Assembly (NCBI RefSeq): GCF_019029495.1
Contig: NZ_JAERQM010000004.1
Location: 1 to 64,000 of the forward strand
Source of the DNA: Falsiroseomonas oleicola
GTDB taxonomy: Bacteria; Pseudomonadota; Alphaproteobacteria; Acetobacterales; Acetobacteraceae
Direction of reading: 5' to 3'
DNA length: 64,000 nt
The position numbers and the translations under genes are program-made. The notes under the pieces were generated by a model. The model was given only the letters and a program-made list of their open reading frames with translations. It did no database searches and had not been told where the DNA came from. Shown one piece after another: positions 1 through 64,000 of this stretch. Each line of letters opens with the position of its first letter. Within the stretch, counting starts at the first letter, position 1.

Positions 1-321
1 CTCTGCGCGCCACGCCGTCATTCTCGCGCGCATCATCCCAGCGGAACCCATGTCGCGCCGAGCCGGCTCGAAGCCACAGCGGCAGCAATGAAGCGCAAGT
101 GGCGAACTTGACGCCCTCGGCGAGCGCCGTGTCGTCGCTATCCTCGACGCTGCCGAGGGTTCGATCCCGGCCTCGGCCAGGCGCTCGGTGTACCGGTTGG
201 ACGCACTGCGTCCCACGCCGAAGGCTCGCCGCCCATTGCGGGCCGTGCTCCCCAGCGCCAGCCGCACCGTCCGCTCCCGAACCTCAGGCAAGTCGTTCGC
301 CGCCGTCGTCTTCGCCGTCAT
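1..321 (-). pseudogene. IS3-family transposase remnant, frameshifted
   Basis: Read leftward from an ATG at 321, the first 60 or so codons give an OrfA-like start (LPEVRERTVRLAL). This is followed at once by ASNRYTERLAEAGIEPS, a stretch typical of the C-terminal catalytic region of IS3 OrfB (usual form: YTERLAEAGIEPSVGSVGDSYDNALAE). Near nt 150 the frame shifts and the same motif continues as SVEDSDDTALAEG in another frame. The middle of the element is therefore deleted and the rest is frameshifted. The piece runs off the left edge of the window. No terminal inverted repeats could be identified. The family call rests on motif recall and no search was run. Confidence 0.7.
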
Positions 322-443
322 CACTCCATCCTCTCAGCGGTTGGAGCCTCCGGCAAACTCGGGACGGTTCACACCTTCATGCGCTCCGTCTTTGTGGGCG
401 CCGAGAGCCACAGCCGGCCATCGGGCTGCACCATGTCAAACCC

Positions 444-1058
444 TCATCGATCTCCGGCTGCACTCAGCCAGGGCCGACGACGGGCATCGGCGGTCTGGAA
501 GGCTCGGATCGCTGCATCCCGCGTCAGCGTCAGGCCGATTGGATCCAGCCCCTCCAGCAGCATGCTCCTCCGCAATGGCTCGACGGTGAAGGGAAGGGTC
601 AGGCCCTCGGCATGGATCTCTTGCGCCGTCAGGTCGATGGTCAGCATTGGCGCGGTCAGCACCAGCGCCTGCAGCGCGGCGACCTGCGCCGGTGGCAGGC
701 GGATCGGCAGCATGCCGTTCTCGAACAGGTTCTCGTGGAAGGCGCCGCCGAAGGATGGCGCGATGACCGCGCGAATACCGAAGCCATGCAGCGCCCAGAC
801 CGCGGTCTCCCGCGCCGAGCCGCAGCCGAAATTCTCGCCGCCGACCAGGATGCGGGCGCCGTCGTAGGGTGGCCGGTTCAGCACGCAGTCTGGGTCCGGC
901 GCGCCATCGGCGCGAAGCCGCCAGGACGCCAGCGCGTGCGGGCCGAGCTGGTCGCGCGGCAGGCCGGCGGAATGCTCGACGCGGATGATCATGTCCGTAT
1001 CGAGATTGGCCAGCGGCACCGGGGCGGCAGGACCGGTCAGGGTGGTGAAGCGCTCCAT
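444..1058 (-). CDS. leuD: LeuD-type isopropylmalate dehydratase small subunit
   Basis: This is the swivel-domain subunit of a [4Fe-4S] hydro-lyase that pairs with the LeuC-type subunit encoded just upstream. The 204 residues match the usual LeuD length. Visible family features are NLDTDMIIRVEH near residue 18 and the substrate-loop motif GGENFGCGSARETAVWAL near residue 70. The ATG at 1058 was chosen because the family N-terminus (fTtLtGpaaPv) begins there; the open frame runs further upstream only as antisense overlap with leuC. With an IclR regulator, a TctC receptor and a CaiB CoA-transferase as neighbours and no other leucine genes, a catabolic substrate such as a methylmalate or citraconate-type acid is as likely as isopropylmalate. 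That substrate is inference. Confidence 0.9.
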   Translation of the reverse strand: MERFTTLTGPAAPVPLANLDTDMIIRVEHSAGLPRDQLGPHALASWRLRADGAPDPDCVLNRPPYDGARILVGGENFGCGSARETAVWALHGFGIRAVIAPSFGGAFHENLFENGMLPIRLPPAQVAALQALVLTAPMLTIDLTAQEIHAEGLTLPFTVEPLRRSMLLEGLDPIGLTLTRDAAIRAFQTADARRRPWLSAAGDR

Positions 1059-1099
1059 CGGCTCAGGGCTCCTGCAGGAATCGAGGTTGCTGCGACATC

Positions 1100-2488
1100 T
1101 CAGCCTCGCGGGTCGGTGATGCAGCCTGCGATGGCGGCGCGTGCCGCCAGCGCCGGGCTCGCCAGGTGCGTGCGCGCCCCCGGCCCCTGCCGGCCGACGA
1201 AATTGCGGTTCGAGGTCGAGACGCAGCGCGCGCCCGATGGCACCGTCTCGCCATTGGCGCCGACGCAAAGCGAGCAGCCCGGCTCGCGCCAGTCGAAGCC
1301 GGCGGCGCGGAATCGCTGGTCGAGCCCCTCCGTCTCCGCTGCCCGCTTGACGGCCTGCGACCCGGCGACGACCCAGGCGGTGACGCCCGGGGCGACCTTG
1401 CCGCCATCGATGGCAGCCGCGGCCTCGCGAAGGTCGGAAAGCCGGGCATTGGTGCAGGAGCCGATGAAGACCTGGTCCACCGCGAGCCCGACCAGCGCCT
1501 GGCCCGGACGCAGGCCCATATAGTCCAGCGCCGCCGCCCAGGCCTTCGCACGCCCGGGATCCGGCGCCGAGGCCGGATCGGGGACATGCCCGGTCACCGA
1601 CAGCACATGCTCGGGGCTGGTACCCCAGGTGATCTGCGGCGCCAGCTCGCCGACCGGAACCACCACATCGCGCTCGAAGGTCGCGCCGGGATCGCTGAAC
1701 AGGCCGCGCCAGGCGGCGACGGCAGGCTCCCAATGCGGGCCGGACGGCGCGTGGCGCCGGCCGCACATCCATGCGATGACGCGGTCATCCGGTGCCACCA
1801 GCCCGATCTTGGCGCCGAGCTCCACCGCCATGTTGCACAGCGTCATCCGCCCCTCGACCCCGAGGGCGGAGATCGCCGGGCCGGTGAACTCGATGGCGTG
1901 GCCGACGCCGCCGCCCGCCCCGACCACGGCGATGGCTGCCAGCGCCAGGTCCTTGGCGACGATGCCGGGCGGTGGCGTGCCCTCGAAGTGGATGCGCATG
2001 CGGGCCGGGCGGCGCTGCACGATGGTGGAGGTGCCGAGCACATGCGCCACTTCGGAGAAGCCGATCCCCCAGGCCAGCGCGCCGAGCGCGCCATGGGTAC
2101 TGGTATGGCTGTCCGGGCAGACCACCAGCATGCCCGGATGGGTCAGGCCAAGCTCCGGCCCGACGACATGGGCGATGCCCTGGTCCGGGTGATCCTCGTC
2201 GAGCAGCACGATCCCGTGCCGGGCGCAGCCGGCCCGCATCGTCGCAAGATGCCGCGCCGTCCAGGAGGCGCCGCCGAGGCGGCCCGGCGCGGTGGAGATG
2301 ACATGGTCGACGACGCCGATCGTGCGATGCGGGTCGCGCACCGGCAATCCGCGCGACTCCAGGACATTGAGGGCGCCGGCCCGCATCTCCAGCAGATAGT
2401 GCCGGTCGACATTCATCAGATCCACGCCAGGCGCCAGGCTGTCCACGACATGCGCGTCCCAGAGCTTGTCCAGCAATGTCCTTGGCAT
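1100..2488 (-). CDS. leuC: LeuC-type isopropylmalate dehydratase large subunit
   Basis: Aconitase-superfamily large subunit of 462 residues, the normal LeuC length. It carries the three cluster cysteines in the expected settings: FIGSCTN near residue 345 and PGCSLC near residues 404-407. The N-terminus TLLDKLWDAHVV and the DSHTSTHGALGALAWGIG block are also LeuC hallmarks. A purine-rich Shine-Dalgarno (gaggggggaaaga) sits directly before the ATG. It lies 41 nt upstream of leuD on the same strand, and the IclR gene precedes it by 39 nt, so the three probably form one transcript. The family isomerises or dehydrates 2-substituted malates. The neighbourhood points to catabolic use, but the true substrate cannot be read from the sequence. 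Confidence 0.9.
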   Translation of the reverse strand: MPRTLLDKLWDAHVVDSLAPGVDLMNVDRHYLLEMRAGALNVLESRGLPVRDPHRTIGVVDHVISTAPGRLGGASWTARHLATMRAGCARHGIVLLDEDHPDQGIAHVVGPELGLTHPGMLVVCPDSHTSTHGALGALAWGIGFSEVAHVLGTSTIVQRRPARMRIHFEGTPPPGIVAKDLALAAIAVVGAGGGVGHAIEFTGPAISALGVEGRMTLCNMAVELGAKIGLVAPDDRVIAWMCGRRHAPSGPHWEPAVAAWRGLFSDPGATFERDVVVPVGELAPQITWGTSPEHVLSVTGHVPDPASAPDPGRAKAWAAALDYMGLRPGQALVGLAVDQVFIGSCTNARLSDLREAAAAIDGGKVAPGVTAWVVAGSQAVKRAAETEGLDQRFRAAGFDWREPGCSLCVGANGETVPSGARCVSTSNRNFVGRQGPGARTHLASPALAARAAIAGCITDPRG

Positions 2489-2527
2489 TCTTTCCCCCCC
2501 TCGTTCACGCCCCCTGGTTCAGCCAAG

Positions 2528-3265
2528 TCAGGCGCGACCATCCAGCTCCCGCGTCAGCAGCGCCGCCTCGCGCAGCAGCGCCGCTTCCATGGCGACGCGA
2601 TGCGCATCGTCACGGAAGCGCGTGCAGGTGCCGCTCAGGGTCAGTGCGCCGGCGAGGATGCCGCCGTTGCGGAACACCGGCACGCTGAGCGCACCCACCT
2701 CGGCGGCGCGTTCGCCGAAGGAACCCTGGACCTGCGGGATGTCCTGGCGCGGCCCCTCCGCGAACAGACGCAGCACATGGCCGGCGGCACCCTTCATCGA
2801 CAGCACGGCGCCGAGGGGGACGACGTCGCGCACCTCCTGCCGGCCCTCGGCGCGGGCCAGGCAGACGCGGCCCTCGCCTTCGCGGATGAAGAAGCTGGCG
2901 GCCTCCCGCGTCGCAGCGGCCAGGCGGACCAGCACAGGCTGCAACGCGCCATGCAGGTCGAAGGCGCGCGTATAGGCCTGACCCTGCGAGAGCAGCGCCG
3001 GACCCAGCCGGTAGCGGCCATCGGCCAGCCGCGCGGCGTAGCGGCAGCGCTCCAGCGAGGCCAGGATGCGCAGCAGCGTGCTTTTGTGGAAGCCGGTCCG
3101 GCGCGACAGATCGGCCAGCGTGATCGGCGCGCCTGCCTCCCCCAGCATGTCCAGCACCGCCAGGCCGCGCTCCAGCGCGGAAACGCCGGCTGCGGCCCAG
3201 CTCGCCGCGGCGGGTTCGACCAGGGCTTCGTCCAGCCGCTTGACGTTCATCGCTGGCGCCTTCAT
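2528..3265 (-). CDS. IclR-family transcriptional regulator
   Basis: 245-residue protein with an N-terminal winged helix (ALERGLAVLDMLGEAG followed by ITLADLSRRTGFHKSTLLRIL, about residues 30-75) and a C-terminal IclR effector domain. It heads the leftward leuCD unit and is divergent from the TctC/CaiB unit, so it is the natural regulator of both. Start codon: a TTG at 3271, ATG at 3265 and ATG at 3250 are all possible. The ATG at 3265 is listed. The 3250 start has an AAGG at better spacing and would remove five residues. A short inverted repeat at 3277-3290 lies in the divergent gap and may be its operator. Confidence 0.92.
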   Translation of the reverse strand: MKAPAMNVKRLDEALVEPAAASWAAAGVSALERGLAVLDMLGEAGAPITLADLSRRTGFHKSTLLRILASLERCRYAARLADGRYRLGPALLSQGQAYTRAFDLHGALQPVLVRLAAATREAASFFIREGEGRVCLARAEGRQEVRDVVPLGAVLSMKGAAGHVLRLFAEGPRQDIPQVQGSFGERAAEVGALSVPVFRNGGILAGALTLSGTCTRFRDDAHRVAMEAALLREAALLTRELDGRA

Positions 3266-3276
3266 CCTCAAGAAAT

Positions 3277-3290
3277 AGAACGTCCATTCT
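3277..3290. promoter_or_regulatory. Candidate IclR operator, AGAA-N6-TTCT
   Basis: AGAACGTCCATTCT is an inverted repeat (AGAA, six bases, TTCT) in the divergent space between the IclR gene and the TctC receptor. IclR proteins often bind short dyads of this size close to their own start. Only one copy was found, so the assignment is weak. Confidence 0.35.
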
Positions 3291-3376
3291 GTCCTGGTGA
3301 ACGACCAGCCGTCAATAGGCCGTCAACAGGCCGTCAAGCCCGGTGCCCAAGCCGGCCGGCCACAGTGGAGGAAGCG

Positions 3377-4369
3377 ATGAAGGACAAGACGATCGCCTTG
3401 CCGGTTGCGAAACGTCGGACGGTGCTGGCCCTGCCCGCACTGCTGCTGGCACCCCGCGCGGCGCGTGCCCAGGCCTGGCCGGAACGCCCGGTGCGCATCG
3501 TGGTGAACTACACCGCAGGCGGCGCCGCCGACACCATCACCCGCCTGCTCCAGCCCGGCATGCAGGAGGCGCTGGGCCAGCCCGTGGTGGTCGAGAACCG
3601 GCCCGGCGCCGGCGGCACCATTGGCGCCGCCGCCGTCGCGCGCGCAGCAGCCGACGGCTACACGCTGCTGTTCGATTCGGCCGCCCATGTCGTGGCGCAT
3701 CTGCTGTTCCGGAGCCTGCCGGTCGACTACCAGACCGCATTTTCCTATATCGGGCGCGCCACGGTGCAGCCCTATGTCTGGATGGTCGCCGAGCGCTTCC
3801 CGGCGAGGACGACGCAGGAGTTCATCGCCGCGGCGCGCGCGCGGCAGCAGCCCGTGACCTATGGCACGCCCGGCATTGGCAGCAGCGGCAACATCGCCGC
3901 GGAGGCCTTCGCGCAAGCCGCCGGGCTGCGCTTCGAGCACGTCCCCTATCGCGGCGGGGCCGAAGCGGCCAATGCCATGGCCGCCGGCGACCTCGATGCT
4001 GCCTGCATCACCTTGTCCTCCGCCACGCCAGTCGCCGAATCCGGGCGCGCCCGTCTGCTCGGCGTCACCGGCGCCGAGCGGGCCTCCAGCCATCCGCAAA
4101 TCCCCACTTTGGCGGAGGGTGGCGTATCCGGCTTCGACATCACCAGCTGGCTTGGCCTGTTCGGGCCCGCCGGATTGCCGCCCGCGATCACGGAGAAGGT
4201 CGCCATGGCGCTGCAGGCCGCGGCGAGCGATCCGGCCACGGCGCGGCGCCTCGGCGCCGCCGGATTCGAGGCATCGCCGAGCGGACCCGCCGATTTCACC
4301 GCCCAGGTGGCGCGCGATCGGCAGACCTTCGGTGCCGTGGTACGCCGCGCCGGACTGCAAGCAAGCTGA
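3377..4369 (+). CDS. Bug/TctC-family tripartite tricarboxylate receptor
   Basis: Periplasmic solute-binding protein of 330 residues. The N-terminus has a basic region and a hydrophobic export signal ending APRAARAQA. It then shows the family blocks WPERPVRIVVNYTAGGAAD, GQPVVVENRPGAGG and ADGYTLLF. The first ATG after a strong Shine-Dalgarno (GGAGGAAG, 3367-3374) was taken as the start. The longer open frame upstream is antisense overlap with leuCD. TctC-type receptors bind carboxylates. Neither a TctA nor a TctB membrane gene is nearby, so it must use a distant transporter or act as a sensor. It is followed after 11 nt by the CoA-transferase, suggesting co-expression under the IclR regulator. 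Confidence 0.93.
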   Translation: MKDKTIALPVAKRRTVLALPALLLAPRAARAQAWPERPVRIVVNYTAGGAADTITRLLQPGMQEALGQPVVVENRPGAGGTIGAAAVARAAADGYTLLFDSAAHVVAHLLFRSLPVDYQTAFSYIGRATVQPYVWMVAERFPARTTQEFIAAARARQQPVTYGTPGIGSSGNIAAEAFAQAAGLRFEHVPYRGGAEAANAMAAGDLDAACITLSSATPVAESGRARLLGVTGAERASSHPQIPTLAEGGVSGFDITSWLGLFGPAGLPPAITEKVAMALQAAASDPATARRLGAAGFEASPSGPADFTAQVARDRQTFGAVVRRAGLQAS

Positions 4370-4380
4370 CGGATACTGCC

Positions 4381-5640
4381 ATGATGGATCTGCCCGACCC
4401 GAACGCCGGCACCAGCCAGACCGGAGCCGGCGCGCGGCCGCTCGAGGGGCTGCGGGTGCTGGAGTTCTCGCACACCATCATGGGTCCCTGCGCCGGGCTG
4501 ATCCTGGCGGATCTCGGCGCCGAGGTCGTGAAGGTGGAGCCGACGCCGGATGGCGACCATACGCGCCGGCTGTCGGGCTTCGCCGCCGGCTTCTTCGCCA
4601 CCTTCAACCGCAACAAGCGCTCCCTCGCCATCGACCTGAAACGGCCGGAGGGGGTGGCCGCCATCCACCGCCTGGCCGCCCAGGCCGACATCGTGCTGGA
4701 GAATTACGGCCCGGGCACCATGGAGCGGCTGGGCTGCGGCTGGGAGCATCTGGCCGCGGTGAACCCGCGGCTGATCTACCTGGCGCTGAAGGGCTTTCTT
4801 GCCGGCCCCTATGAGAACCGGCCGGCACTCGACGAGGTGGTGCAGTTCCAATCCGGCCTCGCCTACATGACCGGCCCGCCGGGCCAGCCGTTGCGCGCCG
4901 GCGCCTCCATCATCGACATCATGGGCGCGGTATTCGGCGTCACGGCGACGCTCGCCGCGCTGCGGGAACGCGACCGCACCGGCCAGGGCCAGCGGGTTGG
5001 CAGTTCGCTGTTCGAATCCGCGGTCTTCCTGATGGGCTCCCATATGGCCGGCGCGGCCGCGACCGGGCAGCCGGTGCCGCCCATGCCGGCGCGGCGCGGC
5101 GCCTGGGGCGTCTATGAGACCTTCACCACGGCGGAGGGCGACCAGGTCTTCGTCGGCGTCACCAGCGATGCGCAATGGGTCCGCTTCTGCGCCGCCTTCG
5201 GCCTGGCCGACCTCGCCGCCGATGACCGTCTGCGCCGCAACGCCGACCGCGCCCAGGCGCGCCCCTGGCTGATCCCCCGGCTGCGCGAGACCCTGGGCGC
5301 ACTGCCGCGCGCGGAGGTGGTGGCGCGCTGCGAGGCCGCCGCGATTTCCTGGGCGCCGGTGGGGCAGCCGGCCGATCTGTTCACCGACCCGCATCTGCTG
5401 GCGGGCGGCGGGCTGCTGGCCACCGCCATCTCGGCGCTGGGCGGCGGCCCGGCCGAAACGCTGCTGCCTGCCTTGCCCGTCGAATTCGGCGGCGCGCGGA
5501 CCCGCCCGGGGCTGCTGCGCCAGCCTCCGCGCCTCGGCGAGCATAATGCGGAGACCCTGACCGAGGCAGGGTTTTCACCGGCCGAGGTCTCGCAGTTGGT
5601 CAGGGCAGATATCCTGGCGGCATCGCCGGCCGCTGTGTGA
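4381..5640 (+). CDS. CaiB/BaiF (class III) CoA-transferase
   Basis: 419 residues, normal for class III CoA-transferases that move CoA between carboxylates through an aspartyl-CoA intermediate. Recognisable blocks are GLRVLEFSHTIMGPCAGLILADLGAEVVKVEP near the N-terminus (split here as GLRVLEFSHTIMGPC and LADLGAEVVKVEP), FNRNKRSLAIDLK, and SIIDIMGAVFG near residue 180. The Asp in the last block is the probable catalytic residue. It follows the TctC receptor by 11 nt. Together with LeuC/LeuD on the other strand it suggests uptake, activation to a CoA ester and hydration or dehydration of a dicarboxylate, for example of the itaconate or citramalate type. This pathway is inference from gene company only. 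Confidence 0.92.
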   Translation: MMDLPDPNAGTSQTGAGARPLEGLRVLEFSHTIMGPCAGLILADLGAEVVKVEPTPDGDHTRRLSGFAAGFFATFNRNKRSLAIDLKRPEGVAAIHRLAAQADIVLENYGPGTMERLGCGWEHLAAVNPRLIYLALKGFLAGPYENRPALDEVVQFQSGLAYMTGPPGQPLRAGASIIDIMGAVFGVTATLAALRERDRTGQGQRVGSSLFESAVFLMGSHMAGAAATGQPVPPMPARRGAWGVYETFTTAEGDQVFVGVTSDAQWVRFCAAFGLADLAADDRLRRNADRAQARPWLIPRLRETLGALPRAEVVARCEAAAISWAPVGQPADLFTDPHLLAGGGLLATAISALGGGPAETLLPALPVEFGGARTRPGLLRQPPRLGEHNAETLTEAGFSPAEVSQLVRADILAASPAAV

Positions 5641-5792
5641 CGCTGAAAGCCATCGGCGCCGTCAGCAACACCCCCTGTCCGCCCTGACAGCATGACGCGG
5701 CGGCCCAACCCGCCAGGACCCGTCACGCCTGCGCCAACAGCGGCCGGGCTTCGGCACGAAACCCTTCACCATCCTCAGGTTCCGCACGATGC
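5641..5792. other. Convergent intergenic gap, nothing identified
   Basis: About 150 bases between the CoA-transferase stop and the stop of the leftward ABC ATPase. No gene and no convincing hairpin-plus-T-run terminator were seen. Confidence 0.5.
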
Positions 5793-6569
5793 TCATGGCG
5801 CGGCGAGCCGGTTGATGCCGGGCGGCAGGACGGAGGCGAGCAGCGCCCTTGTGTAGTCATGCGCCGGCGCGTGCAGCACCGCTGCCACCGGGCCGCGCTC
5901 CACCACCTCGCCCTGGCGCAGCACCGCGATCTCCTCGCACAGCAGCTGCACCACGGCGAGGTTGTGCGAGATGAACAGGAAGGCGAGTTGGTGGCGTGCG
6001 CGCAGGCGGCGCAGCAGGTCGATGATCTGCGCCTGGACCGAGACATCCAGCGCCGAGGTCGGCTCATCCAGCAGCAGCGCGCGCGGCCCGGGCGCCAGTG
6101 CGCGGGCGATGCAGACGCGCTGCTTCTGGCCGCCCGAGAGTTCATGCGGATAGCGCCACAGGAATTCCGGGCCGAGGCCCACATCGTCCAGCAGCCCATC
6201 GATCCGCGCGCGCAGTTTCGTGCGGCTCAGCCCGCCCTGGATGAGCAGGGGCTCCGCCACCGCGTCATGCACGCTCAGGCGTGGGTTCAGCGCGGAATGC
6301 GGGTTCTGGAACACCACCTGCACGTCGCGGCGCAGGGCGCGCAGCGCGGCGTTGCGGGCGGTGGTGATCTCCGCGCCATCCATCAGCACCTGGCCCGCGG
6401 CCACGTCCTGCAGGCGCAGCAGCACCCGCAGCAGGGTGGACTTGCCGGAGCCGGATTCGCCCACCAGCCCCAGCGCGGCGCCCGGCTGCAGCGCCAGGCT
6501 GGCCTCGCGCACCGCCGCATGGGCGCCGAAGCGCACGGTGACGTCGCGCAGCTCCAGCAGCGGGATCAT
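5793..6569 (-). CDS. Opp/Dpp-type ABC importer ATPase (second ATPase)
   Basis: 258-residue nucleotide-binding subunit of an oligopeptide/dipeptide-type importer, last gene of the hydantoinase operon. Walker A is GLVGESGSGKST near residue 35, the signature is LSGGQKQRVCIARAL near 150, Walker B ALLLDEPTSALD near 170, and the switch histidine lies in FISHNLAVV near 205. It is about 60 residues shorter than a standard OppF because the C-terminal oligopeptide-family extension is missing. Its ATG overlaps the stop of the preceding ATPase gene in ATGA, which implies translational coupling. It acts at the cytoplasmic face as a heterodimer with the 320-residue partner. Confidence 0.93.
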   Translation of the reverse strand: MIPLLELRDVTVRFGAHAAVREASLALQPGAALGLVGESGSGKSTLLRVLLRLQDVAAGQVLMDGAEITTARNAALRALRRDVQVVFQNPHSALNPRLSVHDAVAEPLLIQGGLSRTKLRARIDGLLDDVGLGPEFLWRYPHELSGGQKQRVCIARALAPGPRALLLDEPTSALDVSVQAQIIDLLRRLRARHQLAFLFISHNLAVVQLLCEEIAVLRQGEVVERGPVAAVLHAPAHDYTRALLASVLPPGINRLAAP

Positions 6570-7528
6570 GGTGCCACCGCATGGCAGGCCACCGCATGCG
6601 GCGCGCCGCGCAGCACCGGCTTGGTGGTGCAGCAGATCGGCATGGCCAGCGGGCAGCGCGGGTGATAGCGGCAGCCTTGCGGCGGGTCGCGCAGGTTCGG
6701 GATGCTGCCGGGAATGCCGGAAGGCATGTGGCCCGGCTGCCGCAGATCCGGCATGGCGGCGAGCAGGCCGCGCGTATAGGGGTGCAGCGGCGAGCCGAAC
6801 AGCAGCTCGGCCGGTGCATCCTCCACGATGGTGCCGGCATACATCACCACGATGCGCCGGCAGGCGGCGCCGATCACGCCGAGGTCGTGGCTGATCAGCA
6901 TCAGCGTCAGCCCCAGCCGCGCCACGAGATCCGCGATCAGCGCCAGGATCTGGCGCTGGATGGTGACGTCCAGCGCCGTGGTCGGCTCATCCGCCACCAG
7001 AACGCGCGGATTGCCGGCCAACGCCTCCGCGATCAGCACGCGCTGGCGCATGCCGCCCGACAATTCATGCGGGTAGCGGTCGAGCAGCGCCGCGGCCTCC
7101 GGCAGGCGCACCGCCTCCAGCAGTTCGATGCAGCGGGCGCGGCGCTGGGCTCGGGAGAGCCCTGGCTCATGCGCGCGCAGCACTTCCTGCATCTGCTGCC
7201 CGATGGTGAAGACGGGGTTCAGATAGGTGACGGGGTCCTGGAAGACCATGCCGATGATGCCGCCGCGCAGCCGGCGCAGCGCGCCGCCGCCCATGGCCAG
7301 GATGTCCTCGCCCTCGTAGCGGATGGCGCCGGAGACGACGCGCGCCGGCGGCGAGGGGTTCAGCCGCAGCAGGCTGCGCGCCAGCACGGATTTGCCGCAG
7401 CCGGTCTCACCGACGATGCCGACGGACTCGCCGGCCTCGATGGCGAGGTCGATGCCATCCAGCACATGCACCCGGCCTTCGAAGCCATCGAAGGCCAGCC
7501 GATAATCCTCAATCCGGATCAGACTCAC
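6566..7528 (-). CDS. Opp/Dpp-type ABC importer ATPase (first ATPase)
   Basis: 320 residues starting at a GTG that overlaps the upstream permease stop (GTGA). Walker A GIVGETGCGKSV near residue 40, signature LSGGMRQRVLIAEAL near 160, Walker B VLVADEPTTALD near 180, and switch histidine in LISHDLGVI. The C-terminus keeps the oligopeptide-family tail, including a cysteine-bearing CRYHPRCPLAMPICC stretch, unlike its shorter partner. This is the DppD/OppD position in a standard five-component importer. The chain of 4-nt overlaps through the four following genes argues for a fixed stoichiometric operon. Confidence 0.94.
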   Translation of the reverse strand: MSLIRIEDYRLAFDGFEGRVHVLDGIDLAIEAGESVGIVGETGCGKSVLARSLLRLNPSPPARVVSGAIRYEGEDILAMGGGALRRLRGGIIGMVFQDPVTYLNPVFTIGQQMQEVLRAHEPGLSRAQRRARCIELLEAVRLPEAAALLDRYPHELSGGMRQRVLIAEALAGNPRVLVADEPTTALDVTIQRQILALIADLVARLGLTLMLISHDLGVIGAACRRIVVMYAGTIVEDAPAELLFGSPLHPYTRGLLAAMPDLRQPGHMPSGIPGSIPNLRDPPQGCRYHPRCPLAMPICCTTKPVLRGAPHAVACHAVAP

Positions 7529-8439
7529 CCGCGCGAACTCCGCGGGTCGAGCGTATCGCGCAGCCCGTCGCCGAACAGGTTGAAGCCGAGCACGGTGAGG
7601 AAGATGAACAGGCCCGGAAAGGCGGAATACCACCACCAGTCGGGCATGTAGGTGCGGCCGATGGCGATCATCGCGCCCCATTCCGGCGCCGGCGGCTTGG
7701 CGCCGAGGCCGATGAAGCCGAGCGAGGCCGCGGCCAGGATCGCCATGCCCATGTCCATGCTGGCCTTCACCACCAGCGGGCTGACGCAATTGGGCAGGAT
7801 GTGGCGCCAGAGGATATGCGCATGGGAGGCGCCCATGGTGCGTGCGGCTTCCACATAGGATTCGCTCCGCAAGGTCAGCGCCTTCGCCTCGATCAGCCGG
7901 ACATAGCCGGGCCACCAGACGATGGCGAGCGCCAGCACGCCGTGCAGGATGCCGGGGCCGAGCGCGGCGACGATGGCCAGCGCCAGAACCAATCCCGGCA
8001 CGGCGAGGAACACATCGGTGATCCGCATGATGACGCTGCGGATGCGGCCGCCGAAATAGCCCGCTGCGATGCCGAGCGGCACGCCGACCAGCGCCGCGAT
8101 GCCGGTGATGGTCACGCCGATCCAGAAGCTGGTGCGGGTGCCGATGATGACGCGGGTCAGGATATCGCCGCCCATCTCATCCGTACCGAACCAGTGCGCG
8201 GCGGAAGGCGGTTGCAGGCGATTGGCGAGATCCACCGCGCCGCGCGCATGTTCGGGATAGGGCACGATCCACGGCCCGATCAGCGTCAGCACCAGGAAGG
8301 CCAGCACCAGCAGCAGGCCCAGCATGGCCGAGGGACTGCGCGAAAAGGTCCAGACGAAGAAACGCGCCTGGCGGATGCTGCCCGCATGTTCCATGCCGAA
8401 GCGCGCGAGGCGCGAGGCGGGAAGGCTCGCCTCGCTCAT
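7525..8439 (-). CDS. DppC-type ABC permease
   Basis: 304-residue inner-membrane permease. After a cytoplasmic N-terminus comes a first membrane span (LGLLLVLAFLVLTLIGPWIV, about residues 40-60) and the periplasmic HWFGTDEMGGDILTRVIIG motif typical of DppC/OppC. Further spans follow, with the EAA coupling loop at YVEAARTMGASHAHILWRHI near residue 205. The ATG at 8439 overlaps the stop of the DppB-type gene by 4 nt, which fixes the start. It forms the translocation pore with the DppB-type partner. The substrate is probably a peptide-like or cyclic amide compound given the hydantoinase at the head of the operon; this is inference. Confidence 0.94.
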   Translation of the reverse strand: MSEASLPASRLARFGMEHAGSIRQARFFVWTFSRSPSAMLGLLLVLAFLVLTLIGPWIVPYPEHARGAVDLANRLQPPSAAHWFGTDEMGGDILTRVIIGTRTSFWIGVTITGIAALVGVPLGIAAGYFGGRIRSVIMRITDVFLAVPGLVLALAIVAALGPGILHGVLALAIVWWPGYVRLIEAKALTLRSESYVEAARTMGASHAHILWRHILPNCVSPLVVKASMDMGMAILAAASLGFIGLGAKPPAPEWGAMIAIGRTYMPDWWWYSAFPGLFIFLTVLGFNLFGDGLRDTLDPRSSRG

Positions 8440-9449
8440 GCGCCGCGCGTCCGCGGATCGAGCCAGCCATAGGCGAGGTCGACGAGGAGATTGGCCAGCA
8501 TGAACATCAGCCCGATCACCAGCGTCACCCCCATCACCGGCTTGAAGTCCGCGGCGATGGCCGAATTCACGGCATAGAGGCCGATGCCGGGCCAGTCGAA
8601 GACCGTCTCCACCAGCACCGTGCCGCCAAGCATCCAGCCGAAGCGCAGCCCGATCATCGCCAGCGTCGGCAGCATCGCATTCTTCAGCGCCAGCAGCCCG
8701 ATCACGCGCGATGGCATCACGCCGTGCGCGCGGGCGGCGGTGACATGGTCCGAGCCCAGCACCTCGATCATCTCCGCGCGGTTTACCCGCAGCACGGAGG
8801 CGAGGCAGGGCAGGGACAGCACGAAGGCCGGCAGCACCGCATGCGCGGCGGCATCGCGCAGGCTGTCCCATTGCCCGGCCAGCAGGGAATCGAACAGCAC
8901 CATGCCGGTGATGGAGGGCGGCGGATCGGCGGCGATGGACATCAGCCCGCCGGTCGGCAGCAGACCCCACCAGACGCCCACCACCATCTGCAGCAGCAGC
9001 GCGATCCAGAAGGCCGGCAGCGCGATGCCGGAAACCGCCAGCACCCGGATGCCATGGTCGAGCCAGGAACCGCGCCAGACGGCGGCGAGGATGCCGAGCG
9101 GAATCCCCACCGCACAGGCAAACGCCATGGCCAGGATCACCAGCTGGAAGGTCGCCGGCACATACCGCAGAAGATCCTCGCCCACCGTATTGCCGCTGGT
9201 CAGCGATCGGCCGAAGCGGCCCTGGGCGAGGTCCGTGACATAGCGCCAGAACTGTTCCGGCAGCGGCCGGTCCAGCCCATATTCGGCGCGGATCGTCGCC
9301 ACCATGTCCGGCGTCGCATCCGGCCCGGCGGCCAGCGCGGCGGGGTCCGCGGGCGTGACATTGGCGATCACGAAGGTGATCACCACCAGCCCGAGCAGCA
9401 TCAGCGCGACATGCACCAGCCGCCCGGCCAGGTAGCGCGCCATGCTCAT
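8436..9449 (-). CDS. DppB-type ABC permease
   Basis: 337 residues with the DppB/OppB layout. A first span lies at RLVHVALMLLGLVVITFVIA, the periplasmic region carries YGLDRPLPEQFWRYV and GRFGRSL, and an EAA loop (VTAARAHGVMPSRVIGLLALKN) sits near residue 230. The ATG at 9449 overlaps the binding-protein stop (ATGA). An in-frame ATG at 9443 is possible and changes two residues. It pairs with the DppC-type permease directly downstream. Confidence 0.94.
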   Translation of the reverse strand: MSMARYLAGRLVHVALMLLGLVVITFVIANVTPADPAALAAGPDATPDMVATIRAEYGLDRPLPEQFWRYVTDLAQGRFGRSLTSGNTVGEDLLRYVPATFQLVILAMAFACAVGIPLGILAAVWRGSWLDHGIRVLAVSGIALPAFWIALLLQMVVGVWWGLLPTGGLMSIAADPPPSITGMVLFDSLLAGQWDSLRDAAAHAVLPAFVLSLPCLASVLRVNRAEMIEVLGSDHVTAARAHGVMPSRVIGLLALKNAMLPTLAMIGLRFGWMLGGTVLVETVFDWPGIGLYAVNSAIAADFKPVMGVTLVIGLMFMLANLLVDLAYGWLDPRTRGA

Positions 9450-11029
9450 CCGCGCGCGGCGAACAGAGGGAAAAGGTCCACCTCGCCGGTCAGGTTCAGC
9501 GCCTGGTGCTGGAAGCCGCGCACATAGCTGCGCATGGCCCATTGCTGGTTGGCGGTCATGCAGAACACCACCGGCTGCAATTCCAGCACGCGGCGCTGGA
9601 TGCGGGCGTAGAGCGCCATGCGCTTCGCCGCATCCAGCTCCACCGCCCCCTCCGCCACCATGCGGTCGATCTCCGCATCGCGCAGATGGTGGATGCCCCA
9701 GAACTGCCCGGCGGCGGAGGATGCATATTGCGAGGCGACGGTATCCGGCGAGGTGGTGACGGGTGTGACATAGACCGCCGTCATCGCCGCCGCCGTCTCC
9801 GGGTTCGCGCCGCGGCCGATCAGCGTGGGCCAAGGCTGGCCCACGATGTTCACGCGGATGCCGAGGGGTTGCAGCGCATTCAGCAGCACCAGGCCGATCT
9901 GCCGCTGCACCTCATGTCCCGCCACCTGCAGGTATTCCAGCTCGATCCCGCCATTCGGCGTGGCGGTGCGCGCCATGTACTGCTTCGCGCGATCGAGGTC
10001 GCGGCGCGGCATGTCGAGCGTGATGCGGCCCTCGGTGACGAAGGGGAAGGGCCCGTCCATCAGCTTGGCGTCGCCCTTGTGGATGGCGATCAGCGCGTCG
10101 TAGTCGAAGGCATAGGCGATCGCCTTGCGCAGGTTGATGTCGGCGGTCGGGCCCTTCTGCGTGTTCATCATGATCGCGAAGGGCGCGGCGCCCGTGTCGT
10201 TCGTCACCACCATGTTCGGCATGCGCGCGAGTTGTTCCAGGTCGTCCGGCGTCAGCCCGGCGGCGATATCCACCTCGCCGCGTTGCAGGGCCGCCTTGCG
10301 GGGCGCGGATTCACGCATGACGCGGTAGATGACGCCGGCGGGGCGGTCGGCATCCGACATCGGCCAGCCCTTCCAGTACTCCGGCACCGCCGCCAGCGCC
10401 ATCACGGTCTGGCCATCCCAGCGGCGGATGGTGAAGGGGCCGGAGCCGGCGGCGTTGGTGGTCAGCCACTTCTGGCCGTCATCATCGTCCTCGACATTCG
10501 CCATCACCTGCTTCGGGTTCACCACGAACCACAGCGGCAGGAAGGAAATGAAGTCCGGATAGGCGCGTTCCAGGGTGAAGCGCACGGTGCGCGCATCCAC
10601 CGCCGCGATATTCTCCGGCTTCAGGTGGCGCGACAGCATCCAGGAGATGCCCTTGTTCAGCCGCAGCCCGCGCTGGAAGGAAAAGCGCACGGCTTCCGCA
10701 TCCAGCGCATCGCCATTGTTGAACTTGGCGTTGCCGACCAGGCGGAAGGTCCAGGTCAGGCCATCCGCGCTGGTCTCCCAACTCTCGGCCAGCCAGGGGA
10801 TGACGCGCGCGGGCGTGCCTTCGTAGCGCACCAGCGGGTCGTACAGGCAGCGCTGCATCATGCGCGTGGACCAGTCGTAGCGCTGGTGCGGGTCCAGGAT
10901 CGGCACCGGCTGATTGCCGGAGAAGACCAGGATGCGGCGATTGCCCTCCCGCTCGAACCCGTAGGCCGGGCTGAGCGAGGAGGCGGCGACCAGGCCACCC
11001 GCACCGAGGAGGAGTTCGCGGCGATTCAT
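9446..11029 (-). CDS. SBP_bac_5 periplasmic binding protein of the hydantoinase importer
   Basis: 527-residue extracellular solute-binding protein, family 5 (oligopeptide/dipeptide/nickel type). The N-terminus MNRRELLLGAGGLVAASSLS resembles a twin-arginine or Sec export signal. Typical family blocks are DPHQRYDWSTRMMQRCLYDPLVRYEG, WETSADGLTWTFRL, and RKAIAYAFDYDALI near residue 310. It begins 11 nt after the fused hydantoinase ends and is coupled by a 4-nt overlap to the first permease. It likely selects the substrate that the hydantoinase opens in the cytoplasm. Confidence 0.93.
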   Translation of the reverse strand: MNRRELLLGAGGLVAASSLSPAYGFEREGNRRILVFSGNQPVPILDPHQRYDWSTRMMQRCLYDPLVRYEGTPARVIPWLAESWETSADGLTWTFRLVGNAKFNNGDALDAEAVRFSFQRGLRLNKGISWMLSRHLKPENIAAVDARTVRFTLERAYPDFISFLPLWFVVNPKQVMANVEDDDDGQKWLTTNAAGSGPFTIRRWDGQTVMALAAVPEYWKGWPMSDADRPAGVIYRVMRESAPRKAALQRGEVDIAAGLTPDDLEQLARMPNMVVTNDTGAAPFAIMMNTQKGPTADINLRKAIAYAFDYDALIAIHKGDAKLMDGPFPFVTEGRITLDMPRRDLDRAKQYMARTATPNGGIELEYLQVAGHEVQRQIGLVLLNALQPLGIRVNIVGQPWPTLIGRGANPETAAAMTAVYVTPVTTSPDTVASQYASSAAGQFWGIHHLRDAEIDRMVAEGAVELDAAKRMALYARIQRRVLELQPVVFCMTANQQWAMRSYVRGFQHQALNLTGEVDLFPLFAARG

Positions 11030-11039
11030 GCGTCGTCTC

Positions 11040-14000
11040 CTATTCCGCAGCCTGGGCGGCGGCTTGTGCCGTCGCCGTGCTGACGTAGCCTTCAAGCAAA
11101 TCCCGTTCCACCAATGCGGCGCTGCGCGAAGCGGGGTCGCCGAAGCCGGACCCGCCACACAGGCGCACCTCGATCATCCGGCTGGTATCAGTCAGCGTCA
11201 CCAACTCGCCGGTGCCGCAGTCGCGGATGAGGTTGCCGTCGCGGTCCAGCACCGCGCCGCGCGCCGCACCGCCCTGCAACCCGCCGAACAGGCCGGGCGA
11301 GTCCACGCCCACGCCTTCCGCCGCGACCGAGGCCTGGGTCGGCAGCCCGTCATCATGCAGCTTGCGCATCCGCGTCCGCGTGCCGAGGCCGCCGCGATGC
11401 TGGCCGGCGCCGCCGGAATCCGCCACCAGCGACTTCTCCACCACCAGGACCGGCGACCGCGTCTCGAACAATTCGATCGAGGTATTGGCGGCCGAGGTCG
11501 GCCAGAGCAGCGCGGATTTTCCGTCCTGCGCCGCGCTCGCGCCCTGGCCGCCGCCCATGAAGAAGTGGTCGGCATAGAGCCGCCCCTTCGCATCCAGCCC
11601 ATGCACTTTTACGGAGACCGGCAGCCCGGTATGCGCCTGCACTCGGTCCGGCGCCGCATCCGACAGCGCGCGGAAAATGTTGGGCGCCAGGTACCAGCCG
11701 GTGCGGGTGCGCAGCGCCACAGCGGCGGGGCGCGTGCAGTTCAGCACCGAACCCTCCGGCGCCTTCACCGTGATGGGCCGGTAGCAGCCGGCATTGCCGC
11801 GCACCTGCGGGCTGAGCATGCATTTCAGCGGGTAGGACCCATGCGCGATGGTGTAGCTGAAGGTGCAGTTCAGCCCGCCCAGCGGCAGCTGGTCCGGCAC
11901 GCCCTCGAAATCCAGCTCGATCTCGTCGCCCGCCACCGTCAGCTTCAGCGGATAATGCAGCGTGCGGCCCAGCGCGGCATTGCTGACGGTGGAGTGGTAG
12001 ACGCCATCCGGCAGCGCGCGGATCGCATCCCGCATGGCGCGCTCCGCACGGCCCTGCACCACGGCAGCGAGCGCGCGCAGGTCCTGCATGCCATAGTCGC
12101 GCATGAAGCCGAGCAGCCGCTCGCCGCCCTGCGCATTGGCCGCGATGAAGGAATGCAGGTCGCCCAGCACCTCCTCCGACTTGCGGACATTCTCGCCGAT
12201 CATGTCGAACAGCGTGTCGTTGGGCTCGCCGGCGCGATACAGCTTGGCGGGCGGAATCTGCAGGCCCTCGTCGAAGATCTCGGTGGCCTTCAGCCCGTCC
12301 TTGATGCCGCCGATATCGCCGACATGGCCGACCGTGCCCATCAGCGCCACCAGCCGCCCGTCGAGGAACACCGGCGTGACGATGGCGATGTCATACAGGT
12401 GCCCGGCGCAGAGCCAGGGATCGTTGGTGATCAGCACATCGCCCTGCCGCAGCGTCTCCGCCGGGTATTTCTGCAGCATCGCCTTCACGGCGCGCGGCAG
12501 GGTCAGGTTGAACACCGGCATGGCGCGCGGCGAATGGGCGAGGGATTCGCCATCGGCATCCAGGATGTCGCAGGCGAAATCCTGCGCCTCGGAGACGATC
12601 AGGCTGAAGGCGGTGCGGCAGATGGCCTGCCACATCTCCTCCACGATGGTCACCAGCCGGCTCCACATGATCTCGAGCGAGACGGGGTCCGCCTCGATCA
12701 GTGCGCAGGCCTCGGCCATCGGCGTGGCGGGGGTGATGCGCGCGGCGATCGGTGCGGCGACGCCGACGCGGATGCGCAGCGTGCCGGCGGCGCCGACCGT
12801 AACGCTGTCCTGCGGCCCGAGGATGGTCGTGGCCTCGCGCTCCTCGATGATGGCGGGGCCGTGGATCGTGCCTTCGGAGGCGAGCGCGTAGCGGTCATAG
12901 ACCGGCGTGTCGTGGAAGCGGTCGCCGAACCAGGCCATGCGGCGGCCCTTCAACGCCACGCCCCCCGCCGGCGCATCCGCCTGCGCCACGGTCAGCGCCG
13001 GGGCGGGGCCCGCGGCACGCACGCGGAAGGAGACGATCTCGGCGGCGACACCCTTGTAAACCGAGGTGAAGCGCGCGGAGTAGACGCGCCGGAACGCCTC
13101 CATCACCGCGGGCAGGTTTTGGGCCGTGATCGCGCCATCCGGCAGCGGCACGTTGATCTCATGGATCTGGCCGGCGAGGCGCATGTCGGCGCTGCGCTCG
13201 ATGGTGAGCTCGGCCTGGTCCATGCCCGACGAAGTCAGCATCGCTGCCGTCTCCGCCGCGAGTTCCGACAGCACCTGCTGCATCACCGCCGGGGCCGCCG
13301 GATCGTCCAGCGCCACGGGCAGCGACCGCACGCTCTCGAAGGCCAGCGGCGCGGCGAGGAAGCCGAGCGCGGAGGCAGCGCCGGAGGCGGGCGGGATCAG
13401 CACCTCCTCCACGCCCAGGATGCGCGCCACCTCCACCGCATGGGCGGGGCCGGCGCCGCCGAAGCCGACCATGGCGTAGCGACGCGGGTCCTTGCCCTTC
13501 TCCACGATATGGATGCGCGCGGCGGCGGCCATGCTTTCCGTCACCGTGCGATGGATGCCCCAGGCCGTCTGCACCGCCGAAAGGCCGAGCTGCGCGCCGA
13601 CCGCCGCCAGCGCGGCCTCCGCCGCCGGCTTGTCCAGCGCCATGCGGCCGCCGAGGAAGAAGCCCGGGTCGTAATAGCCGAGCATCAGGTTCGCATCGGT
13701 CACCGTCGCCTGCGTGCCGCCGCGGCCGTAGCAGGCCGGGCCCGGATCGGCGCCCGCGGAATGCGGCCCGACCTTCAGCAGACCCACCTCGTCGATGCTG
13801 GCGATGGAGCCGCCGCCGGCGCCGATCTCGATCATGTCGATGACGGGCGCCTTGATCGGCAGGCCGGAGCCCTTCTTGAAGCGGTGCAGCCGCGCCACTT
13901 CCATCATCGGCGCGACCTCGCAGGCGCCATCCGCGATCATGCAGGCCTTGGCGGTGGTGCCGCCCATGTCGAAGGAGATCACGTCCTTCTTGCCGACCAA

Positions 14001-14843
14001 CCCGCCGAAGAAGGCGGTGGCGAGGCCGCCGCCCGCGGGGCCGCTCTCCAGCAGGCGGATCGGGAAAGTGCGCGCCGCCTCCGGCCCGACCAGGCCGCCC
14101 GCTGATTGCATCAGCCGCAGTGCGCCGCGGAAGCCGCGGCCCCACAACTCGCGTTCCAGCCGCGCCAGGTAGCGGTCCATCAGCGGCTGCACATAGGCAT
14201 TGGCGCAGGTGGTGACGAAGCGCTGGTACTCCCACAGCTCGGCCACGACCTCCGACGACAGCGACAGGGCGAGGTCCGGGAATTCCGCCCGGATCGCGGC
14301 GGCGGCCGCCTTCTCATGCATCGGGTTGCGATAGGCGTGCAGGAAGCAGATGGCGATCGCCTCCGCGCCCGCGGCCACCAACTGACGCGCCGCCTGCGTC
14401 ACCGCGGCGAGGTCCAGCGGCGTCACCACCTGGCCGTCGCGATCCAGCCGCTCCGGCACTTCCAGGCGGTTGCGGCGCGGCACCAGCGGGTCCGGGTATT
14501 GCAGGAACAGGTCGTAGATGTCGTAGCGCTGCTCCGTGCCCATCTCGATCACGTCGCGGAAGCCGGCGGTGGTGATCATGCCGAGCGAGGCGCCCTTGCG
14601 CTCGATCAGCGCATTGGTGATCAGCGTGGTGCCGTGCACGATCTCCGAGATGTCGGACAGCGCCAGCCCGGCCTCGGCGACCAGCGCCGCCAGGCCCGCG
14701 AGCGCGCCCTCCGAGGGGTCCTGCGGCGTGGTCAGGCATTTGTGCAGGCGGATGGTGGCGGTGGCGCGGTCGAGCAGGATGAAGTCGGTGAAGGTGCCGC
14801 CGATGTCGAATCCGATCCGGTAGCGGGTCGCCGCGTCTGCCAT
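11040..14843 (-). CDS. Fused HyuA-HyuB hydantoinase / 5-oxoprolinase-type enzyme
   Basis: A single 1267-residue polypeptide. Residues about 1-690 are a HyuA (hydantoinase A/oxoprolinase) unit with the ATPase-fold motif GFDIGGTFTDF near residue 12, SFDMGGTTAKACMI near 285 and GAGGGSIAS near 345. From about residue 725 to the end it is HyuB (LEIMWSRLVTIVEEMW, SEAQDFACDILD, VLITNDPWLCAGHLYD). Bacterial versions are usually two genes; the fusion resembles the ATP-dependent 5-oxoprolinase layout. The family opens cyclic imides or lactams using ATP. The start ATG at 14843 precedes ADAATRYRIGFDIGG. The importer genes follow immediately, so the operon couples uptake with ring opening. The exact ring substrate is unknown. 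A second, broken HyuA fragment lies at about 48008-48190. Confidence 0.93.
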   Translation of the reverse strand: MADAATRYRIGFDIGGTFTDFILLDRATATIRLHKCLTTPQDPSEGALAGLAALVAEAGLALSDISEIVHGTTLITNALIERKGASLGMITTAGFRDVIEMGTEQRYDIYDLFLQYPDPLVPRRNRLEVPERLDRDGQVVTPLDLAAVTQAARQLVAAGAEAIAICFLHAYRNPMHEKAAAAAIRAEFPDLALSLSSEVVAELWEYQRFVTTCANAYVQPLMDRYLARLERELWGRGFRGALRLMQSAGGLVGPEAARTFPIRLLESGPAGGGLATAFFGGLVGKKDVISFDMGGTTAKACMIADGACEVAPMMEVARLHRFKKGSGLPIKAPVIDMIEIGAGGGSIASIDEVGLLKVGPHSAGADPGPACYGRGGTQATVTDANLMLGYYDPGFFLGGRMALDKPAAEAALAAVGAQLGLSAVQTAWGIHRTVTESMAAAARIHIVEKGKDPRRYAMVGFGGAGPAHAVEVARILGVEEVLIPPASGAASALGFLAAPLAFESVRSLPVALDDPAAPAVMQQVLSELAAETAAMLTSSGMDQAELTIERSADMRLAGQIHEINVPLPDGAITAQNLPAVMEAFRRVYSARFTSVYKGVAAEIVSFRVRAAGPAPALTVAQADAPAGGVALKGRRMAWFGDRFHDTPVYDRYALASEGTIHGPAIIEEREATTILGPQDSVTVGAAGTLRIRVGVAAPIAARITPATPMAEACALIEADPVSLEIMWSRLVTIVEEMWQAICRTAFSLIVSEAQDFACDILDADGESLAHSPRAMPVFNLTLPRAVKAMLQKYPAETLRQGDVLITNDPWLCAGHLYDIAIVTPVFLDGRLVALMGTVGHVGDIGGIKDGLKATEIFDEGLQIPPAKLYRAGEPNDTLFDMIGENVRKSEEVLGDLHSFIAANAQGGERLLGFMRDYGMQDLRALAAVVQGRAERAMRDAIRALPDGVYHSTVSNAALGRTLHYPLKLTVAGDEIELDFEGVPDQLPLGGLNCTFSYTIAHGSYPLKCMLSPQVRGNAGCYRPITVKAPEGSVLNCTRPAAVALRTRTGWYLAPNIFRALSDAAPDRVQAHTGLPVSVKVHGLDAKGRLYADHFFMGGGQGASAAQDGKSALLWPTSAANTSIELFETRSPVLVVEKSLVADSGGAGQHRGGLGTRTRMRKLHDDGLPTQASVAAEGVGVDSPGLFGGLQGGAARGAVLDRDGNLIRDCGTGELVTLTDTSRMIEVRLCGGSGFGDPASRSAALVERDLLEGYVSTATAQAAAQAAE

Positions 14844-14930
14844 CTGGCCAGCACCTGTCCGTGGGGCGGCACGCGGAGCGCGCCGACATTGTCTCCCCCG
14901 CAGCTTTGCAGATCGCCCCGCCTGAGCTGA

Positions 14931-14948
14931 ATAAGGGCGGCTCCTTAT
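14931..14948. promoter_or_regulatory. Inverted repeat ATAAGG-N6-CCTTAT upstream of the hydantoinase operon
   Basis: A perfect 6+6 bp dyad with a 6-base spacer, 88 bases upstream of the hydantoinase ATG, in the 159-base space that follows the AroM-LuxR gene. LuxR-type DNA-binding domains commonly recognise dyads of about 18-20 bp, so this is the obvious candidate operator for that regulator. It is one copy only and could also act as a weak hairpin. Confidence 0.45.
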
Positions 14949-15002
14949 CCGCGCTGCCGCCACTGCCGCGAAAGCGGGCAATCGCTGCGGAATTCAGGCA
15001 GG

Positions 15003-15962
15003 CTACTGGTCGCGCACAAGCATCAGCCGCCGGAACAGCTCGATGGCGGAGCCGGCATTCAGCTTGGCCATGACCCGGGCGCGATGGATTTCCACGGTGC
15101 GGTGGCTGATGCCGAGGCGGCGGCCGATCTCCTTGTTGCCCTCGCCCTGCAGCAGCGCCTTCAGCACGTCGCGCTCCCGCGGCGTCAGGGTTTCGGTCTG
15201 GCCCGGCAGGCGGTCCATCAGCGCCTGCAGGGGCTCTGTCTCGTGGCCCGATCCCGGCTCCGCCGGATGCCCGGGCGGCGGCCGCGCGGCCAGCGCCACC
15301 AGGTGCAGCCGGATCGCACCGGCCAGGATGCGCCGCGCGGTGACCACCGGCTTGCCGGTGCGGGCGGCGAGTTGTTCGGCCATCGCCTCCGTATAGCCGA
15401 CGGAGTGCATGAGGATGAGGTTGGCCGCCTCCAGCCGGTGCGCCGCCTCGTTGAAATCGGCGATGTCATCCTCCCGCGCCACGGCGCGGGCGCTCTGGAT
15501 CAGGGCGCCATGGGCGGAGCCGCGATGCTGTTCCTCCAGCGAATGCATCACGCCGATCCGCGCCTCCCCCATCACCAGCGCGCCGATCCAGGCATCCACC
15601 ACCTGCTGGGCATGCACGAAGGGCGTGCGCAGGCGATACGGCTGGAACAGGCTCGTGCTGGCCAGCACGATCAGGTCGTGGCCCGCACCGTCCAGCCGGT
15701 GCAGCAGCGGCGCCAGGCGGCGGGCCAGGAAGCCGGCGCCGAGCCGCACGCGCTGGCCCCCGCCCAGCCGGGTGAACAGCACCGGCTCCCGCTCCCGCGG
15801 TGCGCCGGCGGCGATGCCGGCCGCGTCCAGCCCGTCCAGTGCGCCGAATTCCTGCAGCTCCACCTCGCCTGGCGCCGCGCCGGCCAAAGCAAGCACCTCC
15901 GGCACCATGTCCTCGCGCGGGGAGTGGCCGATGCTGACGAAGGCGAGGCGTGGACGGGCCAT
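15003..15962 (-). CDS. AroM-domain / LuxR-HTH fusion regulator
   Basis: 319 residues in two parts. Residues 1 to about 225 look like an AroM-family domain: FVSIGHSPREDMVPEVL, ELQEFGALDGLDAAGI, VLFTRLGGGQRVRLG, and MHSVGYTEAMAEQLAARTGKPVV where AroM proteins have a DCIGYTEEM-like block. Residues 259-319 are a clear LuxR/GerE helix-turn-helix (LTPRERDVLKALLQGEGNKEIGRRLG, then ISHRTVEIHRARVMAKL). AroM is related in fold to Asp/Glu/hydantoin racemases. This protein contains no cysteine anywhere, and the positions where racemase-like relatives carry Cys are Ser or His here, which suggests ligand sensing rather than catalysis. It sits directly upstream of the hydantoinase operon on the same strand and is its likely regulator. 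Confidence 0.8.
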   Translation of the reverse strand: MARPRLAFVSIGHSPREDMVPEVLALAGAAPGEVELQEFGALDGLDAAGIAAGAPREREPVLFTRLGGGQRVRLGAGFLARRLAPLLHRLDGAGHDLIVLASTSLFQPYRLRTPFVHAQQVVDAWIGALVMGEARIGVMHSLEEQHRGSAHGALIQSARAVAREDDIADFNEAAHRLEAANLILMHSVGYTEAMAEQLAARTGKPVVTARRILAGAIRLHLVALAARPPPGHPAEPGSGHETEPLQALMDRLPGQTETLTPRERDVLKALLQGEGNKEIGRRLGISHRTVEIHRARVMAKLNAGSAIELFRRLMLVRDQ

Positions 15963-15996
15963 GGAGCGTTCCGGGCGGCGGGGCCCAAGCGTATTT

Positions 15997-16028
15997 CAGT
16001 GGCCAGGGGTCCTGTCCACTGGCCAGTG
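15997..16028. promoter_or_regulatory. Paired TGGCCA-type palindromes before the AroM-LuxR gene
   Basis: CAGTGGCCAG (15997-16006) and the perfect 12-bp palindrome CACTGGCCAGTG (16017-16028) sit 35-66 bases upstream of the regulator's ATG. Together they can also form a stem (AGTGG.CAGG / CCTG.CCACT). This may be an autoregulatory site or leader hairpin; function not shown. Confidence 0.35.
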
Positions 16029-16254
16029 CCAAGGCGTGGCCTGCCCGATGCTGTCACAGGCCACGGCGGGCACCCGGCCGCTCAGACTATCCAGACCCAG
16101 GCCGGCGCACCGGCGCCAGGCGCGTCAGGGTGGATCAGGAGAGCGCGCACGGCCTGTCCGGCGCGCCGCGGCATCATGGCGGCAGCGCGGGGAGGACCTG
16201 CCATCACAGCGCGCTGGGCACGATGCGCGGGCGAAGCCGACGGCCTTGTCGGCC
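16029..16254. other. Intergenic space with no gene seen
   Basis: About 225 bases between the ABC ATPase stop and the palindromes upstream of the AroM-LuxR gene. No credible coding sequence was recognised. It presumably holds the promoter of the regulator. Confidence 0.4.
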
Positions 16255-17328
16255 CTAGGGCCGCACCACCACCACGCCCTCCTCATCCAGCAGCAGCCGG
16301 ACCTTCTCCCCCGGCTGGCGCCGGCGCAGGCGGTCGGCGCCCTGGGCGAACAGCTCGCCCACGGCGGTGCTGAAGTAATACTCGGTGTGGGAGCCCATAT
16401 AGGTGGCGCGGGCGACCGTCGCCTCCAGCCCGTTTGGTGCATCGGGGGCGGCGATGCGGATTGCCTCCGGCCGGATCACCGCATCCACCGGCCCGGGCGG
16501 CAGGCCACGACCCGGCAGGGTCAGCCGGGCCCCGTCCAGCGCCAGCACGCAATGCTCGCCCGAAACGCTCTCGATGACGCCGCGCACATGGTTCGCCTCG
16601 CCCATGAAGGTGGCGACGAAGACGGAATCCGGGCTGGCATAGAGCACCTCCGGCGCGCCGGCCTGGGCGATGCCGGCATTGCGCATCACCACGATCTTGT
16701 CGGAGACGGCCAGCGCCTCCGCCTGGTCATGCGTGACATAGACCACGGTCAGGCCGAGGCGCTGCTGCAGCGCGCGGATCTCCTCCCGCATGGTGCGGCG
16801 CAGGCGGGTGTCGAGATTGGACAGCGGCTCGTCGAACAGCAGCACATCGGGCTCCAGCACCAAAGCGCGGGCGACCGCCACGCGCTGCTGCTGGCCGCCG
16901 GACATCTCGGAGGGTAGCCGCCCGCCAAAGCCTTTCAGCCCCACGGTCTCCAGCACCGCCTCCGCCTTGGCATGCGCATCGCGCTTCTTCTCGCCGGAGG
17001 AGATCAGGCCATAGGCGACGTTCTCCAGCACCGACATATGCGGGAAGAGCGCATAGGACTGGAAGACCATGGAGACGTTGCGCTCACCGGCGGACAGCAG
17101 GGTGACGTCGCGGCCGCCGATGAAGATGCGGCCCTCCGTCGCCTGTTCCAGTCCGGCGATCATGCGCAACAGCGTGGTCTTGCCGCAGCCGGAGGGGCCG
17201 AGAAGCGTCACCAGCGTGCCGCCCTCGATCACCAGGTCGAGCGGCTTCACCGCCTGCACCTGGCCGTATCGCTTGCCGAGACCGGTGAGGCGGACTTCCG
17301 CGCCGGTCGTCTTGATGGGGATGCTCAC
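16255..17328 (-). CDS. Fbp/Afu/Pot-type ABC importer ATPase
   Basis: 357 residues from a GTG overlapping the permease stop (GTGA). Walker A LLGPSGCGKTTLLRM near residue 43, signature MSGGQQQRVAVARAL near 145, Walker B VLLFDEPLSNLD near 165, and switch histidine in VYVTHDQAEAL. The C-terminal TOBE-like region (residues about 245-357) is regulatory. It energises the 737-residue double permease. The family includes ferric iron, phosphonate and polyamine importers, and sequence alone does not separate these. Confidence 0.93.
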   Translation of the reverse strand: MSIPIKTTGAEVRLTGLGKRYGQVQAVKPLDLVIEGGTLVTLLGPSGCGKTTLLRMIAGLEQATEGRIFIGGRDVTLLSAGERNVSMVFQSYALFPHMSVLENVAYGLISSGEKKRDAHAKAEAVLETVGLKGFGGRLPSEMSGGQQQRVAVARALVLEPDVLLFDEPLSNLDTRLRRTMREEIRALQQRLGLTVVYVTHDQAEALAVSDKIVVMRNAGIAQAGAPEVLYASPDSVFVATFMGEANHVRGVIESVSGEHCVLALDGARLTLPGRGLPPGPVDAVIRPEAIRIAAPDAPNGLEATVARATYMGSHTEYYFSTAVGELFAQGADRLRRRQPGEKVRLLLDEEGVVVVRP

Positions 17329-19538
17329 GCACGGCCTCCGACTGGAGCAGGTGTGGGGATGGCGGCCGCGCGGCGTCCGAGGTTGCGGCGCCCGACCAGC
17401 AGGTTGATCAGCCCGATCGCCGCCATCATCAGCACGATCAGCACGGCGCAATAGGCGATGGCCAGGCCGTAGTCGCCGTTGATGACGCGGTTGATGATGA
17501 AGACCGTGGCCATCTCATATTCCGCCGAGACCAGGAAGATGACGGCCGAGACCGTCGTCATGGCGCGCACGAAGGAATAGACCAGCGCGGTGACGATGGC
17601 CGGCTTCAGCAGGGGCAGCACCACCGTCCGCAGCGTGCGGAAGGTGGAGGCGCGCAGCGTCACCGCCGCCTCGTCCAGCGACTTGTCGAGCTGGCTCATC
17701 GCCGCGACGCCGGAGCGCACGCCGACCGGCAGGTTCCGGAAGACGAAGCAGGCGACAAGGATCACCGCGGTGCCGGTGATCTCCAGCGGCGGCAGGTTGT
17801 AGGTCAGGATATAGGCCACGCCGATCACCGTGCCGGGCACGGCGAAGGTCAGCATCAGCGCGAATTCCAGCGCCGTGCGGCCCGCGAAGCGCTGCCGCGT
17901 CAGCACCCAGGAGGCGAGCAGGCCAAGCCCGGCCGTGATGGGCGCGGCGATGGCGGCCAGCTGGATGGTGGTGAACAGCGAATGCCAGGCGCCGCCGGAG
18001 AAGATCAGCGCGCCCGCTGGCGACCATTCCAGCGCGAAGGCGCGTTCGAAATGGCTGAAGGTCGGCGTCCAGTCGCGCCCCCAGACCCGCACGAAGGCGC
18101 CGGCCAGCGCCATGACGTAGACGATGACGGTCAGTATGGCCCAGGGGATGGCAATGGCGAAGGCGACGCGCCGCACCGGCGGCGGCAGCTTCGTCGGCAG
18201 GCCGACATCGCCCTTGCCGGTCATCGAGACATAGCTGCGCTTGCCCACCACGCTGCGCTGGATGATGAAGGCCGTCAGTGCCACCACCAGCATAACCGCC
18301 GCCAGCACCGCCGCGCGGCCGAAATCCTGCTGCGCGCCGACGACGGCGAAGAAGATCTCGGTGGACAGCACGCCGAAGGACCCGCCGAGCACGATCGGAT
18401 TGCCGAAGTCGGCAAGGCTCTCGACGAAGACCACCAGCCAGGCATTGGCCAGCCCCGGCAGCATCAGCGGCAGGGTCACCGCGCGGAAGGTGCGCATCTG
18501 GCTGGCGCGCAGCGTCTGCGAGGCTTCCTCCATGGCCGGGGACACACCCTCCACCACGCCGATCAGCACCAGGAAGGCGATCGGCGTGAAGGAAAAGACC
18601 TGCGCCAGCATCACGCCGTTGAAGCCGTAGATCCAGCGGCCGAGTTCCAGCCCGAACAGGGATTCGGCGATCTGGTTGAACACGCCGGAGCGGCCGAAGA
18701 TCAGGATCAGGCCGAGGCCGATGACGAAGGGCGGCGTGATGATCGGCAGCACCGTCAGCAGCCGCAGCAGTTTCTTGGCGCGGAAGCCGCTGCGGGTGAC
18801 GATCAGTGCGAAGCACAGGCCGAGGGTGGTCGCCGCCGTCGCGGTGGACACCGCCAGCAGCAGCGTATTCCAGAACACGCCGCAATTCACCCGGCCGGTG
18901 ACGCAGCCGAGGCCCCAGATCTTGCTGTCGAACAGCCGTTCCGCCATCGCGGCGCCGAGGGTGAGATCGGCGCGCGGCGTGAACATCTCGGACAGCACGG
19001 TGCCGACCGGCCAGGCGGTGAAGACCACGATGGAGGCGACCAGCAGGCCGACGGCGCCGGAGACGAAGCGGTCGCCCTTTAAATAGCCGCGCAGCGCGAG
19101 GCCATCGGTCAGCAGGATCAGGAAGCCCGCGAAGGCCAGGGCGCCGCCGAGGCCGATACCGAATTGCCGGTCCTCCAGCTCCCCGAACAGCCGCGCCAGC
19201 ACCGGCCAGTTCCAGCCCTGGATGCCCACCGCCAGGCCCTGTAGCACCAGCGCAGCGAGGCCCAGCCCGCCGCCCCAGACCAGGAAGCGCGCGCGGCGCG
19301 CCCGCTCACCCGTCGGCAGCGCGCCGGGCAGCGCGAGCAGCAGGCCGGCGATCACCGGCCAGAACCAGAAGCGCCCGAACTGCGTGGCCTGCGACAGCGC
19401 GGAGGCGGCCTCCGCCTCCCCACGGCCGAGCGCGAACAACCCGGCGAGGGTCAGCCCGTCCTGCTGCATGTGCCAGGGCAGGACCAGCGTGCCGAGCGCC
19501 GCGATCAGCCAGAAGAAGAAGGAGGTGCCGAAGAACAT
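17325..19538 (-). CDS. FbpB/AfuB-type double-unit ABC permease
   Basis: 737-residue inner-membrane permease that carries both halves of the pore in one chain. The first permease unit spans about residues 230-450 (EAA-like loop EEASQTLRASQMRTFRAV). The second spans about 530-710 (DEAAVTLRASTFRTLRTV). It also has an N-terminal block of roughly 190 residues with about five extra hydrophobic segments before the first unit, longer than the basic FbpB of about 500-550 residues. It starts 10 nt after the nearest binding-protein gene and overlaps the ATPase start. No frameshift was seen. Confidence 0.92.
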   Translation of the reverse strand: MFFGTSFFFWLIAALGTLVLPWHMQQDGLTLAGLFALGRGEAEAASALSQATQFGRFWFWPVIAGLLLALPGALPTGERARRARFLVWGGGLGLAALVLQGLAVGIQGWNWPVLARLFGELEDRQFGIGLGGALAFAGFLILLTDGLALRGYLKGDRFVSGAVGLLVASIVVFTAWPVGTVLSEMFTPRADLTLGAAMAERLFDSKIWGLGCVTGRVNCGVFWNTLLLAVSTATAATTLGLCFALIVTRSGFRAKKLLRLLTVLPIITPPFVIGLGLILIFGRSGVFNQIAESLFGLELGRWIYGFNGVMLAQVFSFTPIAFLVLIGVVEGVSPAMEEASQTLRASQMRTFRAVTLPLMLPGLANAWLVVFVESLADFGNPIVLGGSFGVLSTEIFFAVVGAQQDFGRAAVLAAVMLVVALTAFIIQRSVVGKRSYVSMTGKGDVGLPTKLPPPVRRVAFAIAIPWAILTVIVYVMALAGAFVRVWGRDWTPTFSHFERAFALEWSPAGALIFSGGAWHSLFTTIQLAAIAAPITAGLGLLASWVLTRQRFAGRTALEFALMLTFAVPGTVIGVAYILTYNLPPLEITGTAVILVACFVFRNLPVGVRSGVAAMSQLDKSLDEAAVTLRASTFRTLRTVVLPLLKPAIVTALVYSFVRAMTTVSAVIFLVSAEYEMATVFIINRVINGDYGLAIAYCAVLIVLMMAAIGLINLLVGRRNLGRRAAAIPTPAPVGGRA

Positions 19539-19548
19539 GGGCGTTACG

Positions 19549-20571
19549 TCAGCGCGGCAGTGCGCCGACCTCCCTGTCCCAGCGCGCCAGCAGGCGGCGG
19601 CGCTCGGCGCTCGCGCCGAAGCGGGCATTGTCGTAGTCGATGATCCGCGCGGTCGCCATGTTGGGCGCGCCATCGGTCAGCGGCACGCCGCGATTGGCCA
19701 TGGTTTGCAGCTTCTTCGCTTCCTGGCTGGCGATGATCTGCGCGGGGGCGGAGAGCGCCCAATGGTAGAATTGCTGCGCCGCCGGCAGGTTGCGCGCGCC
19801 GCGGATGATCGACATGGAGCCGATCTCATAGCCCGTGCCCTCGCAGGGCACGGCATGGCCGACGGGGAAACCAGCCGCGGCCTCCTCCGCCGCATTGTGC
19901 ACGAAGGACAGCGACAGCGCCGTCTCGCCGCGCGCCACCGCCGTGATCGGCGCGGTGCCGGAGCGCGGATAGGCGTTGATGCTGCCGTGCAGGCGCTTCA
20001 GGTAGTCGAAGGCCGGCTCCTCCCCCATCATCTGCACCAGGGTGGCGATGATGATATAGGCGGTGCCGGAGCTGTTCGGATTGGCCATCTGGATCTCGCC
20101 GCGATAGGCGGGATTCAGCAGATCCGCCCAGCAGCGCGGCGCCGGCAGGTTGCGGCGCGCGATGAGTTCCGTGTTGAAGCCGAAGCCGAGCACGCTGGCA
20201 TAGACGCCCACCGTGCGGCCCTGGGTCTGGCGCCACTGCGCCTGCGCCCAGTCATGCAGCTCCGCGATGCGCGGGCTTTCATGCAGTTGGGTCAGATTCT
20301 CCTCGCCGGCTGCCACATGCGGGTCGCCGGTGCCGCCCCACCAGACATCGCCGCGCGGGTTGCGCGCCTCACTGCGGATCTGCGCCAGCATCTCGCCTGT
20401 GGACTTCTGGGTCAGGTTCACGCGGATGCCGGTCTCGCGCTCGAAACCGCGCGCGATCGGCTGGCACCACTCCAGCGTGGCAGAGCAGTACAGGTTGAGC
20501 TGGCCCTGCGCAGCGGCGGGCAGCGCCGGCAGGAGGAAGGCCGCGGCGAGCGCGAGGTGACGGTGGTTCAT
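19549..20571 (-). CDS. Periplasmic binding protein 1 of the tandem triplet (SBP_bac_6 type)
   Basis: 340 residues with a Sec signal (LALAAAFLLPALPAAAQG). The mature protein starts QLNLYCSATLEWCQPIA, with two cysteines conserved at matching positions in the other two copies. Other shared blocks are GDVWWGGTGDPHVAAGEENL, MANPNSSGTAYIIIATLVQ and GSMSIIRGARNL. The ATG at 20571 has an AGAGAG ribosome site; an in-frame ATG at 20589 lacks one. This family binds ferric iron, aminoethylphosphonate or similar anions. It is the copy nearest the permease and is closer to copy 3 than to copy 2. Confidence 0.92.
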   Translation of the reverse strand: MNHRHLALAAAFLLPALPAAAQGQLNLYCSATLEWCQPIARGFERETGIRVNLTQKSTGEMLAQIRSEARNPRGDVWWGGTGDPHVAAGEENLTQLHESPRIAELHDWAQAQWRQTQGRTVGVYASVLGFGFNTELIARRNLPAPRCWADLLNPAYRGEIQMANPNSSGTAYIIIATLVQMMGEEPAFDYLKRLHGSINAYPRSGTAPITAVARGETALSLSFVHNAAEEAAAGFPVGHAVPCEGTGYEIGSMSIIRGARNLPAAQQFYHWALSAPAQIIASQEAKKLQTMANRGVPLTDGAPNMATARIIDYDNARFGASAERRRLLARWDREVGALPR

Positions 20572-20608
20572 GCTGTTCTCTCTGTTCATTCAGCGCGCCG
20601 GGCGGGGC

Positions 20609-21634
20609 TCAGCGGGGCAGGGCGCCGATCTCACGGTCCCAGCGCTGCAGGATGCGCCGGCGGGTTTCGGCCTGGCCGAATGCGGCGAAATCGTAGTCCA
20701 CCAGCCGGATGGCGGAGATGTCGGGGATGCGCGCATCGGGCGTCGCGCCACGATGCGCCGGGGCGTGGAACTGGTTGACCTTCGGGCCGATATCCATCGC
20801 CGCCGGCGTCAGGTACCAGTCGTAGAAGCGCCGCGCCTGCGCCAGGTTGCGGGCGCCGCGGATGATCGACATGCAGGCCACCTCATAGCTGGTGCCCTCG
20901 CTGGGATAGGCGATCTCAATCGGGAAGCCGGCCTGCTGCATGGAGATCACCTCCATGTTGAAGGCGGCCGCCAGCGCCGTCTCGCCCCGCGATACCGCCT
21001 GCATCGGCGCGGCGCCGGAACGGGTATAGGCGTTCACATTGGCATGCAGCCGCGCCAGATAGGCGAAGGCGCGATCCTCGTCCCATAGCTGCACCAGTCC
21101 GGCGATGATGGTGTAGGCGGTGCCGGAGGAATTCGGATTCGGCAGCTGGATCTCGTTGCGATAGGCCGGGTTCAGCATATCGGCCCAGCTGGTCGGCAGC
21201 GGCAGGTTCTTGCGCGCCATCAACTCCCGGTTCCAGGCCAGGCCGATGGCGCCGGAGGAGACGCCGACGCAACGCTCGCCGGACATGGCATGCACGCGCT
21301 GCGCCCAGGGATGCAGGTTGGCCATGTTGGGCGAGGTATAGGGCTGCAGCAGATTCGCCTCGGCGGCCGAGATATGCGTCTCGGAGGAAGCGCCGAACCA
21401 GATGTCGGTGCGCGGGTTCTGCGCCTCCGCCCGGATCTGGGCGAGGATCTCGCCGGCCGATTTGCGCGCCATGGCGACGCGCACGCCGGTGTCGCGCTGG
21501 AAGGCGGCGGCGATCGCCTCGCACCAATCGGCGGCCGGCGCGCAGAGCATGTTGAGGCTGCCCTGCGCCGCGGCCGGAAGCGGCAGGGCGGTACAGGCGA
21601 CGACCGCGGTGGCGGCGATCAGGCGGAGGGACAT
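20609..21634 (-). CDS. Periplasmic binding protein 2 of the tandem triplet (diverged copy)
   Basis: 341 residues, signal MSLRLIAATAVVACTALPLP, mature start SLNMLCAPAADWCEAIA. It keeps the two N-terminal cysteines, the LPNPNSSGTAYTIIAGLVQ block and the terminal RILQRWDREIGALPR. It differs from copies 1 and 3 at likely ligand-contact regions: IWFGASSETHISAAEANLL replaces the GGTGDPH segment, and FNMEVISMQQAGFP replaces SFVHNA or SFVHDA. That pattern suggests a different ligand preference while docking to the same permease. Spacing to copy 1 is 37 nt. Confidence 0.92.
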   Translation of the reverse strand: MSLRLIAATAVVACTALPLPAAAQGSLNMLCAPAADWCEAIAAAFQRDTGVRVAMARKSAGEILAQIRAEAQNPRTDIWFGASSETHISAAEANLLQPYTSPNMANLHPWAQRVHAMSGERCVGVSSGAIGLAWNRELMARKNLPLPTSWADMLNPAYRNEIQLPNPNSSGTAYTIIAGLVQLWDEDRAFAYLARLHANVNAYTRSGAAPMQAVSRGETALAAAFNMEVISMQQAGFPIEIAYPSEGTSYEVACMSIIRGARNLAQARRFYDWYLTPAAMDIGPKVNQFHAPAHRGATPDARIPDISAIRLVDYDFAAFGQAETRRRILQRWDREIGALPR

Positions 21635-21695
21635 GGCGGATATCCTGGAGCGAGGCAGCAGCCGGCGCGGGGCTCCGCGCCGGCAGGGTTCGGCA

Positions 21696-22724
21696 TCAGC
21701 GCGGCGCGGAGCCGACCTCCCGGTCCCAGCGCTGGATCAGCCGGCGGCGTTCCGCCGCCCGGCCGTACTTGGCGAAATCATATTCGATGAGGCGGATGCG
21801 CGAGAGGTCAGGCGCATTCGGCGGCAGCGGCGCGGCGGTGTTGGAGGGCTGCTGCAACTGGCCACCGGCCTCGAAGCCCAGCCGTTGGGCGGGCTCGGTC
21901 AGCGCCCAGTCGTAGAAGCGCCGCGCCTGGGTCAGGTTGCGCGCGCCGCGGATGATCGACATGGAGCCGATCTCATAGCCGGTGCCCTCGCAGGGCGTGG
22001 CGTAGGTCACGGGGAAGCCGGCATTGGCCTCCGTCACCGCATCATGCACGAAGCTGATCGAGACACCCGTCTCGCCGCGCGCCACCGCCTTGATCGGCGC
22101 GGTGCCGGAGCGGGTGTAGGAATTCACGTTGGGATGCAGCCCGCGCAGATAGGTGAAGGCGGGTTCTTCCCCCATCAGCTGCACCAGCGTCGCGATGACC
22201 ACATAGGCAGTGCCGGAGGAATTCGGATTGGCGATCTGGATCTCGCCGCGGAAGCGCGCATCCAGCAGGTCGGCCCAGCAGGCGGGGGGCGCGATGTTCT
22301 TGCGGGCGAGCAGTTCCGTGTTGATGCCGAAGCCGACCGCGCCGGCATAGACGCCGATGGCGCGCCGTTCGGATTGCCGCCACTGGGTCAGCGCCCAGGG
22401 ATGCAGCCCGCCATTGTTGGCGCTCTCATAGGCCTGGGTCAGGTTCTCCTCGCCGGCGGCCAGATGCGGGTCGCCGGTGCCGCCGAACCAGACGTCGCCG
22501 CGCGGATTCTGGCTTTCGGCGCGGATCGCGGCGAGCGTCTCGCCGCTGCCGCGCTGCGTCATGCTCACGCGGATGCCAGTGTCGCGCTGGAAGTTTGTAG
22601 CTACCGCCTGGCACCACTCATTCTGCACCGAGCAGTAGAGGTTGAGGCTGCCCTGCGCCGCGGCCGGCGCGGTGAATCCAGCTGGGCCGATCAGCAGGAT
22701 CGGGAGCAGAAGGCGGCGTTGCAT
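21696..22724 (-). CDS. Periplasmic binding protein 3 of the tandem triplet
   Basis: 342 residues from the ATG at 22724 (MQRRLLLPILLIGPAGFTAP signal). The mature start SLNLYCSVQNEWCQAVA matches copies 1 and 2. Shared blocks include GDVWFGGTGDPHLAAGEENL, IANPNSSGTAYVVIATLVQ and GSMSIIRGARNLTQARRFYDW. It is the first gene of the five-gene leftward operon and faces the HpsN-like gene across a 335-base divergent region. The open frame continues upstream of 22724, but no signal peptide or convincing ribosome site supports a longer start. Confidence 0.92.
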   Translation of the reverse strand: MQRRLLLPILLIGPAGFTAPAAAQGSLNLYCSVQNEWCQAVATNFQRDTGIRVSMTQRGSGETLAAIRAESQNPRGDVWFGGTGDPHLAAGEENLTQAYESANNGGLHPWALTQWRQSERRAIGVYAGAVGFGINTELLARKNIAPPACWADLLDARFRGEIQIANPNSSGTAYVVIATLVQLMGEEPAFTYLRGLHPNVNSYTRSGTAPIKAVARGETGVSISFVHDAVTEANAGFPVTYATPCEGTGYEIGSMSIIRGARNLTQARRFYDWALTEPAQRLGFEAGGQLQQPSNTAAPLPPNAPDLSRIRLIEYDFAKYGRAAERRRLIQRWDREVGSAPR

Positions 22725-23002
22725 CGGGCGTTTCCTTTTCGGCTCGTCTTCGCGGCGCGGACGGAGCCCGGATGCGCAAGGCGTGAAGCGGTGCGTGCCG
22801 CCAGGTCTTTCTGCCTGGACGCGCGCGCAGCCTGCAGCCTCCCCCCTCCGGACGACATGGCGTCGCACAGGCGCGTTTCGCGCGTGCGGTCATAAAACTG
22901 CAATACAAACGTCATTCAAGCAAGCGCGGGGGAGCATCTCCCGCTCGCGGGCCCTGCGGACGGCAGAATGGAGGCTCACGGCCGCCGGGCGGAGCCCCCA
23001 TC
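22725..23002. promoter_or_regulatory. Divergent promoter region between SBP triplet and HpsN-like gene
   Basis: About 280 bases with no credible gene. Reading leftward around 22880-22920, TTGAAT followed 17 bases later by TTTATG could be a promoter for the binding-protein operon. A small stem CCAGG-N8-CCTGG lies at 22801-22818 in the presumed leader. The remainder shows nothing recognisable. The LacI-type palindrome at 23003-23018 lies at the right end. Confidence 0.35.
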
Positions 23003-23018
23003 TTGCATGCGCATGCAG
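23003..23018. promoter_or_regulatory. LacI-type operator copy 1 (TTGCATGCGCATGCAG)
   Basis: TGCATGCGCATGCA (23004-23017) is a perfect 14-bp palindrome with the central CG step usual for LacI-family operators. It begins 57 bases before the ATG of the HpsN-like gene. A near-identical 16-mer occurs at 26236-26251 before the binding protein of the same cluster, and a LacI gene lies between them. Confidence 0.72.
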
Positions 23019-23059
23019 CTTGCGGGCAATGTCCTGCCTATAGGTAGGGGAAAAACGAC

Positions 23060-24367
23060 ATGGCGACCTGGCTCAAGCGCTCCATCGGCGCTGCCGACAA
23101 GGAGGCCGCGCAGACCGAGGTGCGCGCCACGGTCGAGCGCCTGCTGGCGGATATCGCCGCGCGCGGGGACGCGGCGGTGCGGGAGATGTCGGCCCGCTTC
23201 GACGGCCTGGAACGCCCCGATTCGCGCCTGACCGATGCGGAGATCCGCGCCTGCCTGGCGGAACTGCCGGCGCGCGCACTGGACGATATCCGTTTCGCCC
23301 AGGAACAGGTCCGCAACTTCGCCCAGCACCAGCGCGCCGCTTTGCAGGACATCGAGGTGGAGACGCTGCCGGGCGTGGTGCTCGGCCACAAGAACATCCC
23401 GATGAACTCGGTGGGCTGCTACGTGCCGGGCGGCAAATACCCGCTGCTGGCCTCGGCCCATATGTCGGTGGTGACGGCGAAGGTGGCGGGCGTGCCGCGC
23501 ATCGTCACCTGCGCGCCGCCCTATCAGGGCCGCCCGGCGCCGGCCATCGTCGCCGCGCAGCACCTGGCGGGGGCGGATGAGATCCATTGCCTCGGCGGCG
23601 TGCAGGCGGTGGGCGCCATGGCGCTGGGCACGGAGACCATCGGGGCGGTGGACATGCTGGTGGGGCCCGGCAATGCCTATGTCGCGGAGGCCAAGCGGCA
23701 GCTGTTCGGCCGTGTCGGCATCGACCTTTTTGCCGGCCCGACCGAGACGCTGATCATCTGCGACGAGACCGTGGATGCGGAAATCTGCGCGACCGACCTG
23801 CTTGGCCAGGCCGAGCACGGCCCGACCAGTCCCGCGATCCTGCTGACCACATCGGAAAAACTGGCGCGCGCGACGATGGCGGAGGTCGAGCGCCTGCTCA
23901 CCATCCTGCCGACCGCCGCCGTGGCGGCCAAGGCCTGGGCCGATTATGGCGAGGTGATCCTCTGCCAGGGTCGCGCGGAGATGCTGCGGGAGGCCGATCG
24001 CATCGCCTCCGAGCATGTGCAGGTGATGACGGCGGATGATGACTTCTTCCTGAACAACATGACCAATTACGGCGCGCTGTTCCTCGGCCCGCGCACCAAT
24101 GTCAGCTATGGCGACAAGGTCATTGGCACCAACCACACGCTGCCCACCATGGGCGCGGCGCGCTATACGGGCGGGCTCTGGGTCGGCAAGTTCCTGAAGA
24201 CCGTGACCTACCAGCGGGTTCTCACAGATGAGGCCAGTGCGATGATCGGCGCCTATTGTTCCCGGCTGTGCATGCTGGAGGGTTTCGTGGGTCATGCCGA
24301 GCAGGCCAATATCCGGCTGCGCCGCTATGGCGGCCGCAACGTGCCCTATGGCGCGGCGGCCGACTGA
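23060..24367 (+). CDS. HpsN-like (histidinol-dehydrogenase family) dehydrogenase
   Basis: 435-residue NAD-dependent alcohol-to-acid dehydrogenase of the HisD superfamily. The four zinc ligands of HisD are visible: Q250 and H253 (in GQAEHG), the Asp in [11 protein letters not shown], and the His in [11 protein letters not shown]. The EH pair of SEHVQVMT matches the catalytic region. Blocks such as [36 protein letters not shown] and [17 protein letters not shown] resemble, from memory, sulfopropanediol 3-dehydrogenase (HpsN) more than biosynthetic HisD. Its company of SDR, LacI and a sugar-type importer supports a catabolic role. The substrate could be dihydroxypropanesulfonate or another polyol. 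No sulfolactate-cleaving gene is nearby. Confidence 0.82.
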
Positions 24368-24368
24368 C

Positions 24369-25133
24369 ATGGCGCTGCCCCGCACCCCCTCCTTTCGCCT
24401 CGATGGCCGCCGCGCCCTGGTGACGGGCGCTGGCCGTGGAATCGGCCTGGCCGCCGCCGCGGCGCTGGCGGAGGCCGGCGCGCATGTCGTGCTCGCCGCC
24501 CGCTCGCGCGAGGAGATCGAGGCGGCGGCCGCGGAGATTCGCGCCGAGGGCGGCAGTGCGGAGGCGCTGGTGCTGGATGTCGCGGATATCGAGCGTGCGG
24601 CGGCGCAGATCGCCGCACAGCCACCCTTCCACGCGCTGGTGAACAATGCCGGCACCAACCGCCCCGCCGCCTTCCAGGACGTGACTCCGGCGGATTTCGA
24701 CGCGGTCATGGCGCTGAACCTGCGCGCGGCCTTCTTCGTGGCGCAGGCTGTGGCGCGCGGCATGATCGCGGCGGAAATCCCCGGCGCCATCCTGCATGTC
24801 TCCTCGCAGATGGGCCATGTCGGCGGCGCGCGGCGCAGCGTCTACTGCGCCTCCAAATGGGCGATCGAGGGCGTGGCGCGCGCCATGGCGATCGACCTGG
24901 CGCCGCATGGCATCCGCGTGAACACGCTGTGCCCCACCTTCATCGAGACGCCGATGACCCGGCCCTTCCTGCAGGATGAGGGTTTCCGCAGCCAGGTGAT
25001 GCAGAAGATCAAACTCGGCCGACTCGGCCAGGTGGAGGATCTGATGGGCGCCATCCTGTTCCTGTGTTCCGATGCGGCCTCGCTGATGACCGGCTCCTCC
25101 GTCCTGGTGGATGGCGGCTGGACGGCGGGATGA
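24369..25133 (+). CDS. Short-chain dehydrogenase/reductase
   Basis: 254-residue classical SDR. The NAD(P)-binding TGAGRGIG motif is near residue 20, NNAG near 92, the catalytic Ser in VSSQMG near 142 and YCASK (Tyr-x-x-x-Lys) near 156. The C-terminal LVDGGWTAG is standard. It starts one base after the HpsN-like stop and its stop overlaps the LacI start in ATGA, so the three are one transcript. In DHPS-type pathways an SDR pairs with HpsN to interconvert stereoisomers of the diol; here such a partnership is inference. Confidence 0.93.
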   Translation: MALPRTPSFRLDGRRALVTGAGRGIGLAAAAALAEAGAHVVLAARSREEIEAAAAEIRAEGGSAEALVLDVADIERAAAQIAAQPPFHALVNNAGTNRPAAFQDVTPADFDAVMALNLRAAFFVAQAVARGMIAAEIPGAILHVSSQMGHVGGARRSVYCASKWAIEGVARAMAIDLAPHGIRVNTLCPTFIETPMTRPFLQDEGFRSQVMQKIKLGRLGQVEDLMGAILFLCSDAASLMTGSSVLVDGGWTAG

Positions 25134-26203
25134 CTCGGAAGCGGCACGCCACGGCGACCGATGTCGCCCGCCTCGCCGGCGTCTCGCAATCCGCCGTCAG
25201 TCGCGCCTTCACGCCGGGCGCCTCCATCGCGGAGGAAACCCGCGCGCGTGTGGCGGAGGCGGCGCGCCAGCTCGGCTATCGCCCCAATGCCATCGCGCGG
25301 TCGCTGACCACGCGGCGCAGCCGCATCATCGGCGTCGCCGCCAGCTATCTGCAGAACCACTTCTACCCGGATGTGCTGGAGGCGCTGTCGCGCGGATTGC
25401 AGGCGCGCGGCTACCAGATGCTGCTCTTCATGCCCGATGCGGGCCGCCATGCGGATCCGCAATTGCAGGAGGTGCTGGCCTGGCGCGTGGATGCGCTGAT
25501 CCTTGCCTCCACCACACTGTCCTCCGCCCTGGCGGATCAGTGCCAGGCGGCGGGCATTCCCGTGCTGCTGTTCAACCGCACCAGCCGAGCGCCCAGCGTT
25601 TCCTCCGTTACCGGCGAGAATCTGCGCGGCGGGCGGTTGATCGCGGAATTCCTGGTGGCCAGTGGCCACCGGCGGCTCGGCTTCCTCGCCGGCATCGAGA
25701 ATTCCTCCACCAGCCGGGACCGCGAAAGCGGATTTTGCGGGTGGCTCCAGGAGAACGGCCATCCGCCTCCGCTGCGCGAAGTCGGGCTGTACCAGTTTGA
25801 AGAAGCCGCTGCGGCCGCGCGTCGGCTGCTGGCGCGGCCGGACCGGCCGGATGCGATCTTCTGCGGCAACGATCATATGGCGACCGCGGTGGCAGAAGTT
25901 GCGCGCCACGAATTCGGGCTGCGGATTCCGCGCGACCTGTCGCTGGTCGGCTTTGACGATACCGGGCCCGCGCGCTGGCCCAGCTTCTCCCTGACCTCCT
26001 TCTCCCAGCCGGTGCAGCCGATGGTGGATGCCACCGTCGCCCTCGTCTGCGAAATGATCGAGGACCCCGCGACGCCCACGCGGCATGAGGTGGTGCGGGG
26101 CGAGCTGGTGGTGCGCGGCTCCGCCCGCATGCCGCCGGAGGGCTGCGTCAGCCTGGCGGAACAGCTGGTCTGGCGGCCGGTTCGGAACGACATCACGGGT
26201 TGA
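25130..26203 (+). CDS. LacI-family transcriptional regulator
   Basis: 357 residues. The N-terminal helix-turn-helix ATDVARLAGVSQSAVSRAF and hinge region NAIARSLTTRRSRIIGV are followed by a periplasmic-binding-protein-like effector domain with DAIFCGNDHMATAV and LSLVGFDDTG. The ATG overlaps the SDR stop, fixing the start. Two almost identical palindromes at 23003-23018 and 26236-26251 bracket this gene and are its probable operators, so the regulator would control both its own transcript and the importer unit. The effector is presumably the imported substrate or a product of it. Confidence 0.95.
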   Translation: MTRKRHATATDVARLAGVSQSAVSRAFTPGASIAEETRARVAEAARQLGYRPNAIARSLTTRRSRIIGVAASYLQNHFYPDVLEALSRGLQARGYQMLLFMPDAGRHADPQLQEVLAWRVDALILASTTLSSALADQCQAAGIPVLLFNRTSRAPSVSSVTGENLRGGRLIAEFLVASGHRRLGFLAGIENSSTSRDRESGFCGWLQENGHPPPLREVGLYQFEEAAAAARRLLARPDRPDAIFCGNDHMATAVAEVARHEFGLRIPRDLSLVGFDDTGPARWPSFSLTSFSQPVQPMVDATVALVCEMIEDPATPTRHEVVRGELVVRGSARMPPEGCVSLAEQLVWRPVRNDITG

Positions 26204-26206
26204 GGC

Positions 26207-26236
26207 TTGCCAGCAAGGGAAACACGCGGTTAGGGT
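26207..26236 (+). promoter_or_regulatory. Possible promoter of the importer unit
   Basis: TTGCCA (26207-26212) and TAGGGT (26231-26236) are separated by 18 bases. The -10-like box touches the left edge of the LacI-type palindrome, an arrangement that would allow direct repression. The boxes are weak matches to the sigma-70 consensus. Confidence 0.35.
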
Positions 26237-26251
26237 TGCATGCGTATGCAA
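26236..26251. promoter_or_regulatory. LacI-type operator copy 2 (TTGCATGCGTATGCAA)
   Basis: Perfect inverted repeat TTGCAT-N4-ATGCAA, differing from copy 1 at only two of 16 positions. It ends 66 bases before the ATG of the sugar-type binding protein and directly follows the LacI gene. Confidence 0.75.
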
Positions 26252-26317
26252 GCGCCGGCCAAGCCGGACAAAAATCGGCGCGGCAGCCAGCCGACGCCAA
26301 GGGAGGAGGGACCGACC

Positions 26318-27631
26318 ATGGCGATCCGCCGTCGTGAAGTTTTGGCCGCTGCCGGAGGCGCCGCACTCGCGGCGGCCATGCCGGTCCGTGCCTCCGTCAC
26401 CGCGACGCCGGGCCTGCGCCCCGGCAAGCCCTTTGCGGGGCAGGAGCTGAAGGTGCTCTGCGTGGTCTCCTCGCAGTTCCGGGCGCATGAGGCGCGGCTG
26501 GCCGCTTTCACCGAGCAGACCGGCATCACCGCGAAATACACCTTCGTGCCCTTCGCCAGCATGCGGGAGGCGCTGACGGCCGAGATGGTCGGCGGCGGCG
26601 GCGACTACGACCTGGCCATCGCCATGGACCAGTGGGTCGCGTCCCTGAACAACCTGTTCGACCCGATCGACGACCTGGTTCGCGCCAAATCCATCCCGCT
26701 GGATCGCTGGCCGGAGGCGCATCTGCGGCAGGGCCGCTACGACGGCAAGCTGCTCGGCCTGCCCAGCCGCGGCCATGTGCAGCTGCTGTTCTACCGGCGC
26801 GACCTTTTCGAGAAGCACAATCTGACGGTCCCAGCGACCTGGGATGCGCTGGTCGAGACTGCCAAGGCGGTCCAGGAGAAGGAGAGCGGCATCGCCGGCG
26901 TCTCCGTGCCCTATGGCCGCGGCAACGGCCAGAACCTGATGGTCTGGTACAATTTCCTCTGGGGCCGCGGCGCCAGTCTGTTCGATGAACGCGGCCAGCC
27001 CGCCTTCAACAGCACCGCCGGCCTGCAATCCGTGCAGGACTATGTGGACCTGCTGCGCCGCCATCGCGTGGTGCCGGCCGGCGCCCTGTCCTTCACGGAA
27101 CAGGACGCGGTGAACAGCATGGGCCAGGGCAATGCGGCGATGCTGCCGGTGTGGTGGTGGGTGCGCTCCACCTTGGTGAACCCGCAATCCAGCCGGCTGA
27201 CGGAAAGCCAGATCGGCTTCGCGCCGATGCCGTCCTATGAAGGCCGTCCGCGCACCACCTTCACCAACACCTGGGTCTGGGGCATCCCGCGCCGGTCGCG
27301 GCGCAAGGAGGCAGCGGCGGAGCTGCTGACCTGGATCGCCAACCCGGCGCTGGAGCGCGAGGTGCTGCTCGACCCGCGCGAGAATGACGTGGTCGCCGTG
27401 ATGCAGCCGAACCTGCTGGATGAGGCGGTGAACGCGCGCTTCGGCGGGATGCACCGCTTCGCCGCGGAGGGCCTGGCACGCACCCAGAGCATCACCTACG
27501 GCCCCGAATGGCCGCAGATCAGCGAGGCGCTGGAGACGGCGATGAGCGAGGCGGCGACGGGCACCCGCACAGTGCCGGAAGCCTTCAACGGTGCCGCCGC
27601 GCAGGTGCGCCGCATCATCCGCCGCGGCTGA
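26318..27631 (+). CDS. Sugar-type (SBP_bac_1) ABC binding protein
   Basis: 437-residue family-1 extracellular solute-binding protein. The N-terminus MAIRRREVLAAAGGAALAAA is a twin-arginine-like signal. Family blocks include YDLAIAMDQWVASL, YDGKLLGLPSRGHVQLLFYRRDLF near residue 140 and VWGIPRRSRRKEAAAELLTWIA near 325. A strong ribosome site (gggaggaggg, 26301-26310) precedes the ATG. It is the first gene of the importer unit behind LacI operator 2. The family carries sugars, polyols and glycerol derivatives to a MalFGK-type transporter. Confidence 0.93.
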   Translation: MAIRRREVLAAAGGAALAAAMPVRASVTATPGLRPGKPFAGQELKVLCVVSSQFRAHEARLAAFTEQTGITAKYTFVPFASMREALTAEMVGGGGDYDLAIAMDQWVASLNNLFDPIDDLVRAKSIPLDRWPEAHLRQGRYDGKLLGLPSRGHVQLLFYRRDLFEKHNLTVPATWDALVETAKAVQEKESGIAGVSVPYGRGNGQNLMVWYNFLWGRGASLFDERGQPAFNSTAGLQSVQDYVDLLRRHRVVPAGALSFTEQDAVNSMGQGNAAMLPVWWWVRSTLVNPQSSRLTESQIGFAPMPSYEGRPRTTFTNTWVWGIPRRSRRKEAAAELLTWIANPALEREVLLDPRENDVVAVMQPNLLDEAVNARFGGMHRFAAEGLARTQSITYGPEWPQISEALETAMSEAATGTRTVPEAFNGAAAQVRRIIRRG

Positions 27632-27637
27632 CAGCGC

Positions 27638-28519
27638 ATGCAGGACCGCCGGCTCAAATATGTGTTGATCCTGCCGGCGGCCCTGCTGGTGCTGGGCACG
27701 ACGATCTGGCCGCTGGCCGTGTCGCTGGTCACCAGCTTCCGGGATTGGCGGCTGACACGGTCGCTGACGCCCGGACCCTTCATCGGCCCGGAGCACTACG
27801 TCACCGCGCTGACCGACGACCCGGATTTCGCCAATGCGCTTCAGGTGACGGCGAGCTTCGTCGCCATCGACGTGGCGCTGACCGTTGTCTGCGCGCTCGG
27901 CCTGGCGTTGCTGCTGCGCCGCGCCGGCGTGCTGCACAGCCTGACGCGCGCGGTGCTGATCCTGCCCTTCGCCGTCTCCCCCGCTTTGGTCGGTATTTCC
28001 TTCCGCTTCATGTTCAATGCGGAGATGGGCGTCTTCACCTGGCTGGCCGGGGCGGTGGTGCCCTGGCTCCAGGGCTATGTCTGGTTGGCGGACCCGGTGG
28101 CCGCGCTGCTGGTGCTGGTCTTCTCCGATGCCTGGCGCTGGGTGCCCTATATGACTCTGGTGGTGCTCGGTGGCCTCTCCGCCTTGCCGAAAGAGCCGGA
28201 GGAAGCGGCGCGTATCGACTGCGCCAGCGAATGGCAGGTGTTCCGCGACGTGACGCTGCCGGCGCTGATGCCGGTGCTGGCGGTGGTCGCCATCCTCAAG
28301 ACCGTCTTCGCGCTGAAGATGTTCGACCAGGTGGTGACCTTGACCGGCGGGGGGCCTGGGCAATCCACCGTCACCCTGGCCTATCTCGTCTATTCCATCG
28401 CCTTCCGCTGGTACGACATGGGCTATGCCTCCGCCGTCGCCTGGATCCTCACCGCGATGCTGGTCTTCCTGGCGGTCTGGTACATGAAGCTGATCCTGCG
28501 CAAGCCGGGTGGCGCATGA
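27638..28519 (+). CDS. Sugar-type ABC permease (MalF/UgpA type)
   Basis: 293 residues with about six membrane spans, the first at YVLILPAALLVLGTTIWPLA. The EAA loop reads EEAARIDCASEWQVFRDVTLP near residue 190, and the cytoplasmic GGGPGQSTVTLAYLVY block is typical of MalF/UgpA-type subunits. It begins 6 nt after the binding protein and its stop overlaps the next permease start (ATGA). Confidence 0.94.
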   Translation: MQDRRLKYVLILPAALLVLGTTIWPLAVSLVTSFRDWRLTRSLTPGPFIGPEHYVTALTDDPDFANALQVTASFVAIDVALTVVCALGLALLLRRAGVLHSLTRAVLILPFAVSPALVGISFRFMFNAEMGVFTWLAGAVVPWLQGYVWLADPVAALLVLVFSDAWRWVPYMTLVVLGGLSALPKEPEEAARIDCASEWQVFRDVTLPALMPVLAVVAILKTVFALKMFDQVVTLTGGGPGQSTVTLAYLVYSIAFRWYDMGYASAVAWILTAMLVFLAVWYMKLILRKPGGA

Positions 28520-29361
28520 ACGGGACCCGCGCCACGGCCGCACGCCGCCGCAAGCTGGTGATGAAGGGGCTGGAGAGCGCCATTCTTCTGCTGGCGCTGT
28601 TCCTCATCCTGTTCCCCATCGTCTGGATGGCGCTGACCGCCTTCAAGCGGCCGGTCGATCTGTTCGAACTGACGCTGCTGTTCACCCCGACGCTGGACAA
28701 TTTCCGCACCATCTTCGCAGCCCCCTGGAACATCGGCGCGGCGCTGTGGAACAGCACCGTGGTGGCGGGTCTGACGGTGCTGATCTCCATCCCCTGCTCG
28801 ACCCTGGCGGCCTATGCCTTCAGCCGCTTCGAGATGCGCTTCAAGGGCGCGCTGTTCTTCACCATCCTGGCGACGCAGTTCATCCCCGCCGTGGTGGTGG
28901 TGCTGCCCTTCTACCTGCTGTTCCGCGACCTCGGGCTGCTGGACACGCATCTGGCGCTGGTCATCGTCAACCTCGCCATCGTCACGCCCTTCGCGGTCTG
29001 GATGCTGAAGGGCTTTCTGGACGCGGTGCCCACGGAGTCGGAGGAAGCGGCGCTGGTCGATGGCGCGACGCGGCTGCGCGTCATCCTCGACATCGTCGTG
29101 CCGATGGTCTGGCCAGGTGTGCTGGTCACCGCCGTGTTCTGCTTCATCCTGACATGGAACGAGTTTCTGTTCGCGCTGATCCTGACGCGTGACAACGCGG
29201 TGACCCTGCCGGTCGGAATCACCCGCTTCCGCACGGAGCGCGGCGACCTGTGGGAGCTGATCGCCGCGGCGGGAATCCTGATCTCCATTCCGATGTTCCT
29301 TCTGTCCTCCGTCATCCAGCGCCACTTCGTGCGCGGCATGACGGGCGGCGCGGTGAAGTGA
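28516..29361 (+). CDS. Sugar-type ABC permease (MalG/UgpE type)
   Basis: 281 residues. First span at AILLLALFLILFPIVWMALT, then TPTLDNFRTIF, FIPAVVVVLPFYLLFRDLGL, an EAA loop EEAALVDGATRLRVILDIVVP near residue 180, and TWNEFLFALILT. These are standard MalG/UgpE-type features. It is coupled to the partner permease by a 4-nt overlap and followed after 6 nt by the ATPase. Confidence 0.94.
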   Translation: MNGTRATAARRRKLVMKGLESAILLLALFLILFPIVWMALTAFKRPVDLFELTLLFTPTLDNFRTIFAAPWNIGAALWNSTVVAGLTVLISIPCSTLAAYAFSRFEMRFKGALFFTILATQFIPAVVVVLPFYLLFRDLGLLDTHLALVIVNLAIVTPFAVWMLKGFLDAVPTESEEAALVDGATRLRVILDIVVPMVWPGVLVTAVFCFILTWNEFLFALILTRDNAVTLPVGITRFRTERGDLWELIAAAGILISIPMFLLSSVIQRHFVRGMTGGAVK

Positions 29362-29367
29362 GGGCCC

Positions 29368-30429
29368 ATGGCTGACGTAAGCCTGCGCAACCTGACCAAG
29401 GCCTGGGGCGGCTTCACCGCCGTGCGCGACCAGTCGCTGGAGATTCGCGACGGGGAGTTCATGGTGCTGCTCGGCCCCTCCGGCTGCGGCAAGACCACGA
29501 CGATGCGGATGATCGCGGGGCTGGAGGAGCCGACGGCGGGCGACATCCTGATCGGTGGCCAGCGGGTGAACGACCTGCCGCCGCGCGACCGCGACATCGC
29601 CATGGTGTTCCAGTCCTACGGCCTCTATCCGCACATGACCGTCGAGGACAATATCGGCTACCCCCTGAAGCTGCGCGGCATCAAGGGCGCGGAACGCGCC
29701 GCGCAGGTGCGTGCCGCGGCAGCGAAGGTGGAGCTGGAGCCGCTGCTGCACCGCCGGCCGAAGGAGCTTTCCGGCGGCCAGCGACAGCGCGTGGCGCTGG
29801 CGCGCGCCATCGTTCGGCGGCCGACCGTCTTCCTGATGGATGAGCCGCTGTCGAACCTCGACGCCAAGCTCCGCGTCTCGACGCGCGCCGAGATCAAGCA
29901 TCTGCAGCATGAGCTCGGCGTCACCACCGTCTATGTCACGCACGACCAGATCGAGGCGATGACGCTGGCGCATCGCGTCGCCGTCATGCAGGGCGGCGAG
30001 ATCCGCCAGCTCGACACGCCGGAGGTGATCTATGACCGCCCGGCCGATCTGTTCGTCGCCGGCTTCATCGGATCGCCGCCGATGAACCTGGTGGATGGCG
30101 ATCATGCGGATGGCCGTTTCACCGCAGCCGGCGGCTTCCACGCCACGACCGGCGTCGCGCGCCATGGCGGCCGCGCGGTGCTCGGCGTGCGGCCCGAGGA
30201 TGTCACCGTGGGGCCTGCCGGCAGCGGCGATCTCGACGCCAGCATCTATGCGGTGGAGCTCACCGGCGATGCGGTGCTGGTCACCGTGCAGGCTGGCGCC
30301 GCGCGAATCATCGCCAAGGCGGACCGTGCCTGGCGGGCCGAGATCGGCAGCACCGTGGCGCTGCGCCTCGATGCCAGCCGCCTGCATCTGTTCGACGCCG
30401 CTTCCACCAAGCGCCTGCAACCGGAATGA
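29368..30429 (+). CDS. MalK/UgpC-type ABC ATPase
   Basis: 353 residues. Walker A LLGPSGCGKTTTMRM near residue 35, Q-loop FQSYGLYPHM, signature LSGGQRQRVALARAI near 135, Walker B VFLMDEPLSNLD near 155, switch His in VYVTHDQIEAM. The C-terminal TOBE domain (about 235-353) contains GVRPEDVTVG. Its stop overlaps the bicupin start in ATGA, tying the enzyme genes downstream to the importer. Confidence 0.95.
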   Translation: MADVSLRNLTKAWGGFTAVRDQSLEIRDGEFMVLLGPSGCGKTTTMRMIAGLEEPTAGDILIGGQRVNDLPPRDRDIAMVFQSYGLYPHMTVEDNIGYPLKLRGIKGAERAAQVRAAAAKVELEPLLHRRPKELSGGQRQRVALARAIVRRPTVFLMDEPLSNLDAKLRVSTRAEIKHLQHELGVTTVYVTHDQIEAMTLAHRVAVMQGGEIRQLDTPEVIYDRPADLFVAGFIGSPPMNLVDGDHADGRFTAAGGFHATTGVARHGGRAVLGVRPEDVTVGPAGSGDLDASIYAVELTGDAVLVTVQAGAARIIAKADRAWRAEIGSTVALRLDASRLHLFDAASTKRLQPE

Positions 30430-31433
30430 CCGCCATGCTGAGCACCCGCCTGATCCGCTATGCGGACCTCATCCCCTGCCGCAACGCCTTCGTCGACAGC
30501 CGCACGCCGGGCTCCGACGCCAAGGAGAATTTCACCCTCATTGGTCCCGGCGTCAGCGAGAATCCCAATCAGCATGTGCATATCCCCGAAGCGCATGGCT
30601 TCAATATCGGCGGTGCGCGCCAGCCGCCGGGCTGCCTGAACAGCCAGCACAGCCATGAGACGGCGGAAGTCTTCATTGCCCATAAGGGCCGCTGGCGCAT
30701 GATCTTCGGCGTGAATGCCGATGAAGGCGACGTGGTGATGGAGGAAGGCGACACCATCTCCATCCCCACCCATATGTATCGCGGCTTCGAGAATATCGGC
30801 ACGGAGACCGGCTTCCTGTTCGCCGTGCTCGGCCGCGACAACCCAGGCAAGGTCACCTGGGCACCGCGCGTCTTCGAGCTCGCGCAGCAATACGGCCTGG
30901 TGCTGCTGGAAGGCGGCCGGCTGGTGGACACCACGGTCGGGGAAAGCGTGCCTGCGAATGCGGTGCGACAGCAGCCGCCGGGGCCGGAGCAGATCGCGGC
31001 GCTGCCCACCCCGCCGGCGGAGCGTCTGCAGGGCTGCGTCATCAAGGCCGGCGACCTGCGCGCCAACCCGAACTCGCCGCTGGCGCGCGAAGGGGTGGAG
31101 GAGTTGCCGATCATCGGCCCGGCGAACACCGGCGACGGTTTCGAGCCCGGCCCGCTCATCGGCTGGTGGCCGCATGGCTTCAACCTGCGCGCGCTGCGCC
31201 TCGAATCCGGCGCCAGCGTGCCGAGCCATGTGCGGGAGGAGGAGGAGGTGATCTTCGTCCATCGCGGCGTGCTGCAGATCACCACGCCGGAAGGCGAGGT
31301 CATCCTCGGCCCGGGCGATACCTTCACCACGCCCAAGGGCCTGCCGCGCGGCTTCCGCGCCAGCTCCTCCAACGGTGTCGCTGCCTATGTCGTGCGCGGT
31401 GGCGATGCCCCCGCCGCGCCGCGCTTCATCTGA
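30426..31433 (+). CDS. Bicupin protein of unknown catalytic role
   Basis: 335 residues with two cupin barrels. The first has the metal-type motif HSHETAEVFIAHKGRWRMIFG (His-x-His ... Glu, about residues 75-95) and IPTHMYRGFENIG. The second, about residues 245-320, has PSHVREEEEVIFVHRGVLQI and GDTFTTPKGLPRGFR, where one of the usual His positions differs. It is translationally coupled to the ATPase and followed by the MetE-like gene. Bicupins include ring-cleaving dioxygenases, isomerases and decarboxylases, and none of these can be assigned. The operon position says it acts on the imported compound. Confidence 0.8.
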   Translation: MTAMLSTRLIRYADLIPCRNAFVDSRTPGSDAKENFTLIGPGVSENPNQHVHIPEAHGFNIGGARQPPGCLNSQHSHETAEVFIAHKGRWRMIFGVNADEGDVVMEEGDTISIPTHMYRGFENIGTETGFLFAVLGRDNPGKVTWAPRVFELAQQYGLVLLEGGRLVDTTVGESVPANAVRQQPPGPEQIAALPTPPAERLQGCVIKAGDLRANPNSPLAREGVEELPIIGPANTGDGFEPGPLIGWWPHGFNLRALRLESGASVPSHVREEEEVIFVHRGVLQITTPEGEVILGPGDTFTTPKGLPRGFRASSSNGVAAYVVRGGDAPAAPRFI

Positions 31434-31444
31434 GGTCGCACCGC

Positions 31445-32572
31445 ATGACCCACATCCGCACCACCCATGTCGGCTCCCTGCCGCGCAGCCAGATCGTCGC
31501 CGACTTCCTGTTCGCGCGCGAACGCGAGGAGCCGACCGATCCCGCCGCCTATGACGCCGCGATGGATCATGCGACGCATGAGGTGCTGCGCCGGCAGAAG
31601 GCGATCGGCATCGACATCCCCTCGGATGGCGAAACCTCCAAGATCTCCTATGCCACCTACATCAAGGACCGGCTGACGGGCTTCGCCGGCGACAGCCCGC
31701 GCCGCATGCCGGCCGATCTCGGGGACTTCCCGGCCTATGCTGAAAAGATCGCGCGCGGCGGCGGCACGCCTACCTATCGGCGGCCGCGCTGCACGGGCCC
31801 GATTGGGGTGAAGTCGATGGACCCGTTGGCGCATGACCTTCGGCTGATGCGCCAGGCCCTGGACGGCGCAGGCTACGCCACGGGCTTCATGAACAGCGCT
31901 TCGCCCGGCGTCATCGCGCTGTTCCAGCCCTCCGATATTCACCCCGACCTCGACAGCTACATGACGGATCTGGCGGAGGGGATGCGGCATGAATATGAGG
32001 GCATTGTCGCCGCCGGCCTCACGTTGCAGATCGATGCGCCGGACCTCGGCCTCGGTCGGCACATGCTGTATCCGGAGCTGACGGAGGATGCATTCCTGCT
32101 GCGGGCCGAGCGGCATGTGGAGGTGATCAACCACGCGCTCCGCAACATTGCGCCCGAGCATGTCCGGCTGCACATCTGCTGGGGCAATTACGAGGGGCCG
32201 CACACCCGTGACATCGCGCTGGGCCGTGTGCTGCCGGTGCTGCGCAAGCTGCGCATCGGCGGGCTGCTGTTCGAGGCATCGAACCCGCGGCATGCCCATG
32301 AGTGGACGGTCTGGCGTGACCAGACGCTGCCGCCGGACTGGGTGCTGATTCCCGGCTGCCTGGACAGCACGACGAACTTCGTCGAGCATCCGGAGCTGGT
32401 GGCCCAGCGCATCGAGACCTTCGCCCGGATGGTGGGGCCGGAGCGCGTCATCGCCGGCACCGATTGCGGCTTCGGTACCTTCGCCGGCTATGGCGCGGTG
32501 CATGGCGATATCGCCTGGGCGAAGCTGGCCTCGCTGACGGAGGGGGTGCGGATCGCCTCGGCACGTCTGTAG
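31445..32572 (+). CDS. MetE-like single-domain cobalamin-independent methyltransferase
   Basis: 375 residues corresponding only to the C-terminal catalytic barrel of methionine synthase MetE (full MetE is about 750). The zinc ligands of that barrel are in place: His and Cys in LHICWGNYEG near residue 242, a Glu in GLLFEASNPRHAHEW, and a Cys in AGTDCGFGTF near residue 344. RTTHVGSLPR at the N-terminus and QIDAPDLGL in the middle are typical of this group. Such core-MetE proteins take methyl groups from small donors or cobalamin. As last gene of the LacI-controlled operon it may demethylate or cleave the imported substrate; this is inference. Confidence 0.85.
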   Translation: MTHIRTTHVGSLPRSQIVADFLFAREREEPTDPAAYDAAMDHATHEVLRRQKAIGIDIPSDGETSKISYATYIKDRLTGFAGDSPRRMPADLGDFPAYAEKIARGGGTPTYRRPRCTGPIGVKSMDPLAHDLRLMRQALDGAGYATGFMNSASPGVIALFQPSDIHPDLDSYMTDLAEGMRHEYEGIVAAGLTLQIDAPDLGLGRHMLYPELTEDAFLLRAERHVEVINHALRNIAPEHVRLHICWGNYEGPHTRDIALGRVLPVLRKLRIGGLLFEASNPRHAHEWTVWRDQTLPPDWVLIPGCLDSTTNFVEHPELVAQRIETFARMVGPERVIAGTDCGFGTFAGYGAVHGDIAWAKLASLTEGVRIASARL

Positions 32573-32930
32573 CGATGATGTGGCACCGGTCTGCGAGGCA
32601 AATGTGACCGCCGCCTGATCCATCCCACCCGCTCTCCACGCAAGTCAGGGCTGATCCGCCGCACCTTGCCACGGACGAGATCCGCCAGTGCCGGATGGGC
32701 GCCACGCTGGATGCGGCGAGGGCGGATGCCGTCTGCGCCGAGCTGATCGACCCGCTGCGGGCCCGCGCCGCGACATGTCCATCGATGAGGCGGGCGTCGC
32801 GACGATGCTGCGCCCGCGCGCCACCTATGCCGACCCGCCGCGTCCACTGACCGACGCATGATGCGTTCACCTTCGTGCACGCATCACGGTCCAGCTTCGC
32901 CTGATCGGGGCATTCAGACATTTCGGTGAT
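32573..32930 (+). other. Gene-poor stretch with a frameshifted coding scrap
   Basis: No intact gene. On the plus strand about 32690-32870 reads MGATLDAARADAVCAEL in one frame and, after a shift near 32780, MSIDEAGVATMLRPRATY and a stop. The even composition suggests the C-terminal end of a lost gene. The family was not recognised. Confidence 0.35.
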
Positions 32931-32936
32931 TCCACC

Positions 32937-33583
32937 TCAGGTCATCCCGCTTTGTCTGGCGCGGACCATAGCGTCAGTTGAGGCGGACGCCGGCGCGGAA
33001 AGCAGGATCGAGTTGGCGGTCCTGGTCGATTCGACCAGCGACTCCTGCTGCTCCTGCAAGGCACGAAGCCGATCCAGCAAGGAGGGTGTGGTTATGTCGC
33101 GCAGGCCCGCAAGCGTGCCGTCGATCCAGCGCAGTGCGCCGACCAGCGGATCGTCGTCGCGCAGTATCCCGGCACGATCCGCGAGCAGATCGCGCTCTCG
33201 GCCATGGGCAGCTGCGCAGGATCGCCTCGGCGGCATCGGCCGCCGCCCGCAGCAGGTGCTCGCAGCCATCGAGCACGAGCAGCCCCCGCCGGCTGCCAAG
33301 ACAGGCCATCACCGTGCGCAGCGCATCGCCGCCGCCGGTGTCGAGGCCAAGCGCGGTGGCAATGGTCGTCCCGACCAGGCGCGGATCCTCTAGGGGGCCG
33401 AGATCGGCCAGCCAGACGCCCTCCTCAGCCCGGCATGCGGCACGGTCGGCGGTGGCGAGTGCCAGCCGTGTCTTGCCCACGCCGCCCGCGCCGACCACGG
33501 TGACCAGGCGCGCCTCCCGCAGCTGCGCCGCCAGCCGTTCGAGGTCGGCATCCCGGCCGACCAGCCTGGTCAGCGGGCGCGGC
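32937..33583 (-). pseudogene. Broken NB-ARC/LuxR-type regulatory ATPase fragment
   Basis: Leftward from about 33583 the reading PRPLTRLVGRDADLERLAAQL, Walker A VVGAGGVGKTRLAL, GVWLADLGPLEDPRLVG and Walker B-like GLLVLDGCEHLL is the ATPase part of winged-helix/AAA regulators of the type fused to OmpR-like DNA-binding domains. The winged helix is missing upstream. After about 33200 the frame shifts, and the distal part (ending near 32937, with LRALQEQQESLVESTRTA) does not look like the same family. The fragment abuts, head to head, another fragment of the same family on the plus strand. Confidence 0.6.
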
Positions 33584-34248
33584 ATGACCGCCGTCTGGGG
33601 CGGCGCGGCCGTCAGCGAGAATACGCTCCAGGTCCACATCGCCGCCCTTCGCAGCGCGTGCTGCTGGAGACGACCTATGGTCGCGGCTACAGGCTGCTCG
33701 GCGACTGGGCGGCTTCTGCTGAAGGCGCGAATGCCGCCGCCAGCCCAGCCGCGCCGCTGACCAACCTGCCGCTTCCCATCTCACGACTTGTTGCGCGGGA
33801 GGAAGCGCTGGGCCAGGTCGTGCGGCTGTTGGCCGGCCATCGGCTGGTCACGCTCACCGGCTCACCCGGCATCGGCAAGACGTGCCTGGCGATCGAGGCG
33901 GCGCGGCATTACGCGCAGGAAGCAGGGCTCGCGGCATTCCTGGTCGACCTGACCACGGTGGCCGAGCCGCGGCAGGTACCGGGCGCCCTGGCAGAGGTCC
34001 TCCTGCCGGGCGGTGAGCCCCGCGTCTGGCAGGCGAAGCAGCTGGCGGAGGCGCTGACGAACAGGACCCTGCTGCTGCTGGATGGCTGCGAGCATGTCGT
34101 GGCCGAGACGGCGCGGCTCGTGCACCTCATCGTCACGCGCTGCGCCGGCATCCGGGTGCTGATGACCGGCCGCGACACGTTGCGGATCGACGGGGAGCAG
34201 GTTTGGCGCCTTCCGGCGCTGGAGCCGCGGCCGGCGAGGTCGAGGTGA
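33584..34248 (+). pseudogene. Broken winged-helix/AAA regulator, second fragment
   Basis: From 33584 the plus strand gives the C-terminal part of an OmpR-type winged helix (VWGGAAVSENTLQVHIAALR). After a frame break near 33655 it continues as LLETTYGRGYRLLGDW and an ATPase domain (ISRLVAREEALGQVVRLL, Walker A LTGSPGIGKTCLAIEA, LLLLDGCEHV). It ends abruptly at 34248, losing the usual long C-terminal half. The first residues of the winged helix are absent. It is a frameshifted, doubly truncated gene. Confidence 0.65.
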
Positions 34249-34278
34249 CGGAAGCGCGCCTTGCCGCGCACAACCGGC

Positions 34279-34500
34279 CTACACCGTCGGGACGGTGCCA
34301 CCATCGATGACATGGTCCGCGCCATGAATGGCCGAGGCCCGGACCAAGGCCAGGAAGGCGATGAGATCCGCGACATCCCCGGGCGCCGCCGGACGGCCGA
34401 TCGGGATGCCACCCAGCGCCAGCAGCACACCCTTCCGCGGTGGTGAGATCGGCCGCGACCCGCAGCGCGTCCCTGGGATCCTCGGGCGAACTCGGCCTGT
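34279..34500 (-). pseudogene. C-terminal remnant of a short-chain dehydrogenase
   Basis: Leftward, [15 protein letters not shown] in one frame and then [49 protein letters not shown] and a stop at 34279-34281 in the next frame. This is the last 60-70 residues of an SDR ([15 protein letters not shown]...IDGGT is the usual ending). No Rossmann start or catalytic YxxxK is present. It borders the broken ATPase gene directly, marking a recombination junction. Confidence 0.7.
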
Positions 34501-34554
34501 GGGGCAGGCGTACCCCCGACGCGATGGCGGATCGCGCCCCTCGTCAATCAGGCG

Positions 34555-35562
34555 TCAGCGCTTGATGAAGGCCAGGAGGTCCGGATTGATGACATCTGCC
34601 TGCGTGGTGCACATGCCGTGCGGGAAGCGCTCATACACCTTCAGCGTGCCGTGCTTCAGCAGACGGACGGCCAGGCACGCCGTGTTGTCGATCGGGACGA
34701 TCTGGTCATCGTCGCCGTGCATGACCAGCGTCGGCACATCGATGGCGCGGAGGTCGTCGGTAAAGTCGGTCTCCGAGAAGGCCTTGATACCGTCGTAATG
34801 GGCCTTCGCTCCGCCGGCCATGCCTTGGCGCCACCAATTGTCGACCACAGGCTGGATGGTCTCCACGCCAGGGCGATTGAAGCCAAAAAAGGGCCCGGCC
34901 GGGATATCGTGGAAGAATTTCGAACGATTGGCCGCGAGGCTCGCGCGAAAGCCGTCGAACACCGAAAGCGGCAGGCCGCCGGGGTTCGCCGCGTTCTGCA
35001 CCATGATCGGCGGTACCGCGCCGATGATGACCAGCTTGGCCACGCGGCCCTGCGGCTGGCCATGCCGCGCGACATAGCGTGTCGCCTCGCCGCCGCCCGT
35101 GGAGTGGCCGATATGGACGGCATTGCGCAGGTTCAGGTGTTGCACCACGGCGGCGGCATCGGCCGCGTAGTGATCCATGTCGTGGCCGTCGCTGACCTGG
35201 GAGGAACGGCCATGCCCGCGACGGTCATGCGCGATCACCCGGTAGCCTTGACCGAGGAAGTACAGCATCTGGGCATCCCAGTCATCCGACGACAGCGGCC
35301 AGCCATGGTGGAAGACGATGGGCTGCGCATCCTTCGGCCCCCAGTCCTTGAAGAAGATCTGGGCGCCATCAGTGGTGGCCACGGTGTTCATGCTCGTCAT
35401 CCTTTCGGTGGGGGAGGTGGTTGTGGTTGTCATGCCGGCAAGCGCGGCCGGCATGCGGGTGGGCAGCCCGACAAGCAGGCCCGCGCCGCCGGCGAGCAGC
35501 GCGCGCCTTTCGGGCCACAGGCCGAGGACCTTTGGCAGCGCCCATCCACGCGAAGGCGCCAT
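34555..35562 (-). CDS. Alpha/beta hydrolase, non-haem chloroperoxidase type, probably exported
   Basis: 335 residues from the ATG at 35562. Before the enzyme is a signal-like segment (ERRALLAGGAGLLVGLPTRM, twin-arginine flavour). Catalytic elements are the oxyanion HHGWPLSSDDW, the nucleophile GHSTGGGEATRY, the acid in VMHGDDDQIVP and His in ERFPHGMC. Cofactor-free haloperoxidase/esterase relatives are about 275 residues, matching the part from MNTVATTDGAQIFFKDWG. Other in-frame starts exist at 35628 (GTG), 35595 and 35592, and a cytosolic form could start near 35394. It stands alone next to gene debris. The substrate is unknown. Confidence 0.88.
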   Translation of the reverse strand: MAPSRGWALPKVLGLWPERRALLAGGAGLLVGLPTRMPAALAGMTTTTTSPTERMTSMNTVATTDGAQIFFKDWGPKDAQPIVFHHGWPLSSDDWDAQMLYFLGQGYRVIAHDRRGHGRSSQVSDGHDMDHYAADAAAVVQHLNLRNAVHIGHSTGGGEATRYVARHGQPQGRVAKLVIIGAVPPIMVQNAANPGGLPLSVFDGFRASLAANRSKFFHDIPAGPFFGFNRPGVETIQPVVDNWWRQGMAGGAKAHYDGIKAFSETDFTDDLRAIDVPTLVMHGDDDQIVPIDNTACLAVRLLKHGTLKVYERFPHGMCTTQADVINPDLLAFIKR

Positions 35563-35681
35563 TCGATGTGTTGAGACGGATCGGACGCGCATCATCTCCT
35601 CGACAGATGATGCGTTGAGTATGCCCACGCCGTTACGCGTCGGCTACAAGATCAGCGTTCTTGATTTCATCTGAAACACGC

Positions 35682-35697
35682 GCCGAACATGTCCGGC
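35682..35697. promoter_or_regulatory. Imperfect palindrome GCCGAACATGTCCGGC
   Basis: A 16-bp near-palindrome (one mismatched pair) between the hydrolase gene and the BKACE gene. It may be a regulatory site or chance; there is no second copy. Confidence 0.2.
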
Positions 35698-35779
35698 AAC
35701 TACCACCGCGGCGGCGTTCCAACGCATGCCGATTCGCATCGCGTGGAACACTGCCCTCCCCGAGGCGGAAGACCCTGCT

Positions 35780-36712
35780 TCAGTGCGCGGCGGATGCCAA
35801 TGCCGCGAGGCCGAGTTGCGCCCGTGCCTCGGCAGGTGTGGCGATCTCGATATTCAGCGCCTCCAGCACCGTGCGGATGCGCGTCACCTGCTCGGCATTG
35901 GACTTGAAGAGCACGCCGGGCCTGTCGAACAGGTTGTCCTCCTGCCCCACGCGCAGATGCGTGCCCATCAGCGCGCCATGGGCCGCCGTGCGGATGTTCA
36001 CCATGCCGGTGCCGTGGATGAACAGCTGCATCTGGTCGCCGAACAGCCGTTCCGCCGTGCGCTTCATGTGCAGCAGATGGTCGATGTCGGAAGGGATGCC
36101 GCCCAGGATGCCGGTCAGGAACTGCACGATGACCGGCCCCTTCAGCGGGTGCCGGTCGAGATGGTAGGCCAGGGTGTAGAGATGCCCGACATCGTAGCAT
36201 TCGAACTCGATGGCGATGCCGCGCTCATCCAGCAGCTCGATGGTGCGGGCGATCTTGGCGAAGTTGTTGTTGGTGACGACCTCGTAGCTCTTCGCGCCGA
36301 AGAAGCTCTCACGCTCCCAGGCATGCTTGTAGTCGACGATGCCCTGCTCCTCGGCCTTGCGGAAATTGCCGTAGTTCATCGAGCCGACGATGACCGTCGC
36401 GATTTCCGGCATGCAGGCCATCACGCCCCGCACCCGTTCCTCCGGCGTCGCACCCAGCGAGGCGGACATGTTGACGATGGCGTCGCATTGCGCGCGGATC
36501 GGGTCGATGGCGCCGGCCCAGATCTCTGGCTCGTTGGAAGGCTGCCCATCCTGCGGGTCGCGGGCATGCAGGTGCAGCACGGCAGCGCCGGCAGCGGCGG
36601 CGGCCACGGCCTGCTCGGCGATCTCGGCCGGGGTGATCGGCAGGTAGGGCGACATGGACGGGGTCATCGAGGCGCCCGTGACGGCGCAGGTGATGATGAT
36701 CTTCTTGGACAT
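35780..36712 (-). CDS. BKACE (DUF849) beta-keto acid cleavage enzyme 1
   Basis: 310 residues. This family condenses a beta-keto acid with acetyl-CoA to give acetoacetate and a new acyl-CoA. The metal site is visible as HLHARDP near residue 47 and the Glu of IEFECYDVGHLY near residue 170. Conserved blocks include KIIITCAVTGASMTPSMSPY, QFLTGILGGIPSDIDHLLHM and a C-terminal LFKSNAEQV. It is strikingly similar to the second copy at 40440-41363. It is transcribed away from the IclR gene, with a shared palindrome in the 148-base gap, so it is probably under that regulator. Confidence 0.94.
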   Translation of the reverse strand: MSKKIIITCAVTGASMTPSMSPYLPITPAEIAEQAVAAAAAGAAVLHLHARDPQDGQPSNEPEIWAGAIDPIRAQCDAIVNMSASLGATPEERVRGVMACMPEIATVIVGSMNYGNFRKAEEQGIVDYKHAWERESFFGAKSYEVVTNNNFAKIARTIELLDERGIAIEFECYDVGHLYTLAYHLDRHPLKGPVIVQFLTGILGGIPSDIDHLLHMKRTAERLFGDQMQLFIHGTGMVNIRTAAHGALMGTHLRVGQEDNLFDRPGVLFKSNAEQVTRIRTVLEALNIEIATPAEARAQLGLAALASAAH

Positions 36713-36749
36713 GGACGTTCTCCGGCACGCAGCCGCGCGTGCCAGGTAT

Positions 36750-36774
36750 TTTTAGATAACGACGTTACCTAAAA
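36750..36774. promoter_or_regulatory. IclR operator copy 1 (core TAACGACGTTA)
   Basis: A 25-bp dyad centred on A36762 with 11 of 12 base pairs matched. The inner core GATAACGACGTTACC (36755-36769) is flanked by TTTTA and TAAAA arms. It lies in the divergent gap between BKACE 1 and the IclR gene. The same 11-base core recurs at 37764-37774. Confidence 0.75.
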
Positions 36775-36860
36775 CAAGCCATCATCAAGCCCTGGCCGCG
36801 TTTCGCAGAGCGGCACGCGCCGCGTTATATGGCGTGGGTGGGATCCTGAACGGAGTGGGC

Positions 36861-37718
36861 ATGGCCAAGAAAGCGGAGGAATCGGGGGAGCTGGGCCTGA
36901 GCCTCGTCACGGTGCGCCGGACGCTGGCGGTGATCGAGATGCTGGCGGATTCCGACGCCGGCATGTCCCTGTCCGACATCGCGCGGCGCCTCGATGTGAA
37001 CAAGAACATCGCCCTGCGCATCCTGATGACACTGGAGGAAGAAAACTACCTATACCGCCACGTTGAGAGTAAATTCTACTTCGTCGGCTTCAAGGTCAGT
37101 AACCTCGGCCTGCGCGTGCTGTCGCGCAACCGCCTGCTGGGCCAATGCCAGCCGGTGCTGCGGCAACTGGCGGATGACTGCGGCGAGCTGGTGCTGTTCT
37201 CCGTCCTCGACCAGGGCGAGCCGCGCTGGGTGATGGCCGCGGTCGGCCGCCGCCAGCGGCTGCAGGTCGATCCCGTCACGCCCATGGCGCCCCATGCCAC
37301 GGCCACCGGCAAGGCCTGGCTCTCCACCCTGCCGGATGACCAGGTGGCGCGGATCGTCGATGGGCGGCTTGAGGCGCTGACGCCCTATACGGTGACGACG
37401 CTGGAGGCACTGCTGGCACAACTGGCGGAAATCCGCCGCTCCGGCCTCGCTTTGAGCAATCAGGAGAATGAGGCCGGGATCGCCGCCATCGCCACGCCCA
37501 TCTGGACCGCCGCCGACGCCGCGGAGGCCAAGGCCCGCCGCTGCGTCGGCTTCGTCAGCATCACCGCCCCCATCTCCCGCGCCACGCCGGAGGATTTCAA
37601 CCGCTTCGGCGGGCTGGTCCGCGACTGCGCGGCACGGCTCGGCGATGCCTGGCCGCTGCCCGAGGCCGAATCCTTCGCCCCCAGCCAGAGCCTGATGCCG
37701 CATGGCCTGATCGTCTGA
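36861..37718 (+). CDS. IclR-family regulator of the BKACE region
   Basis: 285 residues. Winged helix at about residues 15-75 (TVRRTLAVIEMLADSDAGMS, DIARRLDVNKNIALRILMTL), then an IclR effector domain with PVLRQLADDCGELVLFSVLD, TPMAPHATATGKAWLSTLPD and GIAAIATPIW. The ATG at 36861 is preceded by GGAG at good spacing; a GTG at 36834 would add nine residues. It sits between two copies of the same palindrome, one on each side of the gene, which marks it as the local regulator of BKACE 1 and of the six-gene operon downstream. Confidence 0.94.
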   Translation: MAKKAEESGELGLSLVTVRRTLAVIEMLADSDAGMSLSDIARRLDVNKNIALRILMTLEEENYLYRHVESKFYFVGFKVSNLGLRVLSRNRLLGQCQPVLRQLADDCGELVLFSVLDQGEPRWVMAAVGRRQRLQVDPVTPMAPHATATGKAWLSTLPDDQVARIVDGRLEALTPYTVTTLEALLAQLAEIRRSGLALSNQENEAGIAAIATPIWTAADAAEAKARRCVGFVSITAPISRATPEDFNRFGGLVRDCAARLGDAWPLPEAESFAPSQSLMPHGLIV

Positions 37719-37761
37719 GCGCCTTGATGAGCCGTTGACCCCGGCCTCCGCGACAGATTAG

Positions 37762-37776
37762 GGTAACGACGTTATC
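37762..37776. promoter_or_regulatory. IclR operator copy 2 (GGTAACGACGTTATC)
   Basis: Second copy of the GRTAACG-A-CGTTAYC dyad, identical to copy 1 over TAACGACGTTA. It lies 67 bases upstream of the first TctC gene of the six-gene operon. Confidence 0.75.
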
Positions 37777-37842
37777 CATAATCGGTGGCGAGCGCCGCCG
37801 GACGCCCGGCACGAAGACCGGGCGGCGCAAGGGGGACGGACC

Positions 37843-38811
37843 ATGAGGAATTGGGCGCGCACCACATTGGTGTTCGCGGTGCTGCTGGCTGCGCTGCACA
37901 GCCTGCCGGCCGCCGCACAGGCGAACTGGGACCCGCGGCGGTCGGTCCGCATCATCATCGGCTTCGGCGCCGGTGGCACCACGGACGTCATCGGCCGTGC
38001 CGTCGCCAAGGTGATCGAGAACCAGCGCGGCTGGACCGTCATCACAGAGAACAAGGGCGGCGCCGGCGGCACCATCGCCGCGACGGAGATCCGCAACATC
38101 CGGCCGGACGGCATGACCATCGGCCTGTTCTCCACCTCCGTCTTCGGGCTCGACCCCTATATCTCCGACCATCCGCGCTACATGCCGGATGACTTCGACT
38201 ATCTCGGCACCATCGGCTCCATCGAATATGCGCTGGTCGCCGGCCGGGCGAGCCCGATCACCGATATCGCCAGCATGGTCGCCACCGCGCGTTCGCGCGG
38301 CTTCATCACGCTGAGCGCGACGGGGCGCCTGCAGGAACTGGTGGCCGGTCGCATGGCGCGGCAGTTCGGCATCGAGATCGTCTCCGTGCAGACAAGGGGT
38401 TCGGCGGAATCGCTGCAACTCGTGCTCGGTGGCCATGCCGATGTGACGATCTCGGGCGGCGTGCATGTGCCGGCCGTTCTGTCGGGCGACATCCGCTCGA
38501 TCGGCGCGATCACCGACGAGCGCCACGGCTATGCGCCGGATGTCCGCACGCTGCGCGAACAGGGCGTGGACATCTCGCTGCGCAACTTCTTCATGTATGC
38601 CGGCCCGCGCAACCTGCCGCCGGAAATCCGGGCGACCTGGGAAGCCGCCATCGACCAGGCGGTGGCCTCGCCGGAAGTCGCCCGGGCCGCGCGGCAGGCC
38701 TACAGCACCCGCGGCAATCTGGGCGGCGTGGCATCGGCCGAGGAAATCCGCACGCAGTCGCTGCTCTGGCGCCGCTGGATCGCCGAGGCCGCACCCCAGG
38801 CGACACGGTGA
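37843..38811 (+). CDS. Bug/TctC receptor 1 of the BKACE operon (diverged)
   Basis: 322 residues with a Sec signal (LVFAVLLAALHSLPAAAQA). It has the family opening RSVRIIIGFGAGGTTDVIGRA and GWTVITENKGGAGGTIAATE, but the block normally ENRPGAGG reads ENKGGAGG, and later motifs diverge more than in the other five copies. First gene after IclR operator 2. The stop overlaps within 5 nt of the next receptor's start region. It binds a carboxylate in the periplasm; the membrane partners are not in the window. Confidence 0.88.
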   Translation: MRNWARTTLVFAVLLAALHSLPAAAQANWDPRRSVRIIIGFGAGGTTDVIGRAVAKVIENQRGWTVITENKGGAGGTIAATEIRNIRPDGMTIGLFSTSVFGLDPYISDHPRYMPDDFDYLGTIGSIEYALVAGRASPITDIASMVATARSRGFITLSATGRLQELVAGRMARQFGIEIVSVQTRGSAESLQLVLGGHADVTISGGVHVPAVLSGDIRSIGAITDERHGYAPDVRTLREQGVDISLRNFFMYAGPRNLPPEIRATWEAAIDQAVASPEVARAARQAYSTRGNLGGVASAEEIRTQSLLWRRWIAEAAPQATR

Positions 38812-38815
38812 TCCG

Positions 38816-39790
38816 ATGATGATGCGACGATCGCTGCTGGCCGGCGCGGCCCTGGCGGGTTGCGCGGCCATGGGCGCCCAGGCGCAGCCCGCCGCCTACC
38901 CGAACCGCCCGATCCGCTGGGTGGTGCCCTTCGGGGCCGGTGGCGGCGCCGATGTGATGGCCCGGCTGCTGGCCGAGGAGGCCGCGCCACGCTTGGGCCA
39001 GCCCATCGTGATCGAGAACCGGCCGGGCCAGGCCGGCGTCGTCGGCGCGGCGCATGTGGCGCAGTCGGCGCCGGATGGCCACAGCATCCTGATCGGCACG
39101 CCGGGCGTGCAGATGACCAACCCCTTCCTGTTCTCCCGCCTGCCCTACGACCCGGTCCACGGCTTCAGCCTGATCGTGCAGCTGGCGCAGGCCCCGAATG
39201 TGCTGGTGGTGCATCCTTCGCTGCCGGTGCGGGACGTCGCGGGGCTGATCGCCTATGCGAAGGCCAATCCGGACCGGCTGAGCTTCGCCAGCACCGGCCC
39301 CGGCTCCACCAGCCATCTGGGCATGGAGCTGTTCATGAGCCAGGCCGGGCTGCGCATGGAACATGTGCCCTATCGCAGTTCCGCCCAGGGGCTGATCGAC
39401 CTGGTCGCCGGCCGCGTGCAGGTGGCGAATGATGGCACCACGCTGATGATGCCGCCGGTGCTGGAAGGCCAGCTCCGGGTGCTCGGCATCTCCACCCTGC
39501 AACGCTCCGCGGACATGCCGGAGGTGCCGGCGATCGCGGAGACGCTGCCCGGCTTCGAATCCTCCTCCCTGCTCTATCTCGCCGGGCCGGCCGGCCTGCC
39601 GCCGGCGGTGCTGGCGCGGCTGAACGCGGTGTTCAACGAGGTGCTGCGCCTGCCGCGCATCCGCGAGCGCTTCCGCGCCATGGGAACCATTCCCGCGGGC
39701 GGCACGCCGGAAGCGCTGGCGGCGGCGATCGAGGAAGGACGCGCCAAGTGGCGGCAGGTCATCGAACGCGCCGGGGTGAGGCTGGATTGA
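38816..39790 (+). CDS. Bug/TctC receptor 2 of the BKACE operon
   Basis: 324 residues beginning with three consecutive ATG codons (38816, 38819, 38822), so the exact start is open by two residues. Signal RRSLLAGAALAGCAAMGAQA; family blocks YPNRPIRWVVPFGAGGGADV, GQPIVIENRPGQAGVVGA and HVPYRSSAQGLIDLVAGRVQ. It sits 4 nt after receptor 1. Two adjacent different receptors suggest two related ligands or a duplicated sensor function. Confidence 0.93.
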   Translation: MMMRRSLLAGAALAGCAAMGAQAQPAAYPNRPIRWVVPFGAGGGADVMARLLAEEAAPRLGQPIVIENRPGQAGVVGAAHVAQSAPDGHSILIGTPGVQMTNPFLFSRLPYDPVHGFSLIVQLAQAPNVLVVHPSLPVRDVAGLIAYAKANPDRLSFASTGPGSTSHLGMELFMSQAGLRMEHVPYRSSAQGLIDLVAGRVQVANDGTTLMMPPVLEGQLRVLGISTLQRSADMPEVPAIAETLPGFESSSLLYLAGPAGLPPAVLARLNAVFNEVLRLPRIRERFRAMGTIPAGGTPEALAAAIEEGRAKWRQVIERAGVRLD

Positions 39791-39803
39791 TGGTCCGCGA
39801 AAC

Positions 39804-40415
39804 ATGATGAGGCTGTTCTGGTCCTCCCGCTCCCCCTTCGCGCGGAAGGTGATGGTCGCGGCGCATGAGCTGGGCGTCGCGGAACGCATCGCGCTCGACC
39901 GCGTCGTCGTCTCCGCCACCGCCTGCCAGGCGCAGGTGATGGCGCATAACCCGCTCAGCCAGATTCCGACCCTGCTTTTGGCGGATGGCACGGCGCTCTT
40001 CGATTCCGCCGTCATCGTCGAATGGCTGGACCGCCATCACGGCCCGCATCGCCTGCTGCCGGAGGAGGTCGGGCCGCGCTTCGCGGTGCTGCGTCTGCAG
40101 GCGCTGGGCGACGGCATCATGGAGAATTCCGTCCGGCGGCTCGGCGAGAATCTGCGTGGCCCGCTCGCCTCCGCGCCCCATGCCGCCGCCCATGGCCTCA
40201 AGATCGCCGCCGCGCTGGATCGGCTGGAGCCTGAGGTGGCGGGGCTGGAGGCGGTGACCGCGGGCAGCATCGCCATCGGCTGCGCCCTGGCGCATCTCGA
40301 TTTCCGCCACGCCACGCTGGCATGGCGCGACGGGCGGCCCGCCCTGGCGGCCTGGCATGCCCGGTTTTCCGAACGTCCCGCGATGCGTGCCACCGCCTAT
40401 CGCGACGAACACTGA
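39804..40415 (+). CDS. Glutathione S-transferase family protein
   Basis: 203 residues with a thioredoxin-fold GST N-terminal domain (RLFWSSRSPFARKVMVAAHE, NPLSQIPTLLLADG, LFDSAVIVEWLD) and a helical C-terminal domain. SSRSPFARKV carries the Ser-type active-site position at the N-terminus. It lies between the receptors and BKACE 2 with 13- and 24-nt gaps. Operon GSTs may add glutathione to a reactive intermediate, isomerise, or dehalogenate; which applies here is unknown. Confidence 0.9.
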   Translation: MMRLFWSSRSPFARKVMVAAHELGVAERIALDRVVVSATACQAQVMAHNPLSQIPTLLLADGTALFDSAVIVEWLDRHHGPHRLLPEEVGPRFAVLRLQALGDGIMENSVRRLGENLRGPLASAPHAAAHGLKIAAALDRLEPEVAGLEAVTAGSIAIGCALAHLDFRHATLAWRDGRPALAAWHARFSERPAMRATAYRDEH

Positions 40416-40439
40416 GCCCGACTTCAGAAGGAACACGAC

Positions 40440-41363
40440 GTGGCCAAGCCGAAGAAGAACGTCATCATCACCTGCGCCGTCACCGGCGCGACGCTCACCC
40501 CCTCCATGTCGCCGCATCTGCCGGTGAAGGCGGAGGACATGATCACCCAATCCGTCGAGGCCGCGCAGGCCGGCGCCGCCATCCTGCATTTCCATGCGCG
40601 CGATCCGAAGGACGGCCGCCCGACCAACGACCCCGCCATCTGGCAGAGCTTCATCCCGCAGGTCCGCGCGCAATGCGACGCGGTGATCAACATGTCCTGC
40701 TCGATGGGCAACACCGCGGAGGATCGCGCCTCCGCCGCCATGGTGATGCGGCCGGAGATCGCCACGGTGATCGTGGGCTCGATGAATTACGGCCGCTTCA
40801 AGAAGGCGCAGGACCAGGGCACCACGGAATTCCAGCATGAATGGGAACGGGAATTCTACGGCCCCGCCTCGCACCACATCGTCACCCAGAACACCTTCGC
40901 CAAGATCGACCGCCTGATCGACATCTTCCTGGAGCAGGGATTCCTGATGGAGTTCGAGTGCTACGATGTCGGGCACCTCTATATCCTCGAACACCATCTG
41001 AAGACAAAGAAGCTGCCGCGGCCGATCATCGTGCAGTTCCTCACCGGCATCCTCGGCGGCATCCCCTCCGACATCGACCATCTGCTGCACATGAAGCGCA
41101 CGACGGAACGGCTGTTCGGGGAGGAGACGGTGATCTTCACGCATGGCACCGGCCCCGACAACATGCGGGCGGCGGCCTATGGCGCGCTGATGGGCACCAA
41201 TGTGCGCATCGGGCAGGAGGACAACGTCACGGAACGCCCGGGCCGGCTCTTCAAGTCGAATGCCGAGCAGGTGCATAAGATCCGCCGCATCCTGGAGGAG
41301 TTCGACATCGGCATCGCGACGCCGCAGGAGGCGCGCCAGCGCCTCGGCCTGCCGACGCCATAA
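40440..41363 (+). CDS. BKACE (DUF849) beta-keto acid cleavage enzyme 2
   Basis: 307 residues from a GTG at 40440 preceded by AGAAGGAA. Metal-site motif HFHARDP near residue 47 and FECYDVGHLY near 165. Blocks VIITCAVTGATLTPSMSPHL, MNYGRFKKAQDQG, VQFLTGILGGIPSDIDHLLH and RLFKSNAEQVHKIRRILEEF run parallel to BKACE 1. The two copies are clear paralogues, both under the IclR palindromes. In the operon it follows two receptors and a GST, and precedes a metallo-hydrolase. A second paralogue in one regulon suggests two beta-keto acids in series or two chain variants. Confidence 0.94.
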   Translation: MAKPKKNVIITCAVTGATLTPSMSPHLPVKAEDMITQSVEAAQAGAAILHFHARDPKDGRPTNDPAIWQSFIPQVRAQCDAVINMSCSMGNTAEDRASAAMVMRPEIATVIVGSMNYGRFKKAQDQGTTEFQHEWEREFYGPASHHIVTQNTFAKIDRLIDIFLEQGFLMEFECYDVGHLYILEHHLKTKKLPRPIIVQFLTGILGGIPSDIDHLLHMKRTTERLFGEETVIFTHGTGPDNMRAAAYGALMGTNVRIGQEDNVTERPGRLFKSNAEQVHKIRRILEEFDIGIATPQEARQRLGLPTP

Positions 41364-41377
41364 CGGGGACGGCGGCC

Positions 41378-42274
41378 ATGACCGGCGAGGCGATGCGACA
41401 GGTGGCAGGCGTGTACCATCGCCGCGTCGGCGATATCAGCGTCACCGCCCTGCATGACGGGCACCAGGACGTGGCGATGAGCACCGTGCTGGGGATTCCG
41501 GCGGAGGAGGCTGCGGCGATGCTGCGCGCCGCCTTCCGCCCGGTGCCACGGCGCACCGCGGTGAATGGCTTCCTGATCCGCAACGGCGATCGCATCGCGC
41601 TGGTCGATACCGGCTGCGGGCCGGCGAAGCCCACGGTGGGTTTCCTGGCCACGAACCTCGCCGCCGCCGGCGTGGCGCCGGCCCAGGTGGACACGGTGCT
41701 GATGACGCATCTGCACCCCGACCATGTCGGCGGCTTGTCGGACAGGCAGGGCAGGGCGCTGTTTCCCAGGGCCGTGCTGCATCTGCATGCCGATGAACAT
41801 GCCTATTGGCACGACGATGTCGCGATGATGCGCGTGGCGGATCCGGCGCGTCGCCAGATGTTCTTCGGCGACGCCCGCGCGCATCTCGCGCCCTATCGTG
41901 ACCGGACGCAGCTTTTCACCGGCGGCGAGGTCTTTCCCGGTGTCACGGCCGTGCCGCTGCCCGGCCACACGCCGGGCCATAGCGGATTCATGCTGGCCTC
42001 GGGCGGTGAGTCGCTGCTCATCTGGGGCGACATCGTGCATGTGCAGGAGCTGCAGGTGCCGCGGCCCGAGGTCACCATGATGGTCGATGTGGATCCCGCG
42101 CAGGCGCAGCAGACGCGCCGCCGGCTGTTCGACCGCCTGGCAGCCGATCGTCAGGCCTTCGCCGGGATGCATCTGCATTTTCCCGCGATGGCGCATCTGG
42201 CACGCGAGGGCGACGGATACCGGCTGGTGCCCGACGCCTGGTCACTCGATCTGCACGGCGACGCGCCGCGCTGA
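41378..42274 (+). CDS. MBL-fold metallo-hydrolase
   Basis: 298 residues. The metal motif THLHPDHVGG (His-x-His-x-Asp-His) is near residue 107. GHTPGHSGFML near 195 and GDIVHV near 215 supply further ligands. The layout is close to lactonase-type members of the family. The start ATG at 41378 is 14 nt after BKACE 2; MRQVAGVYH at 41393 is an alternative. In the operon it probably opens a lactone or hydrolyses a thioester. Confidence 0.92.
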   Translation: MTGEAMRQVAGVYHRRVGDISVTALHDGHQDVAMSTVLGIPAEEAAAMLRAAFRPVPRRTAVNGFLIRNGDRIALVDTGCGPAKPTVGFLATNLAAAGVAPAQVDTVLMTHLHPDHVGGLSDRQGRALFPRAVLHLHADEHAYWHDDVAMMRVADPARRQMFFGDARAHLAPYRDRTQLFTGGEVFPGVTAVPLPGHTPGHSGFMLASGGESLLIWGDIVHVQELQVPRPEVTMMVDVDPAQAQQTRRRLFDRLAADRQAFAGMHLHFPAMAHLAREGDGYRLVPDAWSLDLHGDAPR

Positions 42275-42294
42275 ATGCAAAGGGAGGAAACAAC

Positions 42295-43278
42295 ATGCTG
42301 AAACGGCGGAGTTTCACCGCATCCACGGCCGGACTCGCGGCGCTGCTCGCCGCACCGCGCGCATGGTCGCAGCCGGGCGGTTCCGACCAGACGGTGCGCA
42401 TCATCGTGCCATTTCCCGCGGGCGGCCCGGCGGACATCGTCGGCCGGCTGCTCGCGCGTGCCCTGGCCACGCAGCTCGGCCAGAATTTCGTCGTCGAGAA
42501 TCGTGCCGGCGCTGGCGGTGTGATCGGGGTGGAGGCGGTGGCGCGGGCGCGTCCGGATGGGACGGTGCTGGGCATCGGCAGCAGCGGCGCGCTTTCCGTG
42601 CTGCCGAACCTGATGCCGCAGATGCCCTACCAGGTCGAACGCGACATCCAGCCCATCTCGCTCGCCATCTCCGTGCCGCAGGTGCTGGCGGTGCATCCCG
42701 CGGTGCCGGCCAACAGCGTGGCGGAACTGGTGGCGCTGGCGCGACGCCGGCCTGGGGCGCTCGCCTTCGCCTCCTCCGGCAGCGGCAATTCGCTGCATCT
42801 GGCGGCGGAGCTGTTTCGCGCCCGTGCGGGGGGAATCGAGCTGCTGCATGTGCCCTATCGCGGCGCGGCGCCGGCGGTGACCGATCTTGTTGCCGGCCAG
42901 GTGCAGATGATGTTCGGCGACGTGCCGGTGATGCTGCCCCATGTGCGGTCCGGCAGCATCAGGGCATTGGCGGTCACCGCCGCCGAACGCTCCCCCGCCC
43001 TGCCCGATGTCCCGACCATGGCGGAGGCGGGCGTCAGCGGCGTGGAATCGGAGAGCTATTATGGGCTGATCGGCCCATCGGGCATGCCGGCGGACCGTAT
43101 CGCCGTGCTGCACCGCGCGGTGCGGGACGCCTTGCAGGACCCCGCGACGCGCCAACCCCTGCTGCTGCAGGGCGGCCGCCTCATCGGCAACTCGCCCGAG
43201 GAGTTCGCCGCGCATATCCGGCGGGAGGCCACGAAATGGGCCGAGGTGATCCGCATTTCCGGCGCGAAGCTGGAGTGA
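42295..43278 (+). CDS. Bug/TctC receptor 3 of the BKACE operon
   Basis: 327 residues; signal RRSFTASTAGLAALLAAPRA, then VRIIVPFPAGGPADIVGR, GQNFVVENRAGAGGVIGVE and HVPYRGAAPAVTDLVAGQVQ. A strong ribosome site (agggaggaaac) precedes the ATG. It ends the six-gene operon. With the copies at 37843 and 38816 it gives three receptors for one enzyme set. Confidence 0.93.
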   Translation: MLKRRSFTASTAGLAALLAAPRAWSQPGGSDQTVRIIVPFPAGGPADIVGRLLARALATQLGQNFVVENRAGAGGVIGVEAVARARPDGTVLGIGSSGALSVLPNLMPQMPYQVERDIQPISLAISVPQVLAVHPAVPANSVAELVALARRRPGALAFASSGSGNSLHLAAELFRARAGGIELLHVPYRGAAPAVTDLVAGQVQMMFGDVPVMLPHVRSGSIRALAVTAAERSPALPDVPTMAEAGVSGVESESYYGLIGPSGMPADRIAVLHRAVRDALQDPATRQPLLLQGGRLIGNSPEEFAAHIRREATKWAEVIRISGAKLE

Positions 43279-43508
43279 TGTCGCCATTGCCGGCGGAGGG
43301 TGAGCGCCCGGCGAAGGACCGGGCGCTGGCGGTGCTGTCCACCATGGTCGGCGCGCTGGCGCTTTCGCGGGCGGTGGCCGCCCCCGATCTGCCCGACCGC
43401 ATCCTGGCCGCCGCCCCGGATAGCCTCACCCGGGAGGGGCAGTGCGACGACCCCGGCCTGCCTGCCAGGCCTGCTTTCGCCGATAGGACTGTTGCCCCAG
43501 GCGGTTGA
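43278..43508 (+). pseudogene. C-terminal scrap of a TetR-type regulator
   Basis: Reads RPAKDRALAVLSTMVGALAL, SRAVAAPDLPDRILAAAPDS and a stop at 43508. This resembles the last helices of TetR regulators (..LVGALVLARAVDDPALSDEIL..). There is no helix-turn-helix upstream; instead the sequence abuts the TctC stop. It is probably a leftover from an insertion or deletion. Confidence 0.5.
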
Positions 43509-43590
43509 AGCGGCGAAGTTGCACAGCAGGACGACCGGCGGCGGTGGTCTGGCGCGGGTGCTGCGGCACGCAACGGAACGGGTAACGCGG

Positions 43591-44835
43591 ATGCGGGGAT
43601 CGGTGCTTGTGCTGGGTGCCGGGATGGTCGGTGTCTCGGTGGCGCTGCACCTCCAGCGGCGCGGGCGGGACGTGGTGCTCGTCGACCGCCAGGGCCCGGG
43701 CGAAGGCGCGTCCTTCGGCAATGGCGGCCTGATCCAGCGCGAGGCGGTGTTCCCGCATCCCTTCCCGCGACGCATGTCGGAGATCCTGCGGGTTGCCCGG
43801 AACCGCTCCGTCGATGTCGCCTACCACCCGGCGGCGCTGCCGGGCTTCGCCTCCCCGCTGCTGCGCTACTGGTGGCAATCGGCACCGGATCGCTACGCCC
43901 ATGCCGCCGCGGCGCATGCCCGTCTGATCGCCACCTGCCTGGATGAGCATCTGGCGCTTGCGCAGGGCACCGAGGCGATGGCGCTGTTGCGACCCATCGG
44001 CTGGATGCGCCTCTACAGCCAGGCGGCACAGATGGAGGAGGCGATCGCCCAGGCGGACCAGGCGCGGCGCCAGCATGGGGTTAACTTCGCGGTGCTGGAC
44101 GGCCGGGCGCTGGCGGAAGCCGAGCCGCATCTCCTGGTCCGGCGGGAGGGTGCGATCCACTGGACGGACCCGCTATCCGTCAGCGACCCCCAGGCCTTGA
44201 CCCTGGCCTATGCGGCGCTGTTCACGCAGGCCGGCGGCGCGGTGGCGCTGGGCGACGCCACGACGCTGGAACGCAGCGGCAGCGGCTGGCGCGTCACGAC
44301 GCAGCAGGGTGTGGTCGAGGCCGCGGAGGTCGTGATCGCCCTGGGCGCCGCCGCGGTCACCTTGACCCGGCGCCTTGGCTACGCACCGCCGCTTTTCGGC
44401 AAGCGCGGCTATCACATGCATTACGGGCTGCGGGGCAACGCCACGCTGAACAGGCCGATCCTCGACACGCAGAGCGGCTTCCTGCTGGCGCCCATGCGGG
44501 CCGGCATCCGCCTGACCACCGGCGCGGAGTTCGCACCCACCGAGGCACCCCCGACACCCGTGCAACTCGCCCGCGCGGAGCCTGTGGCGAGAGAGCTTCT
44601 GCCGCTGGCCGGGCGTGTCGATGCGGCACCGTGGATGGGCGTGCGGCCCTGCATGCCGGACATGCTGCCGGTCATCGGCCGGCTGCCGGGCCAGGGCGGC
44701 GCCTGGTGCGCCTTCGGCCATGCGCATCAGGGCCTGACGCTGGGACCGACAACCGGCCGGCTGCTGGCAGACATGATGACAAGCGAGGTGCCCTTCCTGC
44801 CACCAGACCCCTACCGGCCCGAGCGGTTTCGCTGA
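43591..44835 (+). CDS. DadA-like FAD-dependent D-amino-acid dehydrogenase/oxidase
   Basis: 414 residues. The dinucleotide fold is at the extreme N-terminus (VLVLGAGMVGVSVALHLQRR, then DVVLVDRQGPGEGASFGNGG). The DAO-family substrate region runs from about residue 100 and closes with PDMLPVIGRLPGQGG and GHAHQGLTLGPTTGRLLADM near residue 375. The start ATG at 43591 directly precedes the fold. It oxidises amino acids or related amines to keto acids. It stands after the TetR scrap and may or may not belong to the BKACE operon. Confidence 0.92.
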   Translation: MRGSVLVLGAGMVGVSVALHLQRRGRDVVLVDRQGPGEGASFGNGGLIQREAVFPHPFPRRMSEILRVARNRSVDVAYHPAALPGFASPLLRYWWQSAPDRYAHAAAAHARLIATCLDEHLALAQGTEAMALLRPIGWMRLYSQAAQMEEAIAQADQARRQHGVNFAVLDGRALAEAEPHLLVRREGAIHWTDPLSVSDPQALTLAYAALFTQAGGAVALGDATTLERSGSGWRVTTQQGVVEAAEVVIALGAAAVTLTRRLGYAPPLFGKRGYHMHYGLRGNATLNRPILDTQSGFLLAPMRAGIRLTTGAEFAPTEAPPTPVQLARAEPVARELLPLAGRVDAAPWMGVRPCMPDMLPVIGRLPGQGGAWCAFGHAHQGLTLGPTTGRLLADMMTSEVPFLPPDPYRPERFR

Positions 44836-44916
44836 CGGGCCACGAAGGCTGATGAAGGGTCTGCGGCAGGTGTCGGCACTCGCCGCGCGATAGGCAGACC
44901 CATGCGCAGCGCGCCC

Positions 44917-45894
44917 CTATTCGACGCGGATGCCACTCTGCTGGATGATCGGCGTCCACTTCCTGCGTTCGACGGCAAGCGCCTCGGTCATCTGTGCCGG
45001 CGTCGTCCAGCGCGGCTCGAGCCCGTTGCGGTTGAGCACCGCGGTCGTGTCCGGGTCGCTCAGCGCCACGCGCATCGCGGCATTCAGGCGCGCGACAGCG
45101 GCGTCCGGCGTGCCGCGCGGCGCCAGCACCGCATACCAGGACGGCACGTCGAAGCCTGGCAGGCCGGATTCCGCGACGGTCGGAATGTCCGGCATCAGGC
45201 GCGAGCGTTCGAGATGGGGAATGGCCAGGGCGCGCAGCTTTCCGTCGCGCACCTGCGGCAGCACGGACGCCGCGGTGGCGAAGGAGAAGTCGACCCGGCC
45301 GCCCAGCAGATCGGTCACCACGAGCCCGCCGCCGCGGTAGTGCACCGCGGTGGTCTCGATCCCCGCGGTGCGGTCGAACAGCAGACCCGCGAGATGCGGC
45401 CCGCCGGCAATGCCGCTGGTGCCGTAGGAGAGCTGCCCAGGCGCCGCCTTCGCCGCGGCAACCAGCTCGGCGACGCTGCGCCAGGGCCGGTCGGTCGGCA
45501 GCACCAGGATGTTGAACAGGTCGACCGCCACCGAGACAGGCACCAGGTCGCGCTCGGGGTCGAATGGCAGGCGGATCACCATCGGGCTGACCACGAGGGC
45601 ACCGAGCGTCGCGAGCAGCAGCGTGTGACCGTCCGCGGGGCTGCGGGCCACCAGCTCGGTCGCGATATTGCTGCCCGCGCCGGGGCGGTTCTCGACGATC
45701 ACGGGCTGGCCCAGCACCTCGCCCATCTTGGGGGCGATGGCACGGGCCGAGATGTCGGTCGCGCCGCCCGGCGTGTAGCCGACGATCAGGCGCAGTGGAC
45801 GGGAGGGAAAACCCTCCTGCGCCAAAGCGGGGGCAGCGAGCGGCAGGGCCGCGGCGGCAAGCAGGCTGCGGCGGCGGAAGGCGTTCTCGGTCAC
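44917..45894 (-). CDS. Bug/TctC receptor downstream of the M20 amidohydrolase
   Basis: 325 residues from a GTG at 45894, with signal RRRSLLAAAALPLAAPALAQ. Family blocks: RPLRLIVGYTPGGATDISAR, GQPVIVENRPGAGSNIATE, HYRGGGLVVTDLLGGRVDF. It follows the M20 gene on the same strand with a 118-base gap that contains a perfect inverted repeat. Likely delivers or senses the acyl-amino acid or carboxylate the amidohydrolase handles; this is inference. Confidence 0.92.
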   Translation of the reverse strand: MTENAFRRRSLLAAAALPLAAPALAQEGFPSRPLRLIVGYTPGGATDISARAIAPKMGEVLGQPVIVENRPGAGSNIATELVARSPADGHTLLLATLGALVVSPMVIRLPFDPERDLVPVSVAVDLFNILVLPTDRPWRSVAELVAAAKAAPGQLSYGTSGIAGGPHLAGLLFDRTAGIETTAVHYRGGGLVVTDLLGGRVDFSFATAASVLPQVRDGKLRALAIPHLERSRLMPDIPTVAESGLPGFDVPSWYAVLAPRGTPDAAVARLNAAMRVALSDPDTTAVLNRNGLEPRWTTPAQMTEALAVERRKWTPIIQQSGIRVE

Positions 45895-45909
45895 GGCGTT
45901 TCGTTCCCT

Positions 45910-45924
45910 GGCAATGTTATTGCC
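45910..45924. promoter_or_regulatory. Perfect dyad GGCAAT-N3-ATTGCC before the TctC gene
   Basis: GGCAATGTTATTGCC is a complete inverted repeat with a 3-base centre. It ends 16 bases upstream of the GTG start of the TctC gene, where it could act as an operator or as a hairpin covering the ribosome site. Single copy. Confidence 0.4.
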
Positions 45925-46012
45925 GCCCTTGTCGCATGAACGGGCAGGGCGGCGAAACCGTGCCGCTGCCGAAGTGCCGTTCGGCGAGGGGTTGCCGCCC
46001 CGGGAAGGGCGC

Positions 46013-47209
46013 TCAGCCTGTCGCGCCCAGCTCCTGCCGCACCAGGCTGACCCAGAAGGCCACGCCGTGGGGCAGCGCGGCATCGTTGAAGTCGTAGAGC
46101 GCCGAGTGCAGGGCGTGAACCGTCCCATCGGCACCGGCGCCGGTGCCGAGAAACACGAAGGCACCTGGCTTCGCCTTCAGCATGAAGGCGAAATCCTCGC
46201 CACCCGTGACGGGGCGCGTCGCGGTATCGACGCCGTCCTCGCCCGCCACGGCCCGTGCCGCCGCGGCCATCACCTCCGTCTCGCGCGCGTGGTTGACCAG
46301 CGGAATGGCGTTCCACCAGAGCGTCACCTCCACCGTCGCGCCCTGGCTGGCCGCCGCCAGTTCGGCGAGCTCGCGGATGCGGCGTTCGACCAGTTCCTGC
46401 ATGGCCGGGTTGAAGGCACGCATGGTCCCGCCGACGACGAGCTCCGCCGGCATGACGTTCAGCGCCTCCCGCGCGCCGCCGGCGATGTGCCCGACGCTGA
46501 CCACCACGCTCTCCAGCGCCGGCACGTTACGGCTGACGATGCCCTGCAGCATCTGGATGAAGACGGCCTGCACCAGCGCCAGGTCATTCGCCAGATGCGG
46601 CGAATTGCCGCCATGCCCGCCCTTGCCGCGGAAGGTGGTGATCCAGCGTCCGGAACCGGCCATCAACGGCCCCTCGCGGAGCGCGAACTGCCCCAGCGGC
46701 AGGCCCGGCATGTTGTGCATCCCGTAGACGGCGTCGCAGGGGAAGCGCTCGAAGAGCTGGTCGTCGAGCATGGCCTTCGCGCCGCCGCGGCCTTCCTCCG
46801 CCGGTTGGAACAGGAAGTGGACCGTGCCGGCGAAGTCGGGATCCTCGGCGAGCATCTGCGCCGCGCCCAGCAGCATGGTCGTGTGCCCGTCATGGCCGCA
46901 GGCATGCATGCGGCCCGGCGCGGTGGAGGCATAGGGCAGGCCGGTCTGCTCGCTCAGTGCCAGTGCATCCATGTCGGCGCGCAGGCCGATGGCACCCTGG
47001 CCGGGGCGCCGCCCGCGCAACGTGCCGACGACGCCGAAACGGCCAACGCCCTCCGTCGTCTCCAGGCCCATCGCCCGCAGGCGCTCCGCCACCAGGGCGG
47101 CGGTCCGCGTCTCCTCCATGCCGAGTTCGGGATGGGCATGGATGTCGCGCCGCAGGACGACCAGGTCGGGAAGCAGCCGGGCGATCCGCGCCTGCGTGTC
47201 GGGCTTCAT
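46013..47209 (-). CDS. M20-family amidohydrolase (hippuricase/IAA-amino-acid hydrolase type)
   Basis: 398 residues. Metal-binding blocks: HAHPELGMEE, GLRADMDALAL, HACGHDGHTTMLLGAA near residue 103, QPAEEGRGG near 137, GMHNMPGLP, and GGEDFAFML near 352. The dimerisation domain lies at about 180-290 (KGGHGGNSPHLANDLAL). These enzymes remove an acyl group from N-acyl amino acids. The ATG at 47209 starts just before the family N-terminus. It is divergent from the small basic protein across 333 bases. Confidence 0.94.
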   Translation of the reverse strand: MKPDTQARIARLLPDLVVLRRDIHAHPELGMEETRTAALVAERLRAMGLETTEGVGRFGVVGTLRGRRPGQGAIGLRADMDALALSEQTGLPYASTAPGRMHACGHDGHTTMLLGAAQMLAEDPDFAGTVHFLFQPAEEGRGGAKAMLDDQLFERFPCDAVYGMHNMPGLPLGQFALREGPLMAGSGRWITTFRGKGGHGGNSPHLANDLALVQAVFIQMLQGIVSRNVPALESVVVSVGHIAGGAREALNVMPAELVVGGTMRAFNPAMQELVERRIRELAELAAASQGATVEVTLWWNAIPLVNHARETEVMAAAARAVAGEDGVDTATRPVTGGEDFAFMLKAKPGAFVFLGTGAGADGTVHALHSALYDFNDAALPHGVAFWVSLVRQELGATG

Positions 47210-47542
47210 ATCGGTTCTCCTCTTTCGATGCTTGATGGCGCTGCCGCCGGGCCTGGCCCGAGAGTCATTATTCGCGCGACCCTTGATGAAAATCAAACCA
47301 GGTCAATGGATTGGCCCTGCCGTCCCGGAGCCTGAGCCGAAACGGCCCATGCTGGACCAGGGCTCGGATCTCACCCGGATATCCGGCCACCGGTTCCGGG
47401 AAGCGTCGGGGCAGCCATACCCCTGGCTGGACGCCATCCCTCTGAGGGTCCCCGAGACCGGTCTCGTCTGGGCATGGACGCCGAGCACCAGGCACCTGTC
47501 ACGACGGCTTCCTGAATGCCCACCCTTGGGTAGAAGCCGGCG
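47210..47542. other. Divergent intergenic region holding a 14-bp palindrome
   Basis: About 333 bases with no convincing coding sequence on either strand. CGAGACCGGTCTCG at 47453-47466 is a perfect 14-bp palindrome, 77 bases before the start of the small basic protein. It is the only structured element noticed. Confidence 0.4.
47453..47466. promoter_or_regulatory. Perfect palindrome CGAGACCGGTCTCG
   Basis: 14 of 14 bases self-complementary, placed between divergent genes. It may be a repressor site; no second copy was seen in the window. Confidence 0.35.
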
Positions 47543-48004
47543 ATGGACAACAGCATCGCCACCAGGCCGTTCAGCAAGCTGAAGGGCGATCCCTATCAAG
47601 CCTATGACGAGCTGCCCGTCGAGGTGCGTCGCGCTCTTCAGGAGGCCCTGGTGGACTGGTGCTCACTGCGGGCGCGTGAATGGCATCTTCGCCTGCTGCG
47701 CGAGCAGCGGTTGCGGCCCGTTCAGGCGGCGTCGTTCCTCGTGCAGACGATCCGCCGGCACGACCACGCCGAAGTCGCCGCCTTCGCCAAGACCTGGCCG
47801 AAAGGCCCCGAGGCCTACCCGCACCTCGCCGCCGAGGCGACGCTCCAGCGCTACGTCGGGAGGGAGGGGATACCCGCCGCCGAGCCCATCGTCGCCACCC
47901 CGTCGATAAAACAGCCCAGGGCCACGGCCAAGCCTTCAAAGGCCAGGGTTAAGCAGTCCAAGGCACCAGCAAAGCGCAAAGCGGGCCGCCGCGCCCGGCG
48001 CTGA
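47543..48004 (+). CDS. Small basic protein, unrecognised
   Basis: 153 residues. An N-terminal half predicted helical (DELPVEVRRALQEALVDWCS, REWHLRLLREQRLRPVQAAS) is followed by a tail from about residue 125 rich in Lys, Arg, Ala and Pro (AKPSKARVKQSKAPAKRKAG). The N-terminus recalls DUF6525-type proteins (a YDxLP..vR..L pattern), but this is a weak impression. The Lys/Ala tail resembles histone-like DNA-binding tails. The codon use is like its neighbours, so it is probably real. No function is proposed. Confidence 0.6.
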   Translation: MDNSIATRPFSKLKGDPYQAYDELPVEVRRALQEALVDWCSLRAREWHLRLLREQRLRPVQAASFLVQTIRRHDHAEVAAFAKTWPKGPEAYPHLAAEATLQRYVGREGIPAAEPIVATPSIKQPRATAKPSKARVKQSKAPAKRKAGRRARR

Positions 48005-48190
48005 TCATGGGCCGCCAGGATCGCATCGGTCGCCACGGTCGAGCCATGCACGGTGACGCTGGCCGGCGCGATGCCGGCGGCGACCAGCATGTTGAAGGCG
48101 CCGATATCGGGGGTGGGGCAGGGTGCTCGGCACCTTCGCCACCCGGATCCGGCCCTCCGGGTCTCCATCGCCGCGGAGCATGAGCAAGCT
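48005..48190 (-). pseudogene. HyuA (hydantoinase A) fragment, frameshifted
   Basis: Leftward from about 48190, GRIRVAKVPSTLPHP in one frame and then DIGAFNMLVAAGIAPASVTV and HGSTVATDAILA in the next. This is residues about 25-70 of a HyuA unit (usual form: vaKvpStP..P..g...gl...gi.p..v..vvHGTTvATNalle). The initial DxGGTFTD motif is missing and nothing continues past the ATDAILA block. It is a relic of a second hydantoinase locus. Confidence 0.6.
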
Positions 48191-48258
48191 GCGCGAGGTT
48201 GGTCACGCTCACACCGCGCCGCTTGCCCACCCGAGGCCTGATCTGGCCGGGTTGATCC

Positions 48259-49287
48259 TCAGGCTGCGGCCCTTTGCCGGACCTGCTCCAGCTCCGCGGT
48301 CGCGACCACCACGCCCTCCCGCCGCTGGCGGTGCAGGGAGGCCATCTCCCGATCGCCCGGCGCCATGACCGGTGCGGCCGGATGGGCGGCCGGTGTGCTG
48401 CGCAGGATGCCGGCGAAATCCGCCATACGCTCCCGCAGCAGTTCGGGCGCGGCGAGCTTGCTGGTGTCGATCAGGATGAAGACATGGCCGAGGTTCTGCG
48501 CCGCCCCCGGATTCTTGTCCCAGGCCTGCACATGGGTCAGGTAGGCAGCGCCGGACAGCAGGCCGGCCAATAGGTCCACCATCACCGCCAGGCCATAGCC
48601 CTTGTGCCCGCCGACCGGCAGCAGGAAGCCTTCCAGCCCCTTCTTCGGATCGGTGGTGGGGTTGCCATCCGCATCGGTGGCCCAGCCCTCCGGCATCGCC
48701 TCGCCCTGCTGCAGCAGCTTGCGGATCTTGGCGCGGGCCGCGACGCTCAGCGCAATGTCCAGGATGATCGGATCGCCGCCGGGATTCGGCACGCCGATCC
48801 CCATCGGATTGTTGCCAACCCGCGTATCCTTGCCGCCCCAGGGGGCGATGGTGGTGGTGGCGTTGCTGGCGATGATGCTGGCGAAGCCCTGCTCGGCGGC
48901 CAGATACGCATAGGGCAGGATCGGCCCGAAATGGTTGCTGCCGCGGGCGAAGGCGGCCCCGATGCCAACCTCCCGCGCGCTGGTCATCGCCGCCTCGAGC
49001 GCACGCATGCCGATCAGCGGGCCGATGCCGTTGCGGCCATCGACCATGGACAGGCCAGGCGCCATGCGCGCCACCTGGATCTCCGCCCGGGCATCGATGC
49101 CACCGACCTGCACGCGGTCGAGATATTGCGGCACCCGGCTGATGCCATGCGTGCGCACGCCAAACAAATCGGCCAGCACCAGCACCCGCGCGGTCAGGGC
49201 GGCGTCGTCCTGCCGCATCCCGCCTTGCGTGAGGGCCTGCGTCGCGAGCGCCAGAAGCTCGGCTTCCGGAATCGTGGTTTCGGTCAT
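48259..49287 (-). CDS. Ldh2/MDH2-family NAD(P)-dependent oxidoreductase
   Basis: 342 residues. Typical blocks are LADLFGVRTHGISRVPQYLD near residue 40, the cofactor region SNHFGPILPYAYLAAEQGF, ASNATTTIAPWGGKDTRVGN near 145, and GHKGYGLAVMVDLLAGLLSG near 228. The family reduces or oxidises 2-hydroxy acids (malate, lactate, ureidoglycolate, sulfolactate) or cyclic imino acids. Its ATG overlaps the stop of the MBL gene by 4 nt. With aconitase and a TctC receptor in the same leftward operon, a hydroxy-di- or tricarboxylate is the likely substrate. Confidence 0.92.
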   Translation of the reverse strand: MTETTIPEAELLALATQALTQGGMRQDDAALTARVLVLADLFGVRTHGISRVPQYLDRVQVGGIDARAEIQVARMAPGLSMVDGRNGIGPLIGMRALEAAMTSAREVGIGAAFARGSNHFGPILPYAYLAAEQGFASIIASNATTTIAPWGGKDTRVGNNPMGIGVPNPGGDPIILDIALSVAARAKIRKLLQQGEAMPEGWATDADGNPTTDPKKGLEGFLLPVGGHKGYGLAVMVDLLAGLLSGAAYLTHVQAWDKNPGAAQNLGHVFILIDTSKLAAPELLRERMADFAGILRSTPAAHPAAPVMAPGDREMASLHRQRREGVVVATAELEQVRQRAAA

Positions 49288-50039
49288 ACCGCCTCACAGA
49301 TCAGTTTGAACTGGGTCGGATGCTCCAGATCCTCGGCGAACCAGGCGGTAATGCCGGCGCGCCGCTCGCCCACGAATTGCGGGTGCCCCGCCTCATCCAG
49401 CCGCAGGCTGAGGTCATGGCCCGGGATCAGCAGCGTGCCGGGTACGCGGCGCCACAGCTCCCAGATCATGGCGATGGAGGCTTCGCTGACCGCCTCGTCA
49501 TAGGTCATGTCCGTCTTGCCGGAGATCAGCTCCGCCCGGTTCTTCGCCGCATCGCCGGTGAAGATCACCGGCAGCGGATTTCTGGTCAGGTGGAAGACCA
49601 GGCAGCCGGGCGTGTGCCCGGGCGCCAGATGCGCCGTCAGGCCCGGCAGGAATTCCTCGCCCGCCGCGACACGGCGCAGGCGCGGGTCGCGCGCCAGCGC
49701 CTCCACATAAAGCTCCGGCAGCGGGTCGAAGCCCGGCGGCTGGGCCACGGCCCAGTCCAGTTCGACCGCGCCGATCCACAGCCGCGCCTTCGGGAACAGG
49801 GTGAAGTTCACGGAGTGGTCGTAATGCGCATGGGTCAGCACGACGTCGGTGACGTCCTCCGGCGCCACGCCGTGATCGGCCAGCTGCTTCGCAAGGTGCT
49901 TGCGCACCCCGAAGGCGCCGACGTCGATCAGGATCGTATGCGTCTCCGACCGCAGCAGGGCGATGGTGCTCCAGCCCAACCCGCCATGGCAGACGGATTT
50001 TCCCGGGAAGCCCTGCACCAGGATGTCGATCCGGTACAT
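49284..50039 (-). CDS. MBL-fold metallo-hydrolase (lactonase-like)
   Basis: 251 residues. Metal motif THAHYDHSVN near residue 69, further ligands in GHTPGCLVFHL near 140, FTGDAAKNR near 160 and the terminal PGHDLSLR. The arrangement is close to N-acyl-homoserine-lactonase-type enzymes. It ends in a 4-nt overlap with the Ldh2-type gene and begins 5 nt after the TctC stop. In this operon lactone opening of a sugar-acid or hydroxy-acid lactone would fit better than signal degradation; both remain possible. Confidence 0.9.
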   Translation of the reverse strand: MYRIDILVQGFPGKSVCHGGLGWSTIALLRSETHTILIDVGAFGVRKHLAKQLADHGVAPEDVTDVVLTHAHYDHSVNFTLFPKARLWIGAVELDWAVAQPPGFDPLPELYVEALARDPRLRRVAAGEEFLPGLTAHLAPGHTPGCLVFHLTRNPLPVIFTGDAAKNRAELISGKTDMTYDEAVSEASIAMIWELWRRVPGTLLIPGHDLSLRLDEAGHPQFVGERRAGITAWFAEDLEHPTQFKLICEAV

Positions 50040-50044
50040 CGGCG

Positions 50045-51025
50045 TCAGCCTTCGACCGAGATATTCGCCCGCGTGATGATCTCGGCGAATTTGCGCGTCT
50101 CCTCGGCGACGAAGCTGCGCATGGCGTCCTGCGTCAACTGCCGCGGAATGGCGCCCTGCTCGAAGAGCTTCGCCGCCATTGCGGGATCGGCGATCGCGGC
50201 CGAGGCGGCCCCGGCGAGCCGCGCCTGGATCGGCGCCGGGACGTCCGCCGAACAGAACATCCCGAACCAGTTGATCAGCTCATAGCCCGCCATGCCCGGC
50301 GCCTCGGCCAGCGCCGCCACATCCGGCAGCTGCGGCATGCGCTCCTTCGATGTGACGGCGACAGGGCGAAGCTGCCCGGCCTGGATCAGCGGCAGGGCGG
50401 CACCGAGGCTGCTGAAGCTCATCGTCACGCGGCCGGCGGCCACATCCGTGACGGCGGGGGCGGAGCCACGATACGGCACATGCAGCACATCGGTACCGGC
50501 CATGAAGTTCATCAGCTCACCAGCCAACTGCTGCGGATTGCCGATGCCCGAGGAGGAGAAGCTGAGCTGGCCACGATTGGCCTTGCAATAGGCGATCAAC
50601 TCGGCCGGTGTCCGCACGGGAAGCGAGGTCGGCACCACCACCAGGCAGGGGATGGTCCCGGCCAGCGCGATCGGGGCAAGTTCGCGGGCCGGATCGTAGG
50701 ACATGCGATCCTTGTAGAGCGCGGGATTCACGGCGACCTCGCCGGCCGCCGCCATCAGCAGCGTGTAGCCATCCGGCGCGGCGCGGGCGACCGCATTGGC
50801 CGCGATCATGGCGCTGGCGCCGGGACGGTTCTCCACCAGGACTGGCTGGCCGAGGGCGAGGCGCATCTGCTCGCCGATCAGCCGGGCGAAGATGTCCACG
50901 CCGCCGCCGGGCGGGTAGCCGACCAGAATGCGCAAGGCCCGGTCAGGGAAGCCGCCCTGCGCGCGGGCGGATCCCGAAGCCACCAGGCCAGCGGCGGCGG
51001 CCCCTAAAAGACGGCGTGTCAGCAT
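50045..51025 (-). CDS. Bug/TctC receptor of the aconitase operon
   Basis: 326 residues; signal MLTRRLLGAAAAGLVASGSA, then LRILVGYPPGGGVDIFARL, GQPVLVENRPGASAMIAANA, HVPYRGSAPAVTDVAAGRVT. Its start overlaps the aconitase stop by 7 nt, so the two are coupled. Tricarboxylate-type receptors beside an aconitase suggest uptake of citrate-, aconitate- or methylcitrate-like acids. Confidence 0.93.
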   Translation of the reverse strand: MLTRRLLGAAAAGLVASGSARAQGGFPDRALRILVGYPPGGGVDIFARLIGEQMRLALGQPVLVENRPGASAMIAANAVARAAPDGYTLLMAAAGEVAVNPALYKDRMSYDPARELAPIALAGTIPCLVVVPTSLPVRTPAELIAYCKANRGQLSFSSSGIGNPQQLAGELMNFMAGTDVLHVPYRGSAPAVTDVAAGRVTMSFSSLGAALPLIQAGQLRPVAVTSKERMPQLPDVAALAEAPGMAGYELINWFGMFCSADVPAPIQARLAGAASAAIADPAMAAKLFEQGAIPRQLTQDAMRSFVAEETRKFAEIITRANISVEG

Positions 51026-53634
51026 CTCTTGGTTTCCCTTTGATTGTTGTCCTGGCTGATGGGCAGCAATGCCCTGCGCAGGATTTCCGGAATGATACCG
51101 CCGCCCCGAATCAGGGCGACGTCCAGCGCGGTTTCCAACAAGGCGACGGCCTGGCCGGTTTCCGTGGCGCCATTCGCGCGGTGCAGCCGCAGCGTCACCG
51201 CCGCGCGGGGCGCGAGCCTCGCGGGGTCCGCCAGCACCTCGATGCGGTCGCCCGGCCGCAGCCCCAGCCCCACCGCATCCCAGCCCGGCGGCAGCCGCAG
51301 CGGCAGGATGCCCATGCCGATCAGGTTGGCGCGGTGGATGCGCTCGAAGCTCGCCGCGATCACGGCGCGAACGCCGAGCAGCCGCAGCCCCTTGGCCGCC
51401 CAGTCGCGGGAGGAGCCGGCGCCGTAGCGTTCCCCGGCCACCACCACCACCGGATCGCCGGCGGCGGCGTATCGCGCGGCGGCCTGCCAGACCGGCAGCG
51501 TGTCCTCGCCGAAGCGCGTATGGCCGGGCGGCGCGCCGGGGGCCAGGTGGTTCACCAGGGTGCGATTGGTGAAAAGGCCGCGCAGCATCACCTCCCAATT
51601 GCCGCGGCGGGCGGCATAGACATTGAGGTCCCGCGCATCCTCCCCCCGCTCCAGCAGCCAGGCGGCGGCATCGCTGCGCGGCGGAATCGCGCCGGCCGGG
51701 GAGATGTGGTCGGTGGTCACGTCATCGCCCAGAACCAGCAGCGGATGCGCGAGGTATTCCGGCTCCGCCTCCGTGCCGAAATCCACGAAGGGCGGCCGGC
51801 GCAGATAGGTGGAGGCGGGGTCCCAGGGAAAGCGCGCGCCCTCGGGCGCCTCCAGCGCCGCCCAGGGGCCGGAGGCCTCGGCCTCGGCATGCGCGACGGC
51901 GGCATCGCCCGGGTCGTTGGCGATGGCGAGCAGAGCCTGCACCTCCGCCTGGCCGGGCCAGAGCTGCGCCAGATGCACCGGCACGCCATCCGGCCCGGTG
52001 CCGAGCGCATCCCGCGTCACGTCGATCCCGGTCCGGCCGGCGAGCGCGAAAGCGATGACCAGGGGCGGCGAGGCCAGCAGTGCCTGTTCGATCTGCGCGT
52101 GCACGCGGCCGGGAAAATTGCGGTTGCCGGAGAGCACGGCAATGGGCCGCAGCCCGGCCTCCACCGCCGCCGCCATCACCGGCAGCAGCGGCCCGGCATT
52201 GCCGATGCAGGTGGTGCAGCCATAGGCGGCGATGCCGAAGCCCAGCGCCTCCAGATCCTCCAGCAGCCCGGCCCGGCGCAGGCGCAGCGCCGCCGCCGGC
52301 GATCCGGGCGCGAGCGAGGTCTTCACCCAGGGCGCCGGCTTCAGGCCGAGCGTCCGCGCCTTGCGCGCCAGCAGCCCGGCCGCGATCAGCAGCCCGAGGT
52401 CAGTGGTATTGGTGCAGGAGGTGATGGCGGCCAGCGCCACCGCATCCGCCGGCAGGCTGCCATCGCCCGCTGGCAGGCCGGCCAGCGCCGTCGCCACCGC
52501 CCCGGCCTCCAGCCGGTCCTGCGGCCGCCGCGGACCGGCCAGGCTGGGGCGCAGGCTGGCGAGGTCGATCTCGATGGTCTCGGTATAGCGCGGCGTCGCG
52601 TCCGGCGCGTACCAGAGGCCCTGGGCGCGGGCATAGGCCTCGATCAGCGCGCATTGCGCGGCGTCGCGGCCATTGTCGCGCAGATAGGCCAGGGTGCGCG
52701 CATCGATCGGGAAGCAGCCGGTGGTCGCGCCATATTCGGGCGCCATATTGGCGACCACGGCGCGTTCCCCGGCCGAGAGGCTGGCGATGCCAGGGCCGAG
52801 GAATTCCACGAACTGGCCGGCGACGCCGGCACGGCGCAGGCGTTCCGTCACCACGAGCGCCAGGTCGGTCGCCAGCACGCCCTCCGGCAGCGCGCCCGTC
52901 AGCCGCACGCCGAAGACATCCGGCAGGCGCAGCGACAGCGGCACGCCGAACATCACGCCCTCCGCCTCGATGCCGCCGACGCCCCAGCCAAGCACGCCGA
53001 GGCCGTTGACCATGGGCGTGTGGCTGTCGGTGCCGACCAGCGTGTCCGGGATGGCGATGCCATCCTCGACCGAGACCACCGTCGCCAGCCGTTCCAGGTT
53101 GATGGTGTGCAGGATGCCGGTGCCGGGCGGGAAGACGCGAAAGCCGCGCAACGCGCCGGCCGCCCATTTCATGAAGCGGTAGCGCTCGCCATTGCGCTCG
53201 AACTCGCGCGCCATGTTCCGCGCCAGGGCATCCGGCACGCCGGAAACGTCGATGGCCACGGAGTGATCGACCGAGGTCTCGACGGGACAGAGCGGGTTGA
53301 GCCGGGACGGATCGCCGCCGGCCTCCGCCAGCGCATCCCGCATCGCCGCGATATCGGCCAGCGCCGGGCCGCAGGTGGTGTCGTGCATCAGGATGCGGCG
53401 CGGCACGAAGGGGATCTCGGCCTCGCTGCGACCGGTGGCGGGCCAGGCAAGGATCGCCGCGCGGCCGGCGCGGGCGACCTCCGGATCGGGCTGGCGCAGC
53501 TGGTTCTCCAGCAGCACACGGTGGCACCAGGGCAGGCGAGGCAGGACCGCCCCGGCGGCGGCCGGCAGGTCCACCCGCAGGCAGGGCGTGAAGGCGCCGC
53601 TCAGGCGCACCAGGGGCGCTTCTGCTATGGTCAC
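51019..53634 (-). CDS. Aconitase A-type hydratase
   Basis: 871 residues from a GTG at 53634 with GGGAGGG upstream. Single-chain [4Fe-4S] hydro-lyase. Domain blocks: MHDTTCGPALADIAAMRDAL near residue 84, GTDSHTPMVNGLGVLGWGVG near 200, cluster cysteines in TSCTNTTDLG near 410 and YGCTTCIGNAGPL near 475, and the swivel domain with GERYGAGSSRDWAAKG near 740. AcnA is about 890 and AcnD about 865 residues, so size does not decide between them. Operon partners (TctC, lactonase, Ldh2, GntR) suggest a substrate-specific, catabolic copy rather than the main TCA enzyme; this is inference. Confidence 0.9.
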   Translation of the reverse strand: MTIAEAPLVRLSGAFTPCLRVDLPAAAGAVLPRLPWCHRVLLENQLRQPDPEVARAGRAAILAWPATGRSEAEIPFVPRRILMHDTTCGPALADIAAMRDALAEAGGDPSRLNPLCPVETSVDHSVAIDVSGVPDALARNMAREFERNGERYRFMKWAAGALRGFRVFPPGTGILHTINLERLATVVSVEDGIAIPDTLVGTDSHTPMVNGLGVLGWGVGGIEAEGVMFGVPLSLRLPDVFGVRLTGALPEGVLATDLALVVTERLRRAGVAGQFVEFLGPGIASLSAGERAVVANMAPEYGATTGCFPIDARTLAYLRDNGRDAAQCALIEAYARAQGLWYAPDATPRYTETIEIDLASLRPSLAGPRRPQDRLEAGAVATALAGLPAGDGSLPADAVALAAITSCTNTTDLGLLIAAGLLARKARTLGLKPAPWVKTSLAPGSPAAALRLRRAGLLEDLEALGFGIAAYGCTTCIGNAGPLLPVMAAAVEAGLRPIAVLSGNRNFPGRVHAQIEQALLASPPLVIAFALAGRTGIDVTRDALGTGPDGVPVHLAQLWPGQAEVQALLAIANDPGDAAVAHAEAEASGPWAALEAPEGARFPWDPASTYLRRPPFVDFGTEAEPEYLAHPLLVLGDDVTTDHISPAGAIPPRSDAAAWLLERGEDARDLNVYAARRGNWEVMLRGLFTNRTLVNHLAPGAPPGHTRFGEDTLPVWQAAARYAAAGDPVVVVAGERYGAGSSRDWAAKGLRLLGVRAVIAASFERIHRANLIGMGILPLRLPPGWDAVGLGLRPGDRIEVLADPARLAPRAAVTLRLHRANGATETGQAVALLETALDVALIRGGGIIPEILRRALLPISQDNNQRETKRC

Positions 53635-53666
53635 TCTGCTCCCTCCCAGGGGCTGTTTCCCCGAGA

Positions 53667-53694
53667 ATTGCATAATACACGACCAAAATGCAAT
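53667..53694. promoter_or_regulatory. Candidate GntR operator, ATTGCAT-N14-ATGCAAT
   Basis: A 7+7 bp inverted repeat in the 86-base divergent gap between the aconitase start and the GntR gene. The wide 14-base spacer is unusual for GntR sites, which are mostly compact. That may reflect the regulator's two winged helices, or the two half sites may be coincidental. Confidence 0.45.
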
Positions 53695-53720
53695 ACTTGT
53701 CACCTTGCTGGAGCCCTGCC

Positions 53721-54656
53721 ATGCCCGATGCCAGCCCGCCGCGCGGCACCGCCGCCGAGCTCGCCGCGAGCATTGCGGGCGACATCGCCTCCGGCGCGCT
53801 GCCGCCCGGCCAGCACCTGGCGGCGCAGCCCCTGGCGGACCGCTACGGCGTCTCCCGCTTTCCGGTCGCACAGGCGCTGCGACATCTGGCGAGTCAGGGC
53901 GTGGTCGTGGCGGAGCCGCGCCGCGGCTTCTTCGTCGCCGCCGATGCCGTGGCACGGCTGGCGGGCACCACGCCGCCCCCGGCGGGCCTCAGCGCCACCT
54001 ATTTCGCGATCGCCGAGGACCGCCTCTCAGGCCGCCTGCCCGACAGCATTTCCGAAGCGGCGATGCGGGAACGCTACGGCCTGAGCAAGGGTGCGCTGGC
54101 CCAGCTGCTGGACCGGATCGCCGCCGAGGGCTGGGCCGAGCGGCGGCCCGGCTATGGCTGGCGCTTCTCCTCCGTCCTGACCACGCCGGACGCCATGGGC
54201 CAGACCTATCGCCTGCGTCAGGCGATCGAACCGGCGAGCCTGATGGAACCCGGCTATCACCTGGAACCGGCGACGGTCACGCGGCTGCGCCTGGTGGAGC
54301 AGCATATGCTGGCCGGCGGCATCGAGACCGCCTCCGCCGATGCGCTGTATGAGCGCGGCGTGCGCTTCCACGAGGCGATCGTCGGCGCCTCCGGCAACCC
54401 GTTTTTCCTGGAGGCGCTGCAACGGGTGAATCGAATCCGCCGGCTTCTGGTCTACCGCTCGCTGGTCGATCGCCGGCGCTTCTGGCGCCAGGCAGAGGAG
54501 CATCTGGCCATCCTCGACCTGCTGCAGCAGAAGCGCCAGGCGGAGGCCGCGGCGCTGCTCCGCGAACATCTCGGCCATGTGGTCGAGAGTCTGGAAGCCA
54601 TGCGGCCGCTGATGGAACAGGGCAATCGCGGTCCAGAGCCGACGGATACGCCCTGA
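53721..54656 (+). CDS. GntR/FCD-type regulator with two tandem winged helices
   Basis: 311 residues. A first GntR winged helix lies at about residues 10-75 (SIAGDIASGALPPGQHLAAQ, then PLADRYGVSRFPVAQALRHL). A second, similar unit lies at about 85-150 (AIAEDRLSGRLPDSISEAAM, then RERYGLSKGALAQLLDRIAA). An FCD effector domain follows (YRLRQAIEPASLMEP, RFHEAIVGASGNPFFLEAL, LREHLGHV). Standard members have one winged helix. The ATG at 53721 precedes MPDASPPRG; an in-frame ATG at 53688 would add eleven residues but lies inside the candidate operator. Divergent from the aconitase operon, which it probably controls. Confidence 0.88.
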   Translation: MPDASPPRGTAAELAASIAGDIASGALPPGQHLAAQPLADRYGVSRFPVAQALRHLASQGVVVAEPRRGFFVAADAVARLAGTTPPPAGLSATYFAIAEDRLSGRLPDSISEAAMRERYGLSKGALAQLLDRIAAEGWAERRPGYGWRFSSVLTTPDAMGQTYRLRQAIEPASLMEPGYHLEPATVTRLRLVEQHMLAGGIETASADALYERGVRFHEAIVGASGNPFFLEALQRVNRIRRLLVYRSLVDRRRFWRQAEEHLAILDLLQQKRQAEAAALLREHLGHVVESLEAMRPLMEQGNRGPEPTDTP

Positions 54657-54728
54657 GGAAGCTTCGTCATCTTCCGCGGCAATCCTGACGGTCGCTATGG
54701 CGATGCCCGCTCAGCGCGCGGCATCCCC

Positions 54729-55277
54729 TCATCGGGTGGCGGGCCGTGGCCGACGCCACTCCTTGCGCAGGATCGCGTATTGTAAGGTGTTCTCGTAGAC
54801 AGGCTCGCCCATCTCGTCGGTTCGGAACGATATGAACTCGACGAAGAGGCCTTCCCTTCTCATGCCCAGCTTCTCGCACAACCGCCATGACCGTGCGTTG
54901 CTCTCTTCCACATAGGCATACAGGCGCCGAGCCCCCCTCGTGTCGAAGAGATGCGTGAAAAGTGCACGCGCGGCCTCGACGGCAAATCCCCTGCCTCCGA
55001 AATCCGCATTGAAATGCCAGCCGACGCTGAAGGTATCGGGCTCCTCGAGGAAACAGAACATGTCGCCGACCGGAATCTCGGTACCTTTCAGGCACACGGC
55101 GACATGCTGATCGCTTGCGGCCCGCCGCTCCGCTTCCGCTTCCGCGGCTGCCAGATCCTCAAGCTTCTCGGACAGAAAGCAGCCCGCCCTTGGCTCGTGG
55201 AGATACGCCAGCAGACCGGCGGCATCCGTCGTCCTGAAATTCCTCAGGATTAAACGGTCCGTCTGAATGGTGTCCAT
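54729..55277 (-). CDS. GNAT-family N-acetyltransferase (RimJ/RimL type)
   Basis: 182 residues. TDRLILRNFRTTDAAGLLAY at the N-terminus, GRGFAVEAARALFTHLFD (acetyl-CoA loop, about residues 95-112) and YAYVEESNARSWRLCEKLGM near 120 are the RimJ/RimL-type blocks. ATG at 55277; a TTG one codon upstream is possible. It is separate from neighbouring operons. The acceptor is unknown. Confidence 0.9.
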   Translation of the reverse strand: MDTIQTDRLILRNFRTTDAAGLLAYLHEPRAGCFLSEKLEDLAAAEAEAERRAASDQHVAVCLKGTEIPVGDMFCFLEEPDTFSVGWHFNADFGGRGFAVEAARALFTHLFDTRGARRLYAYVEESNARSWRLCEKLGMRREGLFVEFISFRTDEMGEPVYENTLQYAILRKEWRRPRPATR

Positions 55278-55389
55278 CAATCGCTTTCGCGCATGCAGGG
55301 GGTGCTGGTACGCCGGTCGCGTCCTGGCCGCGCGCGGCCAGTATCAGAAGCACGATCAGGATGCCGAAGCCCACCGCCATGGTGCTCAC
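55278..55389 (-). pseudogene. Possible truncated membrane-protein start
   Basis: A GTG at 55389 opens VSTMAVGFGILIVLLILAARGQ, one clear hydrophobic span, then runs out of frame with the GNAT gene without any recognisable domain. It may be the cut-off N-terminus of a transporter, or noise. Confidence 0.25.
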
Positions 55390-55407
55390 ACCTGGCGATC
55401 CGCGGCT

Positions 55408-56466
55408 TCACACCCTGGCGTCCAGCACGGCCTGGCCGAGTTCCACCATCTGCGTGCTGGAGACGGAAGGCAGGTCGCCGAGATCGATGCCGGCATTGCG
55501 CCGCATCGCGCGATCGTCGCTGATCGCCCTGCGATGCACCAGCAGCAGGTCAAGCCGCGGCAGGCCCAGGATGAACTGGCCGTAGTGGCCCGAAGCGAGG
55601 AAGGCGCCTTCCCATTCCGGCGCCCGGGACTGCATCGGCAACCACCAATAATAGCCGTAGCCCAGCCCGCGATCGGCGAAACGTCCCTGCATGTCCTCTG
55701 GCCGGACATGCGGTGTGACGCTCTCCCGCACCCAGGATTCCGGCACGACCTGCTTGCCGTTCCAGCGCCCGCCACGCAACGTCAGCAGCCCGACCCGCGC
55801 CATGTCGCGGCCGGAGAGAAACATGTGGTAGGCAAGGAAGCGCGAGCGGTCAGGATAGCCCAGCATGCGTTGGCGACCGCGGTCGAAATCCTCGAAGCCG
55901 AGCGGGACGGCGAGCTGGTCGCGCAGCGCATCATGCACGGCAAGGCCGGTGAGCTGCTCGAAGATCGCGCCAGCGACATTGAAATCCCAATTGTTGTAAT
56001 GGAAGCGCGTGCCGGGCAAGTGACTGCCGCGTTGCGGCGTGCCCGCATCGTCGCCGCCTGGGCTGCCCGCCGGATAGTAGACGCCCGAGCGGCTGGTCAG
56101 GATGTCGCGGATCGTCGCCTGCCTTTCCTGCGGCAACAGACCCTTCACATCGTCGACGCCGAGCTGTTCCAGCGTCAGCGAGAGGTCGATGCGGCCGGCG
56201 GCCACATGCGGGCCGTAGAGCAGCGCCAGGATGCTCTTGCGCGTCGAGGCGAGGTAGCTGACTTCCGACACGTCGCCGTAGCGATAGGCCACGCGGCCGC
56301 GCGCGACGATCATGAAGGACGTCGTCGTCAGCGCCTCCAGTGATTCCGTGAACCGCGCCAATGCGGCAGGGTCGAATCCCGCTGCGCGCGGGTCCACATC
56401 CGTCCAGCCGTTGCTGGGAAAGGCCAGTTCCATCGTGCTTCCGCCCGTTTCCTGGATGGTGCTCAC
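55408..56466 (-). CDS. Serine beta-lactamase-family hydrolase
   Basis: 352 residues from a GTG overlapping the binding-protein stop (GTGA). Active-site motifs of class C/PBP-type hydrolases: STRKSILALL near residue 73 (Ser-x-x-Lys) and HYNNWDFNVAG near 155 (Tyr-x-Asn). The third motif is HYGQ near 318, replacing the usual KTG/HxG. No signal peptide was seen at the start. Relatives are esterases, D-aminopeptidases and 6-aminohexanoate-dimer hydrolases. Its coupling to a peptide-type binding protein suggests hydrolysis of a peptide or amide-like compound. Confidence 0.9.
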   Translation of the reverse strand: MSTIQETGGSTMELAFPSNGWTDVDPRAAGFDPAALARFTESLEALTTTSFMIVARGRVAYRYGDVSEVSYLASTRKSILALLYGPHVAAGRIDLSLTLEQLGVDDVKGLLPQERQATIRDILTSRSGVYYPAGSPGGDDAGTPQRGSHLPGTRFHYNNWDFNVAGAIFEQLTGLAVHDALRDQLAVPLGFEDFDRGRQRMLGYPDRSRFLAYHMFLSGRDMARVGLLTLRGGRWNGKQVVPESWVRESVTPHVRPEDMQGRFADRGLGYGYYWWLPMQSRAPEWEGAFLASGHYGQFILGLPRLDLLLVHRRAISDDRAMRRNAGIDLGDLPSVSSTQMVELGQAVLDARV

Positions 56467-58046
56467 TGCCCCGTCCGCCTGACTTCCTTGGCGAGCGTCC
56501 GCTCGTCCAGGCGCGGCTCATAGGCCAGGCCGCGGCGCAGCGCCCAGATATTGGTCTGGTGGTAGAGCGGGATGATGGCGCCATCGGCGATGGCCAGGCG
56601 CGTGGCCTCCCGCAGCATCTCCTCCCGCGCTGCGTTGTCGAAGGTGCCGGCGGCACGCGCGACGAGGCTGTCGAGCTCGGCATTGCCATAGCCGGTGGTG
56701 TTCCCGGCCCCGATGTTGCGCGCGCGATCCGGCGTGCCGAGCACATTCACCAGCATCGAGGTGGCGTCAAAGGTCGCATTGCCGAGGCCCACGAGGTGGA
56801 TCGCGAAGCTGCCGCGCTGCGCCGCATAGGCGCTCCATGGCAGGGAGGCGACGCTGGTGCGCACGCCGATGCGCGTCCACATCTGCGCGACCGCCTGCGC
56901 CACCGCCGTGGCGCCGGGGTAGCGGTCGGTTGGCACATGCAGGGTCAGGCGGAAGCCGTTCGGATAGCCGGCGGCGGCGAGCAGCGTCCGGGCCCGATCC
57001 GGCGCGGGCGCATCGACGGTCAACGCCGGCACCGCCGAGAAGGTGCCCAGCGGCAGAATCTGTGCCGTCTGCACCGCGGTGCCTTGCAGCACGCGCTCGG
57101 CAAGGCCGCCGCGATTGATGGCAAGCGACAGCGCCTGCCGCACCTCCTGCCGCGCCAGGGGGTTGCCGGCCAAGTGACCGCCATCCGCCGCCGTGACGAA
57201 GGGCGCCGGCACCGCCGCGCCATGCTGCGGCGCCAGATAGATCACGCGCAGGCCCGGGGCGCTGACCACCGTGAGGTCCGCCGAGCCACGCAGCCGCGGC
57301 AGGTCGGAAGCGCCGGGCATCTCGACCATATCCACATCGCCGGCCAGCAGCGCGGCGGTGCGGCCCCCGGCATTCGGCATCATGCGGTAGGTCGCCGCAT
57401 CCCAGGCCGGTGGCGTGCCCCACCACGCCGGGTTGCGCTCCAGCTCCACGCGCTCGCCGGGCCGGAATGCACGCAGGCGGAAGGCGCCGGTGCCGATGGC
57501 GGCACGGCCGGCATTGTAATCCGCGGTCGTCGCATCGCTGCCGACATGGCGCGCGATCACCGCGACATTGACGAGGTCGCCCGGCAGGCCCGGCGCGGGG
57601 CCGTTCGTCTCGATCCGCAGCGTCGTCGCGTCGATGCCGGTGACACTGGCGACACTGCGCAGGAATCCGCCGAAGCCGCCGGGGCTGTTCGGCACGTTGC
57701 GCGCGCGCGTGAAGCTGAAGGCGATGTCGTCGGCGGTCAGGGGGCTTCCATCATGCCAGGTCACGCCAGGTCGCAGGCGGAATTCCCACACCGTTTCCGA
57801 GACCGGCCGCCAGGACTCGGACAGGCCCGGCGCCAGGCTGCCATCCGCGGCGCGCTCCACCAGCCGATCGAAGATCTGCATGGCGATGCTGTTGTTGGGC
57901 GAGGCATTGTGGAAATGCGGATCCACCGAGGTCACGGCGCCGGCCATGCCGATGGACAAGGTCTCGGCCCGGCCCGGGCCGGCGGTCACGGCCGCCAGGG
58001 AGGCGAGGCCGGCCGCGAGCAGCATTCGGCGCCAGATCTCTGTCAT
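56463..58046 (-). CDS. SBP_bac_5 peptide-type binding protein, orphan
   Basis: 527 residues; signal EIWRRMLLAAGLASLAAVTA. Family blocks VDPHFHNASPNNSIAMQIFD, VWEFRLRPGVTWHDGSPLTA, RQEVRQALSLAINRGGLAE near 310 and RNIGAGNTTGYGNAELDSL. The ATG at 58046 has GAGGAG at 9 nt; the ATG at 58055 directly abuts that site and is less likely. No permease or ATPase genes accompany it, so it must borrow a transporter, perhaps the Opp/Dpp-type one at 5793-9449. It is divergent from a LysR gene. Confidence 0.91.
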   Translation of the reverse strand: MTEIWRRMLLAAGLASLAAVTAGPGRAETLSIGMAGAVTSVDPHFHNASPNNSIAMQIFDRLVERAADGSLAPGLSESWRPVSETVWEFRLRPGVTWHDGSPLTADDIAFSFTRARNVPNSPGGFGGFLRSVASVTGIDATTLRIETNGPAPGLPGDLVNVAVIARHVGSDATTADYNAGRAAIGTGAFRLRAFRPGERVELERNPAWWGTPPAWDAATYRMMPNAGGRTAALLAGDVDMVEMPGASDLPRLRGSADLTVVSAPGLRVIYLAPQHGAAVPAPFVTAADGGHLAGNPLARQEVRQALSLAINRGGLAERVLQGTAVQTAQILPLGTFSAVPALTVDAPAPDRARTLLAAAGYPNGFRLTLHVPTDRYPGATAVAQAVAQMWTRIGVRTSVASLPWSAYAAQRGSFAIHLVGLGNATFDATSMLVNVLGTPDRARNIGAGNTTGYGNAELDSLVARAAGTFDNAAREEMLREATRLAIADGAIIPLYHQTNIWALRRGLAYEPRLDERTLAKEVRRTGQ

Positions 58047-58124
58047 CGTGGGCATCTCCTCGATCCTGGCGAAACTGTCATCGGCTTGGCGCAATCCGTC
58101 AAATCGATGCTAGATATGCGGAGC

Positions 58125-59120
58125 ATGCAGCGGATGAATGAACCACCTCCTGTCCGGTCGCTCCTGGCGCTGGACCTCAACCTGCTGAAGGCGCTGAACG
58201 CGCTGTGGCAATGTCGCGGCATAACCGCGGCCGGCCGCATGATCGGCCTTTCCCAGCCGGCGATGAGCCATGCGCTGCAGCGTCTTCGCCTCGCCTTTGC
58301 GGACCAGCTCTTCGTGCGGGGGCCGGGCGTTCTGGTGCCCACACCGCGCGGCACCGAATTGTGCCAGGCTGCTGTGGCGGCCCTTGCGGCTTTGGAGAGA
58401 GCCGTCCTTCCGCCGGAGCCCTTTCGTCCGGAGTACAGCGCGCGGCACTTTCGCATTGGCATGAACGACTATGTGTCCGCGACGCTGCTGCCTTTGGTGC
58501 TCCAGACGCTCGACAGATCCGCCCCGGGGGTTTCGCTGGAAGCGATCCACCTCCCACGCGGCCAGAGCCAGGATGGCCCGGTGTTGCCCCGGCTGCTGGA
58601 TGAGGGCCGGGCGGATATGGCGCTTGGCCAGATCGACGAGGTGCCACAACGTTGCCATCGGCAGAGCCTGAGGCAGGATCCGCATGTCTGCGTGCTGGCG
58701 CGGCGGTGCTGGGACGCGAAGCATCGCTTCGACATGGCCGCCTTTCTCACCCACCGCCACATCCGCATCTCCTCCTTCCCGGAGCGCCGGAGCTGGATGG
58801 ACCAGGCGCTGGAGGCGCAGGGATTGAGCCGGCGGATCGCCGTGACGGTGCCCCACTTCATGGCGGCACTGCATCTCGTCGCGGCGACCGACCTGATAAC
58901 CACCCTGCCGCTGGGTGCCGTGGCCCCTTTCGCGAAGGCACTGCGCCTGCACATCCTGCCATCTCCTCTTCCGGAGCGTCTGCATCGTCTCGACATGGCG
59001 TGGCTCAAGGCGGTGGATGGTGACGCCGGGCTCGCCTGGCTACGCGGCATCGTGGCGGAAACGGTGCTGCGCCAGGCGACGGGATCGTCGATCGAGGCCG
59101 GCGGTCCCAGCGGTGGGTGA
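58125..59120 (+). CDS. LysR-family transcriptional regulator
   Basis: 331 residues. Winged helix LDLNLLKALNALWQCRGITA, then AGRMIGLSQPAMSHALQRLR and DQLFVRGPGVLVPTPRG (about residues 14-75). An effector domain follows with FRIGMNDYVSATLLPLVLQ, DMALGQIDEVPQRCHRQSL and WMDQALEAQGLSRRIAVTVP. Several in-frame ATGs (58107, 58116, 58125, 58134) leave the start open by up to nine residues. Its divergent position, 78 bases from the orphan binding protein and serine hydrolase, makes that pair its likely target. Confidence 0.92.
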   Translation: MQRMNEPPPVRSLLALDLNLLKALNALWQCRGITAAGRMIGLSQPAMSHALQRLRLAFADQLFVRGPGVLVPTPRGTELCQAAVAALAALERAVLPPEPFRPEYSARHFRIGMNDYVSATLLPLVLQTLDRSAPGVSLEAIHLPRGQSQDGPVLPRLLDEGRADMALGQIDEVPQRCHRQSLRQDPHVCVLARRCWDAKHRFDMAAFLTHRHIRISSFPERRSWMDQALEAQGLSRRIAVTVPHFMAALHLVAATDLITTLPLGAVAPFAKALRLHILPSPLPERLHRLDMAWLKAVDGDAGLAWLRGIVAETVLRQATGSSIEAGGPSGG

Positions 59121-59282
59121 AATTCCGGATCCAGGCAGGACCTCACCGTCACGCCCGCGCGCCAGGGGCCTCGTCGACAAGCTTACGAACATGCTGCTGT
59201 TGCAGCCAGACGAAGCGCGAGGCGCCGGAGGGCGTCCCATTGACGGAAGAGGCGCAGGAGCCGGCCCGAATCAATCGGCGCG
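59121..59282. other. Convergent gap, nothing identified
   Basis: About 160 bases between LysR and the acyl-CoA synthetase stops. No gene and no clear terminator hairpin recognised. Confidence 0.4.
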
Positions 59283-61412
59283 TCAGAATATCGTTGCCGG
59301 CGTTGAAGGCTGGACTTGCGGCGCGCGCAGCTGCACCAGGGCATCCAGCGCCACACTCCCCTGCGCCCTCACCAGGAAGGGATTGATCTCGATACTGTCG
59401 ATGTCCGTCTGCGCCGCGGCGAGGGCTGAAACCGTGCATAGCGCGGCAATCAGCTCCGCCTTGTCCAGCGCCGGCGCGCCGCGCCAGCCGTCCAGAAGCC
59501 GACTTCCCTGAACGGATTGCACAAGCGCCGCCGCCCGGGCGGCACTCAACGGTGCGGAGGCGAAGGCCACGTCGCGAAACAGTTCCACCGAGACGCCGCC
59601 AAGGCCGAACATCACCATCGGTCCGAAGATCGGGTCCCGCTGAACGCCGATGATCGTCTCGACGCCGCCGCGCACCATCGGCGCGACCAGGACGCCATCG
59701 AGCTTTGCTTCCGGGCAGGCGAGGCGGGCGCGGTCCATCAGCGTGCCGAAACCCTGCTGCACCGCGGTCGCATCCGCCACGTCCAGCAGCACGCCGCCGA
59801 TCTCGGTCTTGTGGGCGATGTCATCCGACAGGATCTTCATCACCACGGGAAAACCCACCGCCTCCGCCGCGCGCACGGCCTGATCGGCATAGCCGCAGGC
59901 GTGTTCGGGCAGCACCGGCACGCCGATCCCGGCCAGCAGCGCCTTTGCCGCGGCCTCGTTCCCCGCGATGATCCGCCGCGGCGCCATCGTCATGGTCTTC
60001 TCCGGTGCAGCGGCCGCCGCCTGCTGCAGTGCCTGCAGCCGTGCGGCGCCGGTCACGGCCTTCACAGCGCGCGTCGGATCCTCGAAGACGGGCACACCCA
60101 GCGCCTCCAGCCTGGCGCGGATCTCCTCGACCGAGGTCATCACCGCGACCACGAGCCGGTCCGGCGCCGCCTGCCGCAACCTGGTCAAGGTCTGCTCCAG
60201 CGGCGGGAAGCGCGGGACGTTGCGGCCGAGATGCGCGAGATAGAACAGGAAGCTGCCCAGTTCCGCGCCGCGCAGCATCTCCTGGCTGATCGCCTCGAAT
60301 ACATGCATGCGGCCATTGATCTGCGCGGTCGTGTCGATCGGGTTGCGGCCGCCCGCCACAGGCTGGATCTCCCGGATGCGCGCCATGGTCGCATCGGGCA
60401 TCGGTGGCACGGCCAGCCCTGCCTCGATGCAGGCATCGGCCATCAGCACGCCGATGCCGCCGGAGACGGTCAGCACGCCCACCGCATCATTCGGCGGCAG
60501 CGGCGCGATGGCGCAGAGATAGGCGATGTCGATCATCTCCTCGATCGACTGGGTGCGATAGGCGCCGCATTCGCGGAACACCGCGCTGAAGATGCGATCC
60601 TCCCCGGCCAGCGATCCGGTATGCGTCGCGGCCGCCGCGGCGCCGACCTCCGTGGTGCCAACCTTCATGACGATCACCGGCTTGCGTGCCGCAGCTGCCT
60701 TCAGTAGCGCGCGCCGCAGCGCCGCACCATCCTTGCAGCCCTCGAGCGAGGCGCAGATCACCCGCGTGCCCGCATCCTCCGCCAGGTAGTCGATGGCCGC
60801 GGCCACATCGATATCGGCCTCGTTGCCCGTGGCGATAGCGCGGCTGATGCCGATGCCGCGCAGATGGGCCGCGGCGTAGATGTGGCTGCCATAGGCGCCA
60901 CTCTGCGTGGCGACGCCGATCACGCCCGGCCCCGGCTGCGCGGTGGCGAGCAGGGAGGAGAAGGTGCCGAAGAAACCATCCGGCGGGCTGATGCTGCCCA
61001 GCGCATTCGGGCCCGTGATCCGCATGCCATGCCGGCGCGCCAGCGCCGCCACGCGGTCCTGCATCGCGGCCCCCTCGGCGCCTTCCTCGGCAAAGCCGGA
61101 GGACAACACCTGCACATGCAGGATGCCCTTCGCCGCACAATCCTCCAGCGCCGGCTCCACCAGCGGAGCGGGCAGCAGCATCAATGCCGAGTCCGGCACT
61201 TCCGGCAGGTCGCGCACGCTTGGCCAGGCGGGCAGGCCCTGGACCTGCTTCGAGGTGACGTTGATCGGATAGATGCGGCCACGATAGCCGAGTTCCCGCA
61301 GATGCAGCAGCGTGCGACCGCCCAGCTTGTCCGGGTCGTTCGAGGCGCCGATCACCGCGACCGAGGCGGGGCGAAACATCTTCTCCAGCGGGTGCATCCC
61401 GGCCTCCGTCAC
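59283..61412 (-). CDS. ADP-forming acetate/acyl-CoA synthetase
   Basis: 709 residues from a GTG overlapping the previous stop (GTGA). CoA-binding domain at the N-terminus (FRPASVAVIGASNDPDKLGG), succinyl-CoA-ligase-like domains with GVATQSGAYGSHIYAAA near 170, and AATHTGSLAGEDRIF near 262 that carries the phosphorylated-His-type site. A C-terminal ATP-grasp domain follows (GFPVVMKILSDDIAHKTEIG near 535 and DSIEINPFLV). It makes acyl-CoA from acid, CoA and ATP, or runs in reverse to conserve energy. Coupled to two acyl-CoA dehydrogenases, it would activate their substrate. Confidence 0.93.
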   Translation of the reverse strand: MTEAGMHPLEKMFRPASVAVIGASNDPDKLGGRTLLHLRELGYRGRIYPINVTSKQVQGLPAWPSVRDLPEVPDSALMLLPAPLVEPALEDCAAKGILHVQVLSSGFAEEGAEGAAMQDRVAALARRHGMRITGPNALGSISPPDGFFGTFSSLLATAQPGPGVIGVATQSGAYGSHIYAAAHLRGIGISRAIATGNEADIDVAAAIDYLAEDAGTRVICASLEGCKDGAALRRALLKAAAARKPVIVMKVGTTEVGAAAAATHTGSLAGEDRIFSAVFRECGAYRTQSIEEMIDIAYLCAIAPLPPNDAVGVLTVSGGIGVLMADACIEAGLAVPPMPDATMARIREIQPVAGGRNPIDTTAQINGRMHVFEAISQEMLRGAELGSFLFYLAHLGRNVPRFPPLEQTLTRLRQAAPDRLVVAVMTSVEEIRARLEALGVPVFEDPTRAVKAVTGAARLQALQQAAAAAPEKTMTMAPRRIIAGNEAAAKALLAGIGVPVLPEHACGYADQAVRAAEAVGFPVVMKILSDDIAHKTEIGGVLLDVADATAVQQGFGTLMDRARLACPEAKLDGVLVAPMVRGGVETIIGVQRDPIFGPMVMFGLGGVSVELFRDVAFASAPLSAARAAALVQSVQGSRLLDGWRGAPALDKAELIAALCTVSALAAAQTDIDSIEINPFLVRAQGSVALDALVQLRAPQVQPSTPATIF

Positions 61413-62479
61413 GCGGCCTGCGCCAGCAGGCGGCTCGCCTGGAAGCTGCGGTCGCCGAATTCGAACTCCGCCATCATCACGCGGCGTGCCAGGCGGATGG
61501 CGGCGACACCTTCAGTCAGACCCATGCCGCCATGCATCTGGATGGTCTCATGCGCCACCAGACGCCCGGCCTCGCCGAGCCGCAGCTTGGCGAAGGCGAT
61601 GTCGCGCCAGGGCAGCGCATCCGCCGCCGCTGCCTCACGCAGCGCATGCGCCACCAGCCCCCGCAGGTTCTCATACTCCACATACATCTCCGCCACGCGA
61701 TGCCGCAGTGCCTGGTAGGAGGCGAGCGGCGCGTTGAACTGTACGCGATCGGAGAGAAAGGCGATTGTCTGCTCGATGATCGCGCCCATGGCGGAGACAC
61801 CCTCGATGCAGGTCAGCAGCGCCCCGAGGTCGCGCGCACGCGCCACGTGATCGGCGATGCCGCGCGCCAGCACCTGATCCGGCGCCACCGCCACGCCCGC
61901 GCAATGCCAATCGGCGGCGAGCCGCCCGTCGATCCGCAGCGACAGGTTCTGGGTGATGCCGGACGAGTCGACCGGCAGCAGCAGGAGTTCGCCGGCGGCT
62001 GTGGCCAGCAACAGATGCGTGGGATCCGGCGGTGTCTCCACGCCCACAACGCCGCCTTCCAGCGTCCGGTCGAAGCGCAGCCCGGCCGCGCCGGGATCCT
62101 GCGCGGCATCGGGCAGGATCAAGCAGATCCGCGCCGATCCCTCCGCCACCTGTGCGAGCATGTCGCGCGCACTCGCGGCGGCCAGCAGGGCAGGGGTCAC
62201 GACGCAGGCCGTCGCGATGGGCAGCGGCAGCCCGCCGCGCCCGGCACCACAGGCCAGCGCCGCGACATCGGACAGGTCGCCGCCGGCGCCGCCCGCATCC
62301 TCCGCGACCATGGTCGCCATCCAGCCGAGGCCGGCGATCGCATCCCAATGCCGGCGCAGGCAGGCCGCCTGCTCGCCCGCCTCGGACAGGGCGGAAAGTT
62401 CCGCATCAGCCTCCAGCGCCAGGCGTTGCGCCATCTCATAGGCATCGCCGCCGACCAGCGGACTCGCGGTGAAGGGCAT
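61409..62479 (-). CDS. Acyl-CoA dehydrogenase, shorter partner
   Basis: 356 residues with the acyl-CoA dehydrogenase fold but weak central motifs. N-terminal helices include AGLGWMATMVAEDAGGAGGD, and the C-terminal domain has AFLSDRVQFNAPLASYQALR, QMHGGMGLTEGVAAIRLARR and EFGDRSF. Such members frequently pair with a 390-residue partner as a heterotetramer in steroid, terpenoid or aromatic-side-chain degradation. It is coupled to the synthetase by a GTGA overlap and lies 4 nt after the larger partner. Confidence 0.92.
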   Translation of the reverse strand: MPFTASPLVGGDAYEMAQRLALEADAELSALSEAGEQAACLRRHWDAIAGLGWMATMVAEDAGGAGGDLSDVAALACGAGRGGLPLPIATACVVTPALLAAASARDMLAQVAEGSARICLILPDAAQDPGAAGLRFDRTLEGGVVGVETPPDPTHLLLATAAGELLLLPVDSSGITQNLSLRIDGRLAADWHCAGVAVAPDQVLARGIADHVARARDLGALLTCIEGVSAMGAIIEQTIAFLSDRVQFNAPLASYQALRHRVAEMYVEYENLRGLVAHALREAAAADALPWRDIAFAKLRLGEAGRLVAHETIQMHGGMGLTEGVAAIRLARRVMMAEFEFGDRSFQASRLLAQAA

Positions 62480-62483
62480 GGCG

Positions 62484-63656
62484 TCAGGATCCGAAAAGCT
62501 GCTTGGCGATCACGTTCTTCTGCACCTCGCTGCTGCCGCCATAGATCGTGCGCACACGCATATACATGTAGTTCTGCACCCATTCGATGCCGGGCGCTTC
62601 GGCATTCGGCCCGCTGCCATCGATGCGGCGGAAGCGCGGCGCCAGGCGTTCGCCGACGGCATCCATCGCCACCTCCGCCACATGCTGATGCGTGACGCTG
62701 GTGGAGAGCTTGAGCACGGAAGGCAGCAGGCCGAGCGGCCGGCCTTCCATCACCGCCGCCACCGCTTCCTTGCCCAGCGCCAGCGCCCCGCGCAGCTCCG
62801 CCTCCGCCAGCAGCAGCCGCAGCTCCAGCGCCGCCCGCTTCGCACGATGCGTTTCGCCGGTCAGTTCCTGTGCGACCAGTTCGCGCGTGCGTTCCAGGTT
62901 CTTCAGCGCCGGCGCGACATTGGCGCCGCCGAGGCGCTCGCGTTCCAGCAGGAACTTGCCATAGGTCCAACCCTCGCCTTCCTCGCCGATGCGGTTGGCG
63001 ACGGGCACGCGCACCTTGTCGAGGAACACCTCGTTCACATGGTGCCAGCCATCAATGGTACGGATCGGCCGGATGGTGATGCCGGGCGAGTCCAGCGGGA
63101 TCAGCAGCATGGTGATGCCTTGCTGCTTCTTCGCCTCCTTGGCGGTGCGGACCAGCGTGTACATCCAGTCCGACTCATGCGCGTGGGAGGTCCAGGTCTT
63201 CTGGCCGTCCACGATGTAGTCATCGCCCTCGCGTCGCGCCGCGGTGCGCAGCGAGGCAAGGTCCGATCCGGCGCCGGGTTCGGAATAGCCCTGGCACCAC
63301 CAATCCTCGCCGCTGAGGATGCCGGGCAGGAAGCGCGCCTGCTGTTCCGGCGTGCCGAATTCGATGATGACGGGGCCGATATGGCGCAGCCCGTGATGGT
63401 ACTGCGGCGGGCAATCATTCTCCGCCATCACCTCGTCGAAGATGTGCCGCTGTTGCGGGTCCCAGCCGGTGCCGCCGAACCGCTTCGGCCAGCTCGGCGC
63501 ACCCCAGCCATGCGCATGCAGGATCTGCTGCCAGGGCTGCCAGATCTTGCGCGACAGCTTGCGATAGGTGGCGACGACGGCGCGGATCTCGGGCGGGCAG
63601 CGCGTCCGCGCGAATTCCGTCACCTCGCGCCGGAAGGCCGCGTAGTCCACTTCCAT
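62484..63656 (-). CDS. Acyl-CoA dehydrogenase, larger partner
   Basis: 390 residues. APSWPKRFGGTGWDPQQRHI, the FAD and substrate loop WWCQGYSEPGAGSDLASLRT near residue 125, DDYIVDGQKTWTSHAHESDW near 150, and IYGGSSEVQKNVIAKQLFG at the C-terminus are standard. The ATG at 63656 follows the enoyl-CoA hydratase stop by one base. With the shorter partner it probably forms a mixed complex. The acyl chain is not identifiable. Confidence 0.94.
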   Translation of the reverse strand: MEVDYAAFRREVTEFARTRCPPEIRAVVATYRKLSRKIWQPWQQILHAHGWGAPSWPKRFGGTGWDPQQRHIFDEVMAENDCPPQYHHGLRHIGPVIIEFGTPEQQARFLPGILSGEDWWCQGYSEPGAGSDLASLRTAARREGDDYIVDGQKTWTSHAHESDWMYTLVRTAKEAKKQQGITMLLIPLDSPGITIRPIRTIDGWHHVNEVFLDKVRVPVANRIGEEGEGWTYGKFLLERERLGGANVAPALKNLERTRELVAQELTGETHRAKRAALELRLLLAEAELRGALALGKEAVAAVMEGRPLGLLPSVLKLSTSVTHQHVAEVAMDAVGERLAPRFRRIDGSGPNAEAPGIEWVQNYMYMRVRTIYGGSSEVQKNVIAKQLFGS

Positions 63657-63657
63657 C

Positions 63658-64000
63658 TCAGCGGCCCTTGAAGACGGGCTTGCGCTTCTCGAGCTGGGCA
63701 GCGCGGGCCTCCTTCGCATCCTCCGTCTTCGCCAGCTCGTAGGTGAAGTTCTGCTCGAAGCGATAGGCGTCCTTCGCCGGCATCAGCTCCACCATGTTGC
63801 AGCTGTTCTTGGCGTACTTGATGCCGAGCGGGCTTTTCTGCGCGATGCGCGTGGCCATCGCCATGGCGGCGGTCATCAGCTCCTCCACCGGCCAGACGGA
63901 ATCGATGACGCCGAGGCGGTACAACTCGCTGGCCGGCAGCCGGTCCCCGGTGAACATCAGGCGGCGCGCATAGGATTTGCCGAAGAGCTCGTTGATCATT
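63658..64000 (-). CDS. Enoyl-CoA hydratase/isomerase, N-terminus outside window
   Basis: Only the last 113 or so codons are present. FTGDRLPASELYRLGVIDSV is the crotonase-family segment after the second oxyanion loop, and SPLGIKYAKNSCNMVELMPA followed by the C-terminal helices (EQNFTYELAKTEDAKEARAA, KRKPVFKGR) matches typical endings. The gene continues beyond the right edge. It heads the visible hydratase, dehydrogenase, dehydrogenase, synthetase unit. Confidence 0.9.
   Translation of the reverse strand, partial: MINELFGKSYARRLMFTGDRLPASELYRLGVIDSVWPVEELMTAAMAMATRIAQKSPLGIKYAKNSCNMVELMPAKDAYRFEQNFTYELAKTEDAKEARAAQLEKRKPVFKGR

Follow-up and report, generated by a model that had tools for sequence, protein, structure and literature searches.

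The window analysed here, 64,000 nucleotides of Falsiroseomonas oleicola DNA (contig NZ_JAERQM010000004.1, positions 1–64,000), contains a gene whose product joins an AroM domain to a LuxR-type helix-turn-helix (HTH) (Table 1). Pfam assigned residues 6–215 to AroM (PF07302; E 3.2e-37, 128.6 bits against a curated cut-off of 23.8) and residues 258–311 to the GerE/LuxR HTH (PF00196; E 1.9e-19, 69.5 bits against 23.5). Both domains had been proposed in a first-pass annotation made from the sequence alone, which had also remarked on a total absence of cysteine; the 319-aa translation indeed contains none, and the gene, for which no strand had been given, lies on the minus strand. The N-terminus is occupied by AroM: no receiver domain, as found in FixJ/NarL response regulators, was among the eight Pfam matches at E 0.01, and no Pfam match to the autoinducer-binding domain of quorum-sensing LuxR proteins was obtained. 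In an AlphaFold model of the fusion (three-row alignment, pLDDT 73.1, pTM 0.67), the best Foldseek match of the AroM part was hydantoin racemase 2eq5 (E 6.7e-7). VIA-align likewise placed 2eq5 best (Z 15.2, rmsd 3.3, 192 aligned), with allantoin racemase 5lfd at Z 12.9. The N-terminal part thus aligns with AroM at the sequence level and with hydantoin racemase at the fold level, as anticipated, and not better with a known LuxR sensor family. The closest PDB sequence to the HTH was FixJ (E 1.9e-20), and none of the 53 matched PDB sequences covered the AroM part.

Table 1. Genes and features at the AroM-LuxR locus (window positions; residues for the protein layout).
Feature	Position	Strand	Remarks
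Second Dpp-type ATPase	5793..6569	minus	
Dpp-type ATPase with oligo_HPY	6566..7530	minus	start approximate
DppC-like permease	7525..8440	minus	start approximate
DppB-like permease	8436..9446	minus	
SBP5 solute-binding protein (SBP_bac_5)	9446..11026	minus	
Fused HyuA-HyuB (HyuAB; hydantoinase/oxoprolinase A+B)	11040..14849	minus	1269 aa; start assigned by homology
Candidate operator, 16-bp dyad TAAGG-GCGGCT-CCTTA	14932..14947	.	centre ~90 bp before HyuAB start codon
AroM-LuxR fusion gene	15003..15962	minus	319 aa; ORF list and Pfam
Fusion protein layout	AroM 6-215; linker ~216-257; LuxR HTH 258-311		Pfam

The position directly before a hydantoinase operon, also part of the earlier reading, holds: the assigned HyuAB start lies 153 bp past the fusion stop. 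Next in line come SBP5 and the Dpp-type genes, first the two permeases and then the two ATPases. The best NCBIfam matches of HyuAB were the caprolactamase alpha and beta subunits (522.5 and 210.6 bits, both below the curated cut-off of 1000). SBP5 beside HyuAB is also conserved in three further fusion loci (L016, L018, L024). A search of 14800–16300, including the gap between dyad and HyuAB, revealed no sigma-70-like promoter or terminator.

To find relatives, we searched with the window protein or with a ten-row alignment of fusions. Within the window's family, four genomes out of 200 (its own, G072, G006 and G155) carried a full-length fusion, and one more (G319) was found among 299 genomes of the order; at the level of the class, 9 of 385 genomes carried one, the window's own included. 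Six of 72,556 plasmid records, from Shinella, Neorhizobium and four Ketogulonicigenium vulgare, also encode fusions, as do Mesorhizobium xinjiangense and Martelella alba. Three of these named carriers are Alphaproteobacteria by their records, and we take the remaining two to be so as well. Twelve further fusion genomes all belong to one genus. A phylum-wide scan of 398 genomes returned only the window's own full-length fusion; as the best five candidates per genome were scored, fusions may have been missed there. Three further scans (23, 17 and 15 genomes) yielded no new fusion. Within the genus of the window, none of six additional genomes searched gave a match at the thresholds used, so that the gene is patchy. 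The working set comprised 31 fusions: long context was available for 19 of them, at 18 loci, and 1.5-kb flanks for the later 12. From it we dropped L028 and other K. vulgare strains, which are near-copies of L026, and left a broken copy (L019) out of all counts and the tree. In this remnant (G003:C52, 9924–10394), the N-terminal half of an AroM resembling those of the fusions (56% identity to residues 4–131, no cysteine at the first catalytic position) continues directly into a fragment of an ABC transporter. The fusions have been overlooked because public annotation shows only 'AroM family protein' or a hypothetical protein, with the HTH unnamed, as for L025, L026, L027 and L028.

A hydantoinase or DUF917/S-Me-THD gene lay on the same fetched stretch as 30 of the 31 fusions, and all 19 long-context fusions had a hydantoinase-family gene. 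Six loci (the window, L012, L016, L017, L018 and L024) are of the HyuAB type; the remaining long-context loci carry DUF917/S-Me-THD together with a short hydantoinase A. DUF917 is ~2 kb from the fusion in L056 and ~7.5 kb from one of the two fusions in L054. Among the later 12 fusions, DUF917 was within the flank in 11, and the stretch of the twelfth is cut by the contig end. A free-standing AroM gene accompanies the fusion in 11 of the 18 long-context loci (L012, L017, L018, L027, L051–L056 and L070) and is absent from the stretch in the window, L016, L024, L025, L026, L057 and L058; the Shinella locus has an Asp/Glu racemase gene in its place. The window's own genome contains no second AroM above the Pfam cut-off, so the enzyme whose substrate the fusion would sense is absent there. 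L054 (G709:C4) encodes two different AroM-LuxR fusions. One diverges from free AroM-SBP5-Dpp genes, the other from DUF917-hydantoinase genes, and each has a separate dyad; these are perhaps two sensors for one pathway.

We aligned 19 fusions with 20 intact free AroMs to compare the catalytic cysteines of the racemase fold. Both cysteines are present in 19 of the 20 free AroMs; the exception, Escherichia coli AroM, has the second one only. None of the 31 fusions (0/19 aligned and 0/12 later) has a cysteine at either position. The window protein carries S102 and S187 there, and across the fusions S, A, T or M occupies the first position and S or A the second. The first-pass annotation had argued from the total absence of cysteine that the fold has become a ligand sensor. 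The direction of this argument was right, its measure was not: the two positions count, not the whole protein, and complete absence, tried as the key shared trait, is true of only 2 of the 19 aligned fusions (the window protein and L016), the common trait being loss of the two catalytic cysteines. The loss is also selective. Conservation in no fewer than 10 of the 11 nearest free AroMs defines 48 positions. The two cysteines are the only ones of these that no fusion retains; at 34 of the 48, the residue is unchanged in 10 or more of the 19 fusions. E117, P164 and Y165 of the free AroMs are each retained in 1 of 19 fusions, so the pocket is altered beyond the cysteines and the ligand may differ from the substrate of the enzyme.

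Loss of both catalytic cysteines implies that the N-terminal domain should bind a ligand without turnover. Alternatively, the AroM domain might still be catalytic by a serine-based or one-base mechanism, the protein being enzyme and regulator at once. Eight conserved positions (G12, P15, R16, G40, L42, D43, G137 and V206) do persist in all 19 fusions, and E. coli AroM, without the first cysteine, shows that one-cysteine members exist. We nonetheless consider such a trigger enzyme very unlikely, as no fusion has either cysteine, the replacing residue varies, unlike a conserved new catalytic residue, and a separate AroM with cysteines at both positions is available in the 11 loci with a free-standing copy. 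The same contrast in cysteines between fusions and free AroMs, together with the free AroM at these loci, strongly supports the earlier proposal that a racemase-like fold has turned into a sensor.

Maximum-likelihood analysis of the AroM domain (39 rows, midpoint-rooted for drawing) split the 19 fusions from the free AroMs on one branch (support 99/95) and grouped them with 11 operon-type free AroMs (99/97), apart from the E. coli-like ones. As the root is taken to lie outside the fusions, we read the fusions as derived from free AroMs. The simplest history would then be a single duplication, with the two cysteines lost and an HTH acquired.

The dyad singled out in the first-pass annotation is present before HyuAB and has the conserved form TAnGn-N6-nCnTA; in outline, a TA...TA inverted repeat of 16 bp corresponds to NarL-type sites. 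We drew this pattern from the gaps beside five fusions (the window, L016, L024, L017 and L018), all of which carry it (5/5), and ran it on the other 14 as a held-out test. With flank widths fixed after the first such run, 13 of the 14 held-out fusions had a match. Dinucleotide shuffling (500 runs) gave 0.62 on average and never more than 4, and other spacers from 0 to 15 reached at most 4 of 14. The one clear miss was L056, with no dyad in the flanks of its fusion. Of the later 12 fusions, which are from one genus and not independent, with differing dyad spacers, 11 had the dyad, and the twelfth is without its upstream DNA. Overall, the dyad was found near 29 of 31 fusions, compared with a match within 3 kb in one of eight free-AroM loci without a fusion (three of these with DUF917).

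After one match that lies behind the regulator (L054:14971) was dropped, 21 dyads were compared. All lie 62–188 bp before a gene start, with starts estimated by homology, and in 20 of 21 the gene that follows is HyuAB, DUF917, a free AroM or an OPT transporter; in L012 it is the fusion, then HyuAB. Several features outside the pattern definition recur: position 5 of the half-site is G or T in 40 of 42 and position 6 is G or A in 40 of 42, and 29 of the 42 half-sites are flanked by an A on the outside. At position 5, 15 of the 21 dyads have matching halves, a level that 17 of 2000 shuffles reached; agreement at the other variable positions was not significant in these 21. In the 5.6 Mb of the window's own genome, the strict form TAMGK-N6-MCKTA has a single match, at the dyad before HyuAB. 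We rejected this single match as proof by itself, since the looser form TAVGK-N6-MCBTA has six matches in the same genome and 1–13 in the ten searched genomes where full-length fusions are lacking, and so shows no genome-wide specificity; it is place, not rarity, that carries the dyad argument. Reversing the pattern as a control gave 93 matches, but the reversed pattern differs in base composition and is no fair estimate of chance. A separate palindrome, TAGGGGTTAAACCCTA, lies at G000:C25:124908-124923, with near copies in G095 and G195 of the same genus, and resembles the site of another system.

Two other readings of the dyad have to be weighed. The site might belong to a different regulator, such as a MurR/RpiR, LysR or LacI protein, that merely co-occurs with the fusion. 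Regulators of this kind do lie near L025, L026 and L027. Across the 17 dyad-listed loci, however, no regulator other than the fusion is shared, a point that follows from how they were chosen (by construction); given the contrast between loci with and without a fusion, we regard this as exceedingly improbable. Alternatively, the HTH might regulate only its own gene or other targets, with the AroM domain serving as a dimerisation scaffold instead of a ligand sensor. We judge this improbable: the dyad follows the regulator and precedes a catabolic gene in the five discovery loci, in each of L027, L051 and L054 two operons have dyads of their own, and selective loss of two cysteines while 34 of the 48 conserved positions persist is more in keeping with a preserved binding site than with a scaffold, even though in six divergent loci (L025, L026, L052, L053, L057 and L058) the dyad is also 14–92 bp from the regulator's own start.

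Overall, these data suggest a model where the fusion is a one-component regulator that uses a catalytically dead racemase as its sensor and couples ligand, via the dyad, to expression of HyuAB, SBP5 and the Dpp genes; we put its probability at about 0.82. The fused architecture, the family-wide cysteine loss, the hydantoinase neighbourhood, the conserved dyad and the single tree branch, all read from sequence, are what it builds on. Points that speak against it are the promoter search between dyad and HyuAB, which gave no sigma-70-like element, the missing dyad of L056, the matches of the looser pattern elsewhere, the altered pocket and, in the window's genome, the lack of a free AroM above the Pfam cut-off. 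In this model, the racemase-like AroM enzyme of the operon itself would have been copied, and the copy joined to a FixJ/NarL-type LuxR HTH with loss of both catalytic cysteines. The AroM domain would bind, without turnover, a cyclic amide or related amino-acid derivative, probably a hydantoin, a lactam or a cyclic dipeptide-like compound. A dimer would sit on the 16-bp dyad through its HTH, and the ligand would alter the DNA-bound state of this dimer and thereby expression of the uptake and ring-opening genes, presumably by activation rather than repression. Most likely, then, the fusion controls genes for uptake and breakdown of small ring-shaped amides.

The fusion shares its AroM domain and racemase fold with the AroM family (E. 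coli AroM) but has an added LuxR HTH and, in the window protein, serine at both cysteine positions. It likewise shares its fold with Asp/Glu/hydantoin racemases (2eq5, glutamate and allantoin racemases), but is without their catalytic cysteine pair and has a DNA-binding tail. HTH and 16-bp inverted-repeat site resemble those of FixJ/NarL-type LuxR regulators, whereas the receiver domain of these is replaced, by Pfam, with a racemase-like domain. One-component regulators with a sensor derived from a metabolic enzyme are a known kind: MocR/GabR, ROK (NagC) and SorC/DeoR-type proteins use the folds of an aminotransferase, a sugar kinase and a sugar isomerase, with HTH types that differ from that of the fusion. 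To our knowledge, no enzyme-derived sensor of racemase fold is known among such regulators. In the open-licence PMC literature we found no description of an AroM-LuxR family, or of a LuxR HTH that combines a sensor of racemase fold with such an operator, and this combination with a dyad is apparently undescribed there. We lean towards a family that was born once, when an operon AroM was duplicated, lost both cysteines and captured a FixJ-like HTH, and that would recognise the compound, or a single enantiomer of the compound, on which the partner AroM and hydantoinase act.

One study describes AroM as experimentally uncharacterised and reports both AroM and DUF917 as uncharacterised but linked to hydantoin (PMC11055893). 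This link is compatible with a cyclic-amide ligand, without being proof of it. If the model holds, a racemase fold would have been recruited as a one-component sensor, and the identity of the inducer would assign a substrate to an uncharacterised enzyme family. As a dead-enzyme sensor stands beside the live enzyme and a defined candidate operator, the AroM substrate would become a simple reporter question, and the fusions might provide ready-made biosensors for hydantoin-like compounds.

We also considered the ABC transporter upstream of the fusion gene as a part of the system and rejected it, as it is not adjacent to the fusion in L016 and L024. It is encoded on the minus strand at 19549–22724, where three tandem, similar solute-binding proteins are followed by a permease and an ATPase, an arrangement of one transporter with three receptors.
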